From assembly GCF_001815985.1 (NCBI RefSeq), contig NZ_KV823558.1, forward strand, positions 1 to 64,000: a stretch of 64,000 bases of DNA, in the 5' to 3' direction. A program made the translations under genes and the position numbers. Positions 1 to 64,000 of the stretch are shown in pieces. How positions within the stretch are numbered: position 1 is the first letter of the stretch; each line of letters starts with the position of its first letter. The notes beneath the pieces were generated by a model. It saw only the letters and a list, made by a program, of their open reading frames with translations, was not told the origin of the DNA and made no database searches. The stretch comes from Corynebacterium sp. HMSC27B11. GTDB taxonomy: Bacteria; Actinomycetota; Actinomycetes; Mycobacteriales; Mycobacteriaceae.

Positions 1-154
1 CATGCGGACACACTTTTCTTTACTTAACCCGCCGACGGCTTCAGCTAATCACTGAAAGTCCCTCTGGGGAGGAGCGGCGGCGCGTGACGTGGGGGTGCGG
101 GCTCGGGGGTATGCTCGGGCGGAGTGAAGTTCGCGGGAACTTAATCGAGCGATC

Positions 155-175
155 GTCCGACTATCTATATCGGAC
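155..175. promoter_or_regulatory. Inverted repeat upstream of copC-like gene
   Basis: GTCCGA (155-160) and TCGGAC (170-175) form a perfect 6-bp inverted repeat around an AT-rich 9-nt spacer (CTATCTATA). It lies about 25 nt before the copC-like start, where a promoter -10 region would fall, so it could be an operator. I do not recognise the regulator. The rest of 1-198 shows no convincing gene. Confidence 0.35.
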
Positions 176-198
176 CCGAACATCAATGGAAGGTGAAG

Positions 199-759
199 AT
201 GCAGTTGTGGTTTGCTGACGCACACAAGCTCCGGTCCCGGATTGCGGGCCTCGTAGCGGCACTCGTTACGGGGATTGCGATGCTGGGGGCCGGCGTTGGT
301 CCGGCGGCAGCGCACGACCTCGTGGTCGACTCCACGCCCAAGCAGGGCTCGAAGATCGAAGAGCCAGTCAAGGAGATCTCCTTGACATTCTCGGGTGTTC
401 CTAAGGAGGGCTTTAATCGAATCGCGCTGTCCCGCGATGGCGACGTTCTCTTCACTGGGGAGCCCGATGCAGATGGCCGAGTTTTGAGCATCGAGGTGTC
501 TGACGACGTGGACTGGCAGCCCGGTGAATACACCGTGGGCTACCAGATCACTTCTTCGGATGGCCACGCTACTCGCGGTTCGCTGCAGTTCCAGTACGGC
601 GACGTCGAGGCTGCGGATTCCAGCTCTTCCGAGCAGTCGGAGGAGACGGGGTCTGAGGGGTTGGGCGTGCCTACCTGGATTTTCGGCGTAACCAGTATTG
701 TTGTTATTGCAGGAGCTCTCGTTCTCGCCATCGCACGGTGGCGGGATATCTCCAAGTAG
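199..759 (+). CDS. CopC-domain copper-binding secreted membrane protein
   Basis: A 186-residue protein with a Sec signal peptide, a CopC-like beta-sandwich domain, an acidic Ser/Glu linker and one C-terminal membrane helix (about residues 157-178), so it is probably anchored on the outer face of the membrane. Signal peptide cleavage after GPAAA would leave His as the first mature residue. A later DGH (Asp121, His123) supplies the other classical CopC Cu(II) ligands. The ATG at 199 is chosen because GGAAGG (188-193) is well spaced for it; an in-frame GTG at 193 is too close. It heads a cluster with another copper chaperone and a DyP peroxidase, which suggests copper handling at the cell surface. 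No CopD partner is visible in the window. Confidence 0.85.
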   Translation: MQLWFADAHKLRSRIAGLVAALVTGIAMLGAGVGPAAAHDLVVDSTPKQGSKIEEPVKEISLTFSGVPKEGFNRIALSRDGDVLFTGEPDADGRVLSIEVSDDVDWQPGEYTVGYQITSSDGHATRGSLQFQYGDVEAADSSSSEQSEETGSEGLGVPTWIFGVTSIVVIAGALVLAIARWRDISK

Positions 760-834
760 TTTGGGGCGCCTGCCTGCGGTCCTCACCGCAGGAGGGGCGA
801 AGAGCCACGAGAAACACCAAGGAGTCTGAAAACC

Positions 835-1140
835 GTGAAGCAGAACCGCACTGCACTGTCCGCCGTTGTCGCGCTGAGCGCCGCGCTCGCGCTGGCTGCC
901 TGCTCCCCGCCGAACGAGAAGGCTACCGGCACCGAGCACATCGACACCGCCACCGTCGGGGCAAAGACCCCGGAGCTGGGCGACAAGACGGACAAGAAGA
1001 CCGACTCGGCAACCTCTGAGACGGAGGAGACCACCATCACGTCTGAGGAGGCTTCCGAGGCTGAGGAAACGTCCGCTGATGTCGAGCCGGGTGCGGCCAA
1101 CGACGCCGGTACCGAGCCTGCAGCAGGCACCTTTAACTAA
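835..1140 (+). CDS. Small acidic lipoprotein, function unknown
   Basis: A 101-residue protein with a GTG start preceded by AAGGAG at 9 nt spacing. The N-terminus is a lipoprotein signal peptide with lipobox LAAC. The mature part is low-complexity, rich in Glu, Asp, Thr and Ala, and probably unfolded. No catalytic or metal motif is visible apart from one His. It sits between two copper-protein genes, so a surface role with them is plausible. The signal peptide and a short VGAK stretch resemble the next gene, which may hint at a degenerate paralogue, but this is weak. I do not recognise the family. Confidence 0.7.
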   Translation: MKQNRTALSAVVALSAALALAACSPPNEKATGTEHIDTATVGAKTPELGDKTDKKTDSATSETEETTITSEEASEAEETSADVEPGAANDAGTEPAAGTFN

Positions 1141-1257
1141 GCCTTTCTGGTTGGGTCCACATCCCATGCGCGTGGGGTGGAATGCCGGGGACGATTCTTC
1201 CGCCCCGGCCTCCCGCCCGCCGCACCAACCACTTCCTTGAGAATCAAGGACTTTTCC

Positions 1258-1944
1258 GTGAGGTACACCATGAACACAACCGTTGGACACTCTGTGCGTC
1301 GCCCCAAGTCTCTGCGCGCTACCGCAGTCGCGCTGATGGGCGTTACCGCTCTCGGCCTGGCCGCCTGCTCTCCTTCGGAGGAGAAGCCTAGCGAGCAGAC
1401 CGCATCTGAGTCTCAGACCGCTTCTGAGTCGCAGACCGCCGAGAACGCTGCCGAGGGGCTGACTTTCGAAGAGGCATACGTTGGTGCTAAGGGCACCGAT
1501 AAGGACATGACCGCAGTCTTCGGCAAGCTGGTCAACAACACCGACAAGGAGATCCACATCGTCTCCGCATCCGGCAGCCTGGATGCGAAGTACGAGCTCC
1601 ACGAGGTTGTCGATGGCGTCATGCAGGAGAACCCGGAAGGTCTTCGTATCCCGGCCGGTGGCGAGCTCGAGCTGAAGCCGGGTGGCGACCACATCATGAT
1701 CATGGACTACTCCGAGGAAATCGCCGCAGGTGACGACATCACCGTCACCCTCAAGGCAGAGGACGGCACGGAATACGAGCTCAAGGACATCCCGGCTCGC
1801 GTGCAGCAGTCCAGCCACGAGCACTACGGCGACGCCCACGGCGAGCACGGTGATCACGCTGGCATGGAGGGCCACGGTGAGCACGGTGGCCACGGTGCGG
1901 GCATGGACGGCGAGGGGGAGCACGCCGAGCACGGCGAGCACTAG
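1258..1944 (+). CDS. PCu(A)C copper chaperone lipoprotein with His-rich tail
   Basis: A 228-residue lipoprotein (lipobox LAAC) with a short Ser/Glu/Gln repeat linker, a PCu(A)C (DUF461) domain and a histidine-rich C-terminus. Family hallmarks include AYVGA at the domain start, LHEVVDGVM, RIPAGG, and LKPGGDHIMIM, which carries the HxM copper motif. The last 44 or so residues hold 11 His plus Met, Glu and Asp, an extra metal-binding tail. Known family members deliver Cu(I) to the CuA centre of cytochrome oxidase. The GTG at 1258 has AAGGA 7 nt upstream; an ATG at 1270 is the alternative. Function is inferred from the domain; metal specificity of the tail is unknown. Confidence 0.85.
   Translation: MRYTMNTTVGHSVRRPKSLRATAVALMGVTALGLAACSPSEEKPSEQTASESQTASESQTAENAAEGLTFEEAYVGAKGTDKDMTAVFGKLVNNTDKEIHIVSASGSLDAKYELHEVVDGVMQENPEGLRIPAGGELELKPGGDHIMIMDYSEEIAAGDDITVTLKAEDGTEYELKDIPARVQQSSHEHYGDAHGEHGDHAGMEGHGEHGGHGAGMDGEGEHAEHGEH
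1402..1437 (+). repeat. 18-bp tandem repeat in PCu(A)C linker
   Basis: Two adjacent 18-bp units (1402-1419 and 1420-1437) match at 16 of 18 positions and encode the repeated hexapeptide ASESQT. They lie in the flexible linker between lipobox and copper domain, where length can vary without harm. Confidence 0.6.
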
Positions 1945-1974
1945 AGCTGCCTCCCACCAAGTGATGAAAATGAC

Positions 1975-2011
1975 AAGCCTGGGCCACGTGACTAACGCGG
2001 GGCCCAGGCTT
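1975..2011 (+). terminator. Hairpin after PCu(A)C gene
   Basis: An 11-bp perfect stem, AAGCCTGGGCC (1975-1985) with GGCCCAGGCTT (2001-2011), with a 15-nt loop. Only a short T run follows, so termination may be partial and allow some read-through into the DyP gene. Confidence 0.55.
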
Positions 2012-2072
2012 TCCCGCCATTTGGCCGCGGATCAAGAGACTTAACAAGGACAGAAGAAGGTTTTTGAGCGAG

Positions 2073-3281
2073 ATGAGTACTGGGGAGTCTTCGGGATTTT
2101 TTAACGTCAGCCGGCGTGGGCTATTCGCCGGTGTCGGCGCAGCGGGTGCGGCCGCCGTGCTCGCCAGCTGCGCGGAAGGCGAGGGACGCGGGGGAGACAT
2201 GCCCAACTCCTCCGGGGACATCGAGGAAAAGTTGACCGTCCCCTTCGATGGCGCTCGCCAGGCCGGCATTCAAACGCCGCACCAGAGTCACGGGCTTATC
2301 GTGGCCTTCGACTTCCACAACACGAACAGCCGCGAGGCCCTCCGCAAGGATCTCCGCCGGCTCATGCGCGTGTGGACCCCGGACGCTCGGAAACTCACCC
2401 AGGGCGACGCAGCGTTGGCTGATCTCGAGCCCGAGCTCAACCTGCAGCCCGGCAACCTAACTATCACCGTCGGCTGGTCGCCTGCCCTCATCGAGAAGAT
2501 TGGCTCGCTCGATGAGGTTCCGAAGTGGGTCTCCTCCCACACCAAGGGACTGCCGAAGTTCAAGGGCGACGATCTGGACCCAGCGTTTAGCGACGGGGAC
2601 GTCGTCGTCCAAATGTGCGGCGAGGATCTGACCACCCTGTCCCACGCGATGCGAGTCCTGACCCGCGGCGGGCGGGACTACGTCAAGCCACGCTGGACCC
2701 AGCGCGGCTTCGTCGACATCCGGGAGGGGCAGACCGCACGCAACCTCATGGGCTTCAAGGACGGCACCGTCGTCCCGCGTACCGAGGAGGAATTCGACAA
2801 CGCGGTTTGGGACGACCGTAACGGCACCTCGATGATCGTGCGCCGCGTGACCTTCGACATGCCTGGTTGGGAGGCCCTCGACCGCGAGAGCCGAGAGAAC
2901 GTCTTTGGCCGCAAGGCGATCAGTGGTGCACCCCTGACCGGAGAAGACGAGTTCGATGACCCGGATCTCAACGCGGTGGACAAGACCGGACTGCCCGTCA
3001 TCGATCCCAAGAGTCACGTGGGCATTACGGCAGGGGAGGGTAAGCATATGCTGCGACGCCCGTTCAACTGGGACGGCGAGGTCAACGAGCACGGCGATTC
3101 CGGCCTGATTTTCATCTGTTTCCAGGAGGATCCGGACACCTCCTTCACCCCGCTGCAGCACCGTCTCGCGGAGAACGACCGACTTAATCAGTGGATCACC
3201 CACACTGGCTCTGGGGTCTACTGGGTGCTGCCTGGCACCGAACCAGGATCCTACTGGGGTCAGCAGATCCTCGAGGGGTAA
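2073..3281 (+). CDS. Tat-exported DyP-type heme peroxidase (EfeB-like)
   Basis: About 402 residues. The N-terminus has a twin-arginine signal (VSRRGLF, Arg14-Arg15) followed by a lipobox-like LASC (Cys33), so the enzyme is probably folded with heme in the cytoplasm, exported by Tat and lipid-anchored. The DyP signature GFKDG (catalytic Asp230) is intact. A later SHVG and the LRR motif fit the proximal heme His and the active-site Arg. Length agrees with EfeB-type DyPs. No efeU or efeO iron-transport genes are adjacent; the neighbours are copper proteins and thrS. The ATG at 2073 is preferred, with a TTG at 2064 possible. Confidence 0.9.
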   Translation: MSTGESSGFFNVSRRGLFAGVGAAGAAAVLASCAEGEGRGGDMPNSSGDIEEKLTVPFDGARQAGIQTPHQSHGLIVAFDFHNTNSREALRKDLRRLMRVWTPDARKLTQGDAALADLEPELNLQPGNLTITVGWSPALIEKIGSLDEVPKWVSSHTKGLPKFKGDDLDPAFSDGDVVVQMCGEDLTTLSHAMRVLTRGGRDYVKPRWTQRGFVDIREGQTARNLMGFKDGTVVPRTEEEFDNAVWDDRNGTSMIVRRVTFDMPGWEALDRESRENVFGRKAISGAPLTGEDEFDDPDLNAVDKTGLPVIDPKSHVGITAGEGKHMLRRPFNWDGEVNEHGDSGLIFICFQEDPDTSFTPLQHRLAENDRLNQWITHTGSGVYWVLPGTEPGSYWGQQILEG

Positions 3282-3350
3282 ACTGAAAGGTCGTTAGTGG
3301 CTGTCACCCGGTATGTGACCGCCCACGTCGTTGCTTGAAGGAGCATTTTC

Positions 3351-5411
3351 TTGAACTCTCCCGTTTCCGCCCAGCCTGCCGTTAAGTTCCTCGTTCCGGC
3401 TGGCGAGACAGCCGGTGCGGCCATGCGCCCACTGGAGCTGCCGAACAAGGGGCCCGAGGCCATCGTCGTCGTGAAGGACCCGGAGGGTAACCTCCGCGAC
3501 CTTGCCTGGACTCCGGACGTGGACACCGAGGTCACCGCGATCGCGTCCGATACGGAAGAGGGGCGCGGCGTGATCCGCCACTCCACGGCGCACGTTCTCG
3601 CCCAGGCCGTGCAGCGCGTTTTCCCGGGTACCAAGCTCGGCATCGGACCGGCCATCGATGGCGGTTTCTACTACGACTTTGACGTCGCGGAGCCTTTCAC
3701 GCCCGAGGATCTGAAGAAGATCGAACGGGAGATGAAGAAGATCATCAAGTCCGGCCAGCGCTTCGAGCGCAAGGCCTATGGCTCCAACGATGAGGCTCGC
3801 ACCGAGTACGCTGCCGAGCCGTACAAGCTCGAGCTCATCGAGGACAAGGGCAACGTCGATCCGGACTCCGAGGAGGCCATGGAGGTCGGCGCAGGTGAGC
3901 TGACCGCTTACTCCAACGTCAACCCGCGCACCGGCGAGGTCGAGTGGTACGACCTGTGCCGCGGCCCGCATGTGCCGACCACGCGCTACATCCCGGCCTT
4001 CGCGATTACCCGCTCCTCGGCGGCGTATTGGCGCGGCGACCAGGACAATGCGGGCCTCCAGCGCATTTATGGCACCGCCTGGGAGTCCAAGGAGAAGCTC
4101 GCCGAATACCAGCACATGCTGGAGGAGGCTGAGAAGCGCGACCACCGTCGCCTGGGTGCGGAGCTGGACCTGTTCAGCTTCCCCGACGAGGTGGGCTCCG
4201 GCTTCCCGGTGTTCCACCCGAACGGCGGCATCGTGCGCCTGGAGATGGAGGAGCACTCCCGCAAGCGACACCTGGCCAGTGGCTACTCCTTCGTCAACAC
4301 CCCGCACATCACGAAGGGCGACCTGTTCCAGAAGTCCGGTCACCTGGACTTCTATGCCGAGGGCATGTTCCCCCCGATGCAGCTTGATGGTGAGACTGAT
4401 GAGGACGGTAACGTCACCAAGCCGGGGCAGGACTACTACGCCAAGCCGATGAACTGCCCGATGCACAACCTCATCTTCGCCTCCCGTGGCCGTAGCTACC
4501 GTGAGCTGCCGCTGCGACTCTTCGAATTCGGTACCGTATACCGCTACGAGAAGTCCGGCGTCGTGCACGGCCTGACCCGCGCCCGCGGTTTCACCCAGGA
4601 TGACGCGCACATCTACTGCACCGAGGACCAGCTCGAGGACGAGCTGACGACGGTGCTGGAGTTCATCATCTCCCTGCTGCGCGACTACGGTCTCGACGAC
4701 TTCTACCTGGAGTTGTCGACGAAGGACCCGAAGAAGTTCGTCGGCACCGACGAGATCTGGGAGCGGTCCACCGAGATCCTGCAGCGGGTTGCCGAGAAGT
4801 CCGGCCTGGAGCTCGTTCCGGACCCAGCTGGTGCCGCCTTCTACGGGCCGAAGATCTCCGTCCAGGCTCGCGACGCCATCGGTCGTACCTGGCAGATGTC
4901 CACCGTGCAGCTGGACTTCAACCTGCCGGAGCGCTTCGACCTGGAGTACACCGCACCGGACGGCACCAAGAAGCGCCCGATCATGATTCACCGCGCGCTC
5001 TTCGGCTCTATCGAGCGTTTCTTCGGCGTGCTCCTGGAGCACTACGCAGGCGCGTTCCCCGCCTGGCTGGCGCCGCACCAGGTCATGGGCATCCCAGTGG
5101 CCGAGGACTTCACCGAGTACCTGGAGGAGTTCGTCGCCGATCTGCGTAAGGACGGCATCCGCGCCGAGGTAGACACCTCCGATGACCGCATGCAGAAGAA
5201 GATCCGCACCCACACCAAGGGCAAGATCCCGTTCATGCTGCTCGTCGGGGGACGGGACGTCGATAATGGTGCAGTCAGCTTCCGGTTCCACGACGGTACG
5301 CAGGTCAACGGCGTACCGCGCGAGGAGGCAGCGAAGGCGATCAAGGAGTGGATCGGCCAGCGTCGCAATGAGCAGCCGACGAAGGAGCTCATCGCGTCGG
5401 AGCTGGGCTAA
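3351..5411 (+). CDS. thrS: Threonyl-tRNA synthetase
   Basis: A 686-residue class II synthetase that charges tRNA-Thr in the cytoplasm. A TGS domain (about 10-60) is followed by the editing domain with HSTAH (His77, His81) and CRGPH, then the catalytic core with KPMNCPMH and RYEKSG...[10 protein letters not shown], and a C-terminal anticodon-binding domain. The TTG start has AAGGAG about 8 nt upstream. The short leader shows no T-box. It begins the thrS-HIT-pgsA-acyltransferase-pimA block typical of mycobacteria and corynebacteria. Confidence 0.97.
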
Positions 5412-5445
5412 GCATCGCCCGGTGGCAAAGAATAAAGGTAGGGGT

Positions 5446-6153
5446 GTGAGGATAGTGAGTTGCGATCCGAGCCAGGATCCTGCGGGCCGGTGTTCCTCGG
5501 AACGAGGAGCCGCGGAACCCGCGGGGACTGAGCTATCCGCCCAGGCTGCGTCTGAGGCCAATGGCCGGGTCGTGGACACCGGGGTGGGCTCGCAGCCTGA
5601 TCTCGCCGGTGGCCTGGATCGGCTCTGGGCTCCCTACCGCTCCGCCTATCTCGCCGATCGGCCGAAAAAGCCCGCCCAGGAGGGGGCACAAGGCCCAGAG
5701 GGCGGCGAGGAGAAGCCCGAGGACCCGTTCCTCGACCTGCCCAACCTTCCCGACGAGGAGGCGCTCATCGTCGCTCGCGGGAAGGAGGTCTTCTGCGTCC
5801 TCAACCTCTTTCCCTATAACCCCGGGCACATGATGGTGATCCCATACCGCCAGGTCGCCAACTACGAGGACCTGACAATGCCGGAGCTCACTGAGCTGGC
5901 GACCTTCACCCAGCACGCGATCAAGACCCTGCGCTATGTCTCGGGCCCGGACGCCATCAACGTCGGCATGAACCTCGGCCGCCCGTCCGGTGGATCGGTG
6001 CCCACGCACCTGCACCAACACATCGTTCCCCGCTGGACCGGGGATACGAGTTTCATGACGGTGATCGCCGGCGCTAAAGTGCTACCGCAGACACTTCGCG
6101 ATACCAGGGCCCTGCTCTCTCGGGCGTGGCGCGAACTTGAGGATCAAAAATAG
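5446..6153 (+). CDS. HIT-family nucleotide hydrolase / AP4A phosphorylase
   Basis: A 235-residue protein whose C-terminal two thirds is a HIT domain with HLHQH (His188, His190, His192), the nucleotidyl-transfer site. The mycobacterial orthologue at this position (between thrS and pgsA) is known as a diadenosine tetraphosphate phosphorylase. The N-terminal 80 or so residues are low complexity, rich in Gly, Pro and Glu, and longer than usual. The start is uncertain: GTG 5446 follows an AAAGGTAGG stretch, and GTG 5455 is also possible. Upstream residues in the same frame overlap thrS and are not coding. Confidence 0.88.
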   Translation: MRIVSCDPSQDPAGRCSSERGAAEPAGTELSAQAASEANGRVVDTGVGSQPDLAGGLDRLWAPYRSAYLADRPKKPAQEGAQGPEGGEEKPEDPFLDLPNLPDEEALIVARGKEVFCVLNLFPYNPGHMMVIPYRQVANYEDLTMPELTELATFTQHAIKTLRYVSGPDAINVGMNLGRPSGGSVPTHLHQHIVPRWTGDTSFMTVIAGAKVLPQTLRDTRALLSRAWRELEDQK

Positions 6154-6217
6154 TGGATAATACCGGGCGTAGGGGACCCGTACTAAGGACAATCGTGATG
6201 ACTGAAAGGAAGGCTCA

Positions 6218-6862
6218 ATGCTGAGCGAACACGCCCGTCGGCCTGCCTCCGTCATCATCGAACCCATCGCCCGCACCCTTCAGAAAGCGCACGTGAGCCC
6301 GAATTCGGTCACGCTCGGTGGGACCGTCGCCGCGGTGGTTCTCGCCCTGTGGCTGATCCCCACCGGCCACCACTTTGCCGCCGCCGTGCTGATCGGACTC
6401 ACGACCGCGCTGGACATGGTGGACGGCACCATGGCCCGAATGTCGGGTGGCGGCACGAAATTCGGCGCCACTCTGGATGCCACCTGCGACCGGGTCACGG
6501 ACGGCGCGATTTTCGGCGCCCTAGCCTTTTGGTTCGCCATGGACGCCGAGTCCCACCCCGTGCTGCTTGCTCTGACCCTCACGATTCTCGTCGCTGGTCA
6601 GGTGACGAGCTATGTGAAGGCGCGAGCGGAGGCCAGCGATCTGCCCGTTGACGGCGGACTCATTGAGCGCCCGGAACGGCTCATCATCTCGCTGGTCGCC
6701 CTGGGACTGTCCGGCCTGGGCGTGCCATATGTCCTCTGGGTTGGCCTGTGGCTGCTGGGTCTGGGCTCCGTATTCACGGTGATCCAACGCCTCGTGATGG
6801 CCTCCCGCTCGGAGGCGTCCACCGAACACATCGCGGCGCCCGCGGGAGCACGGGAGTTTTAG
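6218..6862 (+). CDS. pgsA: Phosphatidylinositol phosphate synthase (CDP-alcohol phosphatidyltransferase)
   Basis: A 214-residue multi-pass membrane enzyme that joins CDP-diacylglycerol to inositol 3-phosphate, the first step toward PI, PIMs and lipoglycans. The full CDP-alcohol signature is present: Asp66, Asp69-Gly70, Ala73-Arg74, Gly83, Asp87 and Asp91. GGAAGG precedes the ATG. The next gene begins 3 nt after the stop, and the following genes are PIM-pathway enzymes, which supports the PI branch over phosphatidylglycerol synthesis. Confidence 0.93.
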   Translation: MLSEHARRPASVIIEPIARTLQKAHVSPNSVTLGGTVAAVVLALWLIPTGHHFAAAVLIGLTTALDMVDGTMARMSGGGTKFGATLDATCDRVTDGAIFGALAFWFAMDAESHPVLLALTLTILVAGQVTSYVKARAEASDLPVDGGLIERPERLIISLVALGLSGLGVPYVLWVGLWLLGLGSVFTVIQRLVMASRSEASTEHIAAPAGAREF

Positions 6863-6865
6863 CCC

Positions 6866-7807
6866 GTGATCAAAAAACTATCCCTGCCCAGCGGCGAGGA
6901 TCTCTCCGCGCTGGCATATCAACTGGGTTGGGCGGCGACTAAGCGCCTGCCGGAACCCATCGCTGCCGTGCTTTTCGATCTGATCGCTGACGCTGCCTCG
7001 GGGCGGGGGAAGGGACCCGAGCAGCTGCGCCGCAACCTGTCCCGCGTCGTCGGTCCGGAAAACGTCACCCGTGACCTCGTGCGTCGCGCGATGCGCTCCT
7101 ACCTGCGTTATTGGAAGGAAGCCTTTCGGTTGCCCAGCATGGTCGGTGACGACCTGGCCACCACACTCGACCAGGGCTTCGACTCCCCAGTCAGCAAGCA
7201 GCGCGTGGCGGAGGCCGTCGCGGAGGGTCGAGGGCTCATCCTGACGCTGCCACATTCCGGGAACTGGGACATGGCCGGGGTGTGGCTGGTTCACACCCAC
7301 GGCGGTTTCGCGACCGTCGCGGAAAGGCTGAAACCCGAATCGCTATTCGAAGCTTTCGTCCACTACCGCAACCAGCTGGGCTTCGAAGTCCTACCGCTGA
7401 CGGGTGGCAAGCAACCGCCGATGGCTCGGCTCGAGGAGGTCCTGCGCGCGGGCGGGGTCGTGTGCCTGATGGGGGAGCGGGATCTCACCGGCCGTGGAAT
7501 TCCCGTGGATTTCTTCGGCGAACGCACCTCCATGCCCGCGGGTCCCGCCATGCTCGCCCAGAAAACCGGGGCAGCCCTGCACGTAGCGCACAGCTTCTTC
7601 GGCGAGGCACCGGATCAGTGGGGCTTTTCCGTGGGGCCAAGGATCGATGCCGACCGCCCGCTCGCAGAAGTAGCGCAGGATATTGCGGATGGCTTCGCGC
7701 AAAACATCGCTGCCCACCCCGCCGACTGGCACATGCTGCAGCCGCTGTTCTACGACGACCTCAGTGAGGCTCGCCGTGCTCGGCTCGCAGCAGGGGAGGC
7801 CCCGTGA
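6866..7807 (+). CDS. patA: Phosphatidylinositol mannoside acyltransferase
   Basis: A 313-residue member of the LpxL/HtrB-like lysophospholipid acyltransferase family. The HX4D catalytic motif is HSGNWD (His130, Asp135). In mycobacteria the orthologue between pgsA and pimA acylates the mannose of PIM1 or PIM2 on the cytoplasmic face of the membrane. The GTG start lies 3 nt after pgsA, and the stop overlaps the pimA start (GTGA), so the three genes are translationally coupled. Confidence 0.9.
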   Translation: MIKKLSLPSGEDLSALAYQLGWAATKRLPEPIAAVLFDLIADAASGRGKGPEQLRRNLSRVVGPENVTRDLVRRAMRSYLRYWKEAFRLPSMVGDDLATTLDQGFDSPVSKQRVAEAVAEGRGLILTLPHSGNWDMAGVWLVHTHGGFATVAERLKPESLFEAFVHYRNQLGFEVLPLTGGKQPPMARLEEVLRAGGVVCLMGERDLTGRGIPVDFFGERTSMPAGPAMLAQKTGAALHVAHSFFGEAPDQWGFSVGPRIDADRPLAEVAQDIADGFAQNIAAHPADWHMLQPLFYDDLSEARRARLAAGEAP

Positions 7808-8997
7808 CCCAGGATCAAATCGCAGCGATTGGGGAGCGTCCCCTCAACATCGGCATGGTGTGTCCATACTCCTTCGACGAACCCGGCGGGGTGCAGATCC
7901 ACGCGATTGAACTCTGCGCCGAGCTTCAGCGCCGCGGCCACCGCGTGAGCCTGATCGGCCCGGGGGAGCAGCGCGAGGGGCTGCCGGAGTTCCTGGAATG
8001 CGGTGGCCCCAGCGTCCCGATCCGCTACAACGGTTCCGTGGCCCGGCTGAGCTTCGGTCCCCGTGCGCGCCGCCACCTGCGCCGCTGGATCGCGCGACAT
8101 GATTTCGACGTGGTGCACATCCATGAGCCGAACTCCCCGTCCTATTCCATGCTGACCCTCGCGGTCGCCGAAGGCCCCATGGTGGCGACCTATCACGCCT
8201 CGGCCAGTGGTTCGAAACTTCTGAAGCTCGCACTGCCGGCCTTGCGGCCGTTTCTGGAGAAGATCCACGCCGGCATTGCTGTCTCCGAGGAGGCCCGGCG
8301 CTGGCAGGTGGAGATGCTCGCCGGCGACCCGGTGCTGATCCCCAACGGGGTGGACACTGCTGCCTATCGGGAAGCGGAGGTGCTGCCCGAGCTGGATCCT
8401 GACCGGCCTCGGCTAATGTTTCTCGGTCGCTTCGACGAGCCGCGTAAGGGCCTCCAGGTGATGCTCGGGGCGATGCCATCGATCCTGCGCCAACACCCGA
8501 ACGTCGAACTTTTGGTTGTGGGCGCGGGCTCGGTCGAGGCACTCGGCAAGCGCCTGGATGGGATGGGGCTGAGTTGGGTCCACGGCAGGCAGCCTAGTGA
8601 GGCAACGGTGCGGGTGTTGGGCAAGGTCAGTGATGAGGAGAAAGCCCGCGCCCTGGCCAGCAGCGATATCTACGTCGCCCCCAACACCGGAGGCGAGAGC
8701 TTCGGCATCGTTCTCGTGGAGGCGATGGCTGCAGGCGCGGCCGTCGTCGCCAGCGATATCCCGGCTTTCAAGGCGGTCGGCGATCAAGGACGCGCCGCGT
8801 GCCTATTCGCCAACCACGACGCAGCCAACCTCGCGCTGAAGATCAACCGCCTGCTGTCGGAGCCCGCGGAGATCCGCGAACTGGCTGCCCGCGGGCAGGA
8901 CCGGAGCCAGATGTACGACTGGAACACGGTGGCCAGCCGCGTGGAGCAGGTGTACCAAACTGCCACGCTCAAGGGACGGAAGGTGACCTGCTCGTGA
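7804..8997 (+). CDS. pimA: Phosphatidylinositol alpha-mannosyltransferase PimA
   Basis: A 397-residue GT-B fold, GT4-family glycosyltransferase that moves mannose from GDP-mannose to PI. Visible hallmarks: N-terminal YSFDEPGGVQ loop, VVHIHEPN, LIPNGVD, FLGRFDEPRKG and the nucleotide-sugar site APNTGGESFGIVLVEAMAAG. It overlaps by 4 nt with both neighbours, upstream acyltransferase and downstream membrane protein. Confidence 0.94.
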   Translation: MTQDQIAAIGERPLNIGMVCPYSFDEPGGVQIHAIELCAELQRRGHRVSLIGPGEQREGLPEFLECGGPSVPIRYNGSVARLSFGPRARRHLRRWIARHDFDVVHIHEPNSPSYSMLTLAVAEGPMVATYHASASGSKLLKLALPALRPFLEKIHAGIAVSEEARRWQVEMLAGDPVLIPNGVDTAAYREAEVLPELDPDRPRLMFLGRFDEPRKGLQVMLGAMPSILRQHPNVELLVVGAGSVEALGKRLDGMGLSWVHGRQPSEATVRVLGKVSDEEKARALASSDIYVAPNTGGESFGIVLVEAMAAGAAVVASDIPAFKAVGDQGRAACLFANHDAANLALKINRLLSEPAEIRELAARGQDRSQMYDWNTVASRVEQVYQTATLKGRKVTCS

Positions 8998-9473
8998 TCG
9001 CGATACCGACCTGGCTCGTCATACTCGCCGCCGTATTGGCTGTTCTGCTGGTGATCGGCCTGTGGGCCTACTTCACCGCCGCCCGGCTCAACCGGCTGCA
9101 CATCCGCACCGATAGCGCTCGACTCACTCTGGAGGGTGCGCTGCACGCCCGCGCGATGTTGATCGCCACGCTGCGGCCAGATTTGAAGGAGCAGGCGGAT
9201 CGGGTGTCCCGGGTGCCCCTGCAGGCCACCGATATGGGGGCGCACTCTGAGGCGGAAAACAGCCTGTTAGCGGCACTGGATGCCACCGTTATTGAGCACC
9301 CGGCGTTCATTGCCGCGTCCACGCGCGTTGACCTGGCATCCCGCTTCTATAACGACGCCGTGTGGGACACCCGCCAGCTGCGTTCTCGGGCAAGCGTTCG
9401 AGCCCTCAAGTTGGCCGGTTTCGCGCCACTGCCCGAGTATTATGAGGCCGCCACGACCGATCACGTGGCGTGA
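8994..9473 (+). CDS. Small single-pass membrane protein, function unknown
   Basis: A 159-residue protein with a strongly hydrophobic N-terminal helix (about residues 3-27), then an Arg-rich amphipathic alpha-helical cytosolic or periplasmic domain. The GTG start overlaps the pimA stop (GTGA), so it is coupled to PIM synthesis. No catalytic motif is seen. The helical build after one TM vaguely resembles LemA-type proteins, but I cannot assign it. Conservation next to pimA in corynebacteria would suggest a role in envelope lipid assembly. Confidence 0.8.
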   Translation: MIAIPTWLVILAAVLAVLLVIGLWAYFTAARLNRLHIRTDSARLTLEGALHARAMLIATLRPDLKEQADRVSRVPLQATDMGAHSEAENSLLAALDATVIEHPAFIAASTRVDLASRFYNDAVWDTRQLRSRASVRALKLAGFAPLPEYYEAATTDHVA

Positions 9474-9485
9474 ACCTAGCCCCGT

Positions 9486-9515
9486 TAGACGGGTTAGAAC
9501 TAGACAGGTTAGACT
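9486..9515. repeat. 15-bp tandem direct repeat upstream of pdxS
   Basis: TAGACGGGTTAGAAC (9486-9500) is followed directly by TAGACAGGTTAGACT (9501-9515), 12 of 15 identical. TAGAC or TAGAA cores recur at 9486, 9495, 9501 and 9510. TAGACT (9510-9515) fits a corynebacterial -10 hexamer (TANANT), so the repeats may be an operator over the pdxS promoter. No regulator is identified. Confidence 0.5.
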
Positions 9516-9654
9516 AGTGGCCTAAAACACCAACGAGCTGGAACGTGTTGGCGTCCTTTAAGCCGCGCTCCCGAGGGGCCACCGCAAGGTGAACCCGAGG
9601 GCTGAGGCGAGTAAGTGCGAGCACGCCCAGCCACGAAGAGACGGGATTAACTAC

Positions 9655-10575
9655 GTGAGCAAGGCATCCAAGACCGCTGCGGCGGACGCGTCCATCACCA
9701 CCGGTTCCGCGCGCGTCAAGCGCGGTTTTGCCGACAAGCTGAAGGGCGGCGTCATCATGGACGTCGTCACCCCGGAACAGGCCAAGATCGCCGAGGACGC
9801 AGGAGCCTCCGCCGTTATGGCCCTGGAGCGCGTTCCGGCTGACATCCGCGCACAGGGCGGCGTGTCCCGCATGTCCGACCCGGACATGATCGCTGGCATC
9901 ATCGACGCCGTCGAGATCCCGGTCATGGCCAAGGCCCGCATTGGCCACTTCGTCGAGGCAGAGGTTCTCGAAGCGCTCGGCGTGGACTTCATCGACGAGT
10001 CCGAGGTGCTGAGCCCGGCCGACTACAAGAACCACATCGACAAGTTCGACTTCGAGACCCCATTCGTCTGTGGTGCCACCAACCTGGGCGAGGCCCTGCG
10101 CCGCATCAACGAAGGTGCAGCCATGATCCGTTCCAAGGGTGAGGCCGGAACTGGCGATGTGTCCAACGCGGTGACCCACATGCGCACCATCCGCGCGGAG
10201 ATCAACCGCCTGAGCAACATGGCCGACGATGAGCTCTACGTCGCCGCCAAGGAACTGGCCGCACCGTACGAGCTCGTCGTTGAGGTTGCACGCAACGGCA
10301 AGCTCCCAGTCACCCTGTTCACCGCCGGTGGCATCGCCACCCCGGCCGACGCTGCGATGATGATGCACCTCGGTGCTGAGGGCGTGTTCGTCGGCTCGGG
10401 CATTTTCAAGTCCGGCAACCCGGCTCAGCGTGCCGCAGCCATCGTCAAGGCAACGCAGAACTACCAGGACCCGAAGGTTATCGCGGACGTTTCCCGCGGC
10501 CTGGGCGAGGCCATGGTCGGTATCAACGTCGACGAGCTGCCGGTGTCCCACCGCCTCGCAGAGCGCGGCTGGTAA
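9655..10575 (+). CDS. pdxS: Pyridoxal 5'-phosphate synthase, lyase subunit PdxS
   Basis: A 306-residue TIM-barrel enzyme that builds PLP from ribose 5-phosphate, glyceraldehyde 3-phosphate and ammonia. [27 protein letters not shown] and VFVGSGIF are family hallmarks, with the active-site lysine in AKARIGH. The GTG at 9655 matches the usual N-terminus; the frame stays open upstream but is not coding-like. Normally it works with the glutaminase PdxT, which in M. tuberculosis lies two genes downstream. Here no pdxT is found between tesB and yebC, so it must be elsewhere or absent. Confidence 0.95.
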
Positions 10576-10581
10576 TTCCCC

Positions 10582-11466
10582 ATGGTCGCCTCCTCGTCCG
10601 CCTCCCGGCCCCGCATCCTCGACGTTCTCGATCTTGAGAAGATCGACGGGGATATTTTCCGGGGACGCGTGATTCCCTCGAGCCTGAGCCGAACGTTCGG
10701 CGGGCAGGTGGCGGCCCAGTGCCTGGTCGCTGCGACCCGAACCGTGGGCGCGGAGTACCAGGTGCATTCCCTGCATGGGTATTTTGTTGCCCCCGGGCGC
10801 TCCGAGGAACCGACGCTGTACATCGTGGAACGCATCCGCGATGGCAGGTCTTTCTGCTCCCGCCAGGTGAAGGCGGTTCAGCACGGAAAGCCGATCTTCA
10901 TCATGCAGGCCAGCTTTCACGTCCGCACGGACGAGGGGCCGGAACACTCCGATGAGATGCGTCGCGTGGTGCCACCGGAGGACGTCGTGGTCAACCGCGA
11001 GGAGCTGCCGCCGGTGCGCAAGGCGCTGTTTGACGAGTGGCGCGAGTGGGATCTGCGGGTCGTGCCGGAAGGGGACTTCGAGCCGAATAAGTATGCAGCC
11101 TCCCAGCAGGTCGTCTGGTTCAAGTCGAAGGCCAGGCTCCCGGACGATGAGACCTTCCACGTCTGCACGCTGGCATATATGTCTGACATGACGCTGCTGT
11201 CCTCCGCCCTTGTCCCGCACCGCGGCGAGCAGTACCAGGAGGCTTCCCTCGATCACGCGATGTGGTTCCTGCGGCCGTTCCGCGCCGATGAATGGCTGCT
11301 CTACGACCAGGTCAGCCCATCGGCGCACGCGGGGCGTGCCATTACCCACGGCCGCATCTTCAACCAGGCCGGGGAATTGGTCGCCGTCGTGACCCAGGAG
11401 GGGCTGACCCGAAAGATCGTGGGCGACCGCCCGGCTGTCCCACTCAAGGGCTTCGAAGGGAAGTAA
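10582..11466 (+). CDS. tesB: Acyl-CoA thioesterase II
   Basis: A 294-residue double-hotdog thioesterase that hydrolyses acyl-CoA to free acid and CoA. Typical elements: [10 protein letters not shown] near residue 35, [25 protein letters not shown], and a C-terminal [20 protein letters not shown] with SPSAHAGRA. It starts 6 nt after pdxS and ends before a strong terminator, so pdxS-tesB is probably one transcript. Its substrate is unknown. Confidence 0.92.
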
Positions 11467-11520
11467 CACTCGACCCCGCACCTTCACCACGTGGGGTTGC
11501 AGCTTCGATGCAGCAGCAGA

Positions 11521-11550
11521 ACCGCCGTGCCGAGCAGCACGGCGGTTTTT
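11521..11550 (+). terminator. Rho-independent terminator after tesB
   Basis: Stem ACCGCCGTGC (11521-11530) pairs perfectly with GCACGGCGGT (11537-11546) around a 6-nt loop and runs into TTTTT. The rest of 11467-11729 holds no gene; a 7-bp hairpin AAACTGC/GCAGTTT (11681-11697) sits in the yebC leader. Confidence 0.9.
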
Positions 11551-11729
11551 GCGTCCAAGAAACGCACCTTCCCGAACAACTATCCACGACGAGGAACGTG
11601 TTAAGGCCTTCTTGGGACGCGCGGACCAGTGGTTCTAAAGAAAACCCGCCGGAGGCGCGTAGTAAGCTGGTAGGCGCGAAAAACTGCATCGCAGTTTGCA
11701 GGAATTATTCGGCTAGTAGGAAGAGGACG

Positions 11730-12485
11730 ATGGCAGGCCATTCAAAGTGGGAGACCACGAAGCGTAAGAAGGCAGCAATCGACGCCAAGCGTGGCAAGGA
11801 ATTCGCCCGCCTGGTGAAGAATATCGAGGTTGCGGCGCGCATGGGTGGCGGCGACCCGGACGCCAACCCGACGCTCCAGGACGCCATCACCAAGGCCAAG
11901 AAGTCCTCCGTCCCCAACGACAACATCGAGCGGGCTCGTAAGCGTGGCTCCGGCGAAGAAGCTGGTGGCTCCGACTGGGAGACCATCATGTACGAGGGCT
12001 ACGGCCCGGGCGGCGTTGCGATGCTCATCGAGTGCCTGACCGATAACCGCAACCGCGCTGCCACCGACGTCCGCACTGCGATGACGAAGAACGGCGGCAA
12101 CATGGCGGATGCCGGCTCCGTGTCCTACCAGTTTGAGCGCAAGGGCCAGGCCCTTCTCGACAAGGGGGAGCTGACCGAGGACGACCTGCTGCTTGCTGTC
12201 CTCGACGCCGGCGCCGAAGAGGTCAAGGACCACGGCGAGCAGTTCGAGGTGCTCTGCGATATTTCGGACCTCATGGCCGTCCGCGAGGCACTGAAGGAGG
12301 CGGAGATCGAGTACGACTCCGTCGAGCAGGTGTATCGCTCCAATCTGGAGGTTCCGGCAGACGCGGAGTTGGCCCGTAAGGTCGCTAACCTCATCGATGC
12401 TCTCGACGACGTCGACGATGTCCAGGAGATCTACACCAACATGTCCGTCTCCGACGAGGTTGCGGCCGAACTCGCCGAGGACTAA
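11730..12485 (+). CDS. yebC: YebC/PmpR-family transcriptional or translational regulator
   Basis: A 251-residue cytoplasmic protein of the TACO1/YebC family, starting with the family signature MAGHSKW and containing [25 protein letters not shown] and [12 protein letters not shown]. Length matches the family. Homologues have been linked to DNA-binding regulation and, more recently, to ribosome function at proline stretches. The ATG has a good purine-rich site (GGAAGAGG). It precedes ruvCAB, as in many bacteria. In-frame sequence before 11730 lies across the terminator region and is not coding. Confidence 0.95.
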
Positions 12486-12581
12486 TTGGCCTACCTACGG
12501 GGCGGTACGTGCCCGCGTGCCCCATTGGGGGCGGGCTGGCTGCGCGGCCGCATGACGGGTTGCTGCGAGCCGACGTCGCTT

Positions 12582-12601
12582 TCGATCATGTGTGCTATAT
12601 T
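12582..12601 (+). promoter_or_regulatory. Candidate ruvC promoter with SOS-like (LexA) box
   Basis: TCGATCATGTGTGCTA (12582-12597) matches the corynebacterial/mycobacterial SOS box (TCGAAC-N4-GTTCGA) except at three positions, all but one in the right half. TATATT (12596-12601) is a perfect TANANT -10 hexamer overlapping the box, where a repressor would block RNA polymerase. ruvC is a known SOS gene in mycobacteria. The match is imperfect, so LexA binding is inference. Confidence 0.5.
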
Positions 12602-12738
12602 CGGTATCTATCATGAGTGCGAGGTCTAATGCAGTGCCGGATGGGGCACCCGGAGAGTCAGATCAGGGTGCCCTCGCCCGCGCCTCCCGATCGGCGGGAG
12701 GGTGGGGGTCGCCCACTGGATTTCGGCGGACCGAATCG

Positions 12739-13242
12739 ATGGTGGGCAAGCGCGTCATGGGAATCGACCCTGGTCTGACCCGCTGTGGGCTCTCCGTCGT
12801 ACAATCCGGCCAAGGCCGCACAGTGTTCCCCGTCGCTGTCGGAGTGGTTCGCACCGAGTCCCATGTCCCGCTGGAGCAGCGACTCCAGCGGCTATACCGC
12901 GCCGTGAGTGAGTGGATCGCCGATTATTCCCCGGATGTGGTCGCGATCGAGCGGGTTTTCGAACGCTCAAACGTCTCGACAGTCATGAATACGGCTCATG
13001 CCTCCGGGGTGCTGATGCTCGCCGCGGCGGAGCACGGATTGGCCGTGGAGAGCTACACGCCCAGTGAGGTGAAGAAGGCGATCAGCGGCAATGGCCGGGC
13101 CGATAAGGCTCAGATGACCAAGATGATCACCCGCATTCTGGGGCTCTCAGAGGCTCCCAAGCCCGCGGATGCCGCCGATGCGCTCGCGCTGGCGGTCTGC
13201 CACTGCTGGCGGGGACCGATGAATCAATTCCTGCGCGCCTGA
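12739..13242 (+). CDS. ruvC: Crossover junction endodeoxyribonuclease RuvC
   Basis: A 167-residue Holliday-junction resolvase. The acidic catalytic residues are visible in MGIDPGL, AIERVF and [20 protein letters not shown] matches the family. The ATG at 12739 gives the standard N-terminus ([12 protein letters not shown]). The frame is open upstream to ATG 12613, which would add 42 low-complexity residues; that ATG lies only 11 nt past the -10 hexamer, so a near-leaderless longer form cannot be excluded. The C-terminus is about 20 residues shorter than in M. tuberculosis. First gene of ruvCAB. Confidence 0.93.
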
Positions 13243-13286
13243 GGCGCCTGGGATAGAAAACACAATAGAAGGATGATGAGTTCGAC

Positions 13287-13907
13287 ATGATTTCCTCGCT
13301 GCGCGGTGAAGTGATCGATAAGGGCCTGGATTATGTAGTGGTCGAATGCGCCGGGGTGGGGTACCGCTGCCTCGCCACCGGCGATACCCTCGCCACGTTG
13401 CGTCGCGGCGAGCAGGCCTTCGTTCTCACTAGTCTCGTGGTGCGGGACGATGCGCATACGCTCTATGCTTTTTCGACCCCAGAGCAGCGCGAAACTTTCG
13501 GAATCCTGCAGAAGGTCTCCGGCGTAGGCGCCCGCCTCGCCATGGGAGTGATGAGCGTGCTGCAGCCTGCGGACATCGCTCGGGCCGTCGAGGAAGGGGA
13601 TATCAAGACCCTGCAGCAGGCTCCTGGGGTGGGTAAGCGGCTGGCCGAACGCATGGCCGTGGATCTCAAGGGCAAGTTTCCGGCTCCGGAAGCCACGAGC
13701 GACCAGGCAACCATTGGAGATATCGCGGCGAACGGCACCGACACGGCGTTGCAGTCGCAGGTCGTGGAGGCGCTCGTCGGCCTCGGCTTCACCGAATCCA
13801 AGGCTGCTACGGCTGTGACGAAGATTCTTGAGGAGCAGAACGGAACCGCCGATCCTTCGGCAGTGCTGCGTGAGGCCCTGCAGCGGCTGAGTGGCCAAAA
13901 GCGTTAA
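13287..13907 (+). CDS. ruvA: Holliday junction branch-migration protein RuvA
   Basis: A 206-residue protein that binds the four-way junction as a tetramer and loads RuvB. It has an N-terminal OB fold (MISSLRGEV, GVGYRC), tandem helix-hairpin-helix motifs (LQKVSGVGARLAMGVMS; LQQAPGVGKRLAERMAVDLK) and a C-terminal RuvB-contact domain (about 155-206: EALVGLGFTESKA). It lies 44 nt after ruvC and 65 nt before ruvB. Confidence 0.97.
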   Translation: MISSLRGEVIDKGLDYVVVECAGVGYRCLATGDTLATLRRGEQAFVLTSLVVRDDAHTLYAFSTPEQRETFGILQKVSGVGARLAMGVMSVLQPADIARAVEEGDIKTLQQAPGVGKRLAERMAVDLKGKFPAPEATSDQATIGDIAANGTDTALQSQVVEALVGLGFTESKAATAVTKILEEQNGTADPSAVLREALQRLSGQKR

Positions 13908-13972
13908 TCGCGCGAGGGTCACACAACACCTAGGATTCACAGCAGCAGACAACGCAGGCAAAGGACGCACCA

Positions 13973-15076
13973 ATGTCAGACATCGAACGCACCGAATTCG
14001 AATTGCCGGGTTCGTCGCTGCCTACGCCGCGCCCTGAGCCCGGCAATCAGCCCGCCGGGCAAGCGCCGAATAGCGAGCTCTCCGGTACACAGATCCCCGG
14101 GGATACCGAGTTCGATAGCTCACTGCGCCCGAAGAGCCTGACGGAGTTTATCGGCCAGCCGAAGGTGCGCCAGCAGCTTGAGCTCGTGCTTGGCGGGGCC
14201 CGCAGCCGTGGTGTTGCGCCCGACCACGTGCTGCTTGCGGGCCCGCCGGGGCTAGGTAAGACGACGATGGCGATGATCATCGCCCAGGAGCTCGGTTCCT
14301 CTCTGCGCATGACCTCGGGCCCGGCGCTCGAGCGGGCAGGGGATCTGGCTGCCATGTTGTCGAACCTCATGGAGGGCGACGTGCTCTTCATCGACGAGAT
14401 CCACCGCATGGCGCGCCCCGCCGAAGAGATGCTCTACATGGCGATGGAGGACTTCCGCATCGACGTCATCGTCGGTAAAGGGCCGGGAGCAACGTCGATC
14501 CCCATCGAGATTGCCCCATTCACCCTTGTTGGCGCGACGACCCGGGCGGGCATGCTCACGGGCCCGCTCCGTGACCGCTTCGGTTTCACCGCTCAGATGG
14601 AGTTCTACGACACTCCCGAGCTCACCCGGGTGGTCACCCGCGCCGCTGGGATCCTCGGCGTAGAAATCGATCACGACGCTGCGACCGAGATCGCTTCTCG
14701 CTCGCGGGGCACGCCGCGTATCGCCAACCGGCTGCTCCGCCGCGTGCGGGACTATGCAGACGTGCAGGCCGACGGCCAGATCACCGTGGACATCGCACGT
14801 CAGGCGCTCGTGGTCTTCGACGTCGATGAGATGGGGCTCGACCGCCTCGACAACGGGGTGCTGGATGCACTGGTACGTGGCCACGGTGGCGGACCGGTGG
14901 GCGTGAACACCCTTGCGCTGGCGGTTGGGGAGGAGCCCTCGACAGTCGAGGAGGTCTGCGAGCCGTTCCTCGTGCGCGCAGGCATGGTGGCCCGCACGCC
15001 GCGGGGGAGGGTTGCTACCGCGGCAGCATGGCGACACGTCGGCCTGGAGCCCCCGGAGAACGCACCTGGCATGTAG
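13973..15076 (+). CDS. ruvB: Holliday junction helicase RuvB
   Basis: A 367-residue AAA+ motor that drives branch migration with RuvA. Walker A GPPGLGKT (90-97), Walker B LFIDEIHR, sensor 1 GATTRAG, arginine finger region GPLRDRFGF and C-terminal winged helix ([19 protein letters not shown]) are all present. The first 45 or so residues are a Pro-rich extension, longer than in E. coli. ACGCAGGCAAAGGA provides the ribosome site. Confidence 0.97.
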
Positions 15077-15096
15077 CGCCGCTCGGGGAGCGGCGC
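15076..15096 (+). terminator. Hairpin at ruvB stop
   Basis: GCGCCGCTC (15076-15084) pairs with GAGCGGCGC (15088-15096), a 9-bp GC stem with a 3-nt loop that starts at the last base of ruvB. There is no T-tract, so it may pause transcription or protect the 3' end and not terminate fully. Confidence 0.45.
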
Positions 15097-15213
15097 CGAC
15101 GGGCCCGCGCCTGGCACGACGCCTAGAGCGCCGAGGGCCCGGGCGTCGAGTACCCGAGGTGGGAACGGTAGCGGCTACGTGCAAAAACCTGAGAATGTGA
15201 GACACTGAAAACT

Positions 15214-15606
15214 ATGAATTCTTTGATACTCATCCTGATCGTTGTCGTGTTCATCGCCTTGCCGCTGCTGCAGATCCGCAAGCAGAACCAGCGCATGAAG
15301 CAGATCCGCGAATTCCAGGATTCTCTCCAGCCGGGCATGGTCGTCCAGATGACCTCGGGCATCCAGGGGCGTGTGGCGCACGTGGGTGACACCTCGATTG
15401 ACCTGGAGATCAGCCCTGCGGTGGTGACTACCTGGGACCGCGCCGCCGTCCTGCAGGCCGTGACCTCCGTGGAACCTGGCTCGCAGCAGGAAGAGCAGCT
15501 GAGCAACCGTCCGGATGACCAGGCCGAGACGGTGGACGGTGACGTCCAGAACACGGATTTTGACGTCGACGGTGGTACCAACACCGGCGGCGAGTCCCGC
15601 AACTAG
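15214..15606 (+). CDS. yajC: Sec translocon accessory protein YajC
   Basis: A 130-residue protein with one N-terminal membrane helix (about 2-22) followed by a small cytoplasmic domain with the YajC pattern RKQNQRMKQ, QPGMVVQMTSGIQGRVAHVGD. The C-terminal 50 residues are acidic, Gln-rich and likely disordered. It precedes secD and secF, its known partners, but a terminator-like hairpin lies between them. Confidence 0.93.
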   Translation: MNSLILILIVVVFIALPLLQIRKQNQRMKQIREFQDSLQPGMVVQMTSGIQGRVAHVGDTSIDLEISPAVVTTWDRAAVLQAVTSVEPGSQQEEQLSNRPDDQAETVDGDVQNTDFDVDGGTNTGGESRN

Positions 15607-15657
15607 GCGTCGGTGCGCGACCCGCTGAACGCGCACGTAGATCCCGCGCGGATTTGG

Positions 15658-15702
15658 ACATCTGGTGACCGGAGACAGGAATCCGGGTGCCAGATGTTTT
15701 GT
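15658..15702 (+). terminator. Terminator after yajC
   Basis: ACATCTGG (15658-15665) pairs with CCAGATGT (15690-15697), with an inner CCGG/CCGG stem, followed by TTTTG. TAAGAT (15718-15723) downstream fits a -10 hexamer, which would give secDF its own promoter. Confidence 0.6.
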
Positions 15703-15773
15703 GTCTCCAGCAGGCACTAAGATATTTTCCCAGCTTTTCATTTAATCCCGATTAACAGCTCAGGAGCCCAACT

Positions 15774-17615
15774 GTGGCCACAGCGCGAACTCGGCAGCAG
15801 AAGCCCACGCAAAAGAAGTGGTTGAAGCGCTCGCTGCTCGTCTTCTTCGTTATTTTCCTCGCCGTTTACGGCCTTGTCTTCACCACCGGCGATAAGTCCG
15901 CTACGCCAAAACTCGGCATTGACCTGCAGGGCGGCACGCGAGTTACCCTCGCCCCGCAGGGCGAACGCCCGACCTCCGACCAGCTGCAGCAGGCACGCCG
16001 CATTCTGGAATCCCGCGTCAACGGCATGGGAGTTTCCGGCGCTGAGGTCGTCACCGACGGCGATAACCTCGTGATCACCGTCCCGGGTGAGGACGCCAGC
16101 GAGGCCCGTGCCCTGGGGCAGACCTCCCAGCTGCTGTTCCGCCCGAACGCCCAGCCACAGCCGACGACCCCGAAGTTCGCAGAGGTCTACAAGGACATGG
16201 CCAACCGGTGGGTTGAGGCGGGCATCGTGGAGAAGAAGGCTACCCAGGAGAAGATGAACGATCTTCTCAAGGCCATGAAGGAGCAGAAAGCTCCGGGGCT
16301 CCCGGACAAGCTGACGGTAACCGCCAAGGAGCCAGCGGAGCCGAAGAACTCCGTCGGGGAGCAAAAGCGCCGTGACAAGCAGGTTCAGATCCTGCTGAAG
16401 GACCGCCAGTCCGAGGACCCGGATACGCAATCCGCAGCAGCGGGACTGCTCGACTGCTCCGGACCTGATCCGCTCTCTGGTGCCGACGATCCTGCCAAGC
16501 CGCTGGTGACCTGTTCGCCGCAGGGGCCGATGGTGCTGGGGCCTGCTCCGGTGCTGATCGGTGACGAGAACAAGGACAAGCCCCGTCGCTTGACCGGTGA
16601 CATGATTGATACGAATTCCACCATCACCGGCGGTTTCGACGCTCAGTCCGCACAGATGGCCATCACGTTCCGTTTCAAGACCGGCAAGGACACCCCGGGT
16701 GGCGAGACCTGGTACAAGCTCGGCCAGGACATGATGAACCAGCAGGTCGCCATCACCCTGGACTCCCAGGTCATCTCCGCCCCGCAGATTCAGGGCGCAA
16801 CCCCGCCAGGCGAGGTTTCCCAGATCACGGGCCAGTTCACCGAGAAGGAAGCGCAGGACCTCGCCAACAACCTGCGCTACGGTGCGCTGCCGCTGAGCTT
16901 CGTCGGCGAGAACGGCGAGCCAGGTGGCACCGCGACGACGATCTCGCCAACCATGGGTGAGGCTTCCCTGCGCGCTGGGTTGATCGCCGGGCTCGTTGGG
17001 CTCGTGCTCGCCTCCCTCTACGCGCTCTGGTACTACCGCGGACTCGGCCTGATCGCCATCGTCTCGCTGGTGGCCAGCGTGGCGACGGTCTTCGGTCTCC
17101 TCGTTCTGCTGGGCCGCTGGATCGGTTACAGCCTGGACCTGGCCGGCATTGCTGGTCTGATCATCGGTATCGGCACCACCGCCGACTCCTTCGTGGTCTA
17201 CTTCGAGCGCATCAAGGACGAGATCCTCGGTGGTTCGACCTTCCGTTCCGCCGTGCCTCGCGCGTGGGATCGGGCGCGCGGGACGATCGTCACCGGTAAC
17301 TTCGTGTCCCTCATTGCAGCGGTGATTCTGTACTTCCTCGCCATCGGCGACGTCAAGGGCTTCGCGTTCACGTTGGGGCTCACCACCGTCGTCGACGTCC
17401 TGGTCGCCTTCCTGCTGACCGCGCCTCTGACGATCATGTTGTCCCGCAAGCCTTTCAGCGCCAACCGCAAGGTCAACGGTCTGGGCCCGGCATTCCGCCT
17501 TGCGGAGTCCCGCGGCTACTCGCCGACCCGACCACAGTTTGCTGCCGCCACGGCGGACATTAAAACGACGAGTGGCTCCACTGAGAGCAGCTCGACCGAG
17601 GAGGAGACCCGATGA
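15774..17615 (+). CDS. secD: Protein translocase subunit SecD
   Basis: A 613-residue inner-membrane protein that uses the proton gradient to help pull secreted proteins through SecYEG. One N-terminal helix (about 22-40), a large external domain (GIDLQGGTRVTL at the start), and five C-terminal helices with ALWYYRGLGLIA, GTTADSFVVYFERIKDE and GFAFTLGLTTVVD. The GTG is preceded by AGGAG. An insertion of roughly 100 residues in the external domain (about 150-250) is charged and low in conservation, as in mycobacterial SecD. ATGA overlap with secF. Confidence 0.96.
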   Translation: MATARTRQQKPTQKKWLKRSLLVFFVIFLAVYGLVFTTGDKSATPKLGIDLQGGTRVTLAPQGERPTSDQLQQARRILESRVNGMGVSGAEVVTDGDNLVITVPGEDASEARALGQTSQLLFRPNAQPQPTTPKFAEVYKDMANRWVEAGIVEKKATQEKMNDLLKAMKEQKAPGLPDKLTVTAKEPAEPKNSVGEQKRRDKQVQILLKDRQSEDPDTQSAAAGLLDCSGPDPLSGADDPAKPLVTCSPQGPMVLGPAPVLIGDENKDKPRRLTGDMIDTNSTITGGFDAQSAQMAITFRFKTGKDTPGGETWYKLGQDMMNQQVAITLDSQVISAPQIQGATPPGEVSQITGQFTEKEAQDLANNLRYGALPLSFVGENGEPGGTATTISPTMGEASLRAGLIAGLVGLVLASLYALWYYRGLGLIAIVSLVASVATVFGLLVLLGRWIGYSLDLAGIAGLIIGIGTTADSFVVYFERIKDEILGGSTFRSAVPRAWDRARGTIVTGNFVSLIAAVILYFLAIGDVKGFAFTLGLTTVVDVLVAFLLTAPLTIMLSRKPFSANRKVNGLGPAFRLAESRGYSPTRPQFAAATADIKTTSGSTESSSTEEETR

Positions 17616-18823
17616 GCAGCACGGACACCGCCATGAGCAGCGTGAATACTGCGCAGCAGAAGGAACAAGACAAGGGCTCCTGGTTGAGCCAGATGTACAA
17701 CGGCACCGGCAACTTCCCATTCGTTGCGAAGCGGCGCCTCTCGTACCAGATTCTCATTACCATCTTCGTCGTGTGCATCGCGACAATCGGCTTCCGGGGC
17801 TTTAACCTCGGCATCGATTTCGAGGGCGGTACGCGCATCAGCATGCCGCCGACCGCAAGCGTCCAGCAGGATGACGTCGAGCGCGTTTTCACCGAGGCCA
17901 CGGGAGTAGAACCCAATGCGGTTCAGACCGTCGGTTCGGGAGACTCTCGGGTCATTGAGATCAACTCCCAGAGGCTCAGCGAAGAGCAGATCCGCGAGGC
18001 CCGGACTGCGCTTTTCGAAGAGTTCAAGCCCGTGAATGCTCAGGGGCAGCCCTCCGAGGACGCCGTGAATGACTCCACGGTTTCCGAGTCCTGGGGCTCG
18101 TCCATCACCCAGCGCATGCTGCTCGCACTCGGCGTTTTCGTTCTCGCCGTCTTCGCCTACATCGGGCTGCGTATGGAGCGTGACATGGCGATCTCCGCGA
18201 TCATCGGTGTGCTCATCGACCTCACCATCGTCTCGGGTCTGTACGCCCTCCTGGGACTCGACGTCTCTCCGGCGACGGTCATCGGCCTGTTGACTATCCT
18301 GGCCTACTCGCTCTACGACACTGTCGTCGTGTTCGACAAGGTGCAGGAGACCACTGCGGGGCTATTCGACTCGAACCGCGCGACATATGGGGAGCAGGTT
18401 AACCTCGCGATCAACCAGACGGTGATGCGCTCCATCAACACCTCCATTTTCTCGCTGGTGCCGATCGCCGCGCTGCTGGTTATCGCCGTGTGGCTCATGG
18501 GCGTGGGCACCCTCAAGGACCTCGCGCTCGTGCAGTTCATCGGCGTGATCTGCGGTACCTTCAACTCCATCTTCTTCGCTGCCCCCATGCTGGTGAGCCT
18601 GAAGATGCGTCAGAAGAAGTACCAGGAGCACGACGAGCAGGTTCGCAAGGCTCGCGAACGGGCAGCTGCTGGCGAAGAACCGGCTGACGACGCCGAGGAT
18701 GTGCCCCGCGCGGGAACCCGCACCGTCGTGAGCCCGAACGCTGGGCTTCGCACCCGGCGCGAACAGCAACCGGATGCCGCAGGCCCGGATACCAGCGGGG
18801 TATCCTGGCGACCTGGAATGTAG
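17612..18823 (+). CDS. secF: Protein translocase subunit SecF
   Basis: A 403-residue partner of SecD. Six membrane helices flank an external loop; NLGIDFEGGTRISM follows the first helix, and AYSLYDTVVVFDKVQE and MRSINTSIFSLVPI are the conserved transmembrane motifs. The C-terminal 80 residues are a charged cytoplasmic tail longer than in E. coli. Its start overlaps the secD stop by 4 nt. Confidence 0.96.
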   Translation: MSSTDTAMSSVNTAQQKEQDKGSWLSQMYNGTGNFPFVAKRRLSYQILITIFVVCIATIGFRGFNLGIDFEGGTRISMPPTASVQQDDVERVFTEATGVEPNAVQTVGSGDSRVIEINSQRLSEEQIREARTALFEEFKPVNAQGQPSEDAVNDSTVSESWGSSITQRMLLALGVFVLAVFAYIGLRMERDMAISAIIGVLIDLTIVSGLYALLGLDVSPATVIGLLTILAYSLYDTVVVFDKVQETTAGLFDSNRATYGEQVNLAINQTVMRSINTSIFSLVPIAALLVIAVWLMGVGTLKDLALVQFIGVICGTFNSIFFAAPMLVSLKMRQKKYQEHDEQVRKARERAAAGEEPADDAEDVPRAGTRTVVSPNAGLRTRREQQPDAAGPDTSGVSWRPGM

Positions 18824-18908
18824 CTGGCGAAAGCTCAAAGACTCGGGGGAGACCCTGGGGAGCGTTCGCATGGCGGTGAATCCCAGCGGACGCTCAAGGA
18901 GGTGTGAA

Positions 18909-20507
18909 GTGTTCAAGCATCGCGGATTCCGTGCGGGAATAGCGACCCTGGCCGTTGGCGCTCTGCTGGCCGGCTGCGGTAGCGATGGCGGCGGGTTGGG
19001 CCGCGCCGAACCGCAGTTCGGCTACCAGCTTCCGACCACCCCGGTCACCACCAACGCGGGGTCGGCTGTCGGGGTGGCTACTGATGCGGCGAAACTTTCT
19101 GCCCGCCTCTACCCAGGTGCTTTCCTCGCCGGACCGGAGGGCCAAATGCTGCCCAACCGGGATCTGGTCGAGGTCACACCGAGCGAGAAGCACCAGGAAG
19201 TCGTCGATTACAAGATCAACCCGAAGGCAAAGTACTCCGATGGGCACAAGGTCGTGTGTGATGACTTCCAGCTGACAAAACTGGCCAGCGAGCGTGCCGA
19301 TCTTTTCGCCTCCGATTTGCCGATCTATCACCAGGTCGCCGAACTCTACTGCGCCCCGGGGGCCGACCGCTTCCGGGTGGTGTTCAAACCGGGGTTCGGC
19401 CAGCGGTACCGCGAACTTTTCAGCGCGGGAACCGTACTTCCTGCCCACAGCGTCACCAAGCGGGCCGAGGTGGAATCAGTCACCGCAGCCACCGAGTCTG
19501 GGGTGGAGGAGGACTTGGCTCGCCTCGGCAAGGCGTGGCAAGAGCTCTTCGATATCACCAAGACGGACCCGGCCTCCGTCCCGACATTCGGCCCATACCG
19601 AATCGCTGAGAAGGGGGAGCAAGGCCAGTTGGTGCTCCGGGAGAACCCGGAATGGGCGGGGGATAGCCCCGCGCAGGTGCCGATCTACGTATGGGGCCCG
19701 GGAGCAGACCTGCCGAAGCTCGCCGAGGACCACCAGATTTCGGTGCTCGATGTACCCGTAAAGACGGATTTCGCCGCAGCCGGTATCGCGTCCGAGAAGT
19801 TTTCGATTAGCCGCCAGCCCAGCGACCGTTTGGACACCCTCAGCCTCGCCGACACCGGAATCTTCGCCGATGAAGGCGCACGGCACGCCTTCAGCGCTTG
19901 CATCGACCGCAAGGCCCTCGTGAAGACCGTGTCGGAGTTCTCCCGCAATCGTGTGACAGCCACCGGTTTGCGCGTCGTGCCACCATCCGCGCCGACTCAC
20001 CCTCGCTTGCGCGCACTGTCCGGGGCCCACATGAACCGGGATATCCCGGCGGCCAAGGGCGCTCTCGAGGGAGCTACCGTGCGCATCGGCTACCTGAAGG
20101 AACACGAGCGCTACGCCAAGCAGGTTGAGAGCATCAAGAACAGCTGCGCGGAGGCCGGGATCACCGTAGAAGCGGTGCCTCTTTCCGCCGCGAATTATGG
20201 AACCCTGGGGGAGGACTACGACGCGTTGCTGTCGACCCTCAGCGGTTTCGGCCGCAATGGGCTCAGCAAGGCGAACCAGGCATCGCTGCTGCCGGAGCTC
20301 CTCCGCGCGGAAAAGGAACTGCAGCAAGCGATGTGGACGATTCCGCTGACCACCGAGCCGCGGGCCATCGCAACCCTGAAAAATGTGGACAACGTCGTGG
20401 ATAACCCGGGCAATGTGGGGCTCAGCTGGAACATGGACCGGTGGGTCGAGCTTGACCACATCCCCGAAACCACCAGCCCCACGGACACCCCCACCAAGAA
20501 GTCTTAA
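18909..20507 (+). CDS. Peptide/solute-binding lipoprotein (ABC transporter family 5)
   Basis: A 532-residue lipoprotein (lipobox LAGC) of the DppA/OppA-type extracellular binding proteins. An ideal AGGAGG site lies 6 nt before the GTG at 18909. The mature part shows the family-5 pattern (YSDGHKVVCDDFQ, FGPYRI, lobes around a ligand cleft). No permease or ATPase genes are adjacent. The orthologue at the same place in M. tuberculosis, between secF and apt, is likewise an orphan. Its ligand is unknown; it may not be a transporter subunit at all. Confidence 0.87.
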   Translation: MFKHRGFRAGIATLAVGALLAGCGSDGGGLGRAEPQFGYQLPTTPVTTNAGSAVGVATDAAKLSARLYPGAFLAGPEGQMLPNRDLVEVTPSEKHQEVVDYKINPKAKYSDGHKVVCDDFQLTKLASERADLFASDLPIYHQVAELYCAPGADRFRVVFKPGFGQRYRELFSAGTVLPAHSVTKRAEVESVTAATESGVEEDLARLGKAWQELFDITKTDPASVPTFGPYRIAEKGEQGQLVLRENPEWAGDSPAQVPIYVWGPGADLPKLAEDHQISVLDVPVKTDFAAAGIASEKFSISRQPSDRLDTLSLADTGIFADEGARHAFSACIDRKALVKTVSEFSRNRVTATGLRVVPPSAPTHPRLRALSGAHMNRDIPAAKGALEGATVRIGYLKEHERYAKQVESIKNSCAEAGITVEAVPLSAANYGTLGEDYDALLSTLSGFGRNGLSKANQASLLPELLRAEKELQQAMWTIPLTTEPRAIATLKNVDNVVDNPGNVGLSWNMDRWVELDHIPETTSPTDTPTKKS

Positions 20508-20524
20508 AGGATTAGTCGAAAACC

Positions 20525-21112
20525 ATGACCCAGGCATCAGAGTTCACCCTCTCCGACCCGAGCGCGATCGAACGCCAGAAGTACGCCCAAAAGCTGCTCG
20601 CTGATCACATTCGGCTCGTTCCGGGCTTCCCCGTCGAGGGCATCGTTTTCGAGGACCTCACCCCGGCTCTCGCCGACGCGGAGTCCTTCCGCGCCGTCGT
20701 TTGCTCCTTGGCTGATGCTGCCCGCAAGATGAAACCCGACCTGATCGCAGGGCTCGACGCGCGCGGTTTCTTGCTTGGCAGCGCCGTGGCCTACGAGCTG
20801 GGCCTCGGCATCCTCGCGGTGCGCAAGGGTGGAAAACTACCGCCGCCGGTTCACCAGGCTAACTACCTGCTGGAGTACGGCACCGCAACGCTCGAAATCC
20901 CAGCCGACGGCCTGGACTTGCGGGGCCGCCGGGTACTGCTGCTCGACGACGTCCTGGCGACCGGGGGTACCCTCCAGGCCGCCCGCAGCTTGCTTGACGA
21001 AGCTGGTGCGACGGTCTGTGGCCTTGGGGTAGTACTTGAGGTACAAGCGCTGGACGGTCGCCAGCGCTTCCCTGATATCCCGTTGTATGTCGTAGGAACC
21101 GATCATGAGTAA
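20525..21112 (+). CDS. apt: Adenine phosphoribosyltransferase
   Basis: A 195-residue purine-salvage enzyme making AMP from adenine and PRPP. The PRPP-binding motif [13 protein letters not shown] (about 138-150) and the N-terminal [21 protein letters not shown] pattern identify it; [10 protein letters not shown] is also typical. It overlaps rel by 8 nt, the usual actinobacterial arrangement. Confidence 0.95.
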
Positions 21113-23381
21113 CGAAAAGGGTTCACTGTGGATGGCGGCGCGCATCGCGCGCACCCTGACGGGGACCGCCCGCCCGAAGGTGAACCCTGTGTTGGCACCA
21201 CTCATCGTGGTGCACCGGAAGTTCCACCCGAAGGCGAACCTCGAGGTTCTCAACCGGGCGTATAACACCGCGGAGCGACTGCACGACGGCGTGATGCGCA
21301 AATCGGGGGAGCCGTACATTACCCACCCGCTCGCCGTGGCGACCATCGCCGCGGAGATCGGCATGGACACCACCACGCTGGTGGCCGCACTCCTGCATGA
21401 CACGGTGGAGGACACCGATTACTCACTCGAGGAACTCACCGCCGATTTCGGCGAAGAGGTTGCCCGCCTCGTGGACGGTGTCACCAAGCTGGACAAGGTG
21501 GCGCTCGGTTCCGCAGCGGAGGCCGAGACCGTCCGAAAGATGATCGTGGCGATGTCGCACGACCCCCGCGTGCTGGTCATCAAGGTCTGCGACCGGCTGC
21601 ACAACATGCGGACCATGCGCTTCTTGCCGCCCGAGAAGCAGGCGAAGAAGGCTCGCGAAACGCTGGAGGTCATCGCACCCCTGGCGCACCGGCTGGGGAT
21701 GGCGACCGTCAAGTGGGAGCTGGAGGACCTCGCCTTTGCGATCCTGTATCCGCGCAAGTACGAGGAGATCGTCCGCATCGTCGCGGACCGAGCCCCCAAG
21801 CGCGACCAGTACATCGCCCGCGTCAAGGATGAAATCGAGTCCGCGATGCAGGACACCGGCATCAACGCCGAGGTCGTGGGCAGGCCGAAGCACTACTGGT
21901 CGATCTACCAGAAGATGATCGTGCGCGGCCGCGACTTTGATGAGATCTTCGACCTGGTGGGGATCCGAATCCTCGTAGAAACCGTCCGCGACTGTTACGC
22001 CGCCGTCGGCGCGGTCCACGCTTTGTACCAGCCCATGCCGGGGCGGTTTAAGGACTACATCAGCTCGCCGCGCTTCGGCGTCTACAAGTCCCTGCACACC
22101 ACAGTGCTCGGCCCGGACGCGAAGCCGCTGGAGATCCAGATCCGCACCCTGGAGATGCACCGCAACGCCGAATACGGCATTGCCGCGCACTGGCGCTACA
22201 AGGAGACCCGGGGCACCCACAGCGGAAGCAACGAGGACCTGGACCAGATGGCGTGGATGCGCCAACTGTTGGACTGGCAGAAGGAGGCAGCGGATCCGAA
22301 CGAGTTCCTGGATTCGCTGCGCTACGACCTCTCCACCGACGAGATCTTCGTGTTCACCCCCAAGGGCGACGCCATCACGCTGCCAGCGGGAGCAACCCCC
22401 GTGGACTTCGCCTACTCCGTGCACACCGAAGTCGGGCACCGCTGCATCGGCGCGAAGGTCAATGGACGCTTGGTCGCATTGGAAAGCAAGCTGCAGACCG
22501 GCGACAAGGTGGAGATCTTTACCTCCAAGGATCAATCGGCGGGCCCCAGCAAGGACTGGTTGAGCTTCGTCGTTGTGCCCCGAGCGCGCGCCCGCATCAA
22601 ACAGTGGTTCGCCAAGGAGCGCCGGGGGGAAGCTGTCGAGGTCGGACGTGACGCGCTCGCCGCGGAGGTGCAGCGTAATGGCGTGCCGGTGCAGCGCCTG
22701 TTCACTCCCGAATCAGTCCGTGCCCTGGCAGCCGACCTGGGGTACGACGACGTCGATGCCCTGTATGCGGCCATCGGCCGCCACGACGTCACCGCCGGGC
22801 ACGTCGTCAACCAGCTCATGGATCAGCTCGCTGGCGAGGACGATGCGCCCCCGATGCTGCCCAACGAGGTGCCCGTCCACCCGGCGAGCCGGATCGCGAA
22901 CACCCCGCAGGAGGGCCGTGGCGACGGCTCCGGCATCCTCGTGCAGGGAGAGGCAGACTTTTCGGCGAAGCTGGCGAAGTGCTGCACCCCGGTGCCGGGC
23001 GATGCGATCTTTGGATTCATCACCAAGGGTGGTGGGGTCTCGGTGCACCGCACGGACTGCACCAACGCGCCGAAGCTGCACCAGGACCAGGAGCGAATCA
23101 TCGAGGTGGGCTGGGCTCAGAGCTTCCAGAACGCCGTGTTCCTCGTGACCATCCAGATCGAGGGCCTGGACCGCAACGGCCTGCTCTCCGAAGTCACCCG
23201 AGTGGTCAGCGAGCAGAAGGTGCCGATCATCGCGACGAGTTCGCGCACCTCGGAGGACCGGGTGGCGATGATCCGTTTCACCTTCGAGGTCTCCGATACC
23301 AAGCAGCTGGGCTACCTGATGGGGCAGCTGCGCAACATCGAGGGCGTCTTCGACGTCTACCGAGTCACCACCGGCGGTTAG
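21105..23381 (+). CDS. rel: Bifunctional (p)ppGpp synthetase/hydrolase Rel
   Basis: A 758-residue stringent-response enzyme. The N-terminal hydrolase domain has the HD motif HDTVED (His98-Asp99), the synthetase domain has [20 protein letters not shown], then TGS ([22 protein letters not shown]), a CCTPVPGD zinc-finger segment, and a C-terminal ACT domain that senses the ribosome. Both catalytic domains look intact, so it should make and degrade (p)ppGpp. Its start lies within the end of apt. Confidence 0.97.
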
Positions 23382-23419
23382 GCTCCTGCTAACCGCGTCG
23401 CGGTGAAGGAGCAACGACG

Positions 23420-23453
23420 AAGCCCGGGCACCCTCGTGGGGTACCCGGGCTTT
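23420..23453. terminator. Bidirectional terminator between rel and cyclophilin
   Basis: AAGCCCGGG-C-ACC (23420-23432) pairs with GGT-A-CCCGGGCTT (23440-23452) with one mismatch and a 7-nt loop. A/T flanks on both sides let it serve the two convergent genes. Confidence 0.8.
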
Positions 23454-23472
23454 GTGCAGCTGGAGTAGGAAC

Positions 23473-24333
23473 CTAGCTGACGGTGGCCTTTTCGATCTTG
23501 ACCTCATCAGCCGGCTTGCCGTCGCCCTCTGGGGCGGCGTCGTAGATCTTGTCCAGGGTGGCCAGACCCTCGTCGCTGATCTTGCCGAAGACGTTGTACG
23601 CCGGTGGCAGCGTGGTGTCCTTCGTGACGAGGAAGAACTGGGAGCCGTTGGTGTCCGGGCCGGAGTTAGCCATTGCCAGGGTGCCTCGCGGGTAGGTCAG
23701 CGGGGACTGGCTCTCGCCCTCGGCCACACCATTGAGCGGGAATTCGTCGCCGAACTTGTAGCCCGGTCCGCCCGTGCCCTTGCCGGTCGGGTCGCCGCAC
23801 TGCAGGATGCCCATCTGGTCGGACTTCACGTGGCGGTGGCAGACCGTGTTATCGAAGTAGTTCTGCTTGGCCAGGGACTCGAAGCTGTTCACCGAGCACG
23901 GGGAGGTGCCGCGGTCCAGCTCGATGGGGATCTCGCCGGCGGTGGTCTTCAGGTTCACCTTGACCAGGCCATCGGTCGGGATGTTCTCGGTGCCCGGCTT
24001 ATCGACCTGCTTGGCCGCGCCACCCTCGTCCTCGTACTCGCAGCTGACCTGCTTCGGGTAGGCCTTCATCGGTCCGTCCGGCAGCGGCGGGTACTGCTGC
24101 TCCTCCTGAGCCTGGGTTTCCGTCTGATCCTCGGAGTCATCGGAGCCCGTGTAGGTGCTGGCGAAGTAGATGCCGCCCACGATCGCGGCCAGGACCACGA
24201 CGGTGGTCACCATCACGCCGAGCGGCGCGAGCTTAGCCTTGCGCTCGCGGCCTTTGATCGCCTTGTCGAGGTTATCCAGCGCCTCGTCGCGGCGCTGCGC
24301 GTTGGGCATCTTGCGCCCAGTGTTCTCACTCAC
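23473..24333 (-). CDS. Membrane-anchored cyclophilin-type peptidyl-prolyl isomerase
   Basis: A 286-residue protein: a charged cytoplasmic N-terminus, one membrane helix (about 38-60), an acidic linker and an external cyclophilin domain from about 110. Conserved cyclophilin parts include VCHRHV (catalytic-Arg position), GGPGYKFGDEF, GTLAMANSGPDTNGSQFFLV and YNVFGKI. It probably assists folding of secreted proteins. The GTG start is divergent from the downstream hydrolase. The same gene follows rel in M. tuberculosis. Confidence 0.93.
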   Translation of the reverse strand: MSENTGRKMPNAQRRDEALDNLDKAIKGRERKAKLAPLGVMVTTVVVLAAIVGGIYFASTYTGSDDSEDQTETQAQEEQQYPPLPDGPMKAYPKQVSCEYEDEGGAAKQVDKPGTENIPTDGLVKVNLKTTAGEIPIELDRGTSPCSVNSFESLAKQNYFDNTVCHRHVKSDQMGILQCGDPTGKGTGGPGYKFGDEFPLNGVAEGESQSPLTYPRGTLAMANSGPDTNGSQFFLVTKDTTLPPAYNVFGKISDEGLATLDKIYDAAPEGDGKPADEVKIEKATVS

Positions 24334-24448
24334 GTGTTGAACCGGTGCCTTTCTTCCTGCGTGATTATCTTCAGCGTGATCATGGACGATTCGCGCAGAG
24401 CCTGGGTTCAGGGGCCCGGGCCTGCGTAACCTTTCCCATTATGCCCTA

Positions 24449-24463
24449 AGAAAACTATTTTCT
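24449..24463. promoter_or_regulatory. AT-rich inverted repeat in divergent promoter region
   Basis: AGAAAA (24449-24454) and TTTTCT (24458-24463) form a perfect inverted repeat with a 3-nt spacer, 14 nt before the hydrolase start and between two divergent genes. It could be an operator or simply promoter DNA. Confidence 0.3.
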
Positions 24464-24477
24464 GACACGATAGGGGC

Positions 24478-25182
24478 ATGAAGAACTCCGAGAATACTGG
24501 TGCAGGGGCGCCCGCACCCACCTTCGAGCTGCTGGGGTTTCCAGCGGGCGCCTTCCAGACCAATTGCTACGTGCTGATCAACACGGATGAGTCGGCCGCG
24601 CACGACGGGCAAGGACGCAGGCCCGCAACGGTGGTGGATCCGGGGCACGGAGCCCACGAGGTGATCAGCGGCGCCGCGGGCGAGCACAACTTCTATGTGG
24701 AGTCGATCGTGCTGACCCATGGTCACATCGACCACATGCGCGATGCCGCGGAGTTCGGGGTGCCCGTGCACGTCCACGACTATGACCGTTCGATGCTCGA
24801 GAACCCGGGCATGTACACCAACGTCCTCGACTTTGCACGCATCTTCGACACGGAGAACATGCGGGTCCCGGAGGATATCCGGAACCTCGGCGACGAGGTC
24901 AGCATCGGTGGTCAAACCTTTACCGTCCACCACATGCCGGGGCATTCCCCCGGATCCGTCATGTTCCGCATCCCGGGGCTGATCCTGGGCGGGGACGTCC
25001 TCTTCAACGGCGGCGTGGGACGGACGGACCTGCCTGGTTCGGACCCAGCTGATATGACGCTCTCCCTGAAGCGTCTGTCCGCCGAGTTCGATGACGACGA
25101 CGTCGTCCTTCCCGGTCACGGTCCGCAGACAACGATCGGTCAGGAAAAGAAGACCAACCCCTTCTTGCACGAGGTGGGGTAG
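24478..25182 (+). CDS. Metallo-beta-lactamase-fold hydrolase (glyoxalase II-like)
   Basis: A 234-residue hydrolase with a full binuclear zinc site: THGHIDH (HxHxDH), [15 protein letters not shown] and LPGHGPQT. This pattern is that of glyoxalase II-type thioester hydrolases. It lies between the cyclophilin and hisS, as in M. tuberculosis. The physiological substrate cannot be read from the sequence. Confidence 0.88.
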
Positions 25183-25222
25183 TGCTACGCCCGCGGCGGG
25201 CCAGCCACTAAGATCTGGTGGC

Positions 25223-26506
25223 GTGACTAACTCAGGTGAAAAGAAGTTCCAGCCGCTGCACGCCCCGAAGGGCATTCCGGACTACGTGCCACCGCAGTCC
25301 AGCGAATTCCTGGCGGTGCGCACCGCGTTTCTCGACGCCGCCCACAACGCCGGTTACGAGCACATCGAGCTGCCCGTGTTCGAGGACACCTCGCTGTTCG
25401 CCCGCGGTGTGGGGGAGTCCACCGATGTGGTGAGCAAGGAAATGTATACCTTCGCTGACCGGGGTGGTCGCTCGGTGACGCTGCGCCCGGAGGGCACCGC
25501 TGGCGTGATGCGTGCGGTGATTCAGCACAATCTGGACCGGGGGCAGCTGCCAGCCAAGCTGGCCTACCACGGTCCGTTTTTCCGCTACGAGCGCCCGCAG
25601 GCCGGCCGTTTCCGCCAGCTCCAGCAGGTCGGTGTGGAGGCCATCGGGGTGGACGACCCGGCGCTGGATGCCGAGGTCATCGCCCTGGCAGACCGCTGCT
25701 TCCGCGCCATCGGGCTGGACGGCTTCCGCCTCGAGTTGACGAGCCTGGGGGATAGCACCGATCGCCCGGCATACCGCGCGAAGCTCCAGGAGTTCCTGGC
25801 CACGCTGCCGCTGGATGAGGAGACCCAGCGCCGCGCGGAGCTCAACCCGCTGCGTGTGCTGGACGATAAGCGCCCGCAGATGCAGGAGATGTTGCAAGAC
25901 GCGCCGCTGATGAAGGACCACCTCTCCGATTCCTCCCGCGAGCACTTCGAGACCGTCACCGGTCTGCTGGAGGACATGGGCGTGGAGTACACGATCAACC
26001 CACGCATGGTCCGTGGGCTGGATTACTACACCAAGACCTGCTTCGAGTTCGTTCACGACGGCCTCGGGGCTCAGTCCGGGATTGGCGGTGGCGGTCGCTA
26101 CGACGGTCTGATGGCTCAGCTCGGCGGCCAGGATCTCTCCGGCATCGGCTTCGGCCTTGGCGTGGACCGAGCCCTGCTGGCTCTCGAAGCGGAGGGCAAG
26201 ACCGCCTCGACCGGTCGCCGCGTGGACGTGTTCGGCATCCCGATGGGCGATGCCGCGAAGCGCCACATGGTTGGCCTGATCAACGAGCTGCGAGCGGCGG
26301 GCGTTGCTGCGGACATGGCCTACGGCAACCGTGGGCTCAAGGGGGCGATGAAGGCAGCCAACCGGGCGAACGCTCAGCTCGCCGTCGTCATCGGCGACCA
26401 GGAGCTCGAGGCTGGTACCGTGGCAGTGAAGGACCTGCAGCTTGGGGAGCAGCACGACGTCGCAGTGGCGGACTTGACCACCCACATCCGTCAGCAGCTG
26501 GCGTAG
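25223..26506 (+). CDS. hisS: Histidyl-tRNA synthetase
   Basis: A 427-residue class II synthetase. The N-terminus [13 protein letters not shown], motif 2 ([18 protein letters not shown]), the histidine A motif [13 protein letters not shown] and GGGGRYDGL are intact, followed by a C-terminal anticodon domain. The GTG at 25223 gives the standard N-terminus; sequence upstream in the same frame overlaps the hydrolase gene and is rejected. Ends before a strong terminator. Confidence 0.96.
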
Positions 26507-26542
26507 TCCCCGGATCACCACGCGGGGCTTTCGGCCAAAAAG

Positions 26543-26576
26543 AACGGCACTGTGCTTTCTCGCACAGTGCCGTTTT
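26543..26576. terminator. Strong terminator after hisS
   Basis: AACGGCACTGTGC (26543-26555) pairs perfectly with GCACAGTGCCGTT (26562-26574), a 13-bp stem with a 6-nt loop, followed by TT. The A-rich left flank allows it to work for the convergent metalloprotease gene too. Confidence 0.92.
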
Positions 26577-26659
26577 CGTTGCCGTGGGTTCTTCGGCCGC
26601 CCAGAATGAAGCACTACTGGAGGGCCTTAGCCGATGGCGTGCGCCCAAGCTGATGGCGC

Positions 26660-27595
26660 TTAGCGGCGAAAGTTCGCCTCGCAGCTGGCCATTGTTCCGC
26701 CCTGGTAGCCGCGCAGGAATGCGTCCACGCGCTGCTGGGAGGAGCCGTGAGTCCACTTCTCCGGGTTGACCGAGCGACCGGCAGACTTCTGAATGGCATC
26801 ATCGCCGATGGACTGGGCAGTTTTCACAGCCTGATCCACCTGGTCCTGTGTGATCGGGTCTAGCATGGCGTCCGGCCCCTTATCTGCCTGGCTAGCCCAC
26901 AGACCCGCGTAGCAGTCAGCCTGCAGCTCCATCTTCACGGCGTTGGAGTCCTCACCCGGGTTGTTGTAATCGGAGAGACCGAGGTTGCCCTCGAGGTGTT
27001 GAATGTGGTGGCCGAACTCGTGGGCGACCACATACATCTGGGCGAACGGGCCATCGGAGCCACCCATCTGCCGCAGCTGCTTAAAGAATGGCGTCGCGAA
27101 GTAGGCGGTCTCATCGCCCGGGCAGTAGAACGGTCCGGACTGGGAGGCATCAGCCGCCCCGCAGGCGGTGTTCAACTGACCAGAGCCGATGAAGAGCCCC
27201 GGCTTGGTGTACTCAATATTCGCCTCCTGGGGGAGCGCCTCGCCCCAGAAGTCGTCCAGAACCGTCGCGGTGGCCTGGATGCGGCAGTCGTCGTGCTCGT
27301 TGGCGTCCTCGTACGTCTTGCAGTGCGCGAGCGCATCCGAGTCGGTCTGCGGGCCCTGCACATTGTTGGCGCCGCCGCCAATGCCTGGGATTCCGCCGCC
27401 GCTGTTGAGGAAGAAGATCACCAAGCCGGCGATGATGATGCCGGGCAGCCCGAAACGAGCGCCCACCTGACTCACCAACATGTTGATGAGGAAGTTGCCG
27501 CCGCCACGGTTTCCGCCGCCGAAGTTGGAGCCCCCGGAATTGCCGCCACCTTGGGCGCGGCCGGAGGAGTCGCCTAGATTTTGATTGAAGGTCAC
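26660..27595 (-). CDS. Neutral zinc metalloprotease, YpfJ family
   Basis: A 311-residue membrane-anchored protein: Gly/Asn-rich cytoplasmic N-terminus, one membrane helix (about 50-68) and an external zinc metallopeptidase domain with HEFGHH (the HExxH motif). Length and layout match the YpfJ/KPN_00313 family (Pfam Zn_peptidase). The GTG start is divergent from aspS. Its substrates are unknown. Confidence 0.92.
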   Translation of the reverse strand: MTFNQNLGDSSGRAQGGGNSGGSNFGGGNRGGGNFLINMLVSQVGARFGLPGIIIAGLVIFFLNSGGGIPGIGGGANNVQGPQTDSDALAHCKTYEDANEHDDCRIQATATVLDDFWGEALPQEANIEYTKPGLFIGSGQLNTACGAADASQSGPFYCPGDETAYFATPFFKQLRQMGGSDGPFAQMYVVAHEFGHHIQHLEGNLGLSDYNNPGEDSNAVKMELQADCYAGLWASQADKGPDAMLDPITQDQVDQAVKTAQSIGDDAIQKSAGRSVNPEKWTHGSSQQRVDAFLRGYQGGTMASCEANFRR

Positions 27596-27689
27596 GCCCT
27601 AAAGTTTGCCACACTTGTTGATGGACTAAGCTGAAGGGTTGAATTCGACACCTTTTTCAAAGATTGAAAGCATCGGAAGGATAAGCGAC

Positions 27690-29510
27690 GTGCTGCGAAC
27701 CCATCTAGCAGGCGAACTTCGCCCAGGAGACATCGACTCGGAGGTCACCCTCACCGGCTGGGTAGGCCGTCGCCGAGACCACGGTGGCGTGATCTTCATC
27801 GACCTGCGCGACCGTTCCGGCGTCGCACAGGTCGTGTTCCGCGAGTCCGAGGTCGCCGAGCGCGCCCACGCGCTGCGCAGCGAGTACTGTGTCCGCGTCC
27901 GCGGTCGCGTGGAGGCCCGTCCGGAGGGTTCCGAGAACCCGAACCTGCCGTCCGGCGCCGTCGAGGTCAACGTCAGCGAGCTCGAGGTACTCAACGAGTC
28001 CGCCGCGCTGCCGTTCCAGATCGACGACCCGTCCTCCGCCGGCGAGGTCGGCGAGGAGACCCGCCTGAAGTACCGTTACCTGGATCTGCGCCGCGCCTCC
28101 CAGGGCGACGCACTCCGCTTGCGCTCCAAGGCCAACGCTGCGGCTCGCAAGGTTCTCGAGCGCCACGATTTCACGGAGATCGAGACCCCGACGCTGACCC
28201 GTTCCACCCCGGAGGGCGCACGTGACTTCCTGGTTCCGGCACGCCTGAAGCCAGGCACCTTCTACGCTCTGCCGCAGTCCCCGCAGCTGTTCAAGCAGCT
28301 GCTCATGGTCGCCGGCATGGAGCGGTACTACCAGATTGCCCGCTGCTACCGGGACGAGGACTTCCGCGCCGACCGCCAGCCGGAGTTCACCCAGCTGGAC
28401 GTCGAGATGAGCTTCGTCGACCAGGAGGACGTCATCGCCCTGGCCGAGGAGATCCTCACCGAGGTGTGGTCGACCGCCGGTTACGAGGTCCAGACCCCGT
28501 TCCCGCGCATGACCTACGCCGACGCGATGCGCCTCTACGGCTCCGATAAGCCGGATCTGCGCTTCGACATCCAGATCACTGAGTGCACCGAGTTCTTCAA
28601 GGACACGACCTTCCGCGTGTTCCAGAACGAGTACGTCGGTGCCGTCGTCATGGATGGTGGGGCCAGCCAGCCACGCCGCCAGCTCGACGCCTGGCAGGAG
28701 TGGGCCAAGCAGCGCGGTGCGAAGGGCCTGGCCTACATTCTGGTGGGCGAGGACGGCGAGCTGTCCGGTCCAGTCGCGAAGAACATCACCGACGACGAGC
28801 GCGCTGGTATTGCCGACCACGTCGGTGCGAAGCCGGGCGACTGCATCTTCTTCGCAGCCGGCGACACCAAGTCTTCCCGCGGCCTGCTGGGCGCGGCACG
28901 CGGCGAGATCGCCCAGAAGCTGGGGCTCATCGACGACAACAAGTGGGCCTTCACCTGGGTCGTTGACGCGCCGATGTTCGAGCCTGCAGCAGATGCCCGC
29001 GCAGAGGGCGACGTGGCTCTCGGCAACTCCGCATGGACTGCCGTGCACCACGCATTCACCTCCCCGAAGCCGGAGTTCCTGGACTCCTTCGACCAGGATC
29101 CGGGTTCCGCGCTGGCCTACGCCTACGACATCGTCTGCAACGGCAACGAGATCGGTGGCGGCTCCATTCGTATCCACCAGCGGGACGTCCAGGAACGAGT
29201 GTTCCAGGTCATGGGAATCTCCCAGGAGGAGGCCCGCGAGAAGTTCGGCTTCCTGCTCGACGCCTTCGCCTTCGGCGCTCCGCCACACGGCGGCATCGCG
29301 TTCGGCTGGGACCGAATCGTCAGCCTGCTGGGCGGCTTCGACTCCATCCGCGATGTCATCGCCTTCCCGAAGTCCGGCGGCGGTGTCGACCCACTGACGG
29401 ATGCGCCGAGCGAGATCACCCCGGAGCAGCGCAAGGAGTCCGGCATCGACGCGAAGCCAAAGAAGGCCGCAGCGGCGCAGGCCGGCGCAACCAAGGCCAG
29501 CTCCAAGTAG
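27690..29510 (+). CDS. aspS: Aspartyl-tRNA synthetase, probably non-discriminating
   Basis: A 606-residue bacterial-type AspRS with an N-terminal OB-fold anticodon domain, class II core ([29 protein letters not shown]) and the inserted GAD domain. Residue 31 in RRRDHGG is His; in studied enzymes His here goes with non-discriminating AspRS that also charges tRNA-Asn, whereas discriminating enzymes have Leu. The GTG at 27690 has GGAAGGAT upstream; in-frame residues before it are unlikely to be translated. The C-terminal 40 residues are Lys/Ala-rich. Confidence 0.96.
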
Positions 29511-29533
29511 AGCGAAAAGATCAAAGACCAGCT

Positions 29534-29555
29534 GGGATGGCACATAGTGCCACCC
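29534..29555 (+). other. Hairpin just upstream of kinase-like gene
   Basis: TGGCAC (29538-29543) and GTGCCA (29547-29552) form a stem with a 3-nt loop, extended by GGG/CCC past a one-base bulge. It lies between aspS and the next start with no T-tract, so it may influence translation of the downstream gene. Confidence 0.4.
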
Positions 29556-29569
29556 CGTTGGCGATGAGG

Positions 29570-30841
29570 ATGAGTAAACAGGTGTCCGAACACAATCCAG
29601 CCCTCTCCGTGGCAGCGGTCGTTGAATCCGCACAGCGAGTTCTCGCCGCCCGCTTCGGGGGATCGCCGGAACTGAGCAGCCCGGAGAACCTCGGAGGAAA
29701 CGGATCCTCCCTGGTTCTGCGCGCTCGGGTCGGGCACAATGACTTCCTCCAGGAGCGCACGGTGGTGGTCAAACAGCTGCCGCCGGAGGCCTCGGGGGAG
29801 GAGCACTCATCCCTCGCAGACCCGGAGGCCAACCCGTCTCGCGGCAGCAGGCGAATCTCCTTCGACCGCACCGGGCTGTTCCGCGAGCTCGTGGCGTACC
29901 AGTTCACAAACATCCTGGCTGAGGAGTCACGGCCGGGCCCGTTGCTGCTCGCCTATGACATCGAGGAACGCCTTCTGATCCTCTCGGACCTCGGTGAAGG
30001 ACAGAACTTCGCGGAGGTGCTCACCCAGCTGCCCGCCAAGGAACGGCGCACTGCGCTGCGGAAGCTGGGGCGTTCACTCGGCCGTATGCACGTAGCCACG
30101 GCAGGCAAAGAGGAGTCCTATGACACCCTCTTCCGCCGCCAGTGCCAGAAGCACGGCTACGCTGCTGAGGACGTCGCCGGCCAGCAGCCGAATATTGCGG
30201 AAACTATCGCGATCGGGCGGGAGTTGATGGAGCGCAACCAGATCTCCATGCACCCGGAGGTCACCCGGTTGGCCAACCTGGCGGGGAAGCGGCAGTCGGA
30301 TGCCACCGCTCGCGCCTTCACCCCCTTCGACCTGATGCCGGACAACATCGTGTTGGCGCAGCGGGTGTTCTTCCTCGACTACGAGTGGGCAGGCTTCCGC
30401 GATATCGCCTTCGACGTCGCGTGCGTCGTGGCCGGTTTCCCGCAGGACCTCACGACCCCGGCACTGAGCGATAAGGAGACCGCCGAGTTCCTCGATGCCT
30501 GGCGAGCCGAGGTCGTGCACTATTGGCCGGAGTTCCGGGAGGACGCCTACTTCAACGAGGTCCTGGTGGCCTCGCTGATCGCGTGGGCCTTCTTCTCTCT
30601 CGCCCTCCTGTACTACGGCTCAGATAGGGTCAACGACCTGCGCGAATTCGATATCGAGGCTGATGACCTGAAGAAGCTGACCACCGCGCAGCTCATCGAC
30701 CTCGCGACCACTGTGGACGCTATTTTGCGCTTCACGGCGGGGCTGGGGGAGGAGCGTTTCGCCCCCGTCGTCGAACTTGCAGAGAATCTCCTGGCGGCGC
30801 TCGCCCCGCTGGGCGCCCACCCGCAGCGACGCGAGGACTAG
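29570..30841 (+). CDS. Aminoglycoside-phosphotransferase/choline-kinase-fold protein with altered motif
   Basis: A 423-residue cytoplasmic protein with the APH kinase-like fold: a Gly-rich loop region ([11 protein letters not shown]), an ATP-site Lys in VVVKQL, then FDLMPDN (Asp254, Asn259) and FLDYEWAG (Asp270), which match the catalytic loop HGDxxxxN and the metal-binding Asp. The usual His-Gly before the catalytic Asp is replaced by Pro-Phe. It may phosphorylate a small molecule or act as a pseudokinase; the substrate is unknown. Start could be ATG 29564 or 29570; in-frame sequence upstream is inside aspS and rejected. rarA follows after 5 nt. Confidence 0.8.
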
Positions 30842-30846
30842 GCGCC

Positions 30847-32232
30847 GTGGAGGACCTGTTCAGCCAGGCCGAACCCAACCAGTCTGGGGCCGGTGCTGCG
30901 GAGGCGGAAGCATACTTTCACCCGGGCTCGCATGCGCCGTTGGCGGTCCGCATGCGGCCGCGCAGCCTGACTGAGGTGGTGGGGCAGGACCACGTGCTGG
31001 GGCCTGGAACCCCGCTGCAGCGGCTCATCGACGGGCGCGGCGACTCCTCCGTCATCCTCTTCGGTCCGCCCGGCACGGGCAAAACCACCATCGCCTCCCT
31101 GATCTCGGCGGCATCCGGACGCCACTTCGTCGCCCTGTCCGCCCTGAATTCGGGGGTTAAGGAGGTGCGGGCAGTCATCGAGGACGCCCGTCGCCGGTTG
31201 CTCCACGGGGAGCGCACCGTGCTCTTCATCGACGAGGTGCACCGCTTCTCCAAAACCCAGCAGGACGCCCTGCTCGCCGCCGTGGAGAACCGCACTGTGC
31301 TGCTGGTCGCTGCCACGACCGAGAACCCGAGCTTCTCCGTGGTCTCTCCGCTGCTTAGCCGTTCGCTGCTGGTCCAGCTGAAGTCGCTGGATGAAGAAGG
31401 AATTAAGTCCGTGCTGCGTCGCGCCATCTCCGATGAGCGGGGCTTGGCCGGCAAGGTGCAGATCGCAGACGACGCCTTAAACCAGCTCGCCGCGGTCTCC
31501 GGCGGGGACGCCCGGCGCAGCCTGACCTACCTCGAGGCCGTCGCCGAGGACGTCCTGCAACAACGGCAGGACGGTGACGAGCCTCCCACGATCACGGTCG
31601 CCGACGTCACCCGCTCCACGAATAAGGCGGTGGCTCGCTACGACCGCGACGGCGACCAGCACTACGACGTCACCAGCGCATTCATCAAGTCCATGCGAGG
31701 CTCCGACCCGGATGCCGCGCTGCATTACCTCGCCCGGATGCTTGAGGGAGGGGAGGATCCCCGATTCATCTCCAGGCGCTTGGTTATCGTCGCGTCGGAG
31801 GACATCGGAACCGCGGACCCTACCGCCCTGCAGGTCGCCGTCGCGGCGCACCAGGCGGTGAGTTTCATCGGCATGCCCGAGGCCAGGATCACGCTGGCCC
31901 ATGCAACCGTCCACATGGCTACCGCCCCGAAGAGCAACGCTGCCTACGTCGGTATCAACGAGGCTATCGCCGACATCCGGGCAGGCAAGGGGGCGATCGT
32001 TCCCGCCCACCTGCGCGACGGGCACTACAGCGGCGCGAAGGCCCTCGGCAACGCCACCGGCTACCAGTATCCGCACGATGACCCCCGGGGCGTGTTGCGT
32101 CAACAGTACCTGCCGGATGACCTGGCCGAAGTGGAGTACTACCGGCCCACCACTCACGGCCACGAGCGTACGATCCACAGTCGCCTGGACACGCTGCGGG
32201 GTATTGTGCGTGGGTCGCGCCCGGGCAAGTAG
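30847..32232 (+). CDS. rarA: Replication-associated recombination protein A (AAA+ ATPase)
   Basis: A 461-residue RarA/MgsA clamp-loader-like AAA+ ATPase acting at stalled replication forks. Walker A GPPGTGKT (73-80), Walker [17 protein letters not shown] sensor region and the C-terminal tetramerization part ([32 protein letters not shown]) are complete. It begins 5 nt after the kinase-like gene. Confidence 0.95.
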
Positions 32233-32235
32233 AAT
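32230..32235 (+). promoter_or_regulatory. Candidate -10 element for alaS
   Basis: TAGAAT fits the corynebacterial TANANT consensus and overlaps the rarA stop codon, giving an alaS leader of about 100 nt. No clear -35 is visible, and the leader shows no T-box. Confidence 0.35.
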
Positions 32236-32339
32236 GCCATCTGTAGTTTTAGCTTTCCCCGCGGCACGCAACCCGCAGGAGGCGGTTGGCCCCACCAAGG
32301 CCGCCAAGACAACCCGAGACAGATTGAGGTAGCACAACC

Positions 32340-35006
32340 GTGCAGACGCATGAGATTCGCCAGCGCTTCACCGACCATTTCGTGAAAAGCGGTCACACCG
32401 AGGTGCCCAGCGCGTCGTTGATCCTCGACGACCCGAACCTGCTCTTCGTCAACGCGGGCATGGTCCCCTTCAAGCCCTACTTCCTGGGTCAGGAGACCCC
32501 GCCGTTCGGCACCGCCACCTCCATCCAGAAGTGCGTGCGCACCCTCGACATCGACGAGGTCGGCATCACCACCCGCCACAACACCTTCTTCCAGATGGCT
32601 GGCAACTTCTCCTTCGGCCAGTACTTCAAGGAAGGCGCGATTAAGAACGCGTGGACGCTGCTGACCAACTCCCTCGACGACGGTGGCCTCGGTATGGACC
32701 CGGATCGCCTCTGGGTCACCGTCTACGAGGACGACGACGAAGCTGCGCAACTGTGGCACGACCTCGTTGGTCTTCCTACCGAGCGCATCCAGCGCCTCGG
32801 GATGGAGGATAACTACTGGCACATGGGCGTGCCCGGCCCGTGTGGTCCGTGCTCCGAGATCTACTACGACCGCGGCCCGGCTTATGGCGCGGACGGTGGC
32901 CCGGCGGTGGACGATAGCCGATTCATCGAGATCTGGAACCTGGTGTTCATGGAGTTCGAGCGTGGCGAAACCAAGCCCGACGGCAGCTTCGACATTGTGG
33001 GCACTTTGCCGAAGAAGAACATCGATACCGGCATGGGCGTGGAGCGCCTCGCATTCCTGCTGCAGGGCGTGGATAACGTCTACGAGACCGACCTGCTGCG
33101 CCCGGTGATCGACACCGCAGAGAAGCTGACCGGCACTCGCTACGGCTCGGAGGACAAGGGCGATATCCGCTTCCGTGTCATCGCCGACCACAGCCGTACC
33201 GCGCTGATGCTCATCCTCGACGGCGTGACCCCAGGCAACGAGGGGCGTGGCTACATCCTGCGTCGCCTGATCCGCCGCATCATTCGCTCCGCCCGACTGC
33301 TGGGGGCTCAGGGGCCTGTCATCGAGCAGCTCCTGGACACCGTCCGCGAGGCGATGACCCCGTCCTACCCGGAGATCGCGGAGAACTGGGAGCGCATCCG
33401 CTCCGTGGGCGTGACCGAGGAGAAGGCCTTCCTGAAGACCCTCGAGTCCGGTTCCCAGCTTTTCGAGCAGTTCCTCACGGAGGCCCGCAACAGCGGCGCC
33501 ACGGTGGTTCCGGGCGAGGTTGCCTTCTCGCTGCACGACACCCACGGCTTCCCGATCGACCTGACCCGCGAGATGGCCGAGGAGGCCTCGCTGACGGTCG
33601 ACGAGGAGGGCTTCCACGAGCTGATGGCCGAGCAGAAGGCTCGCGCCAAGGCTGATAACGCCGCCAAGAAGCACGTCCACGCGGACCTGAGCGTCTACCG
33701 CGCATTCATCGATTCCCACCCGACCCACTTCACCGGCTACGAGAACACGGTGGACGAGGGCAAGGTTCTGGGCCTGGTCGTCGACGGCCAGCTCGCCGAC
33801 CGCGCGTCCGCCGGCCAGCACGCCCAGGTCATCCTGGATCAGACCCCGTTCTACGCTGAGTCGGGTGGCCAGATGGCCGACCGTGGCGACCTCCGCGGCC
33901 CAGGTGGCCTGGCTAAGGTCGTGGACGTCCAGAAGATCGCCAAGAAGGTCTGGGCGCACCAGATCGAGGTCACCGAGGGAGAGCTCGCCATCGGAGAGCT
34001 CCTCGAGGCCCGCGTCGACCAGAAGTGGCGCCACCAGGCCCGTCAGGCGCACTCCGGTACCCACCTGATCCACGCCGCGCTGCGCGAGGTGCTGGGGCCG
34101 ACAGCCGTGCAGGCCGGTTCCATGAACAAGCCCGGCTACCTGCGCTTCGACTTCTCCTACGGGGATCAGCTGACCGAGAAGCAGCTGCAGCAGATCGAGG
34201 AGATCGCGAACTCCGCGGTGGACACTGACTACCAGGTCAACACCATCGAGACCTCCCTGGAGGAGGCCAAGGCGATGGGTGCGATGGCGCTGTTCGGCGA
34301 GAACTACGGCAACCAGGTTCGTGTCGTCGAGATTGGCGGACCATTCTCCATGGAGCTGTGCGGCGGTATCCACGTGGACCACTCCTCCCAGATTGGCCCG
34401 ATCAGCGTGCTCGGTGAGTCCTCCGTGGGCTCCGGCGTGCGCCGCATCGAGGCCTACACCGGAATGGATTCCTTCCGCCACCTCGCTGCCGACCGTTCCC
34501 TCGTCGCGAACCTCGCAGCGAATTTTAAGGCCACCAGCGAGGAGATCCCGGAGCGCATCGACGCGCTGACCGCCAAGCTCAAGGCCGCAGAGAAGCAGGT
34601 CCAGCAGCTGCGTGCCCAGCAGCTGGCAGCCCAGGTCGGCAGCATCGTGGACAGCGCCGCAGATGTATCCGGTGTGAAGGTGCTGACCCAGAACCTCGGG
34701 GAGGGCCTGGGTGCGAAGGACCTGCGTTCGGTGGCGCAGGACGCGATCGCCCGCTTCAACTCCGAGGCGGCGGTCGTGCTCTTCACTGCCCAGGACGGCG
34801 AAAAGGTTCCGTTCGTTGCCGCGGCCAACCCGCAGGCTGTCGAGCGTGGGCTGAAGGCCGGCGACCTGGTGAAGGCCTTCGGTGCCGAGGTTGGTGGCCG
34901 CGGTGGCGGTAAGCCAGCCCTGGCGCAGGGCTCCGGTTCTGATGCTTCCGGTGTCGACGCCGGCCTGGCCGCCGTGCAGCGCCTCGTGAACGAGACCCTG
35001 AGCTAG
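32340..35006 (+). CDS. alaS: Alanyl-tRNA synthetase
   Basis: An 888-residue enzyme with the class II catalytic core ([26 protein letters not shown]), a tRNA-recognition domain, an editing domain with zinc motifs HSGTHLIH and CGGIH, and a C-terminal DHHA1 domain ([14 protein letters not shown]). All parts are complete. GTG start. Followed after 20 nt by ruvX, as in many bacteria. Confidence 0.97.
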
Positions 35007-35026
35007 TTCCGCGAGGTCGATCGCCG

Positions 35027-35521
35027 ATGGCATCCGATTTTTCCCGCGAGGAGATTTCGCCAGATCGTCCCGACCCGGAGACCGACCCGGGGCGGGGACG
35101 GCGGCTGGCTCTCGATGTCGGCAGTGTGCGGATCGGCGTTGCGCTGAGCGACCCGGATGGCATCCTGGCCTCTCCACTGGAGACGGTCGCCGCCGCCGTC
35201 GACGGCTCCGATGTGTCGCGCGTCGTGGAACTGATCGAGGAGAACTTCGTCGTGGAGGTCGTCGTCGGTCTTCCGGTGGCGCTGCGCGGCAACCACACCG
35301 CGAGCACCGCGGCAGCCCTCGACTTTTACGAGGACCTGGCCGAAGAGCTGCCCGACCTCCCGATACGGCTCGTCGACGAACGCATGTCCACCATGGCAGC
35401 CACCCAGGCCTTTCATGCCTCCGGGGTGAGCGCCAAGAAGGGTCGGAAGCGGATTGACCAAGCCGCGGCGGGGCACATTCTCCAGGGGTGGCTTGACGCC
35501 CGTCGGCGCGTCATCTCGTAA
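35027..35521 (+). CDS. ruvX: RNase H-fold nuclease YqgF/RuvX
   Basis: A 164-residue member of the YqgF family, putative Holliday-junction resolvase also implicated in 16S rRNA 5'-end processing. LALDVGSVRIGVALSD carries the first catalytic Asp, VVVGLPVAL and RLVDERMST carry further conserved sites, and KKGRKRIDQAAA the last. A 23-residue charged N-terminal extension precedes the fold. The ATG at 35027 lies 20 nt after alaS. Confidence 0.93.
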   Translation: MASDFSREEISPDRPDPETDPGRGRRLALDVGSVRIGVALSDPDGILASPLETVAAAVDGSDVSRVVELIEENFVVEVVVGLPVALRGNHTASTAAALDFYEDLAEELPDLPIRLVDERMSTMAATQAFHASGVSAKKGRKRIDQAAAGHILQGWLDARRRVIS

Positions 35522-35545
35522 TCGAATTGTGATCATGGAATAATG

Positions 35546-35624
35546 TCCGATGATCGATCCACGATCATCGGATGCATCGCTGTCCTATGGCGATGCTTCG
35601 CGTTGCCTTCACGCTTCGAGCGTG
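35546..35624. other. Three consecutive hairpins between ruvX and mltG
   Basis: Stem 1: TCCGATGATCG (35546-35556) with CGATCATCGGA (35562-35572), 11 bp, loop 5. Stem 2: GCATCGC (35574-35580) with GCGATGC (35590-35596). Stem 3: CACGCT (35610-35615) with AGCGTG (35619-35624), loop TCG. None has a T-tract. They fill most of the mltG leader and may act in mRNA processing, stability or regulation. Confidence 0.7.
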
Positions 35625-35667
35625 GCCGCGCGTTCCGTAGCACCTGAGATCCGAAAGGCATAGTTGC

Positions 35668-36822
35668 ATGACCCTGAAGCGGAGTATGCAACCGAAGTAC
35701 CGGCGCCGCCGTCAACTGGCAGTCGCGCTGGCTTTGGCGCTCACCCTGCTGTTGGTGGGCATCTCCGGGTACGTCTGGTACCAGCGGTCCGTCGTCGGCC
35801 AGCGCGACTACGAGGGTGCGGGCAATGGAACGGTCGTGATGGTCAAGGTCGGCGAGGGGGACAGCCTGTCTTCCATCGCCCCGACATTGGTGGAGAAGAA
35901 GATTGTTGGCTCCCGGCGGGCGCTGATGCGCGAGGCCGAAGCCCGTGACGCCAGCCTGCAGACCGGTTACTATCCGCTTCAGGAAAAAATGTCGGCCTCG
36001 GCCGCGCTGGACGCGCTGACAGACGACGCTAACCGCCGCGGCGTCGTCGACATCCCGACCGGCCTGCCGCTGGAGGACGTCACCGTCGTGGGCGGGAAGA
36101 CGCGCGAGGGGATTTACTCGCTGATCTCCGCCCAGACCTGCTCGAGCGAGGATGAGTGCATCTCCTCCGATACGCTGCGCGAAGCCGTGGTGAGCTCCAC
36201 CCCGGAGGAGTTGGAGGTGCCGCAGTGGGCGAAGGGGGCGGTGGCCGACCGCGCCGATGATCCGCGCCGCATCGAGGGGCTGATCTCCCCGGGCGTGCAC
36301 CTTTTCGACCCGACCTCGACCCCGCAGGAGATCATGCGCGAGCTGATCAGCAACTCTGCGGCGGAATACGAGGCGACGGGGCTGCTCAAGGCTGCTGAGG
36401 CTGTGGGCCTGAGCCCATATGAGATGATCACCGCAGCCTCCCTGGTGGAACGCGAGGCGCCTGCCGGGGACTTCGACAAGGTTGCTCGCGTGATCCTCAA
36501 CCGACTCAAGGAAGACCAGCGTCTGGAGTTCGACTCCACGGTGAACTACGACGTCGACGAGCAGGAGGTCGCCACGACGGATAGCGACCGCGCTCGCCGC
36601 ACCCCGTGGAATACTTATGCGAAGAAGGGGCTGCCGGAGACCCCTATCGCCTCCCCGGGTATTCAGGCGCTGCAGGCGATGGAGCACCCCGCTGAGGGCG
36701 ATTGGCTCTACTTCGTCACCATCAACAAGGATGGCGAGACCGTGTTCAACCGGGACTTCGATGCCCACGAGGCCGCGATCGAGAAGGCGCGCGCCAACGG
36801 CGTGCTGGACTCGGCCCGCTAA
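35668..36822 (+). CDS. mltG: Endolytic peptidoglycan transglycosylase MltG
   Basis: A 384-residue protein with one N-terminal membrane helix (about 16-36), a LysM-like region (VKVGEGDSLSSIAPTLVEKKI) and the YceG/MltG catalytic domain with the essential Glu in AASLVEREA and the typical VARVILNRL and TPWNTYAKKGLPETPIASPG. It cuts nascent glycan strands and so sets their length during wall synthesis. Its position between ruvX and aroE is conserved in actinobacteria. Confidence 0.95.
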   Translation: MTLKRSMQPKYRRRRQLAVALALALTLLLVGISGYVWYQRSVVGQRDYEGAGNGTVVMVKVGEGDSLSSIAPTLVEKKIVGSRRALMREAEARDASLQTGYYPLQEKMSASAALDALTDDANRRGVVDIPTGLPLEDVTVVGGKTREGIYSLISAQTCSSEDECISSDTLREAVVSSTPEELEVPQWAKGAVADRADDPRRIEGLISPGVHLFDPTSTPQEIMRELISNSAAEYEATGLLKAAEAVGLSPYEMITAASLVEREAPAGDFDKVARVILNRLKEDQRLEFDSTVNYDVDEQEVATTDSDRARRTPWNTYAKKGLPETPIASPGIQALQAMEHPAEGDWLYFVTINKDGETVFNRDFDAHEAAIEKARANGVLDSAR

Positions 36823-36850
36823 GCAATAAGCCAGGAGGAAGAGGAAGCCG

Positions 36851-37813
36851 ATGTCGGAAAGCCAGGATGCCCAGTTGTCTACCGGCGGTGACCCTCAGCC
36901 CACTGCGGACTCGGCAGGTGCGAGTGTGCTCAGTCCGGAAGAATTTTTTGCGCTAAGCGGCCCCCGCTGCGCGGTCCTGGGCAGCCCGGTGTCGCATTCG
37001 CTGTCCCCGGTGATCCACAAGGCTGGCTACCGGGCCATGGGCCTGGACCTGGATTACTACCGGGTGGAGGCGCCGGAGGCACGGGACATCCGGGTGATCG
37101 TTCAGGCGCAGGATCCGGACATCCGCGGATTGTCCGTCACTATGCCGGGCAAGGGCGCAGCACTCGAGCTGGCGGGGCTGGCGACGAAGCGGGCCGAGGA
37201 CATCGGCTCCGCCAACACGCTGGTGCCGCAGGAGGATGGCCGCTGGCTCGCGGATAACACCGACGTCGACGGTCTCACCGCCTGCCTGAACGCGGTGGCA
37301 GCCGAGCTCACCGAGCGCGATCCGGAACGAGGCGCACCCTTCGCCGGGCAGACGGCCGTCATTGTCGGTAACGGTGGCACCGCCCGCCCCGCCGTTGCTG
37401 CTGCAGCGGCTGCCGGATTCTCCGAGATTAACGTGGTCGCCCGTTCGGAGCGTGCGCTGAACCTGCAGGCACTCACCGAGTCGCTGGGCATGGAGTTTTC
37501 CTGGACCCGGTTCGATGCCCCGGAGCTGGGCCACGTGTGTGGCCAGGCTGCAGCGCTGATTTCGACGGTGCCGGAGGACGTCGCTGCGGAGTACGTGGAT
37601 GAGTTCTGTCGCGCTGAGTCTGTCATCGACGTGATCTACGATCCTTATCCGACCGCGCTGTTGGCTCAGGCCAAGCAGCAGGGGCTGCCAGTCTCCGATG
37701 GTCTGCAGATGCTCGCTGGCCAGGCGGAGGAGCAGTTCCGGCTGTTCACCGGCCAGCAGGCTCCCGAGGGACTATTCTTGGCCGAACTGCACCAGCACCT
37801 GGCGCTGGACTAA
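36851..37813 (+). CDS. aroE: Shikimate dehydrogenase
   Basis: A 320-residue NADPH-linked enzyme reducing 3-dehydroshikimate to shikimate. The substrate site GSPVSHSLSPVIHKAGY, the catalytic Lys in VTMPGKGAAL, DNTDVDGL and the nucleotide-binding GNGGTARPAVAA are visible. About 35 N-terminal residues are an extra low-complexity segment compared with typical 270-280-residue AroE; GGAGGAAGAGG precedes this ATG, so the extension is probably real. Confidence 0.94.
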   Translation: MSESQDAQLSTGGDPQPTADSAGASVLSPEEFFALSGPRCAVLGSPVSHSLSPVIHKAGYRAMGLDLDYYRVEAPEARDIRVIVQAQDPDIRGLSVTMPGKGAALELAGLATKRAEDIGSANTLVPQEDGRWLADNTDVDGLTACLNAVAAELTERDPERGAPFAGQTAVIVGNGGTARPAVAAAAAAGFSEINVVARSERALNLQALTESLGMEFSWTRFDAPELGHVCGQAAALISTVPEDVAAEYVDEFCRAESVIDVIYDPYPTALLAQAKQQGLPVSDGLQMLAGQAEEQFRLFTGQQAPEGLFLAELHQHLALD

Positions 37814-37930
37814 CTCGGAGCCTTATCTTCTCAGCGCAGGCGGGGAGGAGATTCCTGCGTGGGGACGAAGGGGGCTCTTTGGGGCAGGGGAGAAGACTCT
37901 AGGGGAGCAAGATTAAGGGGGGAGCCATCG

Positions 37931-38392
37931 GTGATGTGCGCTGTGCTTGCCACGCTTGGCGTGGCTGTGGCCTACCTGGGGGTCGTAGATTGGCGGCATC
38001 GTCGCATCCCCAACGCCGTGGTGCTCCCCAGCATCCTCTCTGCTGTTGTCGCGGCGTGTGTCTGGCAGCCTTCAGCACTCGTCGGGGGCGCGGTGTGGTG
38101 GCTATTGTTCAGCTTCTTCCACCAACGCTCTGTAAAGAACCGCCACGAGGGGAGCGGAGCTCCTGGCCAGTACTTCGGTGGCGGGGACGCCAAGTTTGCG
38201 GCGGTGTGTGGCATCCTTGCTGCCTGGCACGGAGTGGGGTGGGTGTTGCTCGCCATCGGCACTTCCGGCGTGCTCACGACTGGCGGGATACTGATCCAGG
38301 ATCGGGCCAGAAAGGCTCCACCCCATCGGCCCGTCGCCATGGGACCGGCAATGGTTCTGGGTACTCTGCTGGCCTTCGCAGTGTCCTTATAA
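37931..38392 (+). CDS. A24-family prepilin peptidase
   Basis: About 153 residues, all membrane helices and loops. The two catalytic aspartates of the type IV prepilin peptidase family are present in DWRHRRIPN and GGGDAKFA. It lacks the N-terminal methylase domain of PilD, as in TadV/CpaA-type enzymes. It would process pilin-like precursors at the cytoplasmic face. No pilin or tad genes are in the window; the gene sits between aroE and aroC, a position conserved in M. tuberculosis. Start could be GTG 37931 or ATG 37934. Confidence 0.88.
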   Translation: MMCAVLATLGVAVAYLGVVDWRHRRIPNAVVLPSILSAVVAACVWQPSALVGGAVWWLLFSFFHQRSVKNRHEGSGAPGQYFGGGDAKFAAVCGILAAWHGVGWVLLAIGTSGVLTTGGILIQDRARKAPPHRPVAMGPAMVLGTLLAFAVSL

Positions 38393-38425
38393 TTGTTCGA
38401 TAGCTCACATAGTAGACTTGTCGGC

Positions 38426-39628
38426 ATGCTTCGATGGACTACTGCTGGTGAATCCCATGGCCAGGCGCTGATTGCGCTGGTGGAAAACCTCCCCGCTGGG
38501 CTGAGCGTGACTCGCGAGGATGTCGCGGAACAGCTCGCCCGCCGTCGCCTCGGCTATGGTCGCGGCGCCCGGATGAAGTTTGAGGCGGACGAGCTGACCT
38601 TCGTCTCTGGCGTCCGACACGGCAAGACCCTCGGCAGCCCGGTGGCCGTCATGATTGGCAACACCGAGTGGCCGAAGTGGACCACCATCATGTCCGCCGA
38701 CCCGGTTGATCTGGAGGACCCGGAGGTAGCCAAGGCGATGGCCTCCGGTCGCGGGGCAAAACTCACCCGCCCGCGCCCGGGCCACGCGGACTTCGCCGGC
38801 ATGCTGAAGTACGACCACGACGAGGCCCGCCCGATCCTGGAGCGTGCCTCTGCCCGCGAGACCGCTGCCCGCGTCGCCGCCGCCACCTTCGCCCGCGCCC
38901 TGCTGCGCGAGGTACTGGGAGTGGAGGTCTTCAGCCACGTCGTCTCGATCGGTCGTAGCGAGCCCTATACCGGCCCCACCCCGAGTTTCTCCGACTTGGA
39001 AGCTATCGACGCCTCCCCGGTGCGTGCCTTCGATAAGGCCTCGGAGGACGCGATGGTCGAGGAGATCAAGGCGGCCAAGAAGAGCGGCGACACCCTCGGC
39101 GGCATCGTGGAGGTCGTGGTCAAGGGTCTGCCGATCGGCTTAGGCTCCCACACATCCGGTGACGCTCGCCTCGACGCCCAGTTGGCCTCCGCCGTCATGG
39201 GGATCCAGGCCATCAAAGGGGTCGAGATCGGCGACGGCTTCGAGGAGGCCCGCCGCCGCGGCTCCGAAGCCCACGACGAGATGGTGCGCGAAGACGGGGA
39301 GATCACCCGACTGAGCAACCGCGCTGGCGGGATCGAGGGCGGCATGACCAACGGTGAGGACGTCATCGTCCGCGCCGCGATGAAGCCGATCAGCACGGTC
39401 CCGCGCGCCCTACGCACCGTCGACATGGCCACCGGAGAGGCCGCGACCGGCATCCACCAGCGCTCCGACGTCGTCGCCGTCCCCGCAGCAGGAGTCGTCG
39501 CCGAGGCGATGGTCGCCCTCGTGCTGGCTCGGGCCACCGTTGAGAAGTTCGGGGGCGATTCCCTCGCCGAGATGAAGCGCAACGTGGCCGCTTATCAGCA
39601 GCAGGTCGCCGAGCGGCTGGATTTCTAA
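38426..39628 (+). CDS. aroC: Chorismate synthase
   Basis: A 400-residue FMN-dependent enzyme converting EPSP to chorismate. The N-terminus [12 protein letters not shown], the signature [25 protein letters not shown] and GGMTNGEDV are intact. ATG 38426 gives the canonical start; 11 in-frame residues upstream overlap the region right after the prepilin peptidase and are unlikely coding. First of aroCKBQ. Confidence 0.97.
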
Positions 39629-39659
39629 CCAACCCGCGGACAAGGAGGCTTCGCGAAAG

Positions 39660-40229
39660 ATGACTCGACCAGGGCAATCCACACCGGTTAACGCGCAGCA
39701 CACGGCACCTGGGCAGCGCCCCAAGGTTGTGCTCGCTGGGTTGCCGGGCGCGGGTAAATCCACGATGGGCCGGCGCATCGGGCATGCCCTCCACCTGCCC
39801 GTCATCGATACCGATGAGCTCATCGCCGAACGCTTCAACAAGCCCTGCGGCGACGTGCTGCGGGAGCTCGGCGAGGAGCAATTCCGCGCTGCTGAGGAGG
39901 AAGCCGTCGCTCAGGCACTGCAGACTAACGCGGTGGTGTCCCTGGGCGGGGGAGCTGTGAAGAGCGCGAAGACCCGCGAGGCCCTCATGAACCACCAAGT
40001 CGTCTACCTCTATGTAGACGTCGCTGAGGGCGTGCGCCGTACCTCCGGGAACAAAACCCGCCCGCTGCTGGACGTCCCCAACCCTGAAGAGGTCTATCAG
40101 CGACTCTACGACGAGCGCCACGAGCTCTATGAAGAGGTCGCGAGCTTCCGCATCCGCTCCGGCAACCACGACCCGCAGCGGACAGTGACTGCCATCCTGC
40201 AGTACCTCGAAGACGCGGAACAGCTCTAG
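39660..40229 (+). CDS. aroK: Shikimate kinase
   Basis: A 189-residue P-loop kinase phosphorylating shikimate. Walker A GLPGAGKST, the shikimate-site DTDELIAERF and SLGGGAV, and the lid region RPLLD are visible. A 20-residue Thr/Pro/Gln-rich N-terminus precedes the P-loop. GGACAAGGAGG lies upstream of the ATG. Confidence 0.95.
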   Translation: MTRPGQSTPVNAQHTAPGQRPKVVLAGLPGAGKSTMGRRIGHALHLPVIDTDELIAERFNKPCGDVLRELGEEQFRAAEEEAVAQALQTNAVVSLGGGAVKSAKTREALMNHQVVYLYVDVAEGVRRTSGNKTRPLLDVPNPEEVYQRLYDERHELYEEVASFRIRSGNHDPQRTVTAILQYLEDAEQL

Positions 40230-40315
40230 GAGACATCACTGGGCCGTTCACCCAAGGCACTGCCACCACGGCCGACCACCAAACCACCACAGCAATAGAG
40301 AAAGAATGTGACAGC

Positions 40316-41425
40316 GTGACAACGCCTTACTCCGCGCAGCACCCCACCCCAACGCGCATCGACGTGCGCACCGCTTCGCCGTACCCGGTCCTCATCAGCC
40401 GCGGCATCGAGACGATGATCCCGCCGATGCTCGAGGCCACCGAGGGCGCCGGCACCTTCCTGATCATCCACCAGCCGGCCCTGGCTGAGCGCGCAGCCCA
40501 TGTCGCGAAGTTGCTGGAGGCCGAGGGCAAGGTCGCCGAGCTGCTGGAGATCTCCGACGCTGAGGACGGCAAGACTATTGCATCAGCCGAGCGTTGCTGG
40601 GATCGCTGCGCGGATGCCGGGCTGACGCGCCAGGACTGCATCGTCTCCGTGGGCGGTGGCGCTGCCACCGACCTCGCCGGGTTCATCGCCGCCACCTGGA
40701 TGCGCGGTATCCGCGTGGCACACGTCCCGACCTCCTTGCTCGGGATGGTCGACGCCGCGGTGGGCGGCAAGACGGGGATCAACACCACCCGGGGTAAGAA
40801 CCTCGTCGGTGCTTTCCACGAACCGGCCGCGGTCCTCATCGACCTGGACACCCTCAAAGATCTGCCTCGCGAGGAGCTCATCGCTGGCTCCGCGGAGATC
40901 ATCAAGGCAGGTTTCATCCGTGACGAGCGCATCATCGAGATCTACGAGGAGGACCCGGTCGAGGCGCTGAACCCCGCCGGTGATGTACTCCCGGAGCTGA
41001 TCGAGCGGGCGATCAAGGTCAAGGCAGAGGTGGTGGCCCAGGACCTCAAGGAGTCCTATATCCGGGAGATCCTCAACTACGGGCACACCTTCTGCCACGC
41101 GGTCGAGCAGCAGGAGAACTACCGCTGGCGTCACGGTCAGGCCGTGGGCGTGGGCATGATGTTCGAGGCTGAGCTGGCCAAGGCCGCCGGTCTCATCGAC
41201 CAGGAGCTCGTGGACCGGCACCGGAACATCCTGCGCAGCGTTGGGTTGGCGACGACCTATCAGCACTCCGATTTCGACACCCTCATTGAGGTCATGGGGC
41301 GGGATAAGAAGAATAAGCAGGGCAAGATTCGCTTCGTCGTCCTCGAGGGACTGGCGAAACCAACTCGGCTCGAGTCCCCGAGCAGGGAACACCTGGACGC
41401 AGCATGGGAGGCGATTTCGCAGTGA
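40316..41425 (+). CDS. aroB: 3-dehydroquinate synthase
   Basis: A 369-residue NAD- and zinc-dependent enzyme making 3-dehydroquinate from DAHP. NAD site [11 protein letters not shown], substrate region [18 protein letters not shown], and zinc ligands in [15 protein letters not shown] and WRHGQAV are present. The start is GTG. Its stop overlaps the aroQ start (GTGA). Confidence 0.96.
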
Positions 41426-41874
41426 CCGCACAGGAACAGCAGCTGACGGTGAGCGTGCTCAACGGCCCGAACCTCAACCGGCTGGGCAAGCGCCAGCCGG
41501 AGGTCTACGGGGCGACGACGCTGGCCGACGTCGAGGCCCTCATCGCCGATGAGGCGGCACGCCTGGGTGTGGCGGTGGAGTTCTTCCAGAGCAACCACGA
41601 AGGCGAGATGCTCGACCGCATCCACGCGGCAGCTGACCAGGGGCACGCGGTGATCATCAACCCGGGCGGCTGGACGCACACTTCTGTGGCGCTGCGCGAC
41701 GCTCTCGCGGAGGTCGCCGACGGCCAGGGCTTCGTGGAGGTCCACATCTCCAACGTCCACGCCCGCGAGCCCTTCCGTCACCACAGCTACCTCAGCCCCA
41801 TTGCCCGCGGCGTGATCGCTGGCTTGGGGATCGAGGGATACCTGGCGGCCCTGCGTTACCTCGCGCAGAGCTAG
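41422..41874 (+). CDS. aroQ: 3-dehydroquinate dehydratase, type II
   Basis: A 150-residue dodecameric dehydratase. [17 protein letters not shown] contains the catalytic Arg and Tyr loop, and [17 protein letters not shown] and [12 protein letters not shown] are further signatures. The GTG at 41422 gives a 4-nt overlap with aroB and is preferred to ATG 41404. This is the pathway step after aroB. Confidence 0.95.
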
Positions 41875-42015
41875 CACCGCCGACGTCTTTGAGGGCGGGG
41901 TCGGGCTCAACGCTCCGCGCAATGACCCGCGCCCGCGAGTGTGGACGCCCAGGGGAGTAGCGTGGGGGTGATTGAACCCAGCATGGGGGAAAACAACGAT
42001 CGAAGGAGAGCGCGA

Positions 42016-43101
42016 ATGAACCAGACTCAGCGATACGCCGAGCGCCGCAACAAGCTTGCCGCACGCCTACAGGAGCGCGACCTGCCGGGCCTTCTGGTCA
42101 CTGACCTGAAGAACGTTCGCTACCTCACCGGTTTCAGTGGCTCCAATGCGGTGTACCTGCAGCGGCCGGACGGCCGGGGCGTGCTCGGCACCGATGGCCG
42201 ATACGCCACCCAGGTGGAGATCGAGACCGGCCAGCCAGAGGATGTCGAGCTCCTCATCGACAATAAGCTGCTCGAGCAAGTCCCGGAGCGGGCTCAGGTC
42301 ACCGGCTTTGCCGTGGAGTCCAGCCTGAGCATCGGCGAAGCGAAGAAGCTTGCCGCGGACGGGCCGCTGCCGGAGGTGGCGGCCGGCATCGTCGAGGAGC
42401 TTCGCTTGGTCAAGGACAGCGCGGAGATCGCCGCCCTCGAGGCAGCCGGGGAGCTCGCGGATTCGGTGTGGCAGGAATTCCTCGACGAAGGCGGAATCCG
42501 CGAGGGCCGCACTGAAATCGAGGCCGCAGCGGACCTGGAGTACCGCCTGCGCAAGGCCGGTGCCGAAGCACTGAGCTTCGATACCATCCTGGCGTCGGGA
42601 GTCAACGCCACCAAGCCGCACGCCGGTGTCTCCCGCGACCCGATCGTGCCCGGTCTGGTCACCGTCGATTTCGGCATCTACCTGGACGGTTACGCCTCCG
42701 ACCAGACACGCACCGTCTGCGTGGGGGAGCCGGACGAGCTCTCCGCCACCCTCTACGACGTCGTCCTGCGCTCGCAGCGGGCTGGTGCCGCGGCCGTCGC
42801 CCCGGGAACCGCTCTGTTTGATATCGATAAGACCTGCCGGGACATCATCACCGATGCGGGCTACGGCGAGTACTTCGTGCACTCGACGGGCCACGGCGTG
42901 GGCCTTGACGTCCACGAAGCGCCGTCGGCGAACTCCCGGGTCGACCGATCAGTAACGCTTGCTGAGGGGATGACGCTGACCGTGGAGCCAGGGATCTACA
43001 TCCCGGGCAAGACCGGCCTGCGCATCGAAAACACCTACGTGGTCACGGCCGACGGGGCGAAGAGCTGCAACGCCTCCAGCACTGATCTGCGCATCGTTTA
43101 A
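42016..43101 (+). CDS. pepQ: M24-family aminopeptidase (Xaa-Pro peptidase)
   Basis: A 361-residue cytoplasmic peptidase with an N-terminal creatinase-like domain and a C-terminal pita-bread domain. The five metal ligands are visible: VDFGIYLDGYASD (two Asp), HSTGHGVGLDVHE (His), TVEPGIY (Glu) and RIENTYVV (Glu). GAAGGAGAGCGCG precedes ATG 42016. It lies between aroQ and efp, as in mycobacteria. Confidence 0.94.
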   Translation: MNQTQRYAERRNKLAARLQERDLPGLLVTDLKNVRYLTGFSGSNAVYLQRPDGRGVLGTDGRYATQVEIETGQPEDVELLIDNKLLEQVPERAQVTGFAVESSLSIGEAKKLAADGPLPEVAAGIVEELRLVKDSAEIAALEAAGELADSVWQEFLDEGGIREGRTEIEAAADLEYRLRKAGAEALSFDTILASGVNATKPHAGVSRDPIVPGLVTVDFGIYLDGYASDQTRTVCVGEPDELSATLYDVVLRSQRAGAAAVAPGTALFDIDKTCRDIITDAGYGEYFVHSTGHGVGLDVHEAPSANSRVDRSVTLAEGMTLTVEPGIYIPGKTGLRIENTYVVTADGAKSCNASSTDLRIV

Positions 43102-43125
43102 GGTGTTAGAATAAGTCGAACGAGA

Positions 43126-43145
43126 ACGCCCGAGACCTCGGGCGT
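43126..43145 (+). terminator. Tight hairpin in efp leader
   Basis: ACGCCCGAG (43126-43134) pairs with CTCGGGCGT (43137-43145), a perfect 20-bp palindromic arm pair separated by only two bases. No T-tract follows. TAGAAT (43107-43112) upstream is a candidate efp -10, so the hairpin may sit in the efp leader and not terminate pepQ. Confidence 0.5.
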
Positions 43146-43192
43146 CGACGTGCGCGCAAAAAATCTCAACGAGAATAGAGGAGCCTGAACTA

Positions 43193-43756
43193 GTGGCAAC
43201 CACTGCAGATTTCAAAAACGGTATGGTCCTGATGATCGACGGCAAGCTGCAACAGATCGTGGAGTTCCAGCACGTCAAGCCAGGTAAGGGCCCGGCGTTT
43301 GTGCGTACGAAGCTCAAGGACGTCGTCTCCGGCAAGACCGTGGACAAGACCTTCAACGCAGGTGTGAAGGTCGAGCAGGCCACCGTCGACCGCCGCGACA
43401 TGACCTACCTGTACAACGACGGCTCCGCCTACGTCCTCATGGACGACAAGACCTTCGACCAGGTCGAGCTGCAGCCGGAGCTCATGGGTGACGGCGCGAA
43501 GTTCCTGCTGGAGAACTCCCGCGTCAACGTTTCCTTCCACGACGGCCAGGCGCTGTTCGCTGAGCTGCCGGCCAACGTTGACCTCAAGATCAAGCACACC
43601 GATCCGGGCCTGCAGGGCGACCGCTCTACCGGTGGCTCCAAGCCAGCCACCCTGGAGACCGGTGCCGAGATCCAGGTGCCGCTGTTCATCGAGACCGGCA
43701 ACGTCGTCAAGGTGGACACCCGCACCGGCGAGTACCTGTCCCGCGTCACCCAGTAA
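43193..43756 (+). CDS. efp: Translation elongation factor P
   Basis: A 187-residue factor that rescues ribosomes at polyproline stretches. Three beta-barrel domains; the loop KPGKGPAF carries Lys where other bacteria modify EF-P, and the C-terminus has the signature [25 protein letters not shown]. No modification genes (epmA, earP, ymfI) are in the window. GTG start with GAGGAGCC upstream. Confidence 0.97.
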
Positions 43757-43781
43757 CACCCCAGGAGCCTGATACTTCCTC

Positions 43782-44528
43782 ATGGTTGAACCACAGTCGC
43801 CGTCGCCATCCTCGCGCCCCGAAAGCCAGAACCCGCAGTCTGCGGGGGAGGGCAAAGGCTCGAAGGATGAGCGTTCGGCTGCGCGTTTCAAGCGGCGTGG
43901 TGCGCGCTATAAGGCCCGCCGCCGTGCCGTGGACATCCTCTTCGAGGCGGAGTTCCGCGACATCGACCCGGTCGACATCATGGAAGAGCGCGCGGAGCTA
44001 GCTAAGGATCAGGAAAACCAGATCAAGCCGATCCCGGAGTACACCTCTCAGATCGTGCCCGGCGTGGCAAGCAACCTCGACGCGATCGACGACGCCATCG
44101 CCGTGCACCTCACCAGCGATTGGACCCTGGATCGCATCCCCGCCGTGGACCGCGCGGTCATGCGCGTGGCGGCGTGGGAACTGATGTTTAACCCGGACGT
44201 TCCGCACCGCGTTGCCCTGTCCGAGGGGATCGAACTTGCCAGCGAGTACTCCCACGTCAAGGCCCCGGACTACGTCAACGCTGTGCTCGACGGCGTGGCC
44301 ACAGACGCGGACGCCGCGATGGCTGACCGTCTGGCCACCCAGCGCGTGCAGGAACAGTCGGGGTCCGAGGAGGGCTCTGCTCCTGCCCCGGCAGATATCG
44401 AGGCGCTGGTTGATTCTGTGATCGCAGACCCCACCGAGCAGGTGGGGGACGGCGCCGCAGAAGAGACCGAAGACGGCCAGGCGGGGGTTGGCGAAGACAC
44501 CGCCGCTGACGGCCAGAACTCCGTCTAA
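43782..44528 (+). CDS. nusB: Transcription antitermination factor NusB, extended
   Basis: A 248-residue protein, far longer than the usual 140-160. The NusB helical fold occupies about residues 35-180 ([40 protein letters not shown]). It is preceded by a Pro/Ser-rich basic tail and followed by an acidic, probably disordered C-terminal tail of about 65 residues. It joins NusE in rRNA antitermination. It starts 25 nt after efp. Confidence 0.95.
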
Positions 44529-44588
44529 AAAGCGAGGTTCTTCAGTCGCGGCATCGTGTCGGCGAATGAGTAAATCGCACCCATCTAA

Positions 44589-44613
44589 CCCCGGTTGCCC
44601 CGCGCAGCCGGGG
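44589..44613 (+). terminator. GC hairpin after nusB
   Basis: CCCCGG (44589-44594) pairs with CCGGGG (44608-44613) around a 13-nt loop. There is no T-tract, so termination of nusB here is only suspected. A possible extended -10 (TGC-TATCGT, 44625-44633) for the pyr operon follows. Confidence 0.4.
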
Positions 44614-44638
44614 GTAGTGCTTTGTGCTATCGTTCACA

Positions 44639-44700
44639 TGAAAGGTTTTCTTTCAGAGGCATCCTTTAACAGACCGCACAGAGAGGCGGGAAAGGAGGTC
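44639..44700 (+). promoter_or_regulatory. PyrR-binding leader that sequesters the pyrR Shine-Dalgarno
   Basis: The leader holds a hairpin with stem CCGC/GCGG (44674-44677, 44686-44689) and loop ACAGAGAG, matching the PyrR recognition core. Its lower stem pairs TCCTTT (44662-44667) with AAAGGA (44691-44696), which is the Shine-Dalgarno of pyrR. An earlier AAAGG (44641-44645) can pair with the same CCTTT and free the ribosome site. This fits translational repression by PyrR-UMP, as described for mycobacteria. Confidence 0.8.
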
Positions 44701-44703
44701 ACG

Positions 44704-45339
44704 ATGAATCCGACAGTCGATCAGCACTCCGTGGTTCTGCTGAACCCGGACGATGTCAATCGCACGGTCGCACGCATCGCGCACCAAATCATTGAGAAGA
44801 CGGCTCTAGACAGCGGATCCGCCCGGCGGGTCGTGGTTTTGGGTATTCCGTCTGGGGGAGTGCCGCTCGCGGAGCGGCTGCAGAAAAAGATCAGCGAATT
44901 CAGTGGCGTGGATGTGTTCCAAGGCTCGCTGGATATCACGCTGTACCGGGACGATCTGGGGCGCGGCCCGCACCGTGCGCTCAAGCCCACGATCATCCCG
45001 GACGAGGGGATCGACGGCGCAACCGTCATCTTGGTCGACGACGTCCTGTTTTCGGGCCGCACCATCCGCGCCGCGTTGGACGCCCTCCGGGATCTCGGCC
45101 GTCCCGATACCGTCCAGCTGGCCGTCCTGATTGACCGCGGTCACCGGCAGCTGCCGATTCGCGCCGATTACGTGGGCAAGAACATTCCGACGGCAGCCTC
45201 CGAGGACGTCACCGTCGCTCTCCACGAGCTCGACGGCCGCGACGAGGTCACCCTGACCCGGTCGACCACACCCGCCGACCAGCAACCAGCGAATCAGGGC
45301 GGGCAGGTACCGTCCGCCGCAGACAAGGGGCGTGCGTAG
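44704..45339 (+). CDS. pyrR: Pyrimidine operon regulator / uracil phosphoribosyltransferase PyrR
   Basis: A 211-residue PRTase-fold RNA-binding regulator. The PRPP loop is [18 protein letters not shown], and [23 protein letters not shown] and [20 protein letters not shown] are family signatures. It senses UMP/PRPP and binds the leader just upstream. The C-terminal 30 residues are an extra low-complexity tail. ATG 44704 follows AAAGGAGG; earlier in-frame sequence crosses the leader and is non-coding. It overlaps pyrB by one base. Confidence 0.95.
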
Positions 45340-46283
45340 TGAAGAACCTGCTCAGCATTTCCGATCTCACTCCGAATGAGATTGTGAGCATCATGGACGA
45401 GGCGGACCGCTTCGCCGAGGCGCTGAAGGGCCGCGAGGTCAAGAAGCTGCCCACCCTGCGGGGGCGCACCGTGTTCACGATGTTCTACGAAAACTCCACC
45501 CGCACCCGGGCCAGCTTCGAGACGGCGGGGAAGTGGATGAGCGCGGACGTTATCAACATTTCCGCGTCCTCCTCGAGCGTGAAGAAGGGCGAGTCCCTCC
45601 GGGACACGGCACTGACGCTGAAGTCCATCGGCGCCGACGCACTGGTCATGCGCCATCCGTCCTCCGGGGCGGCGCAGCACGTTGCCAACTTCATCGGCGA
45701 TACCGCGGTCATCAACGCCGGAGATGGCTCCAACCAGCACCCCACCCAGGCGCTGCTCGACGCCACGACGCTGCGCCGCCAACGGGGCGATCTGTCGGGG
45801 CAGCACGTCGTGATCGTCGGTGACATCCTGCACTCCCGCGTCGCCCGCTCCAACGCGCAGCTGCTCAATGCCCTCGGCGCGGATGTCACCTTCGTCGCAC
45901 CTCCGACGCTGCTGCCGATCGGGGTGGAGAACTGGGGCGTGCGCGTGAGCCACGATCTTGACGCGGACCTGCCGAGTGCCGACGCGGTCATGATGCTGCG
46001 GGTCCAGGCGGAGCGCATGAACGGTGGTTTCTTCCCCTCGCACCGCGAGTACGCCACCCGATACGGGCTGTCCGAGGCCCGCCACGCCATGTTGAAGCCG
46101 GACGCGGTTGTGATGCACCCAGGCCCGATGCTGCGCGGCATGGAGATCAACTACAGCGTCGCGGACGCCCCGAACACCGTCGTGCTCCAGCAGGTCACTG
46201 CCGGTGTTCACGTCCGCATGGCGATCCTCTTCCAGCTGCTGATCGGCGGCCACTCGGCCTCCGAGACCGAGACAGACGCTTAA
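45339..46283 (+). CDS. pyrB: Aspartate carbamoyltransferase catalytic chain
   Basis: A 314-residue enzyme joining carbamoyl phosphate and aspartate. The carbamoyl-phosphate loop STRTRASFE, the MRHPSSGA segment, HPTQALLD and MLRVQAERM are present. No pyrI regulatory chain is present, as is usual in actinobacteria. The GTG start overlaps the last base of the pyrR stop. Confidence 0.97.
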
Positions 46284-46307
46284 GGCCAGAAAGGATAAGC
46301 GATTTTT

Positions 46308-47675
46308 ATGGTCGACAACAAGAACTTTCCCCCGACTGGCCCACTGGCTGCGCACCCGGCGGGTGCCGAGAACGCGGTGCTCCTCAAGGGCGTGCTCATC
46401 TACGGTGAAGGGGAGCCGCAAGATGTCCTGCTCTCCGGCGGCGTGATCGCCAAGATCGGCGCGGATCTCTCCGACGAGGCTCCGGCTGAGGCCGAGGTGC
46501 TCGACCTTGCCGGCCAGGTGCTCCTGCCGGGCCTGGTGGACATGCATGTTCACCTGCGCGAGCCGGGCCGCGAGGATACCGAGACCATCGCCTCCGGCTC
46601 CGCGGCGGCTGCCAAGGGCGGGTTTACCGCCGTGTTCACCATGGCTAATACCTCCCCGGTCATGGACGACCCCGCCATCGCGGAAAGCGTCTGGTACAAG
46701 GGCCAGAACACGAACCTCTGCGACGTCCACCCCGTCGGTTCCATCTCCAAGGGACTGGCGGGCAAGGAGCTCACCGAATTCGGCATGATGGCCGATTCCG
46801 ACGCCAAGGTGCGCATGTTCTCCGACGACGGCAAGTGCGTCGACGACCCGCGCCTGATGCGTCGCGCAATCGAGTACTCGCGTGGCATGGACGTGCTGCT
46901 CGCGCAGCACTGCGAGGAGCCGCGCCTGACCGAGGGCGCGGTTGCCCACGAAGGCGAGACCGCCGCCCGCCTGGGCCTTCGTGGTTGGCCACGCGTGGCG
47001 GAGGAGTCCATCGTCGCCCGCGACGCCCTCATGGCCCGCGACTACGGCGGTCGGCTCCACATCTGTCACGCATCCACGGAAGGCACCGTCGAGCTGCTGC
47101 GCTGGGCGAAGGGACAGGACATCCCGCTGTCCGCCGAAGTCACCCCGCACCACCTGATCCTCACCGACTCCCGGTTGGAGACCTTCGACGGCGTGAACCG
47201 CGTGAACCCGCCGCTGCGTGAGGAGCGGGACACCCTGGCCCTGCGCCAGGCACTCATCGACGGCGTGGTGGACTGCGTGGCCACCGACCACGCCCCGCAC
47301 TCCTCCGAGGAGAAGTGCTGCGAATTCGACCAGGCTCGTCCGGGCATGCTCGGCCTGGAGACCTCCCTGGCGATCATCGCGGACCTCTTCGTCATCAACG
47401 GCGATCAGGACTGGCGCTTCGTCGCCAAGGTGATGTCCGAGCGGCCAGCCGAGATCACCAAGCTGCCAGGTCACGGCCGACCGATCGCCGAAGGCGAGCC
47501 AGCGAACCTGTGCGTGGTGGATACCAACGCTAACTGGACCGCCGAGGCCAAGCAGATGGCTTCCAAGTCCGAGAACAACCCTTACGAAGGCATGCCCATG
47601 CCGGTTCGGGTATCCACGACGATCCTGCGTGGCAAGGTGACATGCCGCGACGGCAACCCTGTGACAACCGACTAG
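46308..47675 (+). CDS. pyrC: Dihydroorotase
   Basis: A 455-residue class I zinc amidohydrolase closing carbamoyl aspartate to dihydroorotate. [10 protein letters not shown] (HxH), the later His residues in AQHCEE and ICHAST, and [12 protein letters not shown] carry the metal site. The N-terminal 20 residues are extra. No small membrane-protein gene follows it, unlike in M. tuberculosis; carA begins 60 nt downstream. Confidence 0.96.
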
Positions 47676-47734
47676 CTGCCCGATAACTCAACAATCGGCG
47701 ACTGACCTTGAAAGAAAAACTAAGGACTAAAGAT

Positions 47735-48889
47735 ATGCAGACTCACACTCCAGCAGCACTGGTTCTCGCAGACGGCACGATCTACCGCGGCTTCGCGATG
47801 GGCGCGACCGGCAAGACCCTCGGCGAGGCAGTGTTCACCACCGCCATGACCGGCTACCAGGAGACCCTCACCGACCCCTCCTTCCACCGTCAAATCACGG
47901 TGCTCACCGCCCCACAGATCGGTAACACCGGCTGGAACGACGAGGACTCCGAGTCCCGCGACGGCAAGATCTGGGCCGCTGGCCTGGTCATCCGCGACCT
48001 CTCCAACACCGTCAGCAACTGGCGAGCCAAGCGCAGCCTCAACGAGGAGCTCGAGGCACAGGGCATCGTCAGCATCTGCGGCGTGGATACCCGCTCCGTC
48101 GTACGCCACCTGCGCGAGGAGGGATCCATCGCCGCGGGCATCTTCTCCGGCGACGCCCTCGGCACGGACGAGGAGATGATCGCCCAGGTCAAGGAGCAGC
48201 CGTCGATGAGCGGCGCGGACCTGACCGCGGACGTCACCACCGACGAGCCTTATGTCGTCGACGCGGAAGGGGAGCGCAAGTACACCGTCCTCGCCTACGA
48301 CATGGGCATTAAGACCAACACGCCGCGCGAGTTCGCCAAGCGCGGCATCCGCACCGTCGTCATTCCGGCCGACACCGAGTTCTCCACCCTCGAGCGCTAC
48401 TTGAGCGAGTACGAGGCCCAGGGCGTGTTCGCCTCCAACGGCCCGGGTGACCCGGCCACCGCCGACCACACGGTGGAGCAGGTCAAGAAGGTGCTCGAGG
48501 CCGACATCCCGTTCTTCGGCATCTGCTTCGGCAACCAGCTCTTTGGCCGTGCCCTCGGCCTGGACACCTACAAGCTGAAGTTCGGCCACCGCGGCACCAA
48601 CGTGCCGGTGAAGGACCTGGAGACTGGCAAGGTCGCGATCACCGCCCAGAACCACGGCTTCGCCCTCGCGGCCCCCGCCGGTGGCCTAGAGAAGGAATTC
48701 GACACCCCATTCGGGCCCGCCAAGGTCACCCACATCTGCCTCAACGACGACGTCGTCGAAGGCGTGGCGCTGACCAGCGGACGCGCCTTCTCGGTGCAGT
48801 ACCACCCGGAGTCCGCCGCCGGCCCGCACGACGCAAACCCCCTGTTCGACCACTTCCTCAACCTGTTGGAGCAGGAGAAGAAGGCCTAA
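47735..48889 (+). CDS. carA: Carbamoyl-phosphate synthase small subunit
   Basis: A 384-residue glutaminase subunit feeding ammonia to CarB. The N-terminal domain has [12 protein letters not shown] and [10 protein letters not shown]; the class I amidotransferase domain has the nucleophile Cys in FFGICFGNQ (the actinobacterial form of GICLGHQ) and His/Glu in [20 protein letters not shown] lies before ATG 47735; the 9 in-frame residues upstream are unlikely coding. Confidence 0.96.
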
Positions 48890-48956
48890 GCCGACGCCTT
48901 CTCACAGCACAGAACGCATCCAGCAGCACAACGCCCAACAGAAAGAGAAAACACTC

Positions 48957-52288
<3,332 letters not shown>

Positions 52289-52289
<1 letters not shown>

Positions 52290-53137
52290 TGACCACGCCG
52301 GTGAGGCAGGCTGCAGACCAGTCTCAGACCTTCGGCGAGCGCTTCCTGGCTCGGGCTGCCGAGCTGGGGCCGCTGTGCGTGGGGCTTGACCCGCACGCAC
52401 ACATCCTCGAGCGCTGGGGGTTGAGCTATGACCTGGACGGGCTGAAAGAATTCACCGATACCGCGGTTGCCGCTTTCCGGGATACCGTCGCCGTCGTCAA
52501 GCCACAGGTGGCCTTCTATGAGGCTTTCGGGGCTGCAGGCTTCGAGGTTCTCCAGAACGCGATGGCGGAGCTGCGGGAGGCCGGCGTGCTGGTGATCGCT
52601 GACGCCAAGCGAGGCGATATCGGCTCGACCATGGCGGGCTACGCCAGCGCCTGGCTGCGGCCGGGCTCGCCCCTAGAGGCGGACGCGTTGACGGTCTCTC
52701 CGTGGCTCGGTGTGGATTCCCTGGCCCCGGTGTTTGAACTGGCAGCCGAGTACAACAAGGGTGCCATCGTGCTCGCGGCGACATCCAACCCGGAGGCCCC
52801 GTCTGTGCAGCTGTCCCAGACGCAGTCCGGCGCCACGCTGGCCCAGGCGGTGTGCGACCGCGTGGCCGAACTCAACGCGGGGGACAAGCCCGGCAACGTC
52901 GGCGTCGTGGTCGGCGCGACGGTGGAGAATCCACCGGTTCTGGACCAGGTCAACGGCATGATCCTCATGCCCGGCGTCGGGGCCCAGGGCGGCACGATGG
53001 CCGATGTGCGGCGTATTTGCGGTGAGGCGGCACGCTTCGCGAGCCCGAATGTCTCCCGCGCTGTCCTGAACGAAGGGCCTGCCGTGGCGGATCTGCAGGC
53101 CGCAGCGCGCCGCTTCGCCGCGGAACTTCAGGTGTAG
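52289..53137 (+). CDS. pyrF: Orotidine 5'-phosphate decarboxylase, type 2
   Basis: A 282-residue type 2 OMP decarboxylase. GLDPHAHIL at the N-terminus, KPQVAFYEAFG and the catalytic DAKRGDIGST (Asp-Lys-Asp network) identify it. TAATG overlap with carB places it in the pyr operon. pyrD and pyrE are not in this window. Confidence 0.95.
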
Positions 53138-53148
53138 CCTGCAAATTT

Positions 53149-53212
53149 GGCGAAGGTGAATCCGCGCGTCGCAGTTGCCACCACGGCAAAAGCACCTTAG
53201 GATTCACCTTCG
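53149..53212. other. Long nested inverted repeat after pyrF
   Basis: CGAAGGTGAATCC (53151-53163) pairs perfectly with GGATTCACCTTCG (53200-53212), 13 bp, enclosing a smaller hairpin TTGCC/GGCAA (53175-53179, 53185-53189). A further hairpin TTGCTT/AAGCAA follows at 53217-53232. There is no T-tract. It may end or process the pyr operon transcript; TAAAAT (53283-53288) downstream is a candidate -10 for mihF. Confidence 0.65.
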
Positions 53213-53338
53213 TGCTTTGCTTTCTTAAGCAAGTAGCGCCCTGAAAAGGGGTGTTCAAGCCAGCAGCCCGACGCTGATTGGCTAAAATGCAAGACATTCC
53301 ACAAGATTTTTAAAAACGATTACGTACGGAGGAATCCC

Positions 53339-53665
53339 GTGGCACTTCCCCAGCTGACCCCGGAGCAGCGTGCAGAGGCCCTGAAGAAGGCAGCCGAGGC
53401 ACGTAAGGCACGCGCCGAACTTCGCGAGAAGCTCAAGCGCGGCGGCACCGATCTGCAGCAGGTCCTGAAGGACGCCGAGACTGACCCGATCCTGGGCAAG
53501 ATGAAGGTCTCCGCTCTGCTGGTCTCCCTGCCGAAGGTCGGCAAGATCAAGGCCGAGGAGATCATGAACCAGCTCGAGATCGCCCCGACCCGCCGTCTGC
53601 GCGGCCTGGGCGACCGTCAGCGTCGCGCTCTGCTGGAGCACTTCGGCTTCGACCCAGAGGCTTAA
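53339..53665 (+). CDS. mihF: Actinobacterial integration host factor mIHF
   Basis: A 108-residue nucleoid-associated protein. A basic N-terminal helix region (about 10-45, rich in Lys, Arg, Ala) precedes a helix-two-turn-helix fold with ALLVSLPKVGKIKAEEIM and RRLRGLGDRQRRALLEHF. It bends and stabilises DNA and is essential in mycobacteria. It is not homologous to proteobacterial IHF. GTG start with CGGAGGAATCCC upstream. The next gene, gmk, begins 3 nt after its stop. Confidence 0.95.
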   Translation: MALPQLTPEQRAEALKKAAEARKARAELREKLKRGGTDLQQVLKDAETDPILGKMKVSALLVSLPKVGKIKAEEIMNQLEIAPTRRLRGLGDRQRRALLEHFGFDPEA

Positions 53666-53668
53666 GCC

Positions 53669-54244
53669 GTGACGCAGGAATCGGGCCGCGGCCGCGTGGT
53701 CGTCCTCGCCGGGCCGTCCGCCGTTGGTAAGTCCACGGTGGTCTCTAAGCTCCGCGAGTCGGTCCCGAACCTCTTCTTCAGCGTATCGATGACGACCCGC
53801 GAACCTCGCCCCGGCGAGGTACACGGTCGTGACTATCTCTACGTGACGCGAGACGAGTTCCAGTCCAACATAGACAGCGACCTCATGCTCGAATGGGCTG
53901 AGATCCACGGTGGGCTGCAGCTCTCCGGTACGCCCCGCAAGCCGGTGGAGGAGGCCATGGCCGCCCAGCACCCCGTCCTCATTGAGGTGGATCTCGAGGG
54001 TGCGCGGAACGTGAAGAAGCTCCTGCCGGAGGCCCACACCGTCTTCCTTGCTCCGCCCTCGTGGGAGGTGCTGGTGGAACGGCTGACCGGCCGTGGCACC
54101 GAATCCGACGAGGTCATCCAGCGTCGCCTGGAGACCGCCCGCGGGGAACTGGCCGCTAAGGATGAGTTCGACCACGTCATCGTGAATTCGGATGTGGACG
54201 AGGCCGTCGCGGGAATCCGCGACATCCTGGTGCCGGAAGCCTAG
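53669..54244 (+). CDS. gmk: Guanylate kinase
   Basis: A 191-residue kinase converting GMP to GDP. P-loop GPSAVGKST, the GMP-binding [22 protein letters not shown] and the lid region [17 protein letters not shown] are intact. GTG start 3 nt after mihF, so the two are coupled. Confidence 0.96.
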
Positions 54245-54343
54245 GGGACCTCGCCCCAGAGACACCGGCTCCACCCAGCCTGTTACCGCACCCCGCGACC
54301 CACCGACGTGGGCGTGGGGTTAGGCGCTTCCAGGCGATTAAGA

Positions 54344-54349
54344 TATAGT
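54344..54349 (+). promoter_or_regulatory. Candidate rpoZ promoter -10
   Basis: TATAGT fits TANANT, with TTAGGC (54320-54325) 18 bp upstream as a weak -35. A 7-bp hairpin TAAGCCG/CGGCTTA (54357-54363, 54380-54386) lies in the leader. Confidence 0.45.
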
Positions 54350-54416
54350 TTCCCTCTAAGCCGTCGTGGGGATCAGACGCGGCTTAATTAAGCAATCGAA
54401 AGAATAGGTGCATTTC

Positions 54417-54698
54417 GTGGAAAATCAGGACGTCAACTCGAACGAGACGGTTTTCGATCCGCCAGTCGGCATCACCAACCCGCCGATCGACGAGCTCCTG
54501 ACCAAGGTGTCCTCGAAGTACGCCCTCGCGATCTTCGCAGCTAAGCGCGCGCGTCAGATCAACGACTACTTCCAGAGCATCGACGAAGGTGTCCTGGAGT
54601 TCGTTGGCCCGCTGGTGACCCCGGAGATGCACGAGAAGCCACTGTCCATCGCCCTGCGCGAGATTAACGCGGATCTCTTGGAGCACACCGAGGGCTAA
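54417..54698 (+). CDS. rpoZ: RNA polymerase omega subunit
   Basis: A 93-residue omega subunit that stabilises the beta-prime subunit. [19 protein letters not shown] and [10 protein letters not shown] are family signatures. GTG 54417 has AGG 8 nt upstream; GTG 54408 would add three residues but lacks a well-spaced ribosome site. Followed 18 nt later by coaBC. Confidence 0.95.
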
Positions 54699-54716
54699 GA
54701 GGCTATCCTGTCACGT

Positions 54717-56006
54717 GTGACTGATAACGCTTCGAAGAAGAATAAGAGCAAGCCGCTCCGCATCCTGGTGGGTGTTGGGGGCGGCATTGCTGCGTTTAAG
54801 GCGGCCCACCTCGTTCGCTATTTCACGGAACGGGGGCACAACGTCCACGTCGTTCCCACCGAATCCGCACTGAACTTCGTGGGTGCTGCCACCTGGGAGG
54901 CCCTGTCCGGTAATCCGGTCAGTACGACCGTCTGGGACGACGTCTCCGGGGTTCAGCACGTCCGTCTCGGTCAGGAGGCCGACCTCATCGTGGTAGCCCC
55001 GGCCACGGCCGATCTTATGGCGCGACTGCGTATGGGGCGCGCGGATGACTTGCTCACCGCGAGCTGCCTCGTCGCGACCTGCCCGGTGGTCATTGCCCCG
55101 GCGATGCACACCGAGATGTGGGAAAACCCGGCGACGCAGGATAATGTTGCGACGCTGCGGAGCCGGGGGATCACCGTGCTGGAGCCCGCCCACGGGCGCC
55201 TCACCGGCAAGGATAGCGGCCCCGGTCGGCTGCCCGAGCCCGATCACATCGCGGCACTGGCGCTGGCGGCCCACGCCCAGCCGGGAATCTTCGACCAGGA
55301 CTTGGTCGGCACCCGCGTGGTGGTCACCGCCGGCGGCACGCACGAGGATCTCGACCCGGTGCGGTTTCTTGGTAACGCCTCCTCGGGCCGTCAGGGCTAC
55401 GCGCTGGCGGACGTCGCCGCGCAACGTGGCGCCGACGTTCACCTCATCGCGGGGCATACCGAGGATCTGCCGACGCCTTCCGGCGCGCGGGTGACTCGGA
55501 TCAGCAGCGCTCTGGAGCTGAAGGACGCGACCGAGCAGGCCGCTCGGGAAGCGGATGTCGTCATCATGGCGGCGGCGGTGGCGGACTACCGCCCCGCGCA
55601 ACAGGCCGACTCGAAGCTGAAGAAGGGCGGAGAGGATCAGCTGGAGGTCATCGAACTGGTAGAAAACCCAGACATCCTGGCGGGGCTCGTCGAGCTGCGC
55701 CGGGCAGGGGAGCTGCCGAAGAATCTGCGCATCGTGGGTTTCGCAGCAGAGACCGGTGACGCGGAATCTACCCCTCTCGAGCACGCGCAGCGGAAGTTTC
55801 TCCGCAAGGGCTGCGACCTGCTGATGGCGAACGCTGTCGGTCGGGGTAAGGTCTTCGGTCAGGAGGACTCCGCGGGCTGGCTGATCGCCAATCCGTCCGG
55901 CTCCGATGATCCGGAGACGCTGGATGTCCGTGAAGTCCCGGCAGGGCATAAGCTCGAGGTAGCCGGAGCGATTCTTGACGCTTTGCCACGAACCGCCGAT
56001 CGCTAG
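54717..56006 (+). CDS. coaBC: Bifunctional phosphopantothenoylcysteine synthetase/decarboxylase
   Basis: A 429-residue coenzyme A enzyme. The N-terminal CoaC flavodoxin-like half has GVGGGIAAFKAAHL, catalytic His in QHVRL and APAMHTEMW; the C-terminal CoaB half has NASSGRQGYALAD and AAVADYRP. GTG start. A conserved neighbour of rpoZ and metK. Confidence 0.96.
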   Translation: MTDNASKKNKSKPLRILVGVGGGIAAFKAAHLVRYFTERGHNVHVVPTESALNFVGAATWEALSGNPVSTTVWDDVSGVQHVRLGQEADLIVVAPATADLMARLRMGRADDLLTASCLVATCPVVIAPAMHTEMWENPATQDNVATLRSRGITVLEPAHGRLTGKDSGPGRLPEPDHIAALALAAHAQPGIFDQDLVGTRVVVTAGGTHEDLDPVRFLGNASSGRQGYALADVAAQRGADVHLIAGHTEDLPTPSGARVTRISSALELKDATEQAAREADVVIMAAAVADYRPAQQADSKLKKGGEDQLEVIELVENPDILAGLVELRRAGELPKNLRIVGFAAETGDAESTPLEHAQRKFLRKGCDLLMANAVGRGKVFGQEDSAGWLIANPSGSDDPETLDVREVPAGHKLEVAGAILDALPRTADR

Positions 56007-56016
56007 CGTGCATTTC

Positions 56017-56032
56017 TAGACCGCTTGGTCTA
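56017..56032. promoter_or_regulatory. McbR-type operator upstream of metK
   Basis: TAGACCGCTTGGTCTA is a perfect match to TAGAC-N6-GTCTA, the operator of McbR, the corynebacterial repressor of sulfur amino-acid genes, which controls metK in C. glutamicum. It lies 95 nt before the metK start and runs directly into the AT-rich TATTATTGATG, a likely -10 region, so binding would block the promoter. Confidence 0.85.
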
Positions 56033-56126
56033 TTATTGATGAATTAGTTCACCGTCTAGGTCGTCGCCCGCCGCCCGCCACCGACGGGCCGCACCAACAA
56101 TACGAACGATAGAAGCGAGATAACTA

Positions 56127-57332
56127 GTGTCTAAGCGCCTATTTACCAGCGAATCCGTCACCGAGGGTCACCCAGATAAGATCTGTGACGCGATCTCCGA
56201 TACGATCCTCGACGCCATGCTCGCCGAGGATCCGCAGGCCCGCGTCGCTGTGGAGACCGTGGTCACCACCGGCCTCGTCCACATTGTCGGTGAGGTCCGC
56301 ACCTCGGGCTACGTTGAGATCCCGCAGCTGGTGCGCGATACCCTCAAGGAGATCGGCTTTACCTCTTCCGACATGGGCTTCGACGGCACCACCTGCGGCG
56401 TGTCCGTGTCCATTGGTGCGCAGTCGCCAGAGATTGGAGCGGGCGTGGATACCTCCCATGAGGTCCGCGGTTCCTCCTCGACCGACGAGGACGACCGCCA
56501 GGGTGCGGGCGACCAGGGGCTGATGTTCGGCTACGCGACGAACGAGACCCCGGAGTACATGCCGTTGCCCATCTCCGTCGCCCACCGCCTTTCCCGTCGC
56601 CTGACCGAGGTGCGCAAGGAGGGCATCGTCACCGGCCTTCGCCCGGACGGCAAGACCCAGGTCACCTTCGAATACGACGAGGCCGGCACCCCGGTGCGCC
56701 TGGATACCGTCGTCATCTCCACGCAGCACGACCCGGAGCGCACCCAGGATGAGCTGCGGGAGCTCCTGTCCGAGCATGTGGTGGACCACGTGCTCTCTGA
56801 CGAGAGCCTCAAGCCCTTCGTGACCGAGGACCTGGAACTGTTGGTTAACCCCTCCGGTTCCTTCATTCTGGGCGGGCCTGCCGGTGACGCCGGACTGACC
56901 GGTCGCAAGATCATCGTTGACACCTACGGCGGCATGGCTCGCCACGGTGGTGGCGCGTTCTCCGGCAAGGACCCGTCGAAGGTGGACCGTTCTGCTGCCT
57001 ATGCGACCCGTTGGGTGGCAAAGAACATCGTGGCTGCCGGCCTGGCCGACCGCGCCGAGGTTCAGGTGGCCTACGCGATCGGCGTGGCGCGCCCCGTCGG
57101 CCTTTACGTGGAAACCTTCGGCACCGAGAAGGCACCGGTGGAGGACATCCAGCGCGCTGTCGCCGAGGTCTTCGATCTGCGCCCGGCATCGATCCTGCGC
57201 GAGCTGGATCTGCTCCGCCCGATCTACGCCCAGACGGCTGCTTATGGTCACTTCGGTCGCAATGACCTCGACCTGCCATGGGAGCGCCTGGACAAGGTTG
57301 AGGAGCTCAAAAAGGCTGTCGGCAGCAACTAG
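56127..57332 (+). CDS. metK: S-adenosylmethionine synthetase
   Basis: A 401-residue enzyme making SAM from methionine and [25 protein letters not shown] and [16 protein letters not shown] are its three signatures. GTG start with GATAGAAGCGAG upstream. Controlled, by inference, by the McbR-type site in its promoter. No SAM riboswitch is evident in the leader. Confidence 0.97.
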
Positions 57333-57402
57333 CGGCAGCTCTCGGGGCATTCTCCCAGCGCCCCGTGAAGGCGTGTCCGCACCGTCGGCTAGCCTGTAGC
57401 TC

Positions 57403-59541
57403 ATGAACACGACCGCACAGCCAGCCGCAGCCAACCCCGGTGATAGGGAACTGCTCGCTGCCCGTGCGGGGCGCGGGCCTCGCCGGATCGCGCGGGTATT
57501 GCCGCTGGTCGGGGTGCCACATCTCGACCGCCTCTTCGACTATGAGGTTCCCGCCGAGATGGACGCCGACGCCCAGGCCGGCGTGCGAGTCCGTATCCGG
57601 TTCAACGGGCGCCTCGTGGACGGTTTCATCATCGAGCGACGCTCGAGCAGCGACCACTCGGGAAAGCTGCGCCCGTTGGAGCGCGTCATCAGCCCGATTC
57701 GGCTGCTACCGGAGCACATGTGGCGGCTGGTGAATCAGCTCGCCGAGCGCGCCGCAGGGACCCGAGCGGATGTTCTACGGGCAGCGATCCCGCCCCGCCA
57801 TGCGAGCGCCGAGAAGGCAGGGCTGTTTGCAGGCGGTAAGGCGTGGGAGGATCTCTACTCGACGCTGGAGCCCGTCGCCGAGTTGCGCACCCAGGCGCGG
57901 TCAGATGCCGAATCCGCGCTCGGCAAGTATCACTTTGGCCCGCGCTTCCTTGCTGCCCTCCTGGACGAGGGTTCCGCCCCGCGCATGTCGCTGCTCACCG
58001 CTCCTGGGGACGACGATGCCCGCCTAGCCGCCGTCCTCGCCGCTGCGACCGCGTGGGCAGGGAAGTCGGCGCTGGTGATCGCTCCACATCAGCGGATCGT
58101 GGACCGCGTCAGCGAGGCCCTGGCGGCCTGGACGTCCACCGAGCAGGTGCTCCAAATGACGGCCGCAGAGTCCTCGCATGTGCGCTACCGGCGTTTCCTT
58201 TCCATCGTGCTCGGTCAGGCCAGGATCGTCGTCGGAACCCGCAATGCAGTCTTCGCGCCGCTCAAAGATCTCGGCTTGGTGGTCGTATTGGGGGAGGGGG
58301 ACGATTCCCTTGTCGATCCACGAGCCCCCTACCTGCACGCCAGGGAGGTAGCGAAGGCCCGCAGTCAGGGTGAGTCCGCGGCGCTGGCAATCATCGGTCA
58401 CCACCGCACCGCCGAGGTCCAGCAGTGGGTCGCGGCGGGGGAGCTGGCTTCCATCCGCCCCACGCCCGAAACCCTTCGTGAGCAGCTGCCCTGGATTCGA
58501 GGGCTTGGGGACACCGAACGCCAGCTCGAGGCCGAGAGCCACAGCCCGGGGAGTCGGCTGCCGGCTCTGGCCTTCGCCACGATTCGCGAGACCCTGGATG
58601 CGGACCGCACCGTGCTGATCCAGGTGCCGCGCCGTGGTTACGCTCCGGCCTTGGCCTGTGCTCGATGCCGCACCCCGGCCCGGTGCCGGAACTGCAATGG
58701 CCCACTCGAACTGCCACAGGGCAGGGACCACTCAGCGCCCACGTGCCGGTGGTGCGGACACCTGCACCCGACTTTCACCTGCACCAACTGCGGTAACCAC
58801 GCACTGCGCATGAGCGTGGTGGGCCACGACCGCACCGCTGAGGAACTGGGCCGGGCCTTCCCGGGCGTGCCGGTGACCGTCTCGGGCGGGGAACAGGTCA
58901 AAACATCAGTGCCACCAGGGCGACGCATCGTCGTCGCTACCCCCGGCTCCGAACCGATCCTTCGAGCAGCCGGTACACCACCTCAGCAGCCCAATGGGCA
59001 CTATGGGGCGTTAATCGTCCTCGATCCCTGGGCGCCGTTGACGCGCGCGGATTTGCGGGCCGAGGAGAACGCCTTGCGCCAGTGGATGGGCGCTGCCGCA
59101 CTCGTCGCACCCCGTGAGGCCGGTGGCCGGGTCATCGTGGCAGGGGACTATCGGCTGAGCGCGATCCAGCAGCTCATCCGCTGGAACCCGGATGCGGCAG
59201 CCGCCGCAGAGTTGGCGAGCAGGGTGGAGGCAGAATTCCCACCGGCGGCTGTGGTGGCGGTGGTGGACGGCATTCCTGCCAGCCTCGCCGAGCTCGAGGA
59301 GTCCTGGGAGCTGCCGGAATCGGCGGAACTGTTAGGCCCCGTCGAGCTTCCAAGCGGTGTGAGGCTTCCCGCGGGGCTGTCGAGCGGCCATGCGGATGAG
59401 GCTCGCCGGCTCATCATTCGCGTGCCACACTCCGACGCGCTGACCCTGGGAAGCGCCCTTAAAAGCGCTGTCGCCGTGCGCTCCTCGCAGCGGCACTCCG
59501 CACCCCTACGCGTGGTCATGGACCCGGTTCGTATCGGTTAG
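57403..59541 (+). CDS. priA: PriA-like replication restart protein with degenerate helicase motifs
   Basis: A 712-residue PriA homologue. The N-terminal DNA 3'-end-binding domain (VLPLVGVPHLDRLFDYEVP) and the zinc region with four Cys pairs (CARC, CRNC, CRWC, CTNC; about 420-465) are kept. The ATPase motifs are not: the Walker A position reads TAPGDDDAR without GKT, and the DEEH box reads GEGDDS. As in mycobacteria it probably binds forks without helicase activity. It precedes def-fmt. Confidence 0.92.
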   Translation: MNTTAQPAAANPGDRELLAARAGRGPRRIARVLPLVGVPHLDRLFDYEVPAEMDADAQAGVRVRIRFNGRLVDGFIIERRSSSDHSGKLRPLERVISPIRLLPEHMWRLVNQLAERAAGTRADVLRAAIPPRHASAEKAGLFAGGKAWEDLYSTLEPVAELRTQARSDAESALGKYHFGPRFLAALLDEGSAPRMSLLTAPGDDDARLAAVLAAATAWAGKSALVIAPHQRIVDRVSEALAAWTSTEQVLQMTAAESSHVRYRRFLSIVLGQARIVVGTRNAVFAPLKDLGLVVVLGEGDDSLVDPRAPYLHAREVAKARSQGESAALAIIGHHRTAEVQQWVAAGELASIRPTPETLREQLPWIRGLGDTERQLEAESHSPGSRLPALAFATIRETLDADRTVLIQVPRRGYAPALACARCRTPARCRNCNGPLELPQGRDHSAPTCRWCGHLHPTFTCTNCGNHALRMSVVGHDRTAEELGRAFPGVPVTVSGGEQVKTSVPPGRRIVVATPGSEPILRAAGTPPQQPNGHYGALIVLDPWAPLTRADLRAEENALRQWMGAAALVAPREAGGRVIVAGDYRLSAIQQLIRWNPDAAAAAELASRVEAEFPPAAVVAVVDGIPASLAELEESWELPESAELLGPVELPSGVRLPAGLSSGHADEARRLIIRVPHSDALTLGSALKSAVAVRSSQRHSAPLRVVMDPVRIG

Positions 59542-59550
59542 AGTATCCCC

Positions 59551-60051
59551 ATGGCTGTTCTGTCCCTGCGCTACTTCGGCGATCCCGTCCTCCGCACTCC
59601 TGCCACCGAGGTCGGGGCCGATTTTTCTTCCGACGCTACCCTCGCCACCCTCGTGGCCGACATGCTGGAAACCATGGATCACCACGGTGGAGTCGGCCTA
59701 GCAGCAAACCAGGTCGGGGTCACCAAACGCGTCTTCGTCTACGACTGCGAGTCCGACCGTGGGCACGTCATCAACCCCACCTGGGAGCCGGTGGGAGAGG
59801 AGACGCAAACAGGCCCGGAAGGCTGCCTGTCCATTCCCGGGATCCGCGGCGAGGTAGAGCGTGCGGAGACCGTGCGCCTGCGTGGACAGACTCTGGACGG
59901 CGCACTGGTCGACCGGGAGGTCTCGGGCCTACTGGCTCGCTGCGTGCAGCACGAGACCGATCACCTGGACGGCGTGCTTTTCCTCAAGCACCTCTCGCCC
60001 GAGGACCGCAAGCAAGCTATGGCAGATATTCGACGCTCGGAGTGGTTTTAA
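59551..60051 (+). CDS. def: Peptide deformylase
   Basis: A 166-residue metalloenzyme removing the formyl group from new proteins. All three motifs are present: GVGLAANQVG, EGCLSIPG (metal-ligand Cys) and QHETDHLDG (HExxH). It ends one base before fmt begins, so formylation and deformylation genes are co-expressed. Confidence 0.97.
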   Translation: MAVLSLRYFGDPVLRTPATEVGADFSSDATLATLVADMLETMDHHGGVGLAANQVGVTKRVFVYDCESDRGHVINPTWEPVGEETQTGPEGCLSIPGIRGEVERAETVRLRGQTLDGALVDREVSGLLARCVQHETDHLDGVLFLKHLSPEDRKQAMADIRRSEWF

Positions 60052-61041
60052 ATGAAGATTCTTTTTGCTGGCACGCCCAAGCCCGCCGCAATCGTTCTGG
60101 AACACCTGCTCGCTGATCCACGGCTCGAGGTCCTCGGGGTCATTACACAGCCCGACGCTCGCCGCGGCCGTGGGCGCAGCCTGCACCCCAGCCCCGTCGC
60201 GGAGGTCGCCGAGGCCGCGGGGCTGAAGGTGCACAAGTGGGCCTCCCTCGGGGCGAGCGCCGAGGACGCAAGCGATGTCCGCGACACGCTGGCTGCCTAC
60301 CGCGAGGCGGGCGCCACGGCGGTGGCCGTGGTGGCCTATGGAAACCTGATCCCGGCCGACTTGCTCGACGCCGTTGAGCACGGCTGGGTGAACCTGCACT
60401 ACTCCCTGCTGCCACGCTGGCGCGGCGCCGCACCCGTCCAGGCAGCCATCGCCGGGGGCGACGAGGAGACCGGTGCGACGATCTTCCGCATCGAGCAGGG
60501 CTTGGACACCGGCCCGATGCTGGCGAAGAAGGCTTATGAGATCGGTATCCGCGATACCGCCGAGGACGTGCTCATCGAGCTGACTGATTCCGGCAAGACA
60601 CTGCTCGCCGACACCCTGGTTGAGCTCAGCGAAGGTACGGCCACCCCGCAGCCACAGCCAGAGGAGGGGGTGACACACGCCCCGAAGATTCACCCCGCTG
60701 ACGCGCGTATCGACTTCTCTACGCCGGCGAAGGTGATTCAACGCCGCGCCCGCGCCCACACCCCGGCACCGGGTGCGTGGTGCACGCTGGATGGCCAGCG
60801 CTATAAGTTCGGGCTGATGCTACCGGTAGCCAAGGAGGAGGAGTTCCCGGAGCTGGCCCCCGGCCAGCTGTGGGCAGATAAGACGCGGGTGCTCGTCGGC
60901 ACTGGTGACGATCCACTGCTGGTGGAAAGCATCCAGCCACCAGGCAAGAAGATGATGCGGGCCGCCGACTGGGCCCGAGGTCAGCAGGAGTTGCTGGCGC
61001 AGTCCCCACGCTTTGATATCGAGGAAGACACGGCTAAATGA
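60052..61041 (+). CDS. fmt: Methionyl-tRNA formyltransferase
   Basis: A 329-residue enzyme that formylates initiator Met-tRNA using 10-formyl-tetrahydrofolate. The formyl-transfer motif NLHYSLLPRWRGAAPVQ (catalytic Asn/His) and the C-terminal tRNA-binding domain (FSTPAKVIQRRARAHTPAPGAW) are intact. It starts right after def and overlaps rsmB by 4 nt (ATGA). Confidence 0.96.
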   Translation: MKILFAGTPKPAAIVLEHLLADPRLEVLGVITQPDARRGRGRSLHPSPVAEVAEAAGLKVHKWASLGASAEDASDVRDTLAAYREAGATAVAVVAYGNLIPADLLDAVEHGWVNLHYSLLPRWRGAAPVQAAIAGGDEETGATIFRIEQGLDTGPMLAKKAYEIGIRDTAEDVLIELTDSGKTLLADTLVELSEGTATPQPQPEEGVTHAPKIHPADARIDFSTPAKVIQRRARAHTPAPGAWCTLDGQRYKFGLMLPVAKEEEFPELAPGQLWADKTRVLVGTGDDPLLVESIQPPGKKMMRAADWARGQQELLAQSPRFDIEEDTAK

Positions 61042-62579
61042 GTTCTTTTCGTTCGAGGTCCGAGTCCGCGCGTAGCGGCAAGGCACGCCCCAACACGGCC
61101 TCCCGCGGCACCGGACGTGCGAAGCAGCGCGAATCGGGGCGGGCCCGGGGCTATCAGCAGCGCCGCCCGGAACACCGCCAGGAAAAGAGCCGACGTGCCG
61201 GGACCGGGGATAAGGCCCGCGACGCTGCATTCACCGTGCTTCGGCAAGTCACCGAGGAGGACGCCTACGGCAACCTCGCCCTGCCCGCCGTCCTGCGGGA
61301 GCGCGGGATCAGCGGCCGGGATGCGAACTTCGCCACCGAGCTGACCTACGGAACGCTGCGGGCCACCGGGCTGCTCGACGCAATCATCGCCAAGGCCGCG
61401 GGACGGCCAGTAGAGAAGATTGACTCGGTGGCGTTGGACGCGCTGCGCATCGGTGCCTATCAGCTGCTGCGCACCCGGGTCGAGTCGCACGCCGCGGTGG
61501 ACACCTCGGTGGAGTTGGTCAAGGCCAATGGCGGGGGCAAGGCCAGCGGCTTCGTCAATGGTGTGTTGCGCACGATTTCCCGCAGCACACCCGAGCAATG
61601 GCTGGACCGGGTGGCACCCGGTTCGGGCTTGGCCAGCATGGCGTTGCGCTCTTCCCACCCGGAGTGGATCGCCGCCGCCTTCAACCAGGCGCTCGGCGGG
61701 ACGGCGGAGAACCCTGCGGCTGATCTGGCCGAGGCTCTGGAAGCCGACGACGCCCGACCCATCGTGCACCTCGCCGCCCGACCAGGGCAGATCTCCGCTG
61801 AAGAGCTCGCCCTCATCACCGGGGGCGAGCAGGGCCGTTGGTCCGATTACGCGGTCTACCTGGACTCCGGAGCGCCGGGCGAGCTTGAGGCGATCACCCA
61901 AGGCCTGGCGAGCGTTCAGGACGAAGGTTCGCAACTGATCTCCCTGGCCCTGGTCCAGGCGCCGCTGGAACGGGAGGACCGCGGGCGCTGGCTCGACCTC
62001 TGTGCGGGTCCGGGCGGCAAGACCGCGTTCATCGGCTCCTGGGCACAGGCCGAGCAGGCCACGGTAGATGCCACCGAGATCTCCGCGCACCGCGCCGACC
62101 TCGTCGCGAAATCCACCAAGGAACTGCCGGTGCAGGTTCATACCGGCGACGGCCGGAAACTCGCTGAGGTGCGGGGCCTCCAGCTGCCCGAGGACGGTTT
62201 CGACCGGGTCCTCGTCGACGCCCCGTGCACCGGCCTGGGCGCGCTGCGCCGCCGCCCGGAGGCCCGCTGGCGCAAGCAGGAGAAGGACGTCACCGAGCTG
62301 GTTCCCCTCCAGCGCGAGTTGTTGCGCTCGGCGTGGGAGGCCACCGCACCGGGCGGAGTCGTCATCTATTCGACGTGCTCGCCGCATCCGCTGGAGACCA
62401 CGCAGTTGGTGGACTCCTTCTGCCGGGTGGCGGGAGCCCAGCCCATCGACCTTGGCTCCGAGGTGCCGGCCTTGGCTGCCGCAGCGGCCGCCGGGGGAGC
62501 GGTCGGCCCTTATATCCAGCTGTGGCCGCACCGCCACGGCACCGACGCGATGTTCATCGCGGGCATCAGAAAAGCCTAA
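61038..62579 (+). CDS. rsmB: 16S rRNA m5C967 methyltransferase RsmB (Fmu)
   Basis: A 513-residue enzyme: an Arg/Gly-rich basic N-terminal tail (about 1-55), a NusB-like RNA-binding domain (about 60-200) and a SAM-dependent m5C methyltransferase domain. SAM motif DLCAGPGGKTAF; the two catalytic Cys lie in DAPCTGLGALRRRPEARWR and YSTCSPHPLE. The order fmt-rsmB-rpe-ribD matches M. tuberculosis. Confidence 0.94.
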   Translation: MSSFRSRSESARSGKARPNTASRGTGRAKQRESGRARGYQQRRPEHRQEKSRRAGTGDKARDAAFTVLRQVTEEDAYGNLALPAVLRERGISGRDANFATELTYGTLRATGLLDAIIAKAAGRPVEKIDSVALDALRIGAYQLLRTRVESHAAVDTSVELVKANGGGKASGFVNGVLRTISRSTPEQWLDRVAPGSGLASMALRSSHPEWIAAAFNQALGGTAENPAADLAEALEADDARPIVHLAARPGQISAEELALITGGEQGRWSDYAVYLDSGAPGELEAITQGLASVQDEGSQLISLALVQAPLEREDRGRWLDLCAGPGGKTAFIGSWAQAEQATVDATEISAHRADLVAKSTKELPVQVHTGDGRKLAEVRGLQLPEDGFDRVLVDAPCTGLGALRRRPEARWRKQEKDVTELVPLQRELLRSAWEATAPGGVVIYSTCSPHPLETTQLVDSFCRVAGAQPIDLGSEVPALAAAAAAGGAVGPYIQLWPHRHGTDAMFIAGIRKA

Positions 62580-62593
62580 GTAGAGTGAGTGTT

Positions 62594-63280
62594 ATGAGCA
62601 CAGCCAACGGACAGCAGACCATCATCGCCCCCTCCATCCTCGCCGCGGATTTTTCCGCCCTTGGCGCGGAAGTCGAGGCCATTTCGGACGCCGAGTGGGT
62701 GCACATTGACGTGATGGACGGCCACTTCGTCCCCAACCTCTCCTTCGGCGCCCCGGTCGCCAAGTCCCTGATCGGGAAGACCGAGCAGTTCCTCGACGTC
62801 CACCTCATGATCGAGGACCCACAGCGCTGGGTGAAGGAGTACACCGACTTCGACAACGTCACCTTCCACGTGGAGGCTGCCGGAGGGGTTGAGGAATCGG
62901 TGGCTCTGGCTCGTGCCTTGCGCGCCGCCGGGACCAAGGCCGGTGTGTCCATCAAGCCGAATACCCCGGTGGAGCCGCTGCTGGAGCATCTGGCCGAGTT
63001 CGACCTCGTCCTGGTGATGAGCGTGGAGCCTGGCTTCGGCGGGCAGAAGTTCATGCCCGAGGTGCTGGATAAGGTGCGTGCCCTGCGCGAAAAAATCGAC
63101 GCTGAGGGGCTGGACACCCTCATCGAAATCGACGGCGGCATCGGACCAGAGACCGCCGCGGATGCTGCTGCGGCCGGGGTCGACGTCTACGTTGCGGGTT
63201 CCTCGGTCTTTGGCAAGGAGGACCGTAATCAGGCGATCGGCGAGATCCGCGCGGCCGCGGAGGCCAACGCAGGTGCCTAA
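62594..63280 (+). CDS. rpe: Ribulose-phosphate 3-epimerase
   Basis: A 228-residue TIM-barrel enzyme of the pentose phosphate pathway. IIAPSILAADFSALG, WVHIDVMDGHFVPNLSFG, VMSVEPGFGGQKF and EIDGGIGPETA carry the metal ligands and catalytic Asp residues. ATG 62594 fits the family start; a GTG at 62585 is possible. In-frame sequence further upstream is inside rsmB. Its end overlaps ribD by 8 nt. Confidence 0.95.
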   Translation: MSTANGQQTIIAPSILAADFSALGAEVEAISDAEWVHIDVMDGHFVPNLSFGAPVAKSLIGKTEQFLDVHLMIEDPQRWVKEYTDFDNVTFHVEAAGGVEESVALARALRAAGTKAGVSIKPNTPVEPLLEHLAEFDLVLVMSVEPGFGGQKFMPEVLDKVRALREKIDAEGLDTLIEIDGGIGPETAADAAAAGVDVYVAGSSVFGKEDRNQAIGEIRAAAEANAGA

Positions 63281-64000
63281 CACCCCCCAGCGCGGTTCCC
63301 AGGCTGCGACGCAGGGGGCGACCCCGCCGCAGACCGAGGTACCAGCGGACCTCCCAGCGGAATTTCTGCTGGCCGACGAGATGGGCTGGCACGCTGCGGG
63401 CAATACCCGGCCGAACCCGCCAGTGGGCTGCGTGATCGTGGATTCGGCCGGCACGATTCTTGGCCGGGGCGCTACCAAACCGGCAGGCGGTAGGCACGCC
63501 GAGGTGGTCGCGCTGCAGGCTGCCGGTGCGAGCGCCGCTGGTGCCACCGCATACGTCACCCTCGAACCCTGCAATCACACCGGACGCACCGGGCCGTGCG
63601 CGGAGGCCCTGATCGCCGCCGGAATCGCGGAGGTCCATTACCTCTTCGCCGACCCGGGCAAGACCGAGGGCGGGGGAGGCCAGCGCCTGCGCGCTGCCGG
63701 CGTTACCGTCACCGGCCCCTACCTCGAGCCCTTCCACCTGGGGGAGCACCGTTTCAGCGTGGAACCCTGGCTGCGCGCCGCGCATTTGGGCAGGCCGCAC
63801 GTCACGCTGAAGTTCGCCAGCACCCTCAATGGCCTGGCTGCTGCCACGGACCGCACGAGCCAGTGGATCACCGGTCCGACTGCCCGCGCGGACGTCCACG
63901 CAGACCGGCAGTACCGGGAGGCGATCCTCGTGGGCACCGGAACCGTCCTGGCCGATGACCCGCAGCTCACCGCCCGCCCCGGCGGGGCGGAGGGTCCCCG
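63273..64000 (+). CDS. ribD: Riboflavin deaminase/reductase RibD, 5' part
   Basis: An open frame from GTG 63273 to the window edge, 242 residues without a stop. After a 30-residue low-complexity N-terminus, the cytidine-deaminase-like domain has GRHAEVVAL (zinc His and catalytic Glu) and LEPCNHTGRTGPC (two zinc Cys). The reductase domain begins near residue 175 (HVTLKFASTLNGLAA) and is cut by the window. It performs the second and third steps of riboflavin synthesis. The gene is partial only because of the window. Confidence 0.93.
   Translation, partial: MPNTPQRGSQAATQGATPPQTEVPADLPAEFLLADEMGWHAAGNTRPNPPVGCVIVDSAGTILGRGATKPAGGRHAEVVALQAAGASAAGATAYVTLEPCNHTGRTGPCAEALIAAGIAEVHYLFADPGKTEGGGGQRLRAAGVTVTGPYLEPFHLGEHRFSVEPWLRAAHLGRPHVTLKFASTLNGLAAATDRTSQWITGPTARADVHADRQYREAILVGTGTVLADDPQLTARPGGAEGP

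Follow-up and report, generated by a model that had tools for sequence, protein, structure and literature searches.

We analyzed a stretch of 64,000 nucleotides from Corynebacterium sp. HMSC27B11 (the window), which starts at the first base of its contig (C28 of a 2.19 Mb genome) and is visible from base 1 on. Among named relatives, 'Candidatus Corynebacterium intestinavium' comes closest in a DyP comparison (98%), with a metagenome-assembled C. urealyticum next (97%). Near the start of the window, four genes lie in order on the forward strand, with the positions and protein types given in the preliminary description; they are listed here together with two further elements of the locus.

Positions 135 to 163, forward strand: sigma-C-type promoter (predicted), GGGAACT-N16-CGACTA, just upstream of copC, a perfect match to the published consensus
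Positions 199 to 759 (alternative GTG start at 193), forward strand: CopC, predicted exported Cu(II)-binding protein (PF04234, E 3.7e-18)
Positions 835 to 1140, forward strand: small acidic lipoprotein, clade-specific (no Pfam family; dN/dS 0.13–0.22)
Positions 1270 to 1944, forward strand: PCu(A)C copper chaperone (PCuAC), a lipoprotein with a His-rich C-terminal tail (PF04314, E 1.6e-28)
Positions 1975 to 2011, forward strand: stable hairpin between pcuAC and dyp, putative attenuator (fold of 1945–2040, z-score −3.1)
Positions 2073 to 3281 (alternative TTG start at 2064), forward strand: DyP-type haem peroxidase with a twin-arginine signal and a lipobox (PF04261, Dyp_perox_N, and PF20628, Dyp_perox_C)

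Solved structural relatives exist for the CopC, PCuAC, and DyP families, and signal cleavage and lipidation were read by eye from the sequence without a predictor program. Cleavage of CopC after ...GPAAA would leave H41 as the mature N-terminus, the N-terminal His that had been expected of this protein, and none of H41, D123, and H125 varies among the 75 aligned sequences. The domain and the predicted Cu(II) ligands, a His at the mature N-terminus plus a distal Asp/His pair, are those of the CopC family; a C-terminal membrane segment (membrane anchor) is also visible, and the score against the NCBIfam CopC equivalog falls below its cut-off (47.8 of 95 bits). In PCuAC, the four ligand residues H111, M118, H141, and M143 are 99–100% conserved among 77 sequences, and together with the domain match these His, Met, and HxM ligands point to a PCu(A)C chaperone, as first described. 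Their spacing is H-X6-M-X22-HXM, and the textbook spacing is H-X10-M-X21-HXM.

The peroxidase scores 210 bits against the NCBIfam DyP family model (Dyp_perox_fam, cut-off 100.5). Both export features reported for it are present, namely the twin arginines R14/R15 (conserved in 100% of 81 sequences) and the lipobox LASC, and the GXXDG aspartate D230, the proximal His H315, and the distal Arg R329 are 99–100% conserved in the same 81 sequences. By sequence, its closest solved relatives are 6qzo and 5jxu, with DtpA (5map) and the E. coli EfeB-type enzyme 2y4f lower. It is highly improbable that this DyP is an EfeB-type enzyme for iron uptake or a deferrochelatase. The EfeB equivalog TIGR01412 is its best NCBIfam equivalog match and several solved relatives bear the name deferrochelatase, but the score of 304.7 bits lies under the curated cut-off of 428 and FTR1/EfeU has no match anywhere in the genome; on these two grounds we rejected EfeB-type iron uptake. 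The lack of an iron-transport partner, noted earlier for the neighbourhood, thus extends to the whole genome. EfeUOB, with its EfeB peroxidase, resembles the present locus in that a Tat-exported DyP is encoded beside metal-handling proteins; here, however, those partners are copper proteins, which also counts against a role in iron uptake.

To see how widely this arrangement occurs, we compared the best DyP locus from each of 80 other Corynebacterium species, a sample picked partly for closeness and not at random. The order CopC-PCuAC-DyP is kept in 69 of the 80, and thrS then follows in nearly all. The neighbourhood comparison proposed in the preliminary description therefore finds a conserved cluster, and the possibility raised there, that the gene set is confined to this strain, is false. 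Many species have the DyP Tat motif only 14–60 nt past the PCuAC stop codon, which implies that the two genes overlap or abut and are probably read from a single transcript there. The intergenic gaps in the window (75–130 nt) are wider than in many relatives, and the hairpin at 1975–2011 is kept in the three nearest genomes. Terminator calling did not report this hairpin, which has no long U-run, but it might reduce dyp expression. We infer that the cluster is transcribed as one unit in this strain, although the hairpin and the wide gap before dyp make this less certain for dyp. A search of the region for sigma-70-type promoters found none.

Apart from the small lipoprotein gene, the set is the ortholog of an already published C. 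glutamicum operon, the NCgl1610 operon, which comprises copC (cg1884), the PCuAC gene (cg1883), and the DyP gene (cg1881) and which the literature assigns to the copper-deprivation stimulon (PMC9145763, PMC9728273, PMC7764795). A review places cg1883 in one operon with copC, probably for CuA assembly, and states that Sco is apparently missing from C. glutamicum (PMC9145763). The three genes rise together about 3-fold in an indole transcriptome (PMC7764795). Expression of the operon at 4 mM H2O2 raised cytochrome c oxidase activity by 13.8% and ATP by 26.7%, and a strain deleted for the peroxidase gene had 10.4% less oxidase activity and was more sensitive to H2O2 (PMC9728273). These published oxidase effects are small (10–14%) and were obtained under added H2O2, which we count against the reading of the operon as copper supply to the oxidase that is set out below. 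The two operons share the CopC, PCuAC, and DyP families in the genus-wide gene order, the lack of a clear Sco, and a CtiP fusion encoded elsewhere in the genome, whereas the window differs in the small lipoprotein gene inserted between copC and pcuAC and in the gaps and conserved hairpin between genes. The system has thus already been described in Corynebacterium; what is added here is its sigma-C assignment, the breadth of its distribution, and the clade-specific lipoprotein. In other words, the window holds an ordinary known operon plus one unexplained extra lipoprotein.

That lipoprotein was first described as acidic and of no recognised type, and a Pfam search indeed gives no family. Its dN/dS of 0.13–0.22 against three close relatives indicates a real gene under purifying selection, with a constraint that is on the whole looser than that on CopC, PCuAC, and DyP (0.02–0.15). 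Genus-wide matches to it consisted mostly of signal peptide, N-terminal module, or low-complexity sequence, and assigning each open reading frame to its best profile left 17 other species of the sample with the gene, each time downstream of copC; all 17 rank with the nearest relatives in the DyP comparison. The small lipoprotein is therefore a clade-specific addition to the known operon. Conservation is confined to C[ST]PP[HN][EQ], to which many members add a DTAT, and the remainder is a low-complexity, disordered-looking acidic tail. Its N-terminus resembles that of PCuAC, but the same module, in the form C[ST]PP[NH]E[NQ][PD]S..KVDTAT, also occurs at the N-terminus of unrelated Corynebacterium lipoproteins, and we dropped the idea of a 5' duplicate of pcuAC. 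Apart from the lipidated Cys, we found no metal ligand that is conserved. Such a protein, consisting of a common module and a tail and missing from most of the sampled genus, could be a passenger without function in copper handling, a reading to which we give about a one-in-three chance; its low dN/dS and its position kept in 17 species speak against this, as does one locus (L085) in which it is retained between CopC and DyP and no PCuAC was found in the cluster. A surface spacer or docking protein is our guess.

The element upstream of copC was searched with a motif pattern that agrees with the sigma-C consensus GGGAACT / CGACTA of Toyoda and Inui 2016 as cited in PMC5483222. The site at 135–163 is the sole exact match in the window (0.05 expected) and in the genome. 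The genome has two remaining sites of the full GGGAACT-N16-CGACTA form with one mismatch, one before ctaB (haem O synthase) and one before cydAB (cytochrome bd), both picked from its one-mismatch matches to a slightly looser pattern. Among 75 sequences upstream of copC, 38 carry a perfect site (T or A at the fifth −10 base) and 56 a site that has spacer 16 and no more than one mismatch. The same upstream sequences, when shuffled, gave 0 sites with at most one mismatch, and spacers of 13 and 19 gave 3 and 5 one-mismatch matches, respectively. The spacer bases vary freely, which argues that the element does not merely reflect relatedness; about 11 of the 75 species have no recognisable sigma-C site in the upstream stretch examined.

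In other genomes the element lies upstream of copC, ctaB, cydA, PepSY_TM genes, and a DUF1775/YcnI gene; in other families it also lies upstream of CopC-CopD fusions and, in one (L152), of DyP. Several families have it ahead of a gene for a zf-HC2 membrane protein that adjoins an ECF sigma gene, and in some of them a CopC-type gene comes next. Large genomes yield control matches too, so some of these order-wide matches are probably due to chance. The sigma-C gene itself (G000:C9:168815-169282) is 53% identical to the ECF sigma beside the zf-HC2 gene, compared with 36% for the next ECF sigma, and it is divergent from a catalase gene identified by eye; in C. glutamicum, cg0309 (sigC) and cg0310 (katA) likewise adjoin by locus number. 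These features would place the cluster in the sigma-C regulon. The −35 and −10 elements are the same as those of the C. glutamicum regulon (Toyoda and Inui 2016, as cited in PMC5483222 and PMC7337898), although the assignment here was made by sequence alone. The C. glutamicum regulon is reported to be activated by copper deprivation or by disturbed haem a insertion or an aa3 defect (PMC7337898). For M. tuberculosis, SigC reportedly keeps the cell from being starved of copper (PMC7924339).

The preliminary description had proposed that the four proteins act jointly on copper, either to supply cytochrome oxidase or to detoxify Cu(I). Gene order, the sigma-C element, and the C. glutamicum data support the first part. 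We consider it very probable that the operon depends on sigma-C and serves to acquire copper outside the cytoplasm and deliver it to the bc1-aa3 cytochrome oxidase; a lack of copper in this respiratory oxidase is its probable trigger. The second part is disfavoured, and we regard it as improbable that CopC and PCuAC sequester excess copper and that DyP removes toxic Cu(I) from the cell surface by oxidising it. CopC was originally known from copper resistance operons, and the copper-binding domains and the His-rich tail would fit such a function. Supply is nevertheless favoured over detoxification because the promoter class, common here to ctaB and cydAB, is linked to copper starvation and defective aa3 oxidase; the C. 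glutamicum literature likewise puts these genes in the copper-deprivation stimulon.

Under the copper-supply model, aa3 failure or copper shortage would lead sigma-C to transcribe ctaB, cydAB, and the copC-(small lipoprotein)-pcuAC-dyp set. Since ctaB and cydAB are co-targets, we read the operon as part of a response to failing aa3 oxidase, which would bring more haem O, a bd oxidase that contains no copper, and increased capture and delivery of copper. CopC would bind Cu(II) at the membrane surface, and the CopD part of CtiP would probably receive it from there. A CtiP-type CopD+CtaG fusion is encoded elsewhere in the genome, COX1 is present, and the fusion is the likely receiver of CopC copper. 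Sigma-C control of ctiP was considered and dropped; the matches upstream of ctiP in this genome are no better than chance, a point against the model. Transport of copper towards the CuA site would fall to the PCuAC lipoprotein, with no clear Sco to assist it (SCO1-SenC has no genome match over the cut-off, and one lies below it at 20.1 vs 22.8 bits). At the same place, DyP would use H2O2, most likely setting the copper redox state and/or clearing peroxide from the impaired chain. Once these seemingly unconnected surface proteins are tied to a single regulatory signal in this way, their function becomes testable in a laboratory strain.

How DyP contributes is less certain, and we rate a role in copper redox control about as likely as one in protection against peroxide or of haem. 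The chance that it is mainly a peroxide scavenger and haem protector of the sigma-C response, with copper supplied by CopC and PCuAC alone, is in our estimate a little short of even. Deletion of dyp makes C. glutamicum H2O2-sensitive and the benefit of the operon rises with H2O2 (PMC9728273), the sigma-C gene adjoins a catalase gene, and in the literature examined oxidation of copper by a DyP is a published hypothesis and not a demonstrated reaction. On the other side, DyP is associated with copper chaperones both in Corynebacterium and in the Streptomyces dtpA operon, and this recurrence in two separate lineages favours copper. The S. lividans operon sco-ecuc-SLI_4212-dtpA resembles the window in that a PCuAC-type lipoprotein is encoded with a Tat-exported DyP; it includes a copper transporter gene and is linked to copper-enzyme maturation, its DtpA is proposed to oxidise Sco-bound Cu(I), and in the dtpA mutant added copper restores GlxA maturation (PMC4736821). 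In contrast, the Corynebacterium cluster has no Sco and no CopD-type transporter, and it has a separate CopC and a lipobox on DyP.

Copper is a putative substrate of DyP. A bolder and rather unlikely version holds that DyP is a dedicated H2O2-using setter of Cu(I)/Cu(II) on PCuAC or CopC and a member of a sigma-C copper-starvation regulon that spans the order and is marked by one invariant promoter, with the small lipoprotein as an extra docking or scaffold component of the surface complex in the urealyticum-like clade. Joint loss of DyP and aa3 oxidase was rejected: one genome that is 99% complete (G069) keeps COX1 and lacks DyP, so DyP looks like an aid and not a requirement. The sigma-C element is specific, with about 0–4 exact matches per genome, and can guide searches for copper-starvation genes throughout the order, among them DyPs whose natural role is unsettled.

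In four loci from other families of the order (L172, L183, L190, and L196), the sigma-C-type element, a match to the promoter GGGAACT-N16-CGACTA, lies upstream of a gene encoding a zf-HC2 membrane protein. An ECF sigma gene adjoins the zf-HC2 gene in all four, and a CopC-type gene is located next to this pair in L183 and L196. The zf-HC2 membrane protein is a candidate anti-sigma factor or copper sensor. Long membrane-protein genes resembling PepSY_TM were also found downstream of the element in L155, L162, L175, and L179; membership of this family was confirmed for the L155 protein (Pfam). Among the known sigma-C targets of C. glutamicum is cg2556, whose product is named an iron-regulated membrane protein (PMC5483222). 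In one Corynebacterium species (L159), a DUF1775 (YcnI-type) gene follows the element.

A search of the Corynebacterium genome G069 (99% complete) returned no match at all to DyP, the haem peroxidase, and COX1 is present there. This genome offers a naturally occurring test case for the contribution of DyP.

Within the window, the gap between the small lipoprotein gene and pcuAC (1141-1260) has a predicted fold of greater stability than shuffled versions give (z -3.4). The small lipoprotein itself (835-1140) shares with unrelated Corynebacterium lipoproteins (L226, L227, L229, L230, and L231) an N-terminal module, C[ST]PP[NH]E[NQ][PD]S..KVDTAT, which follows the lipidated Cys and could serve as a sorting or modification signal.
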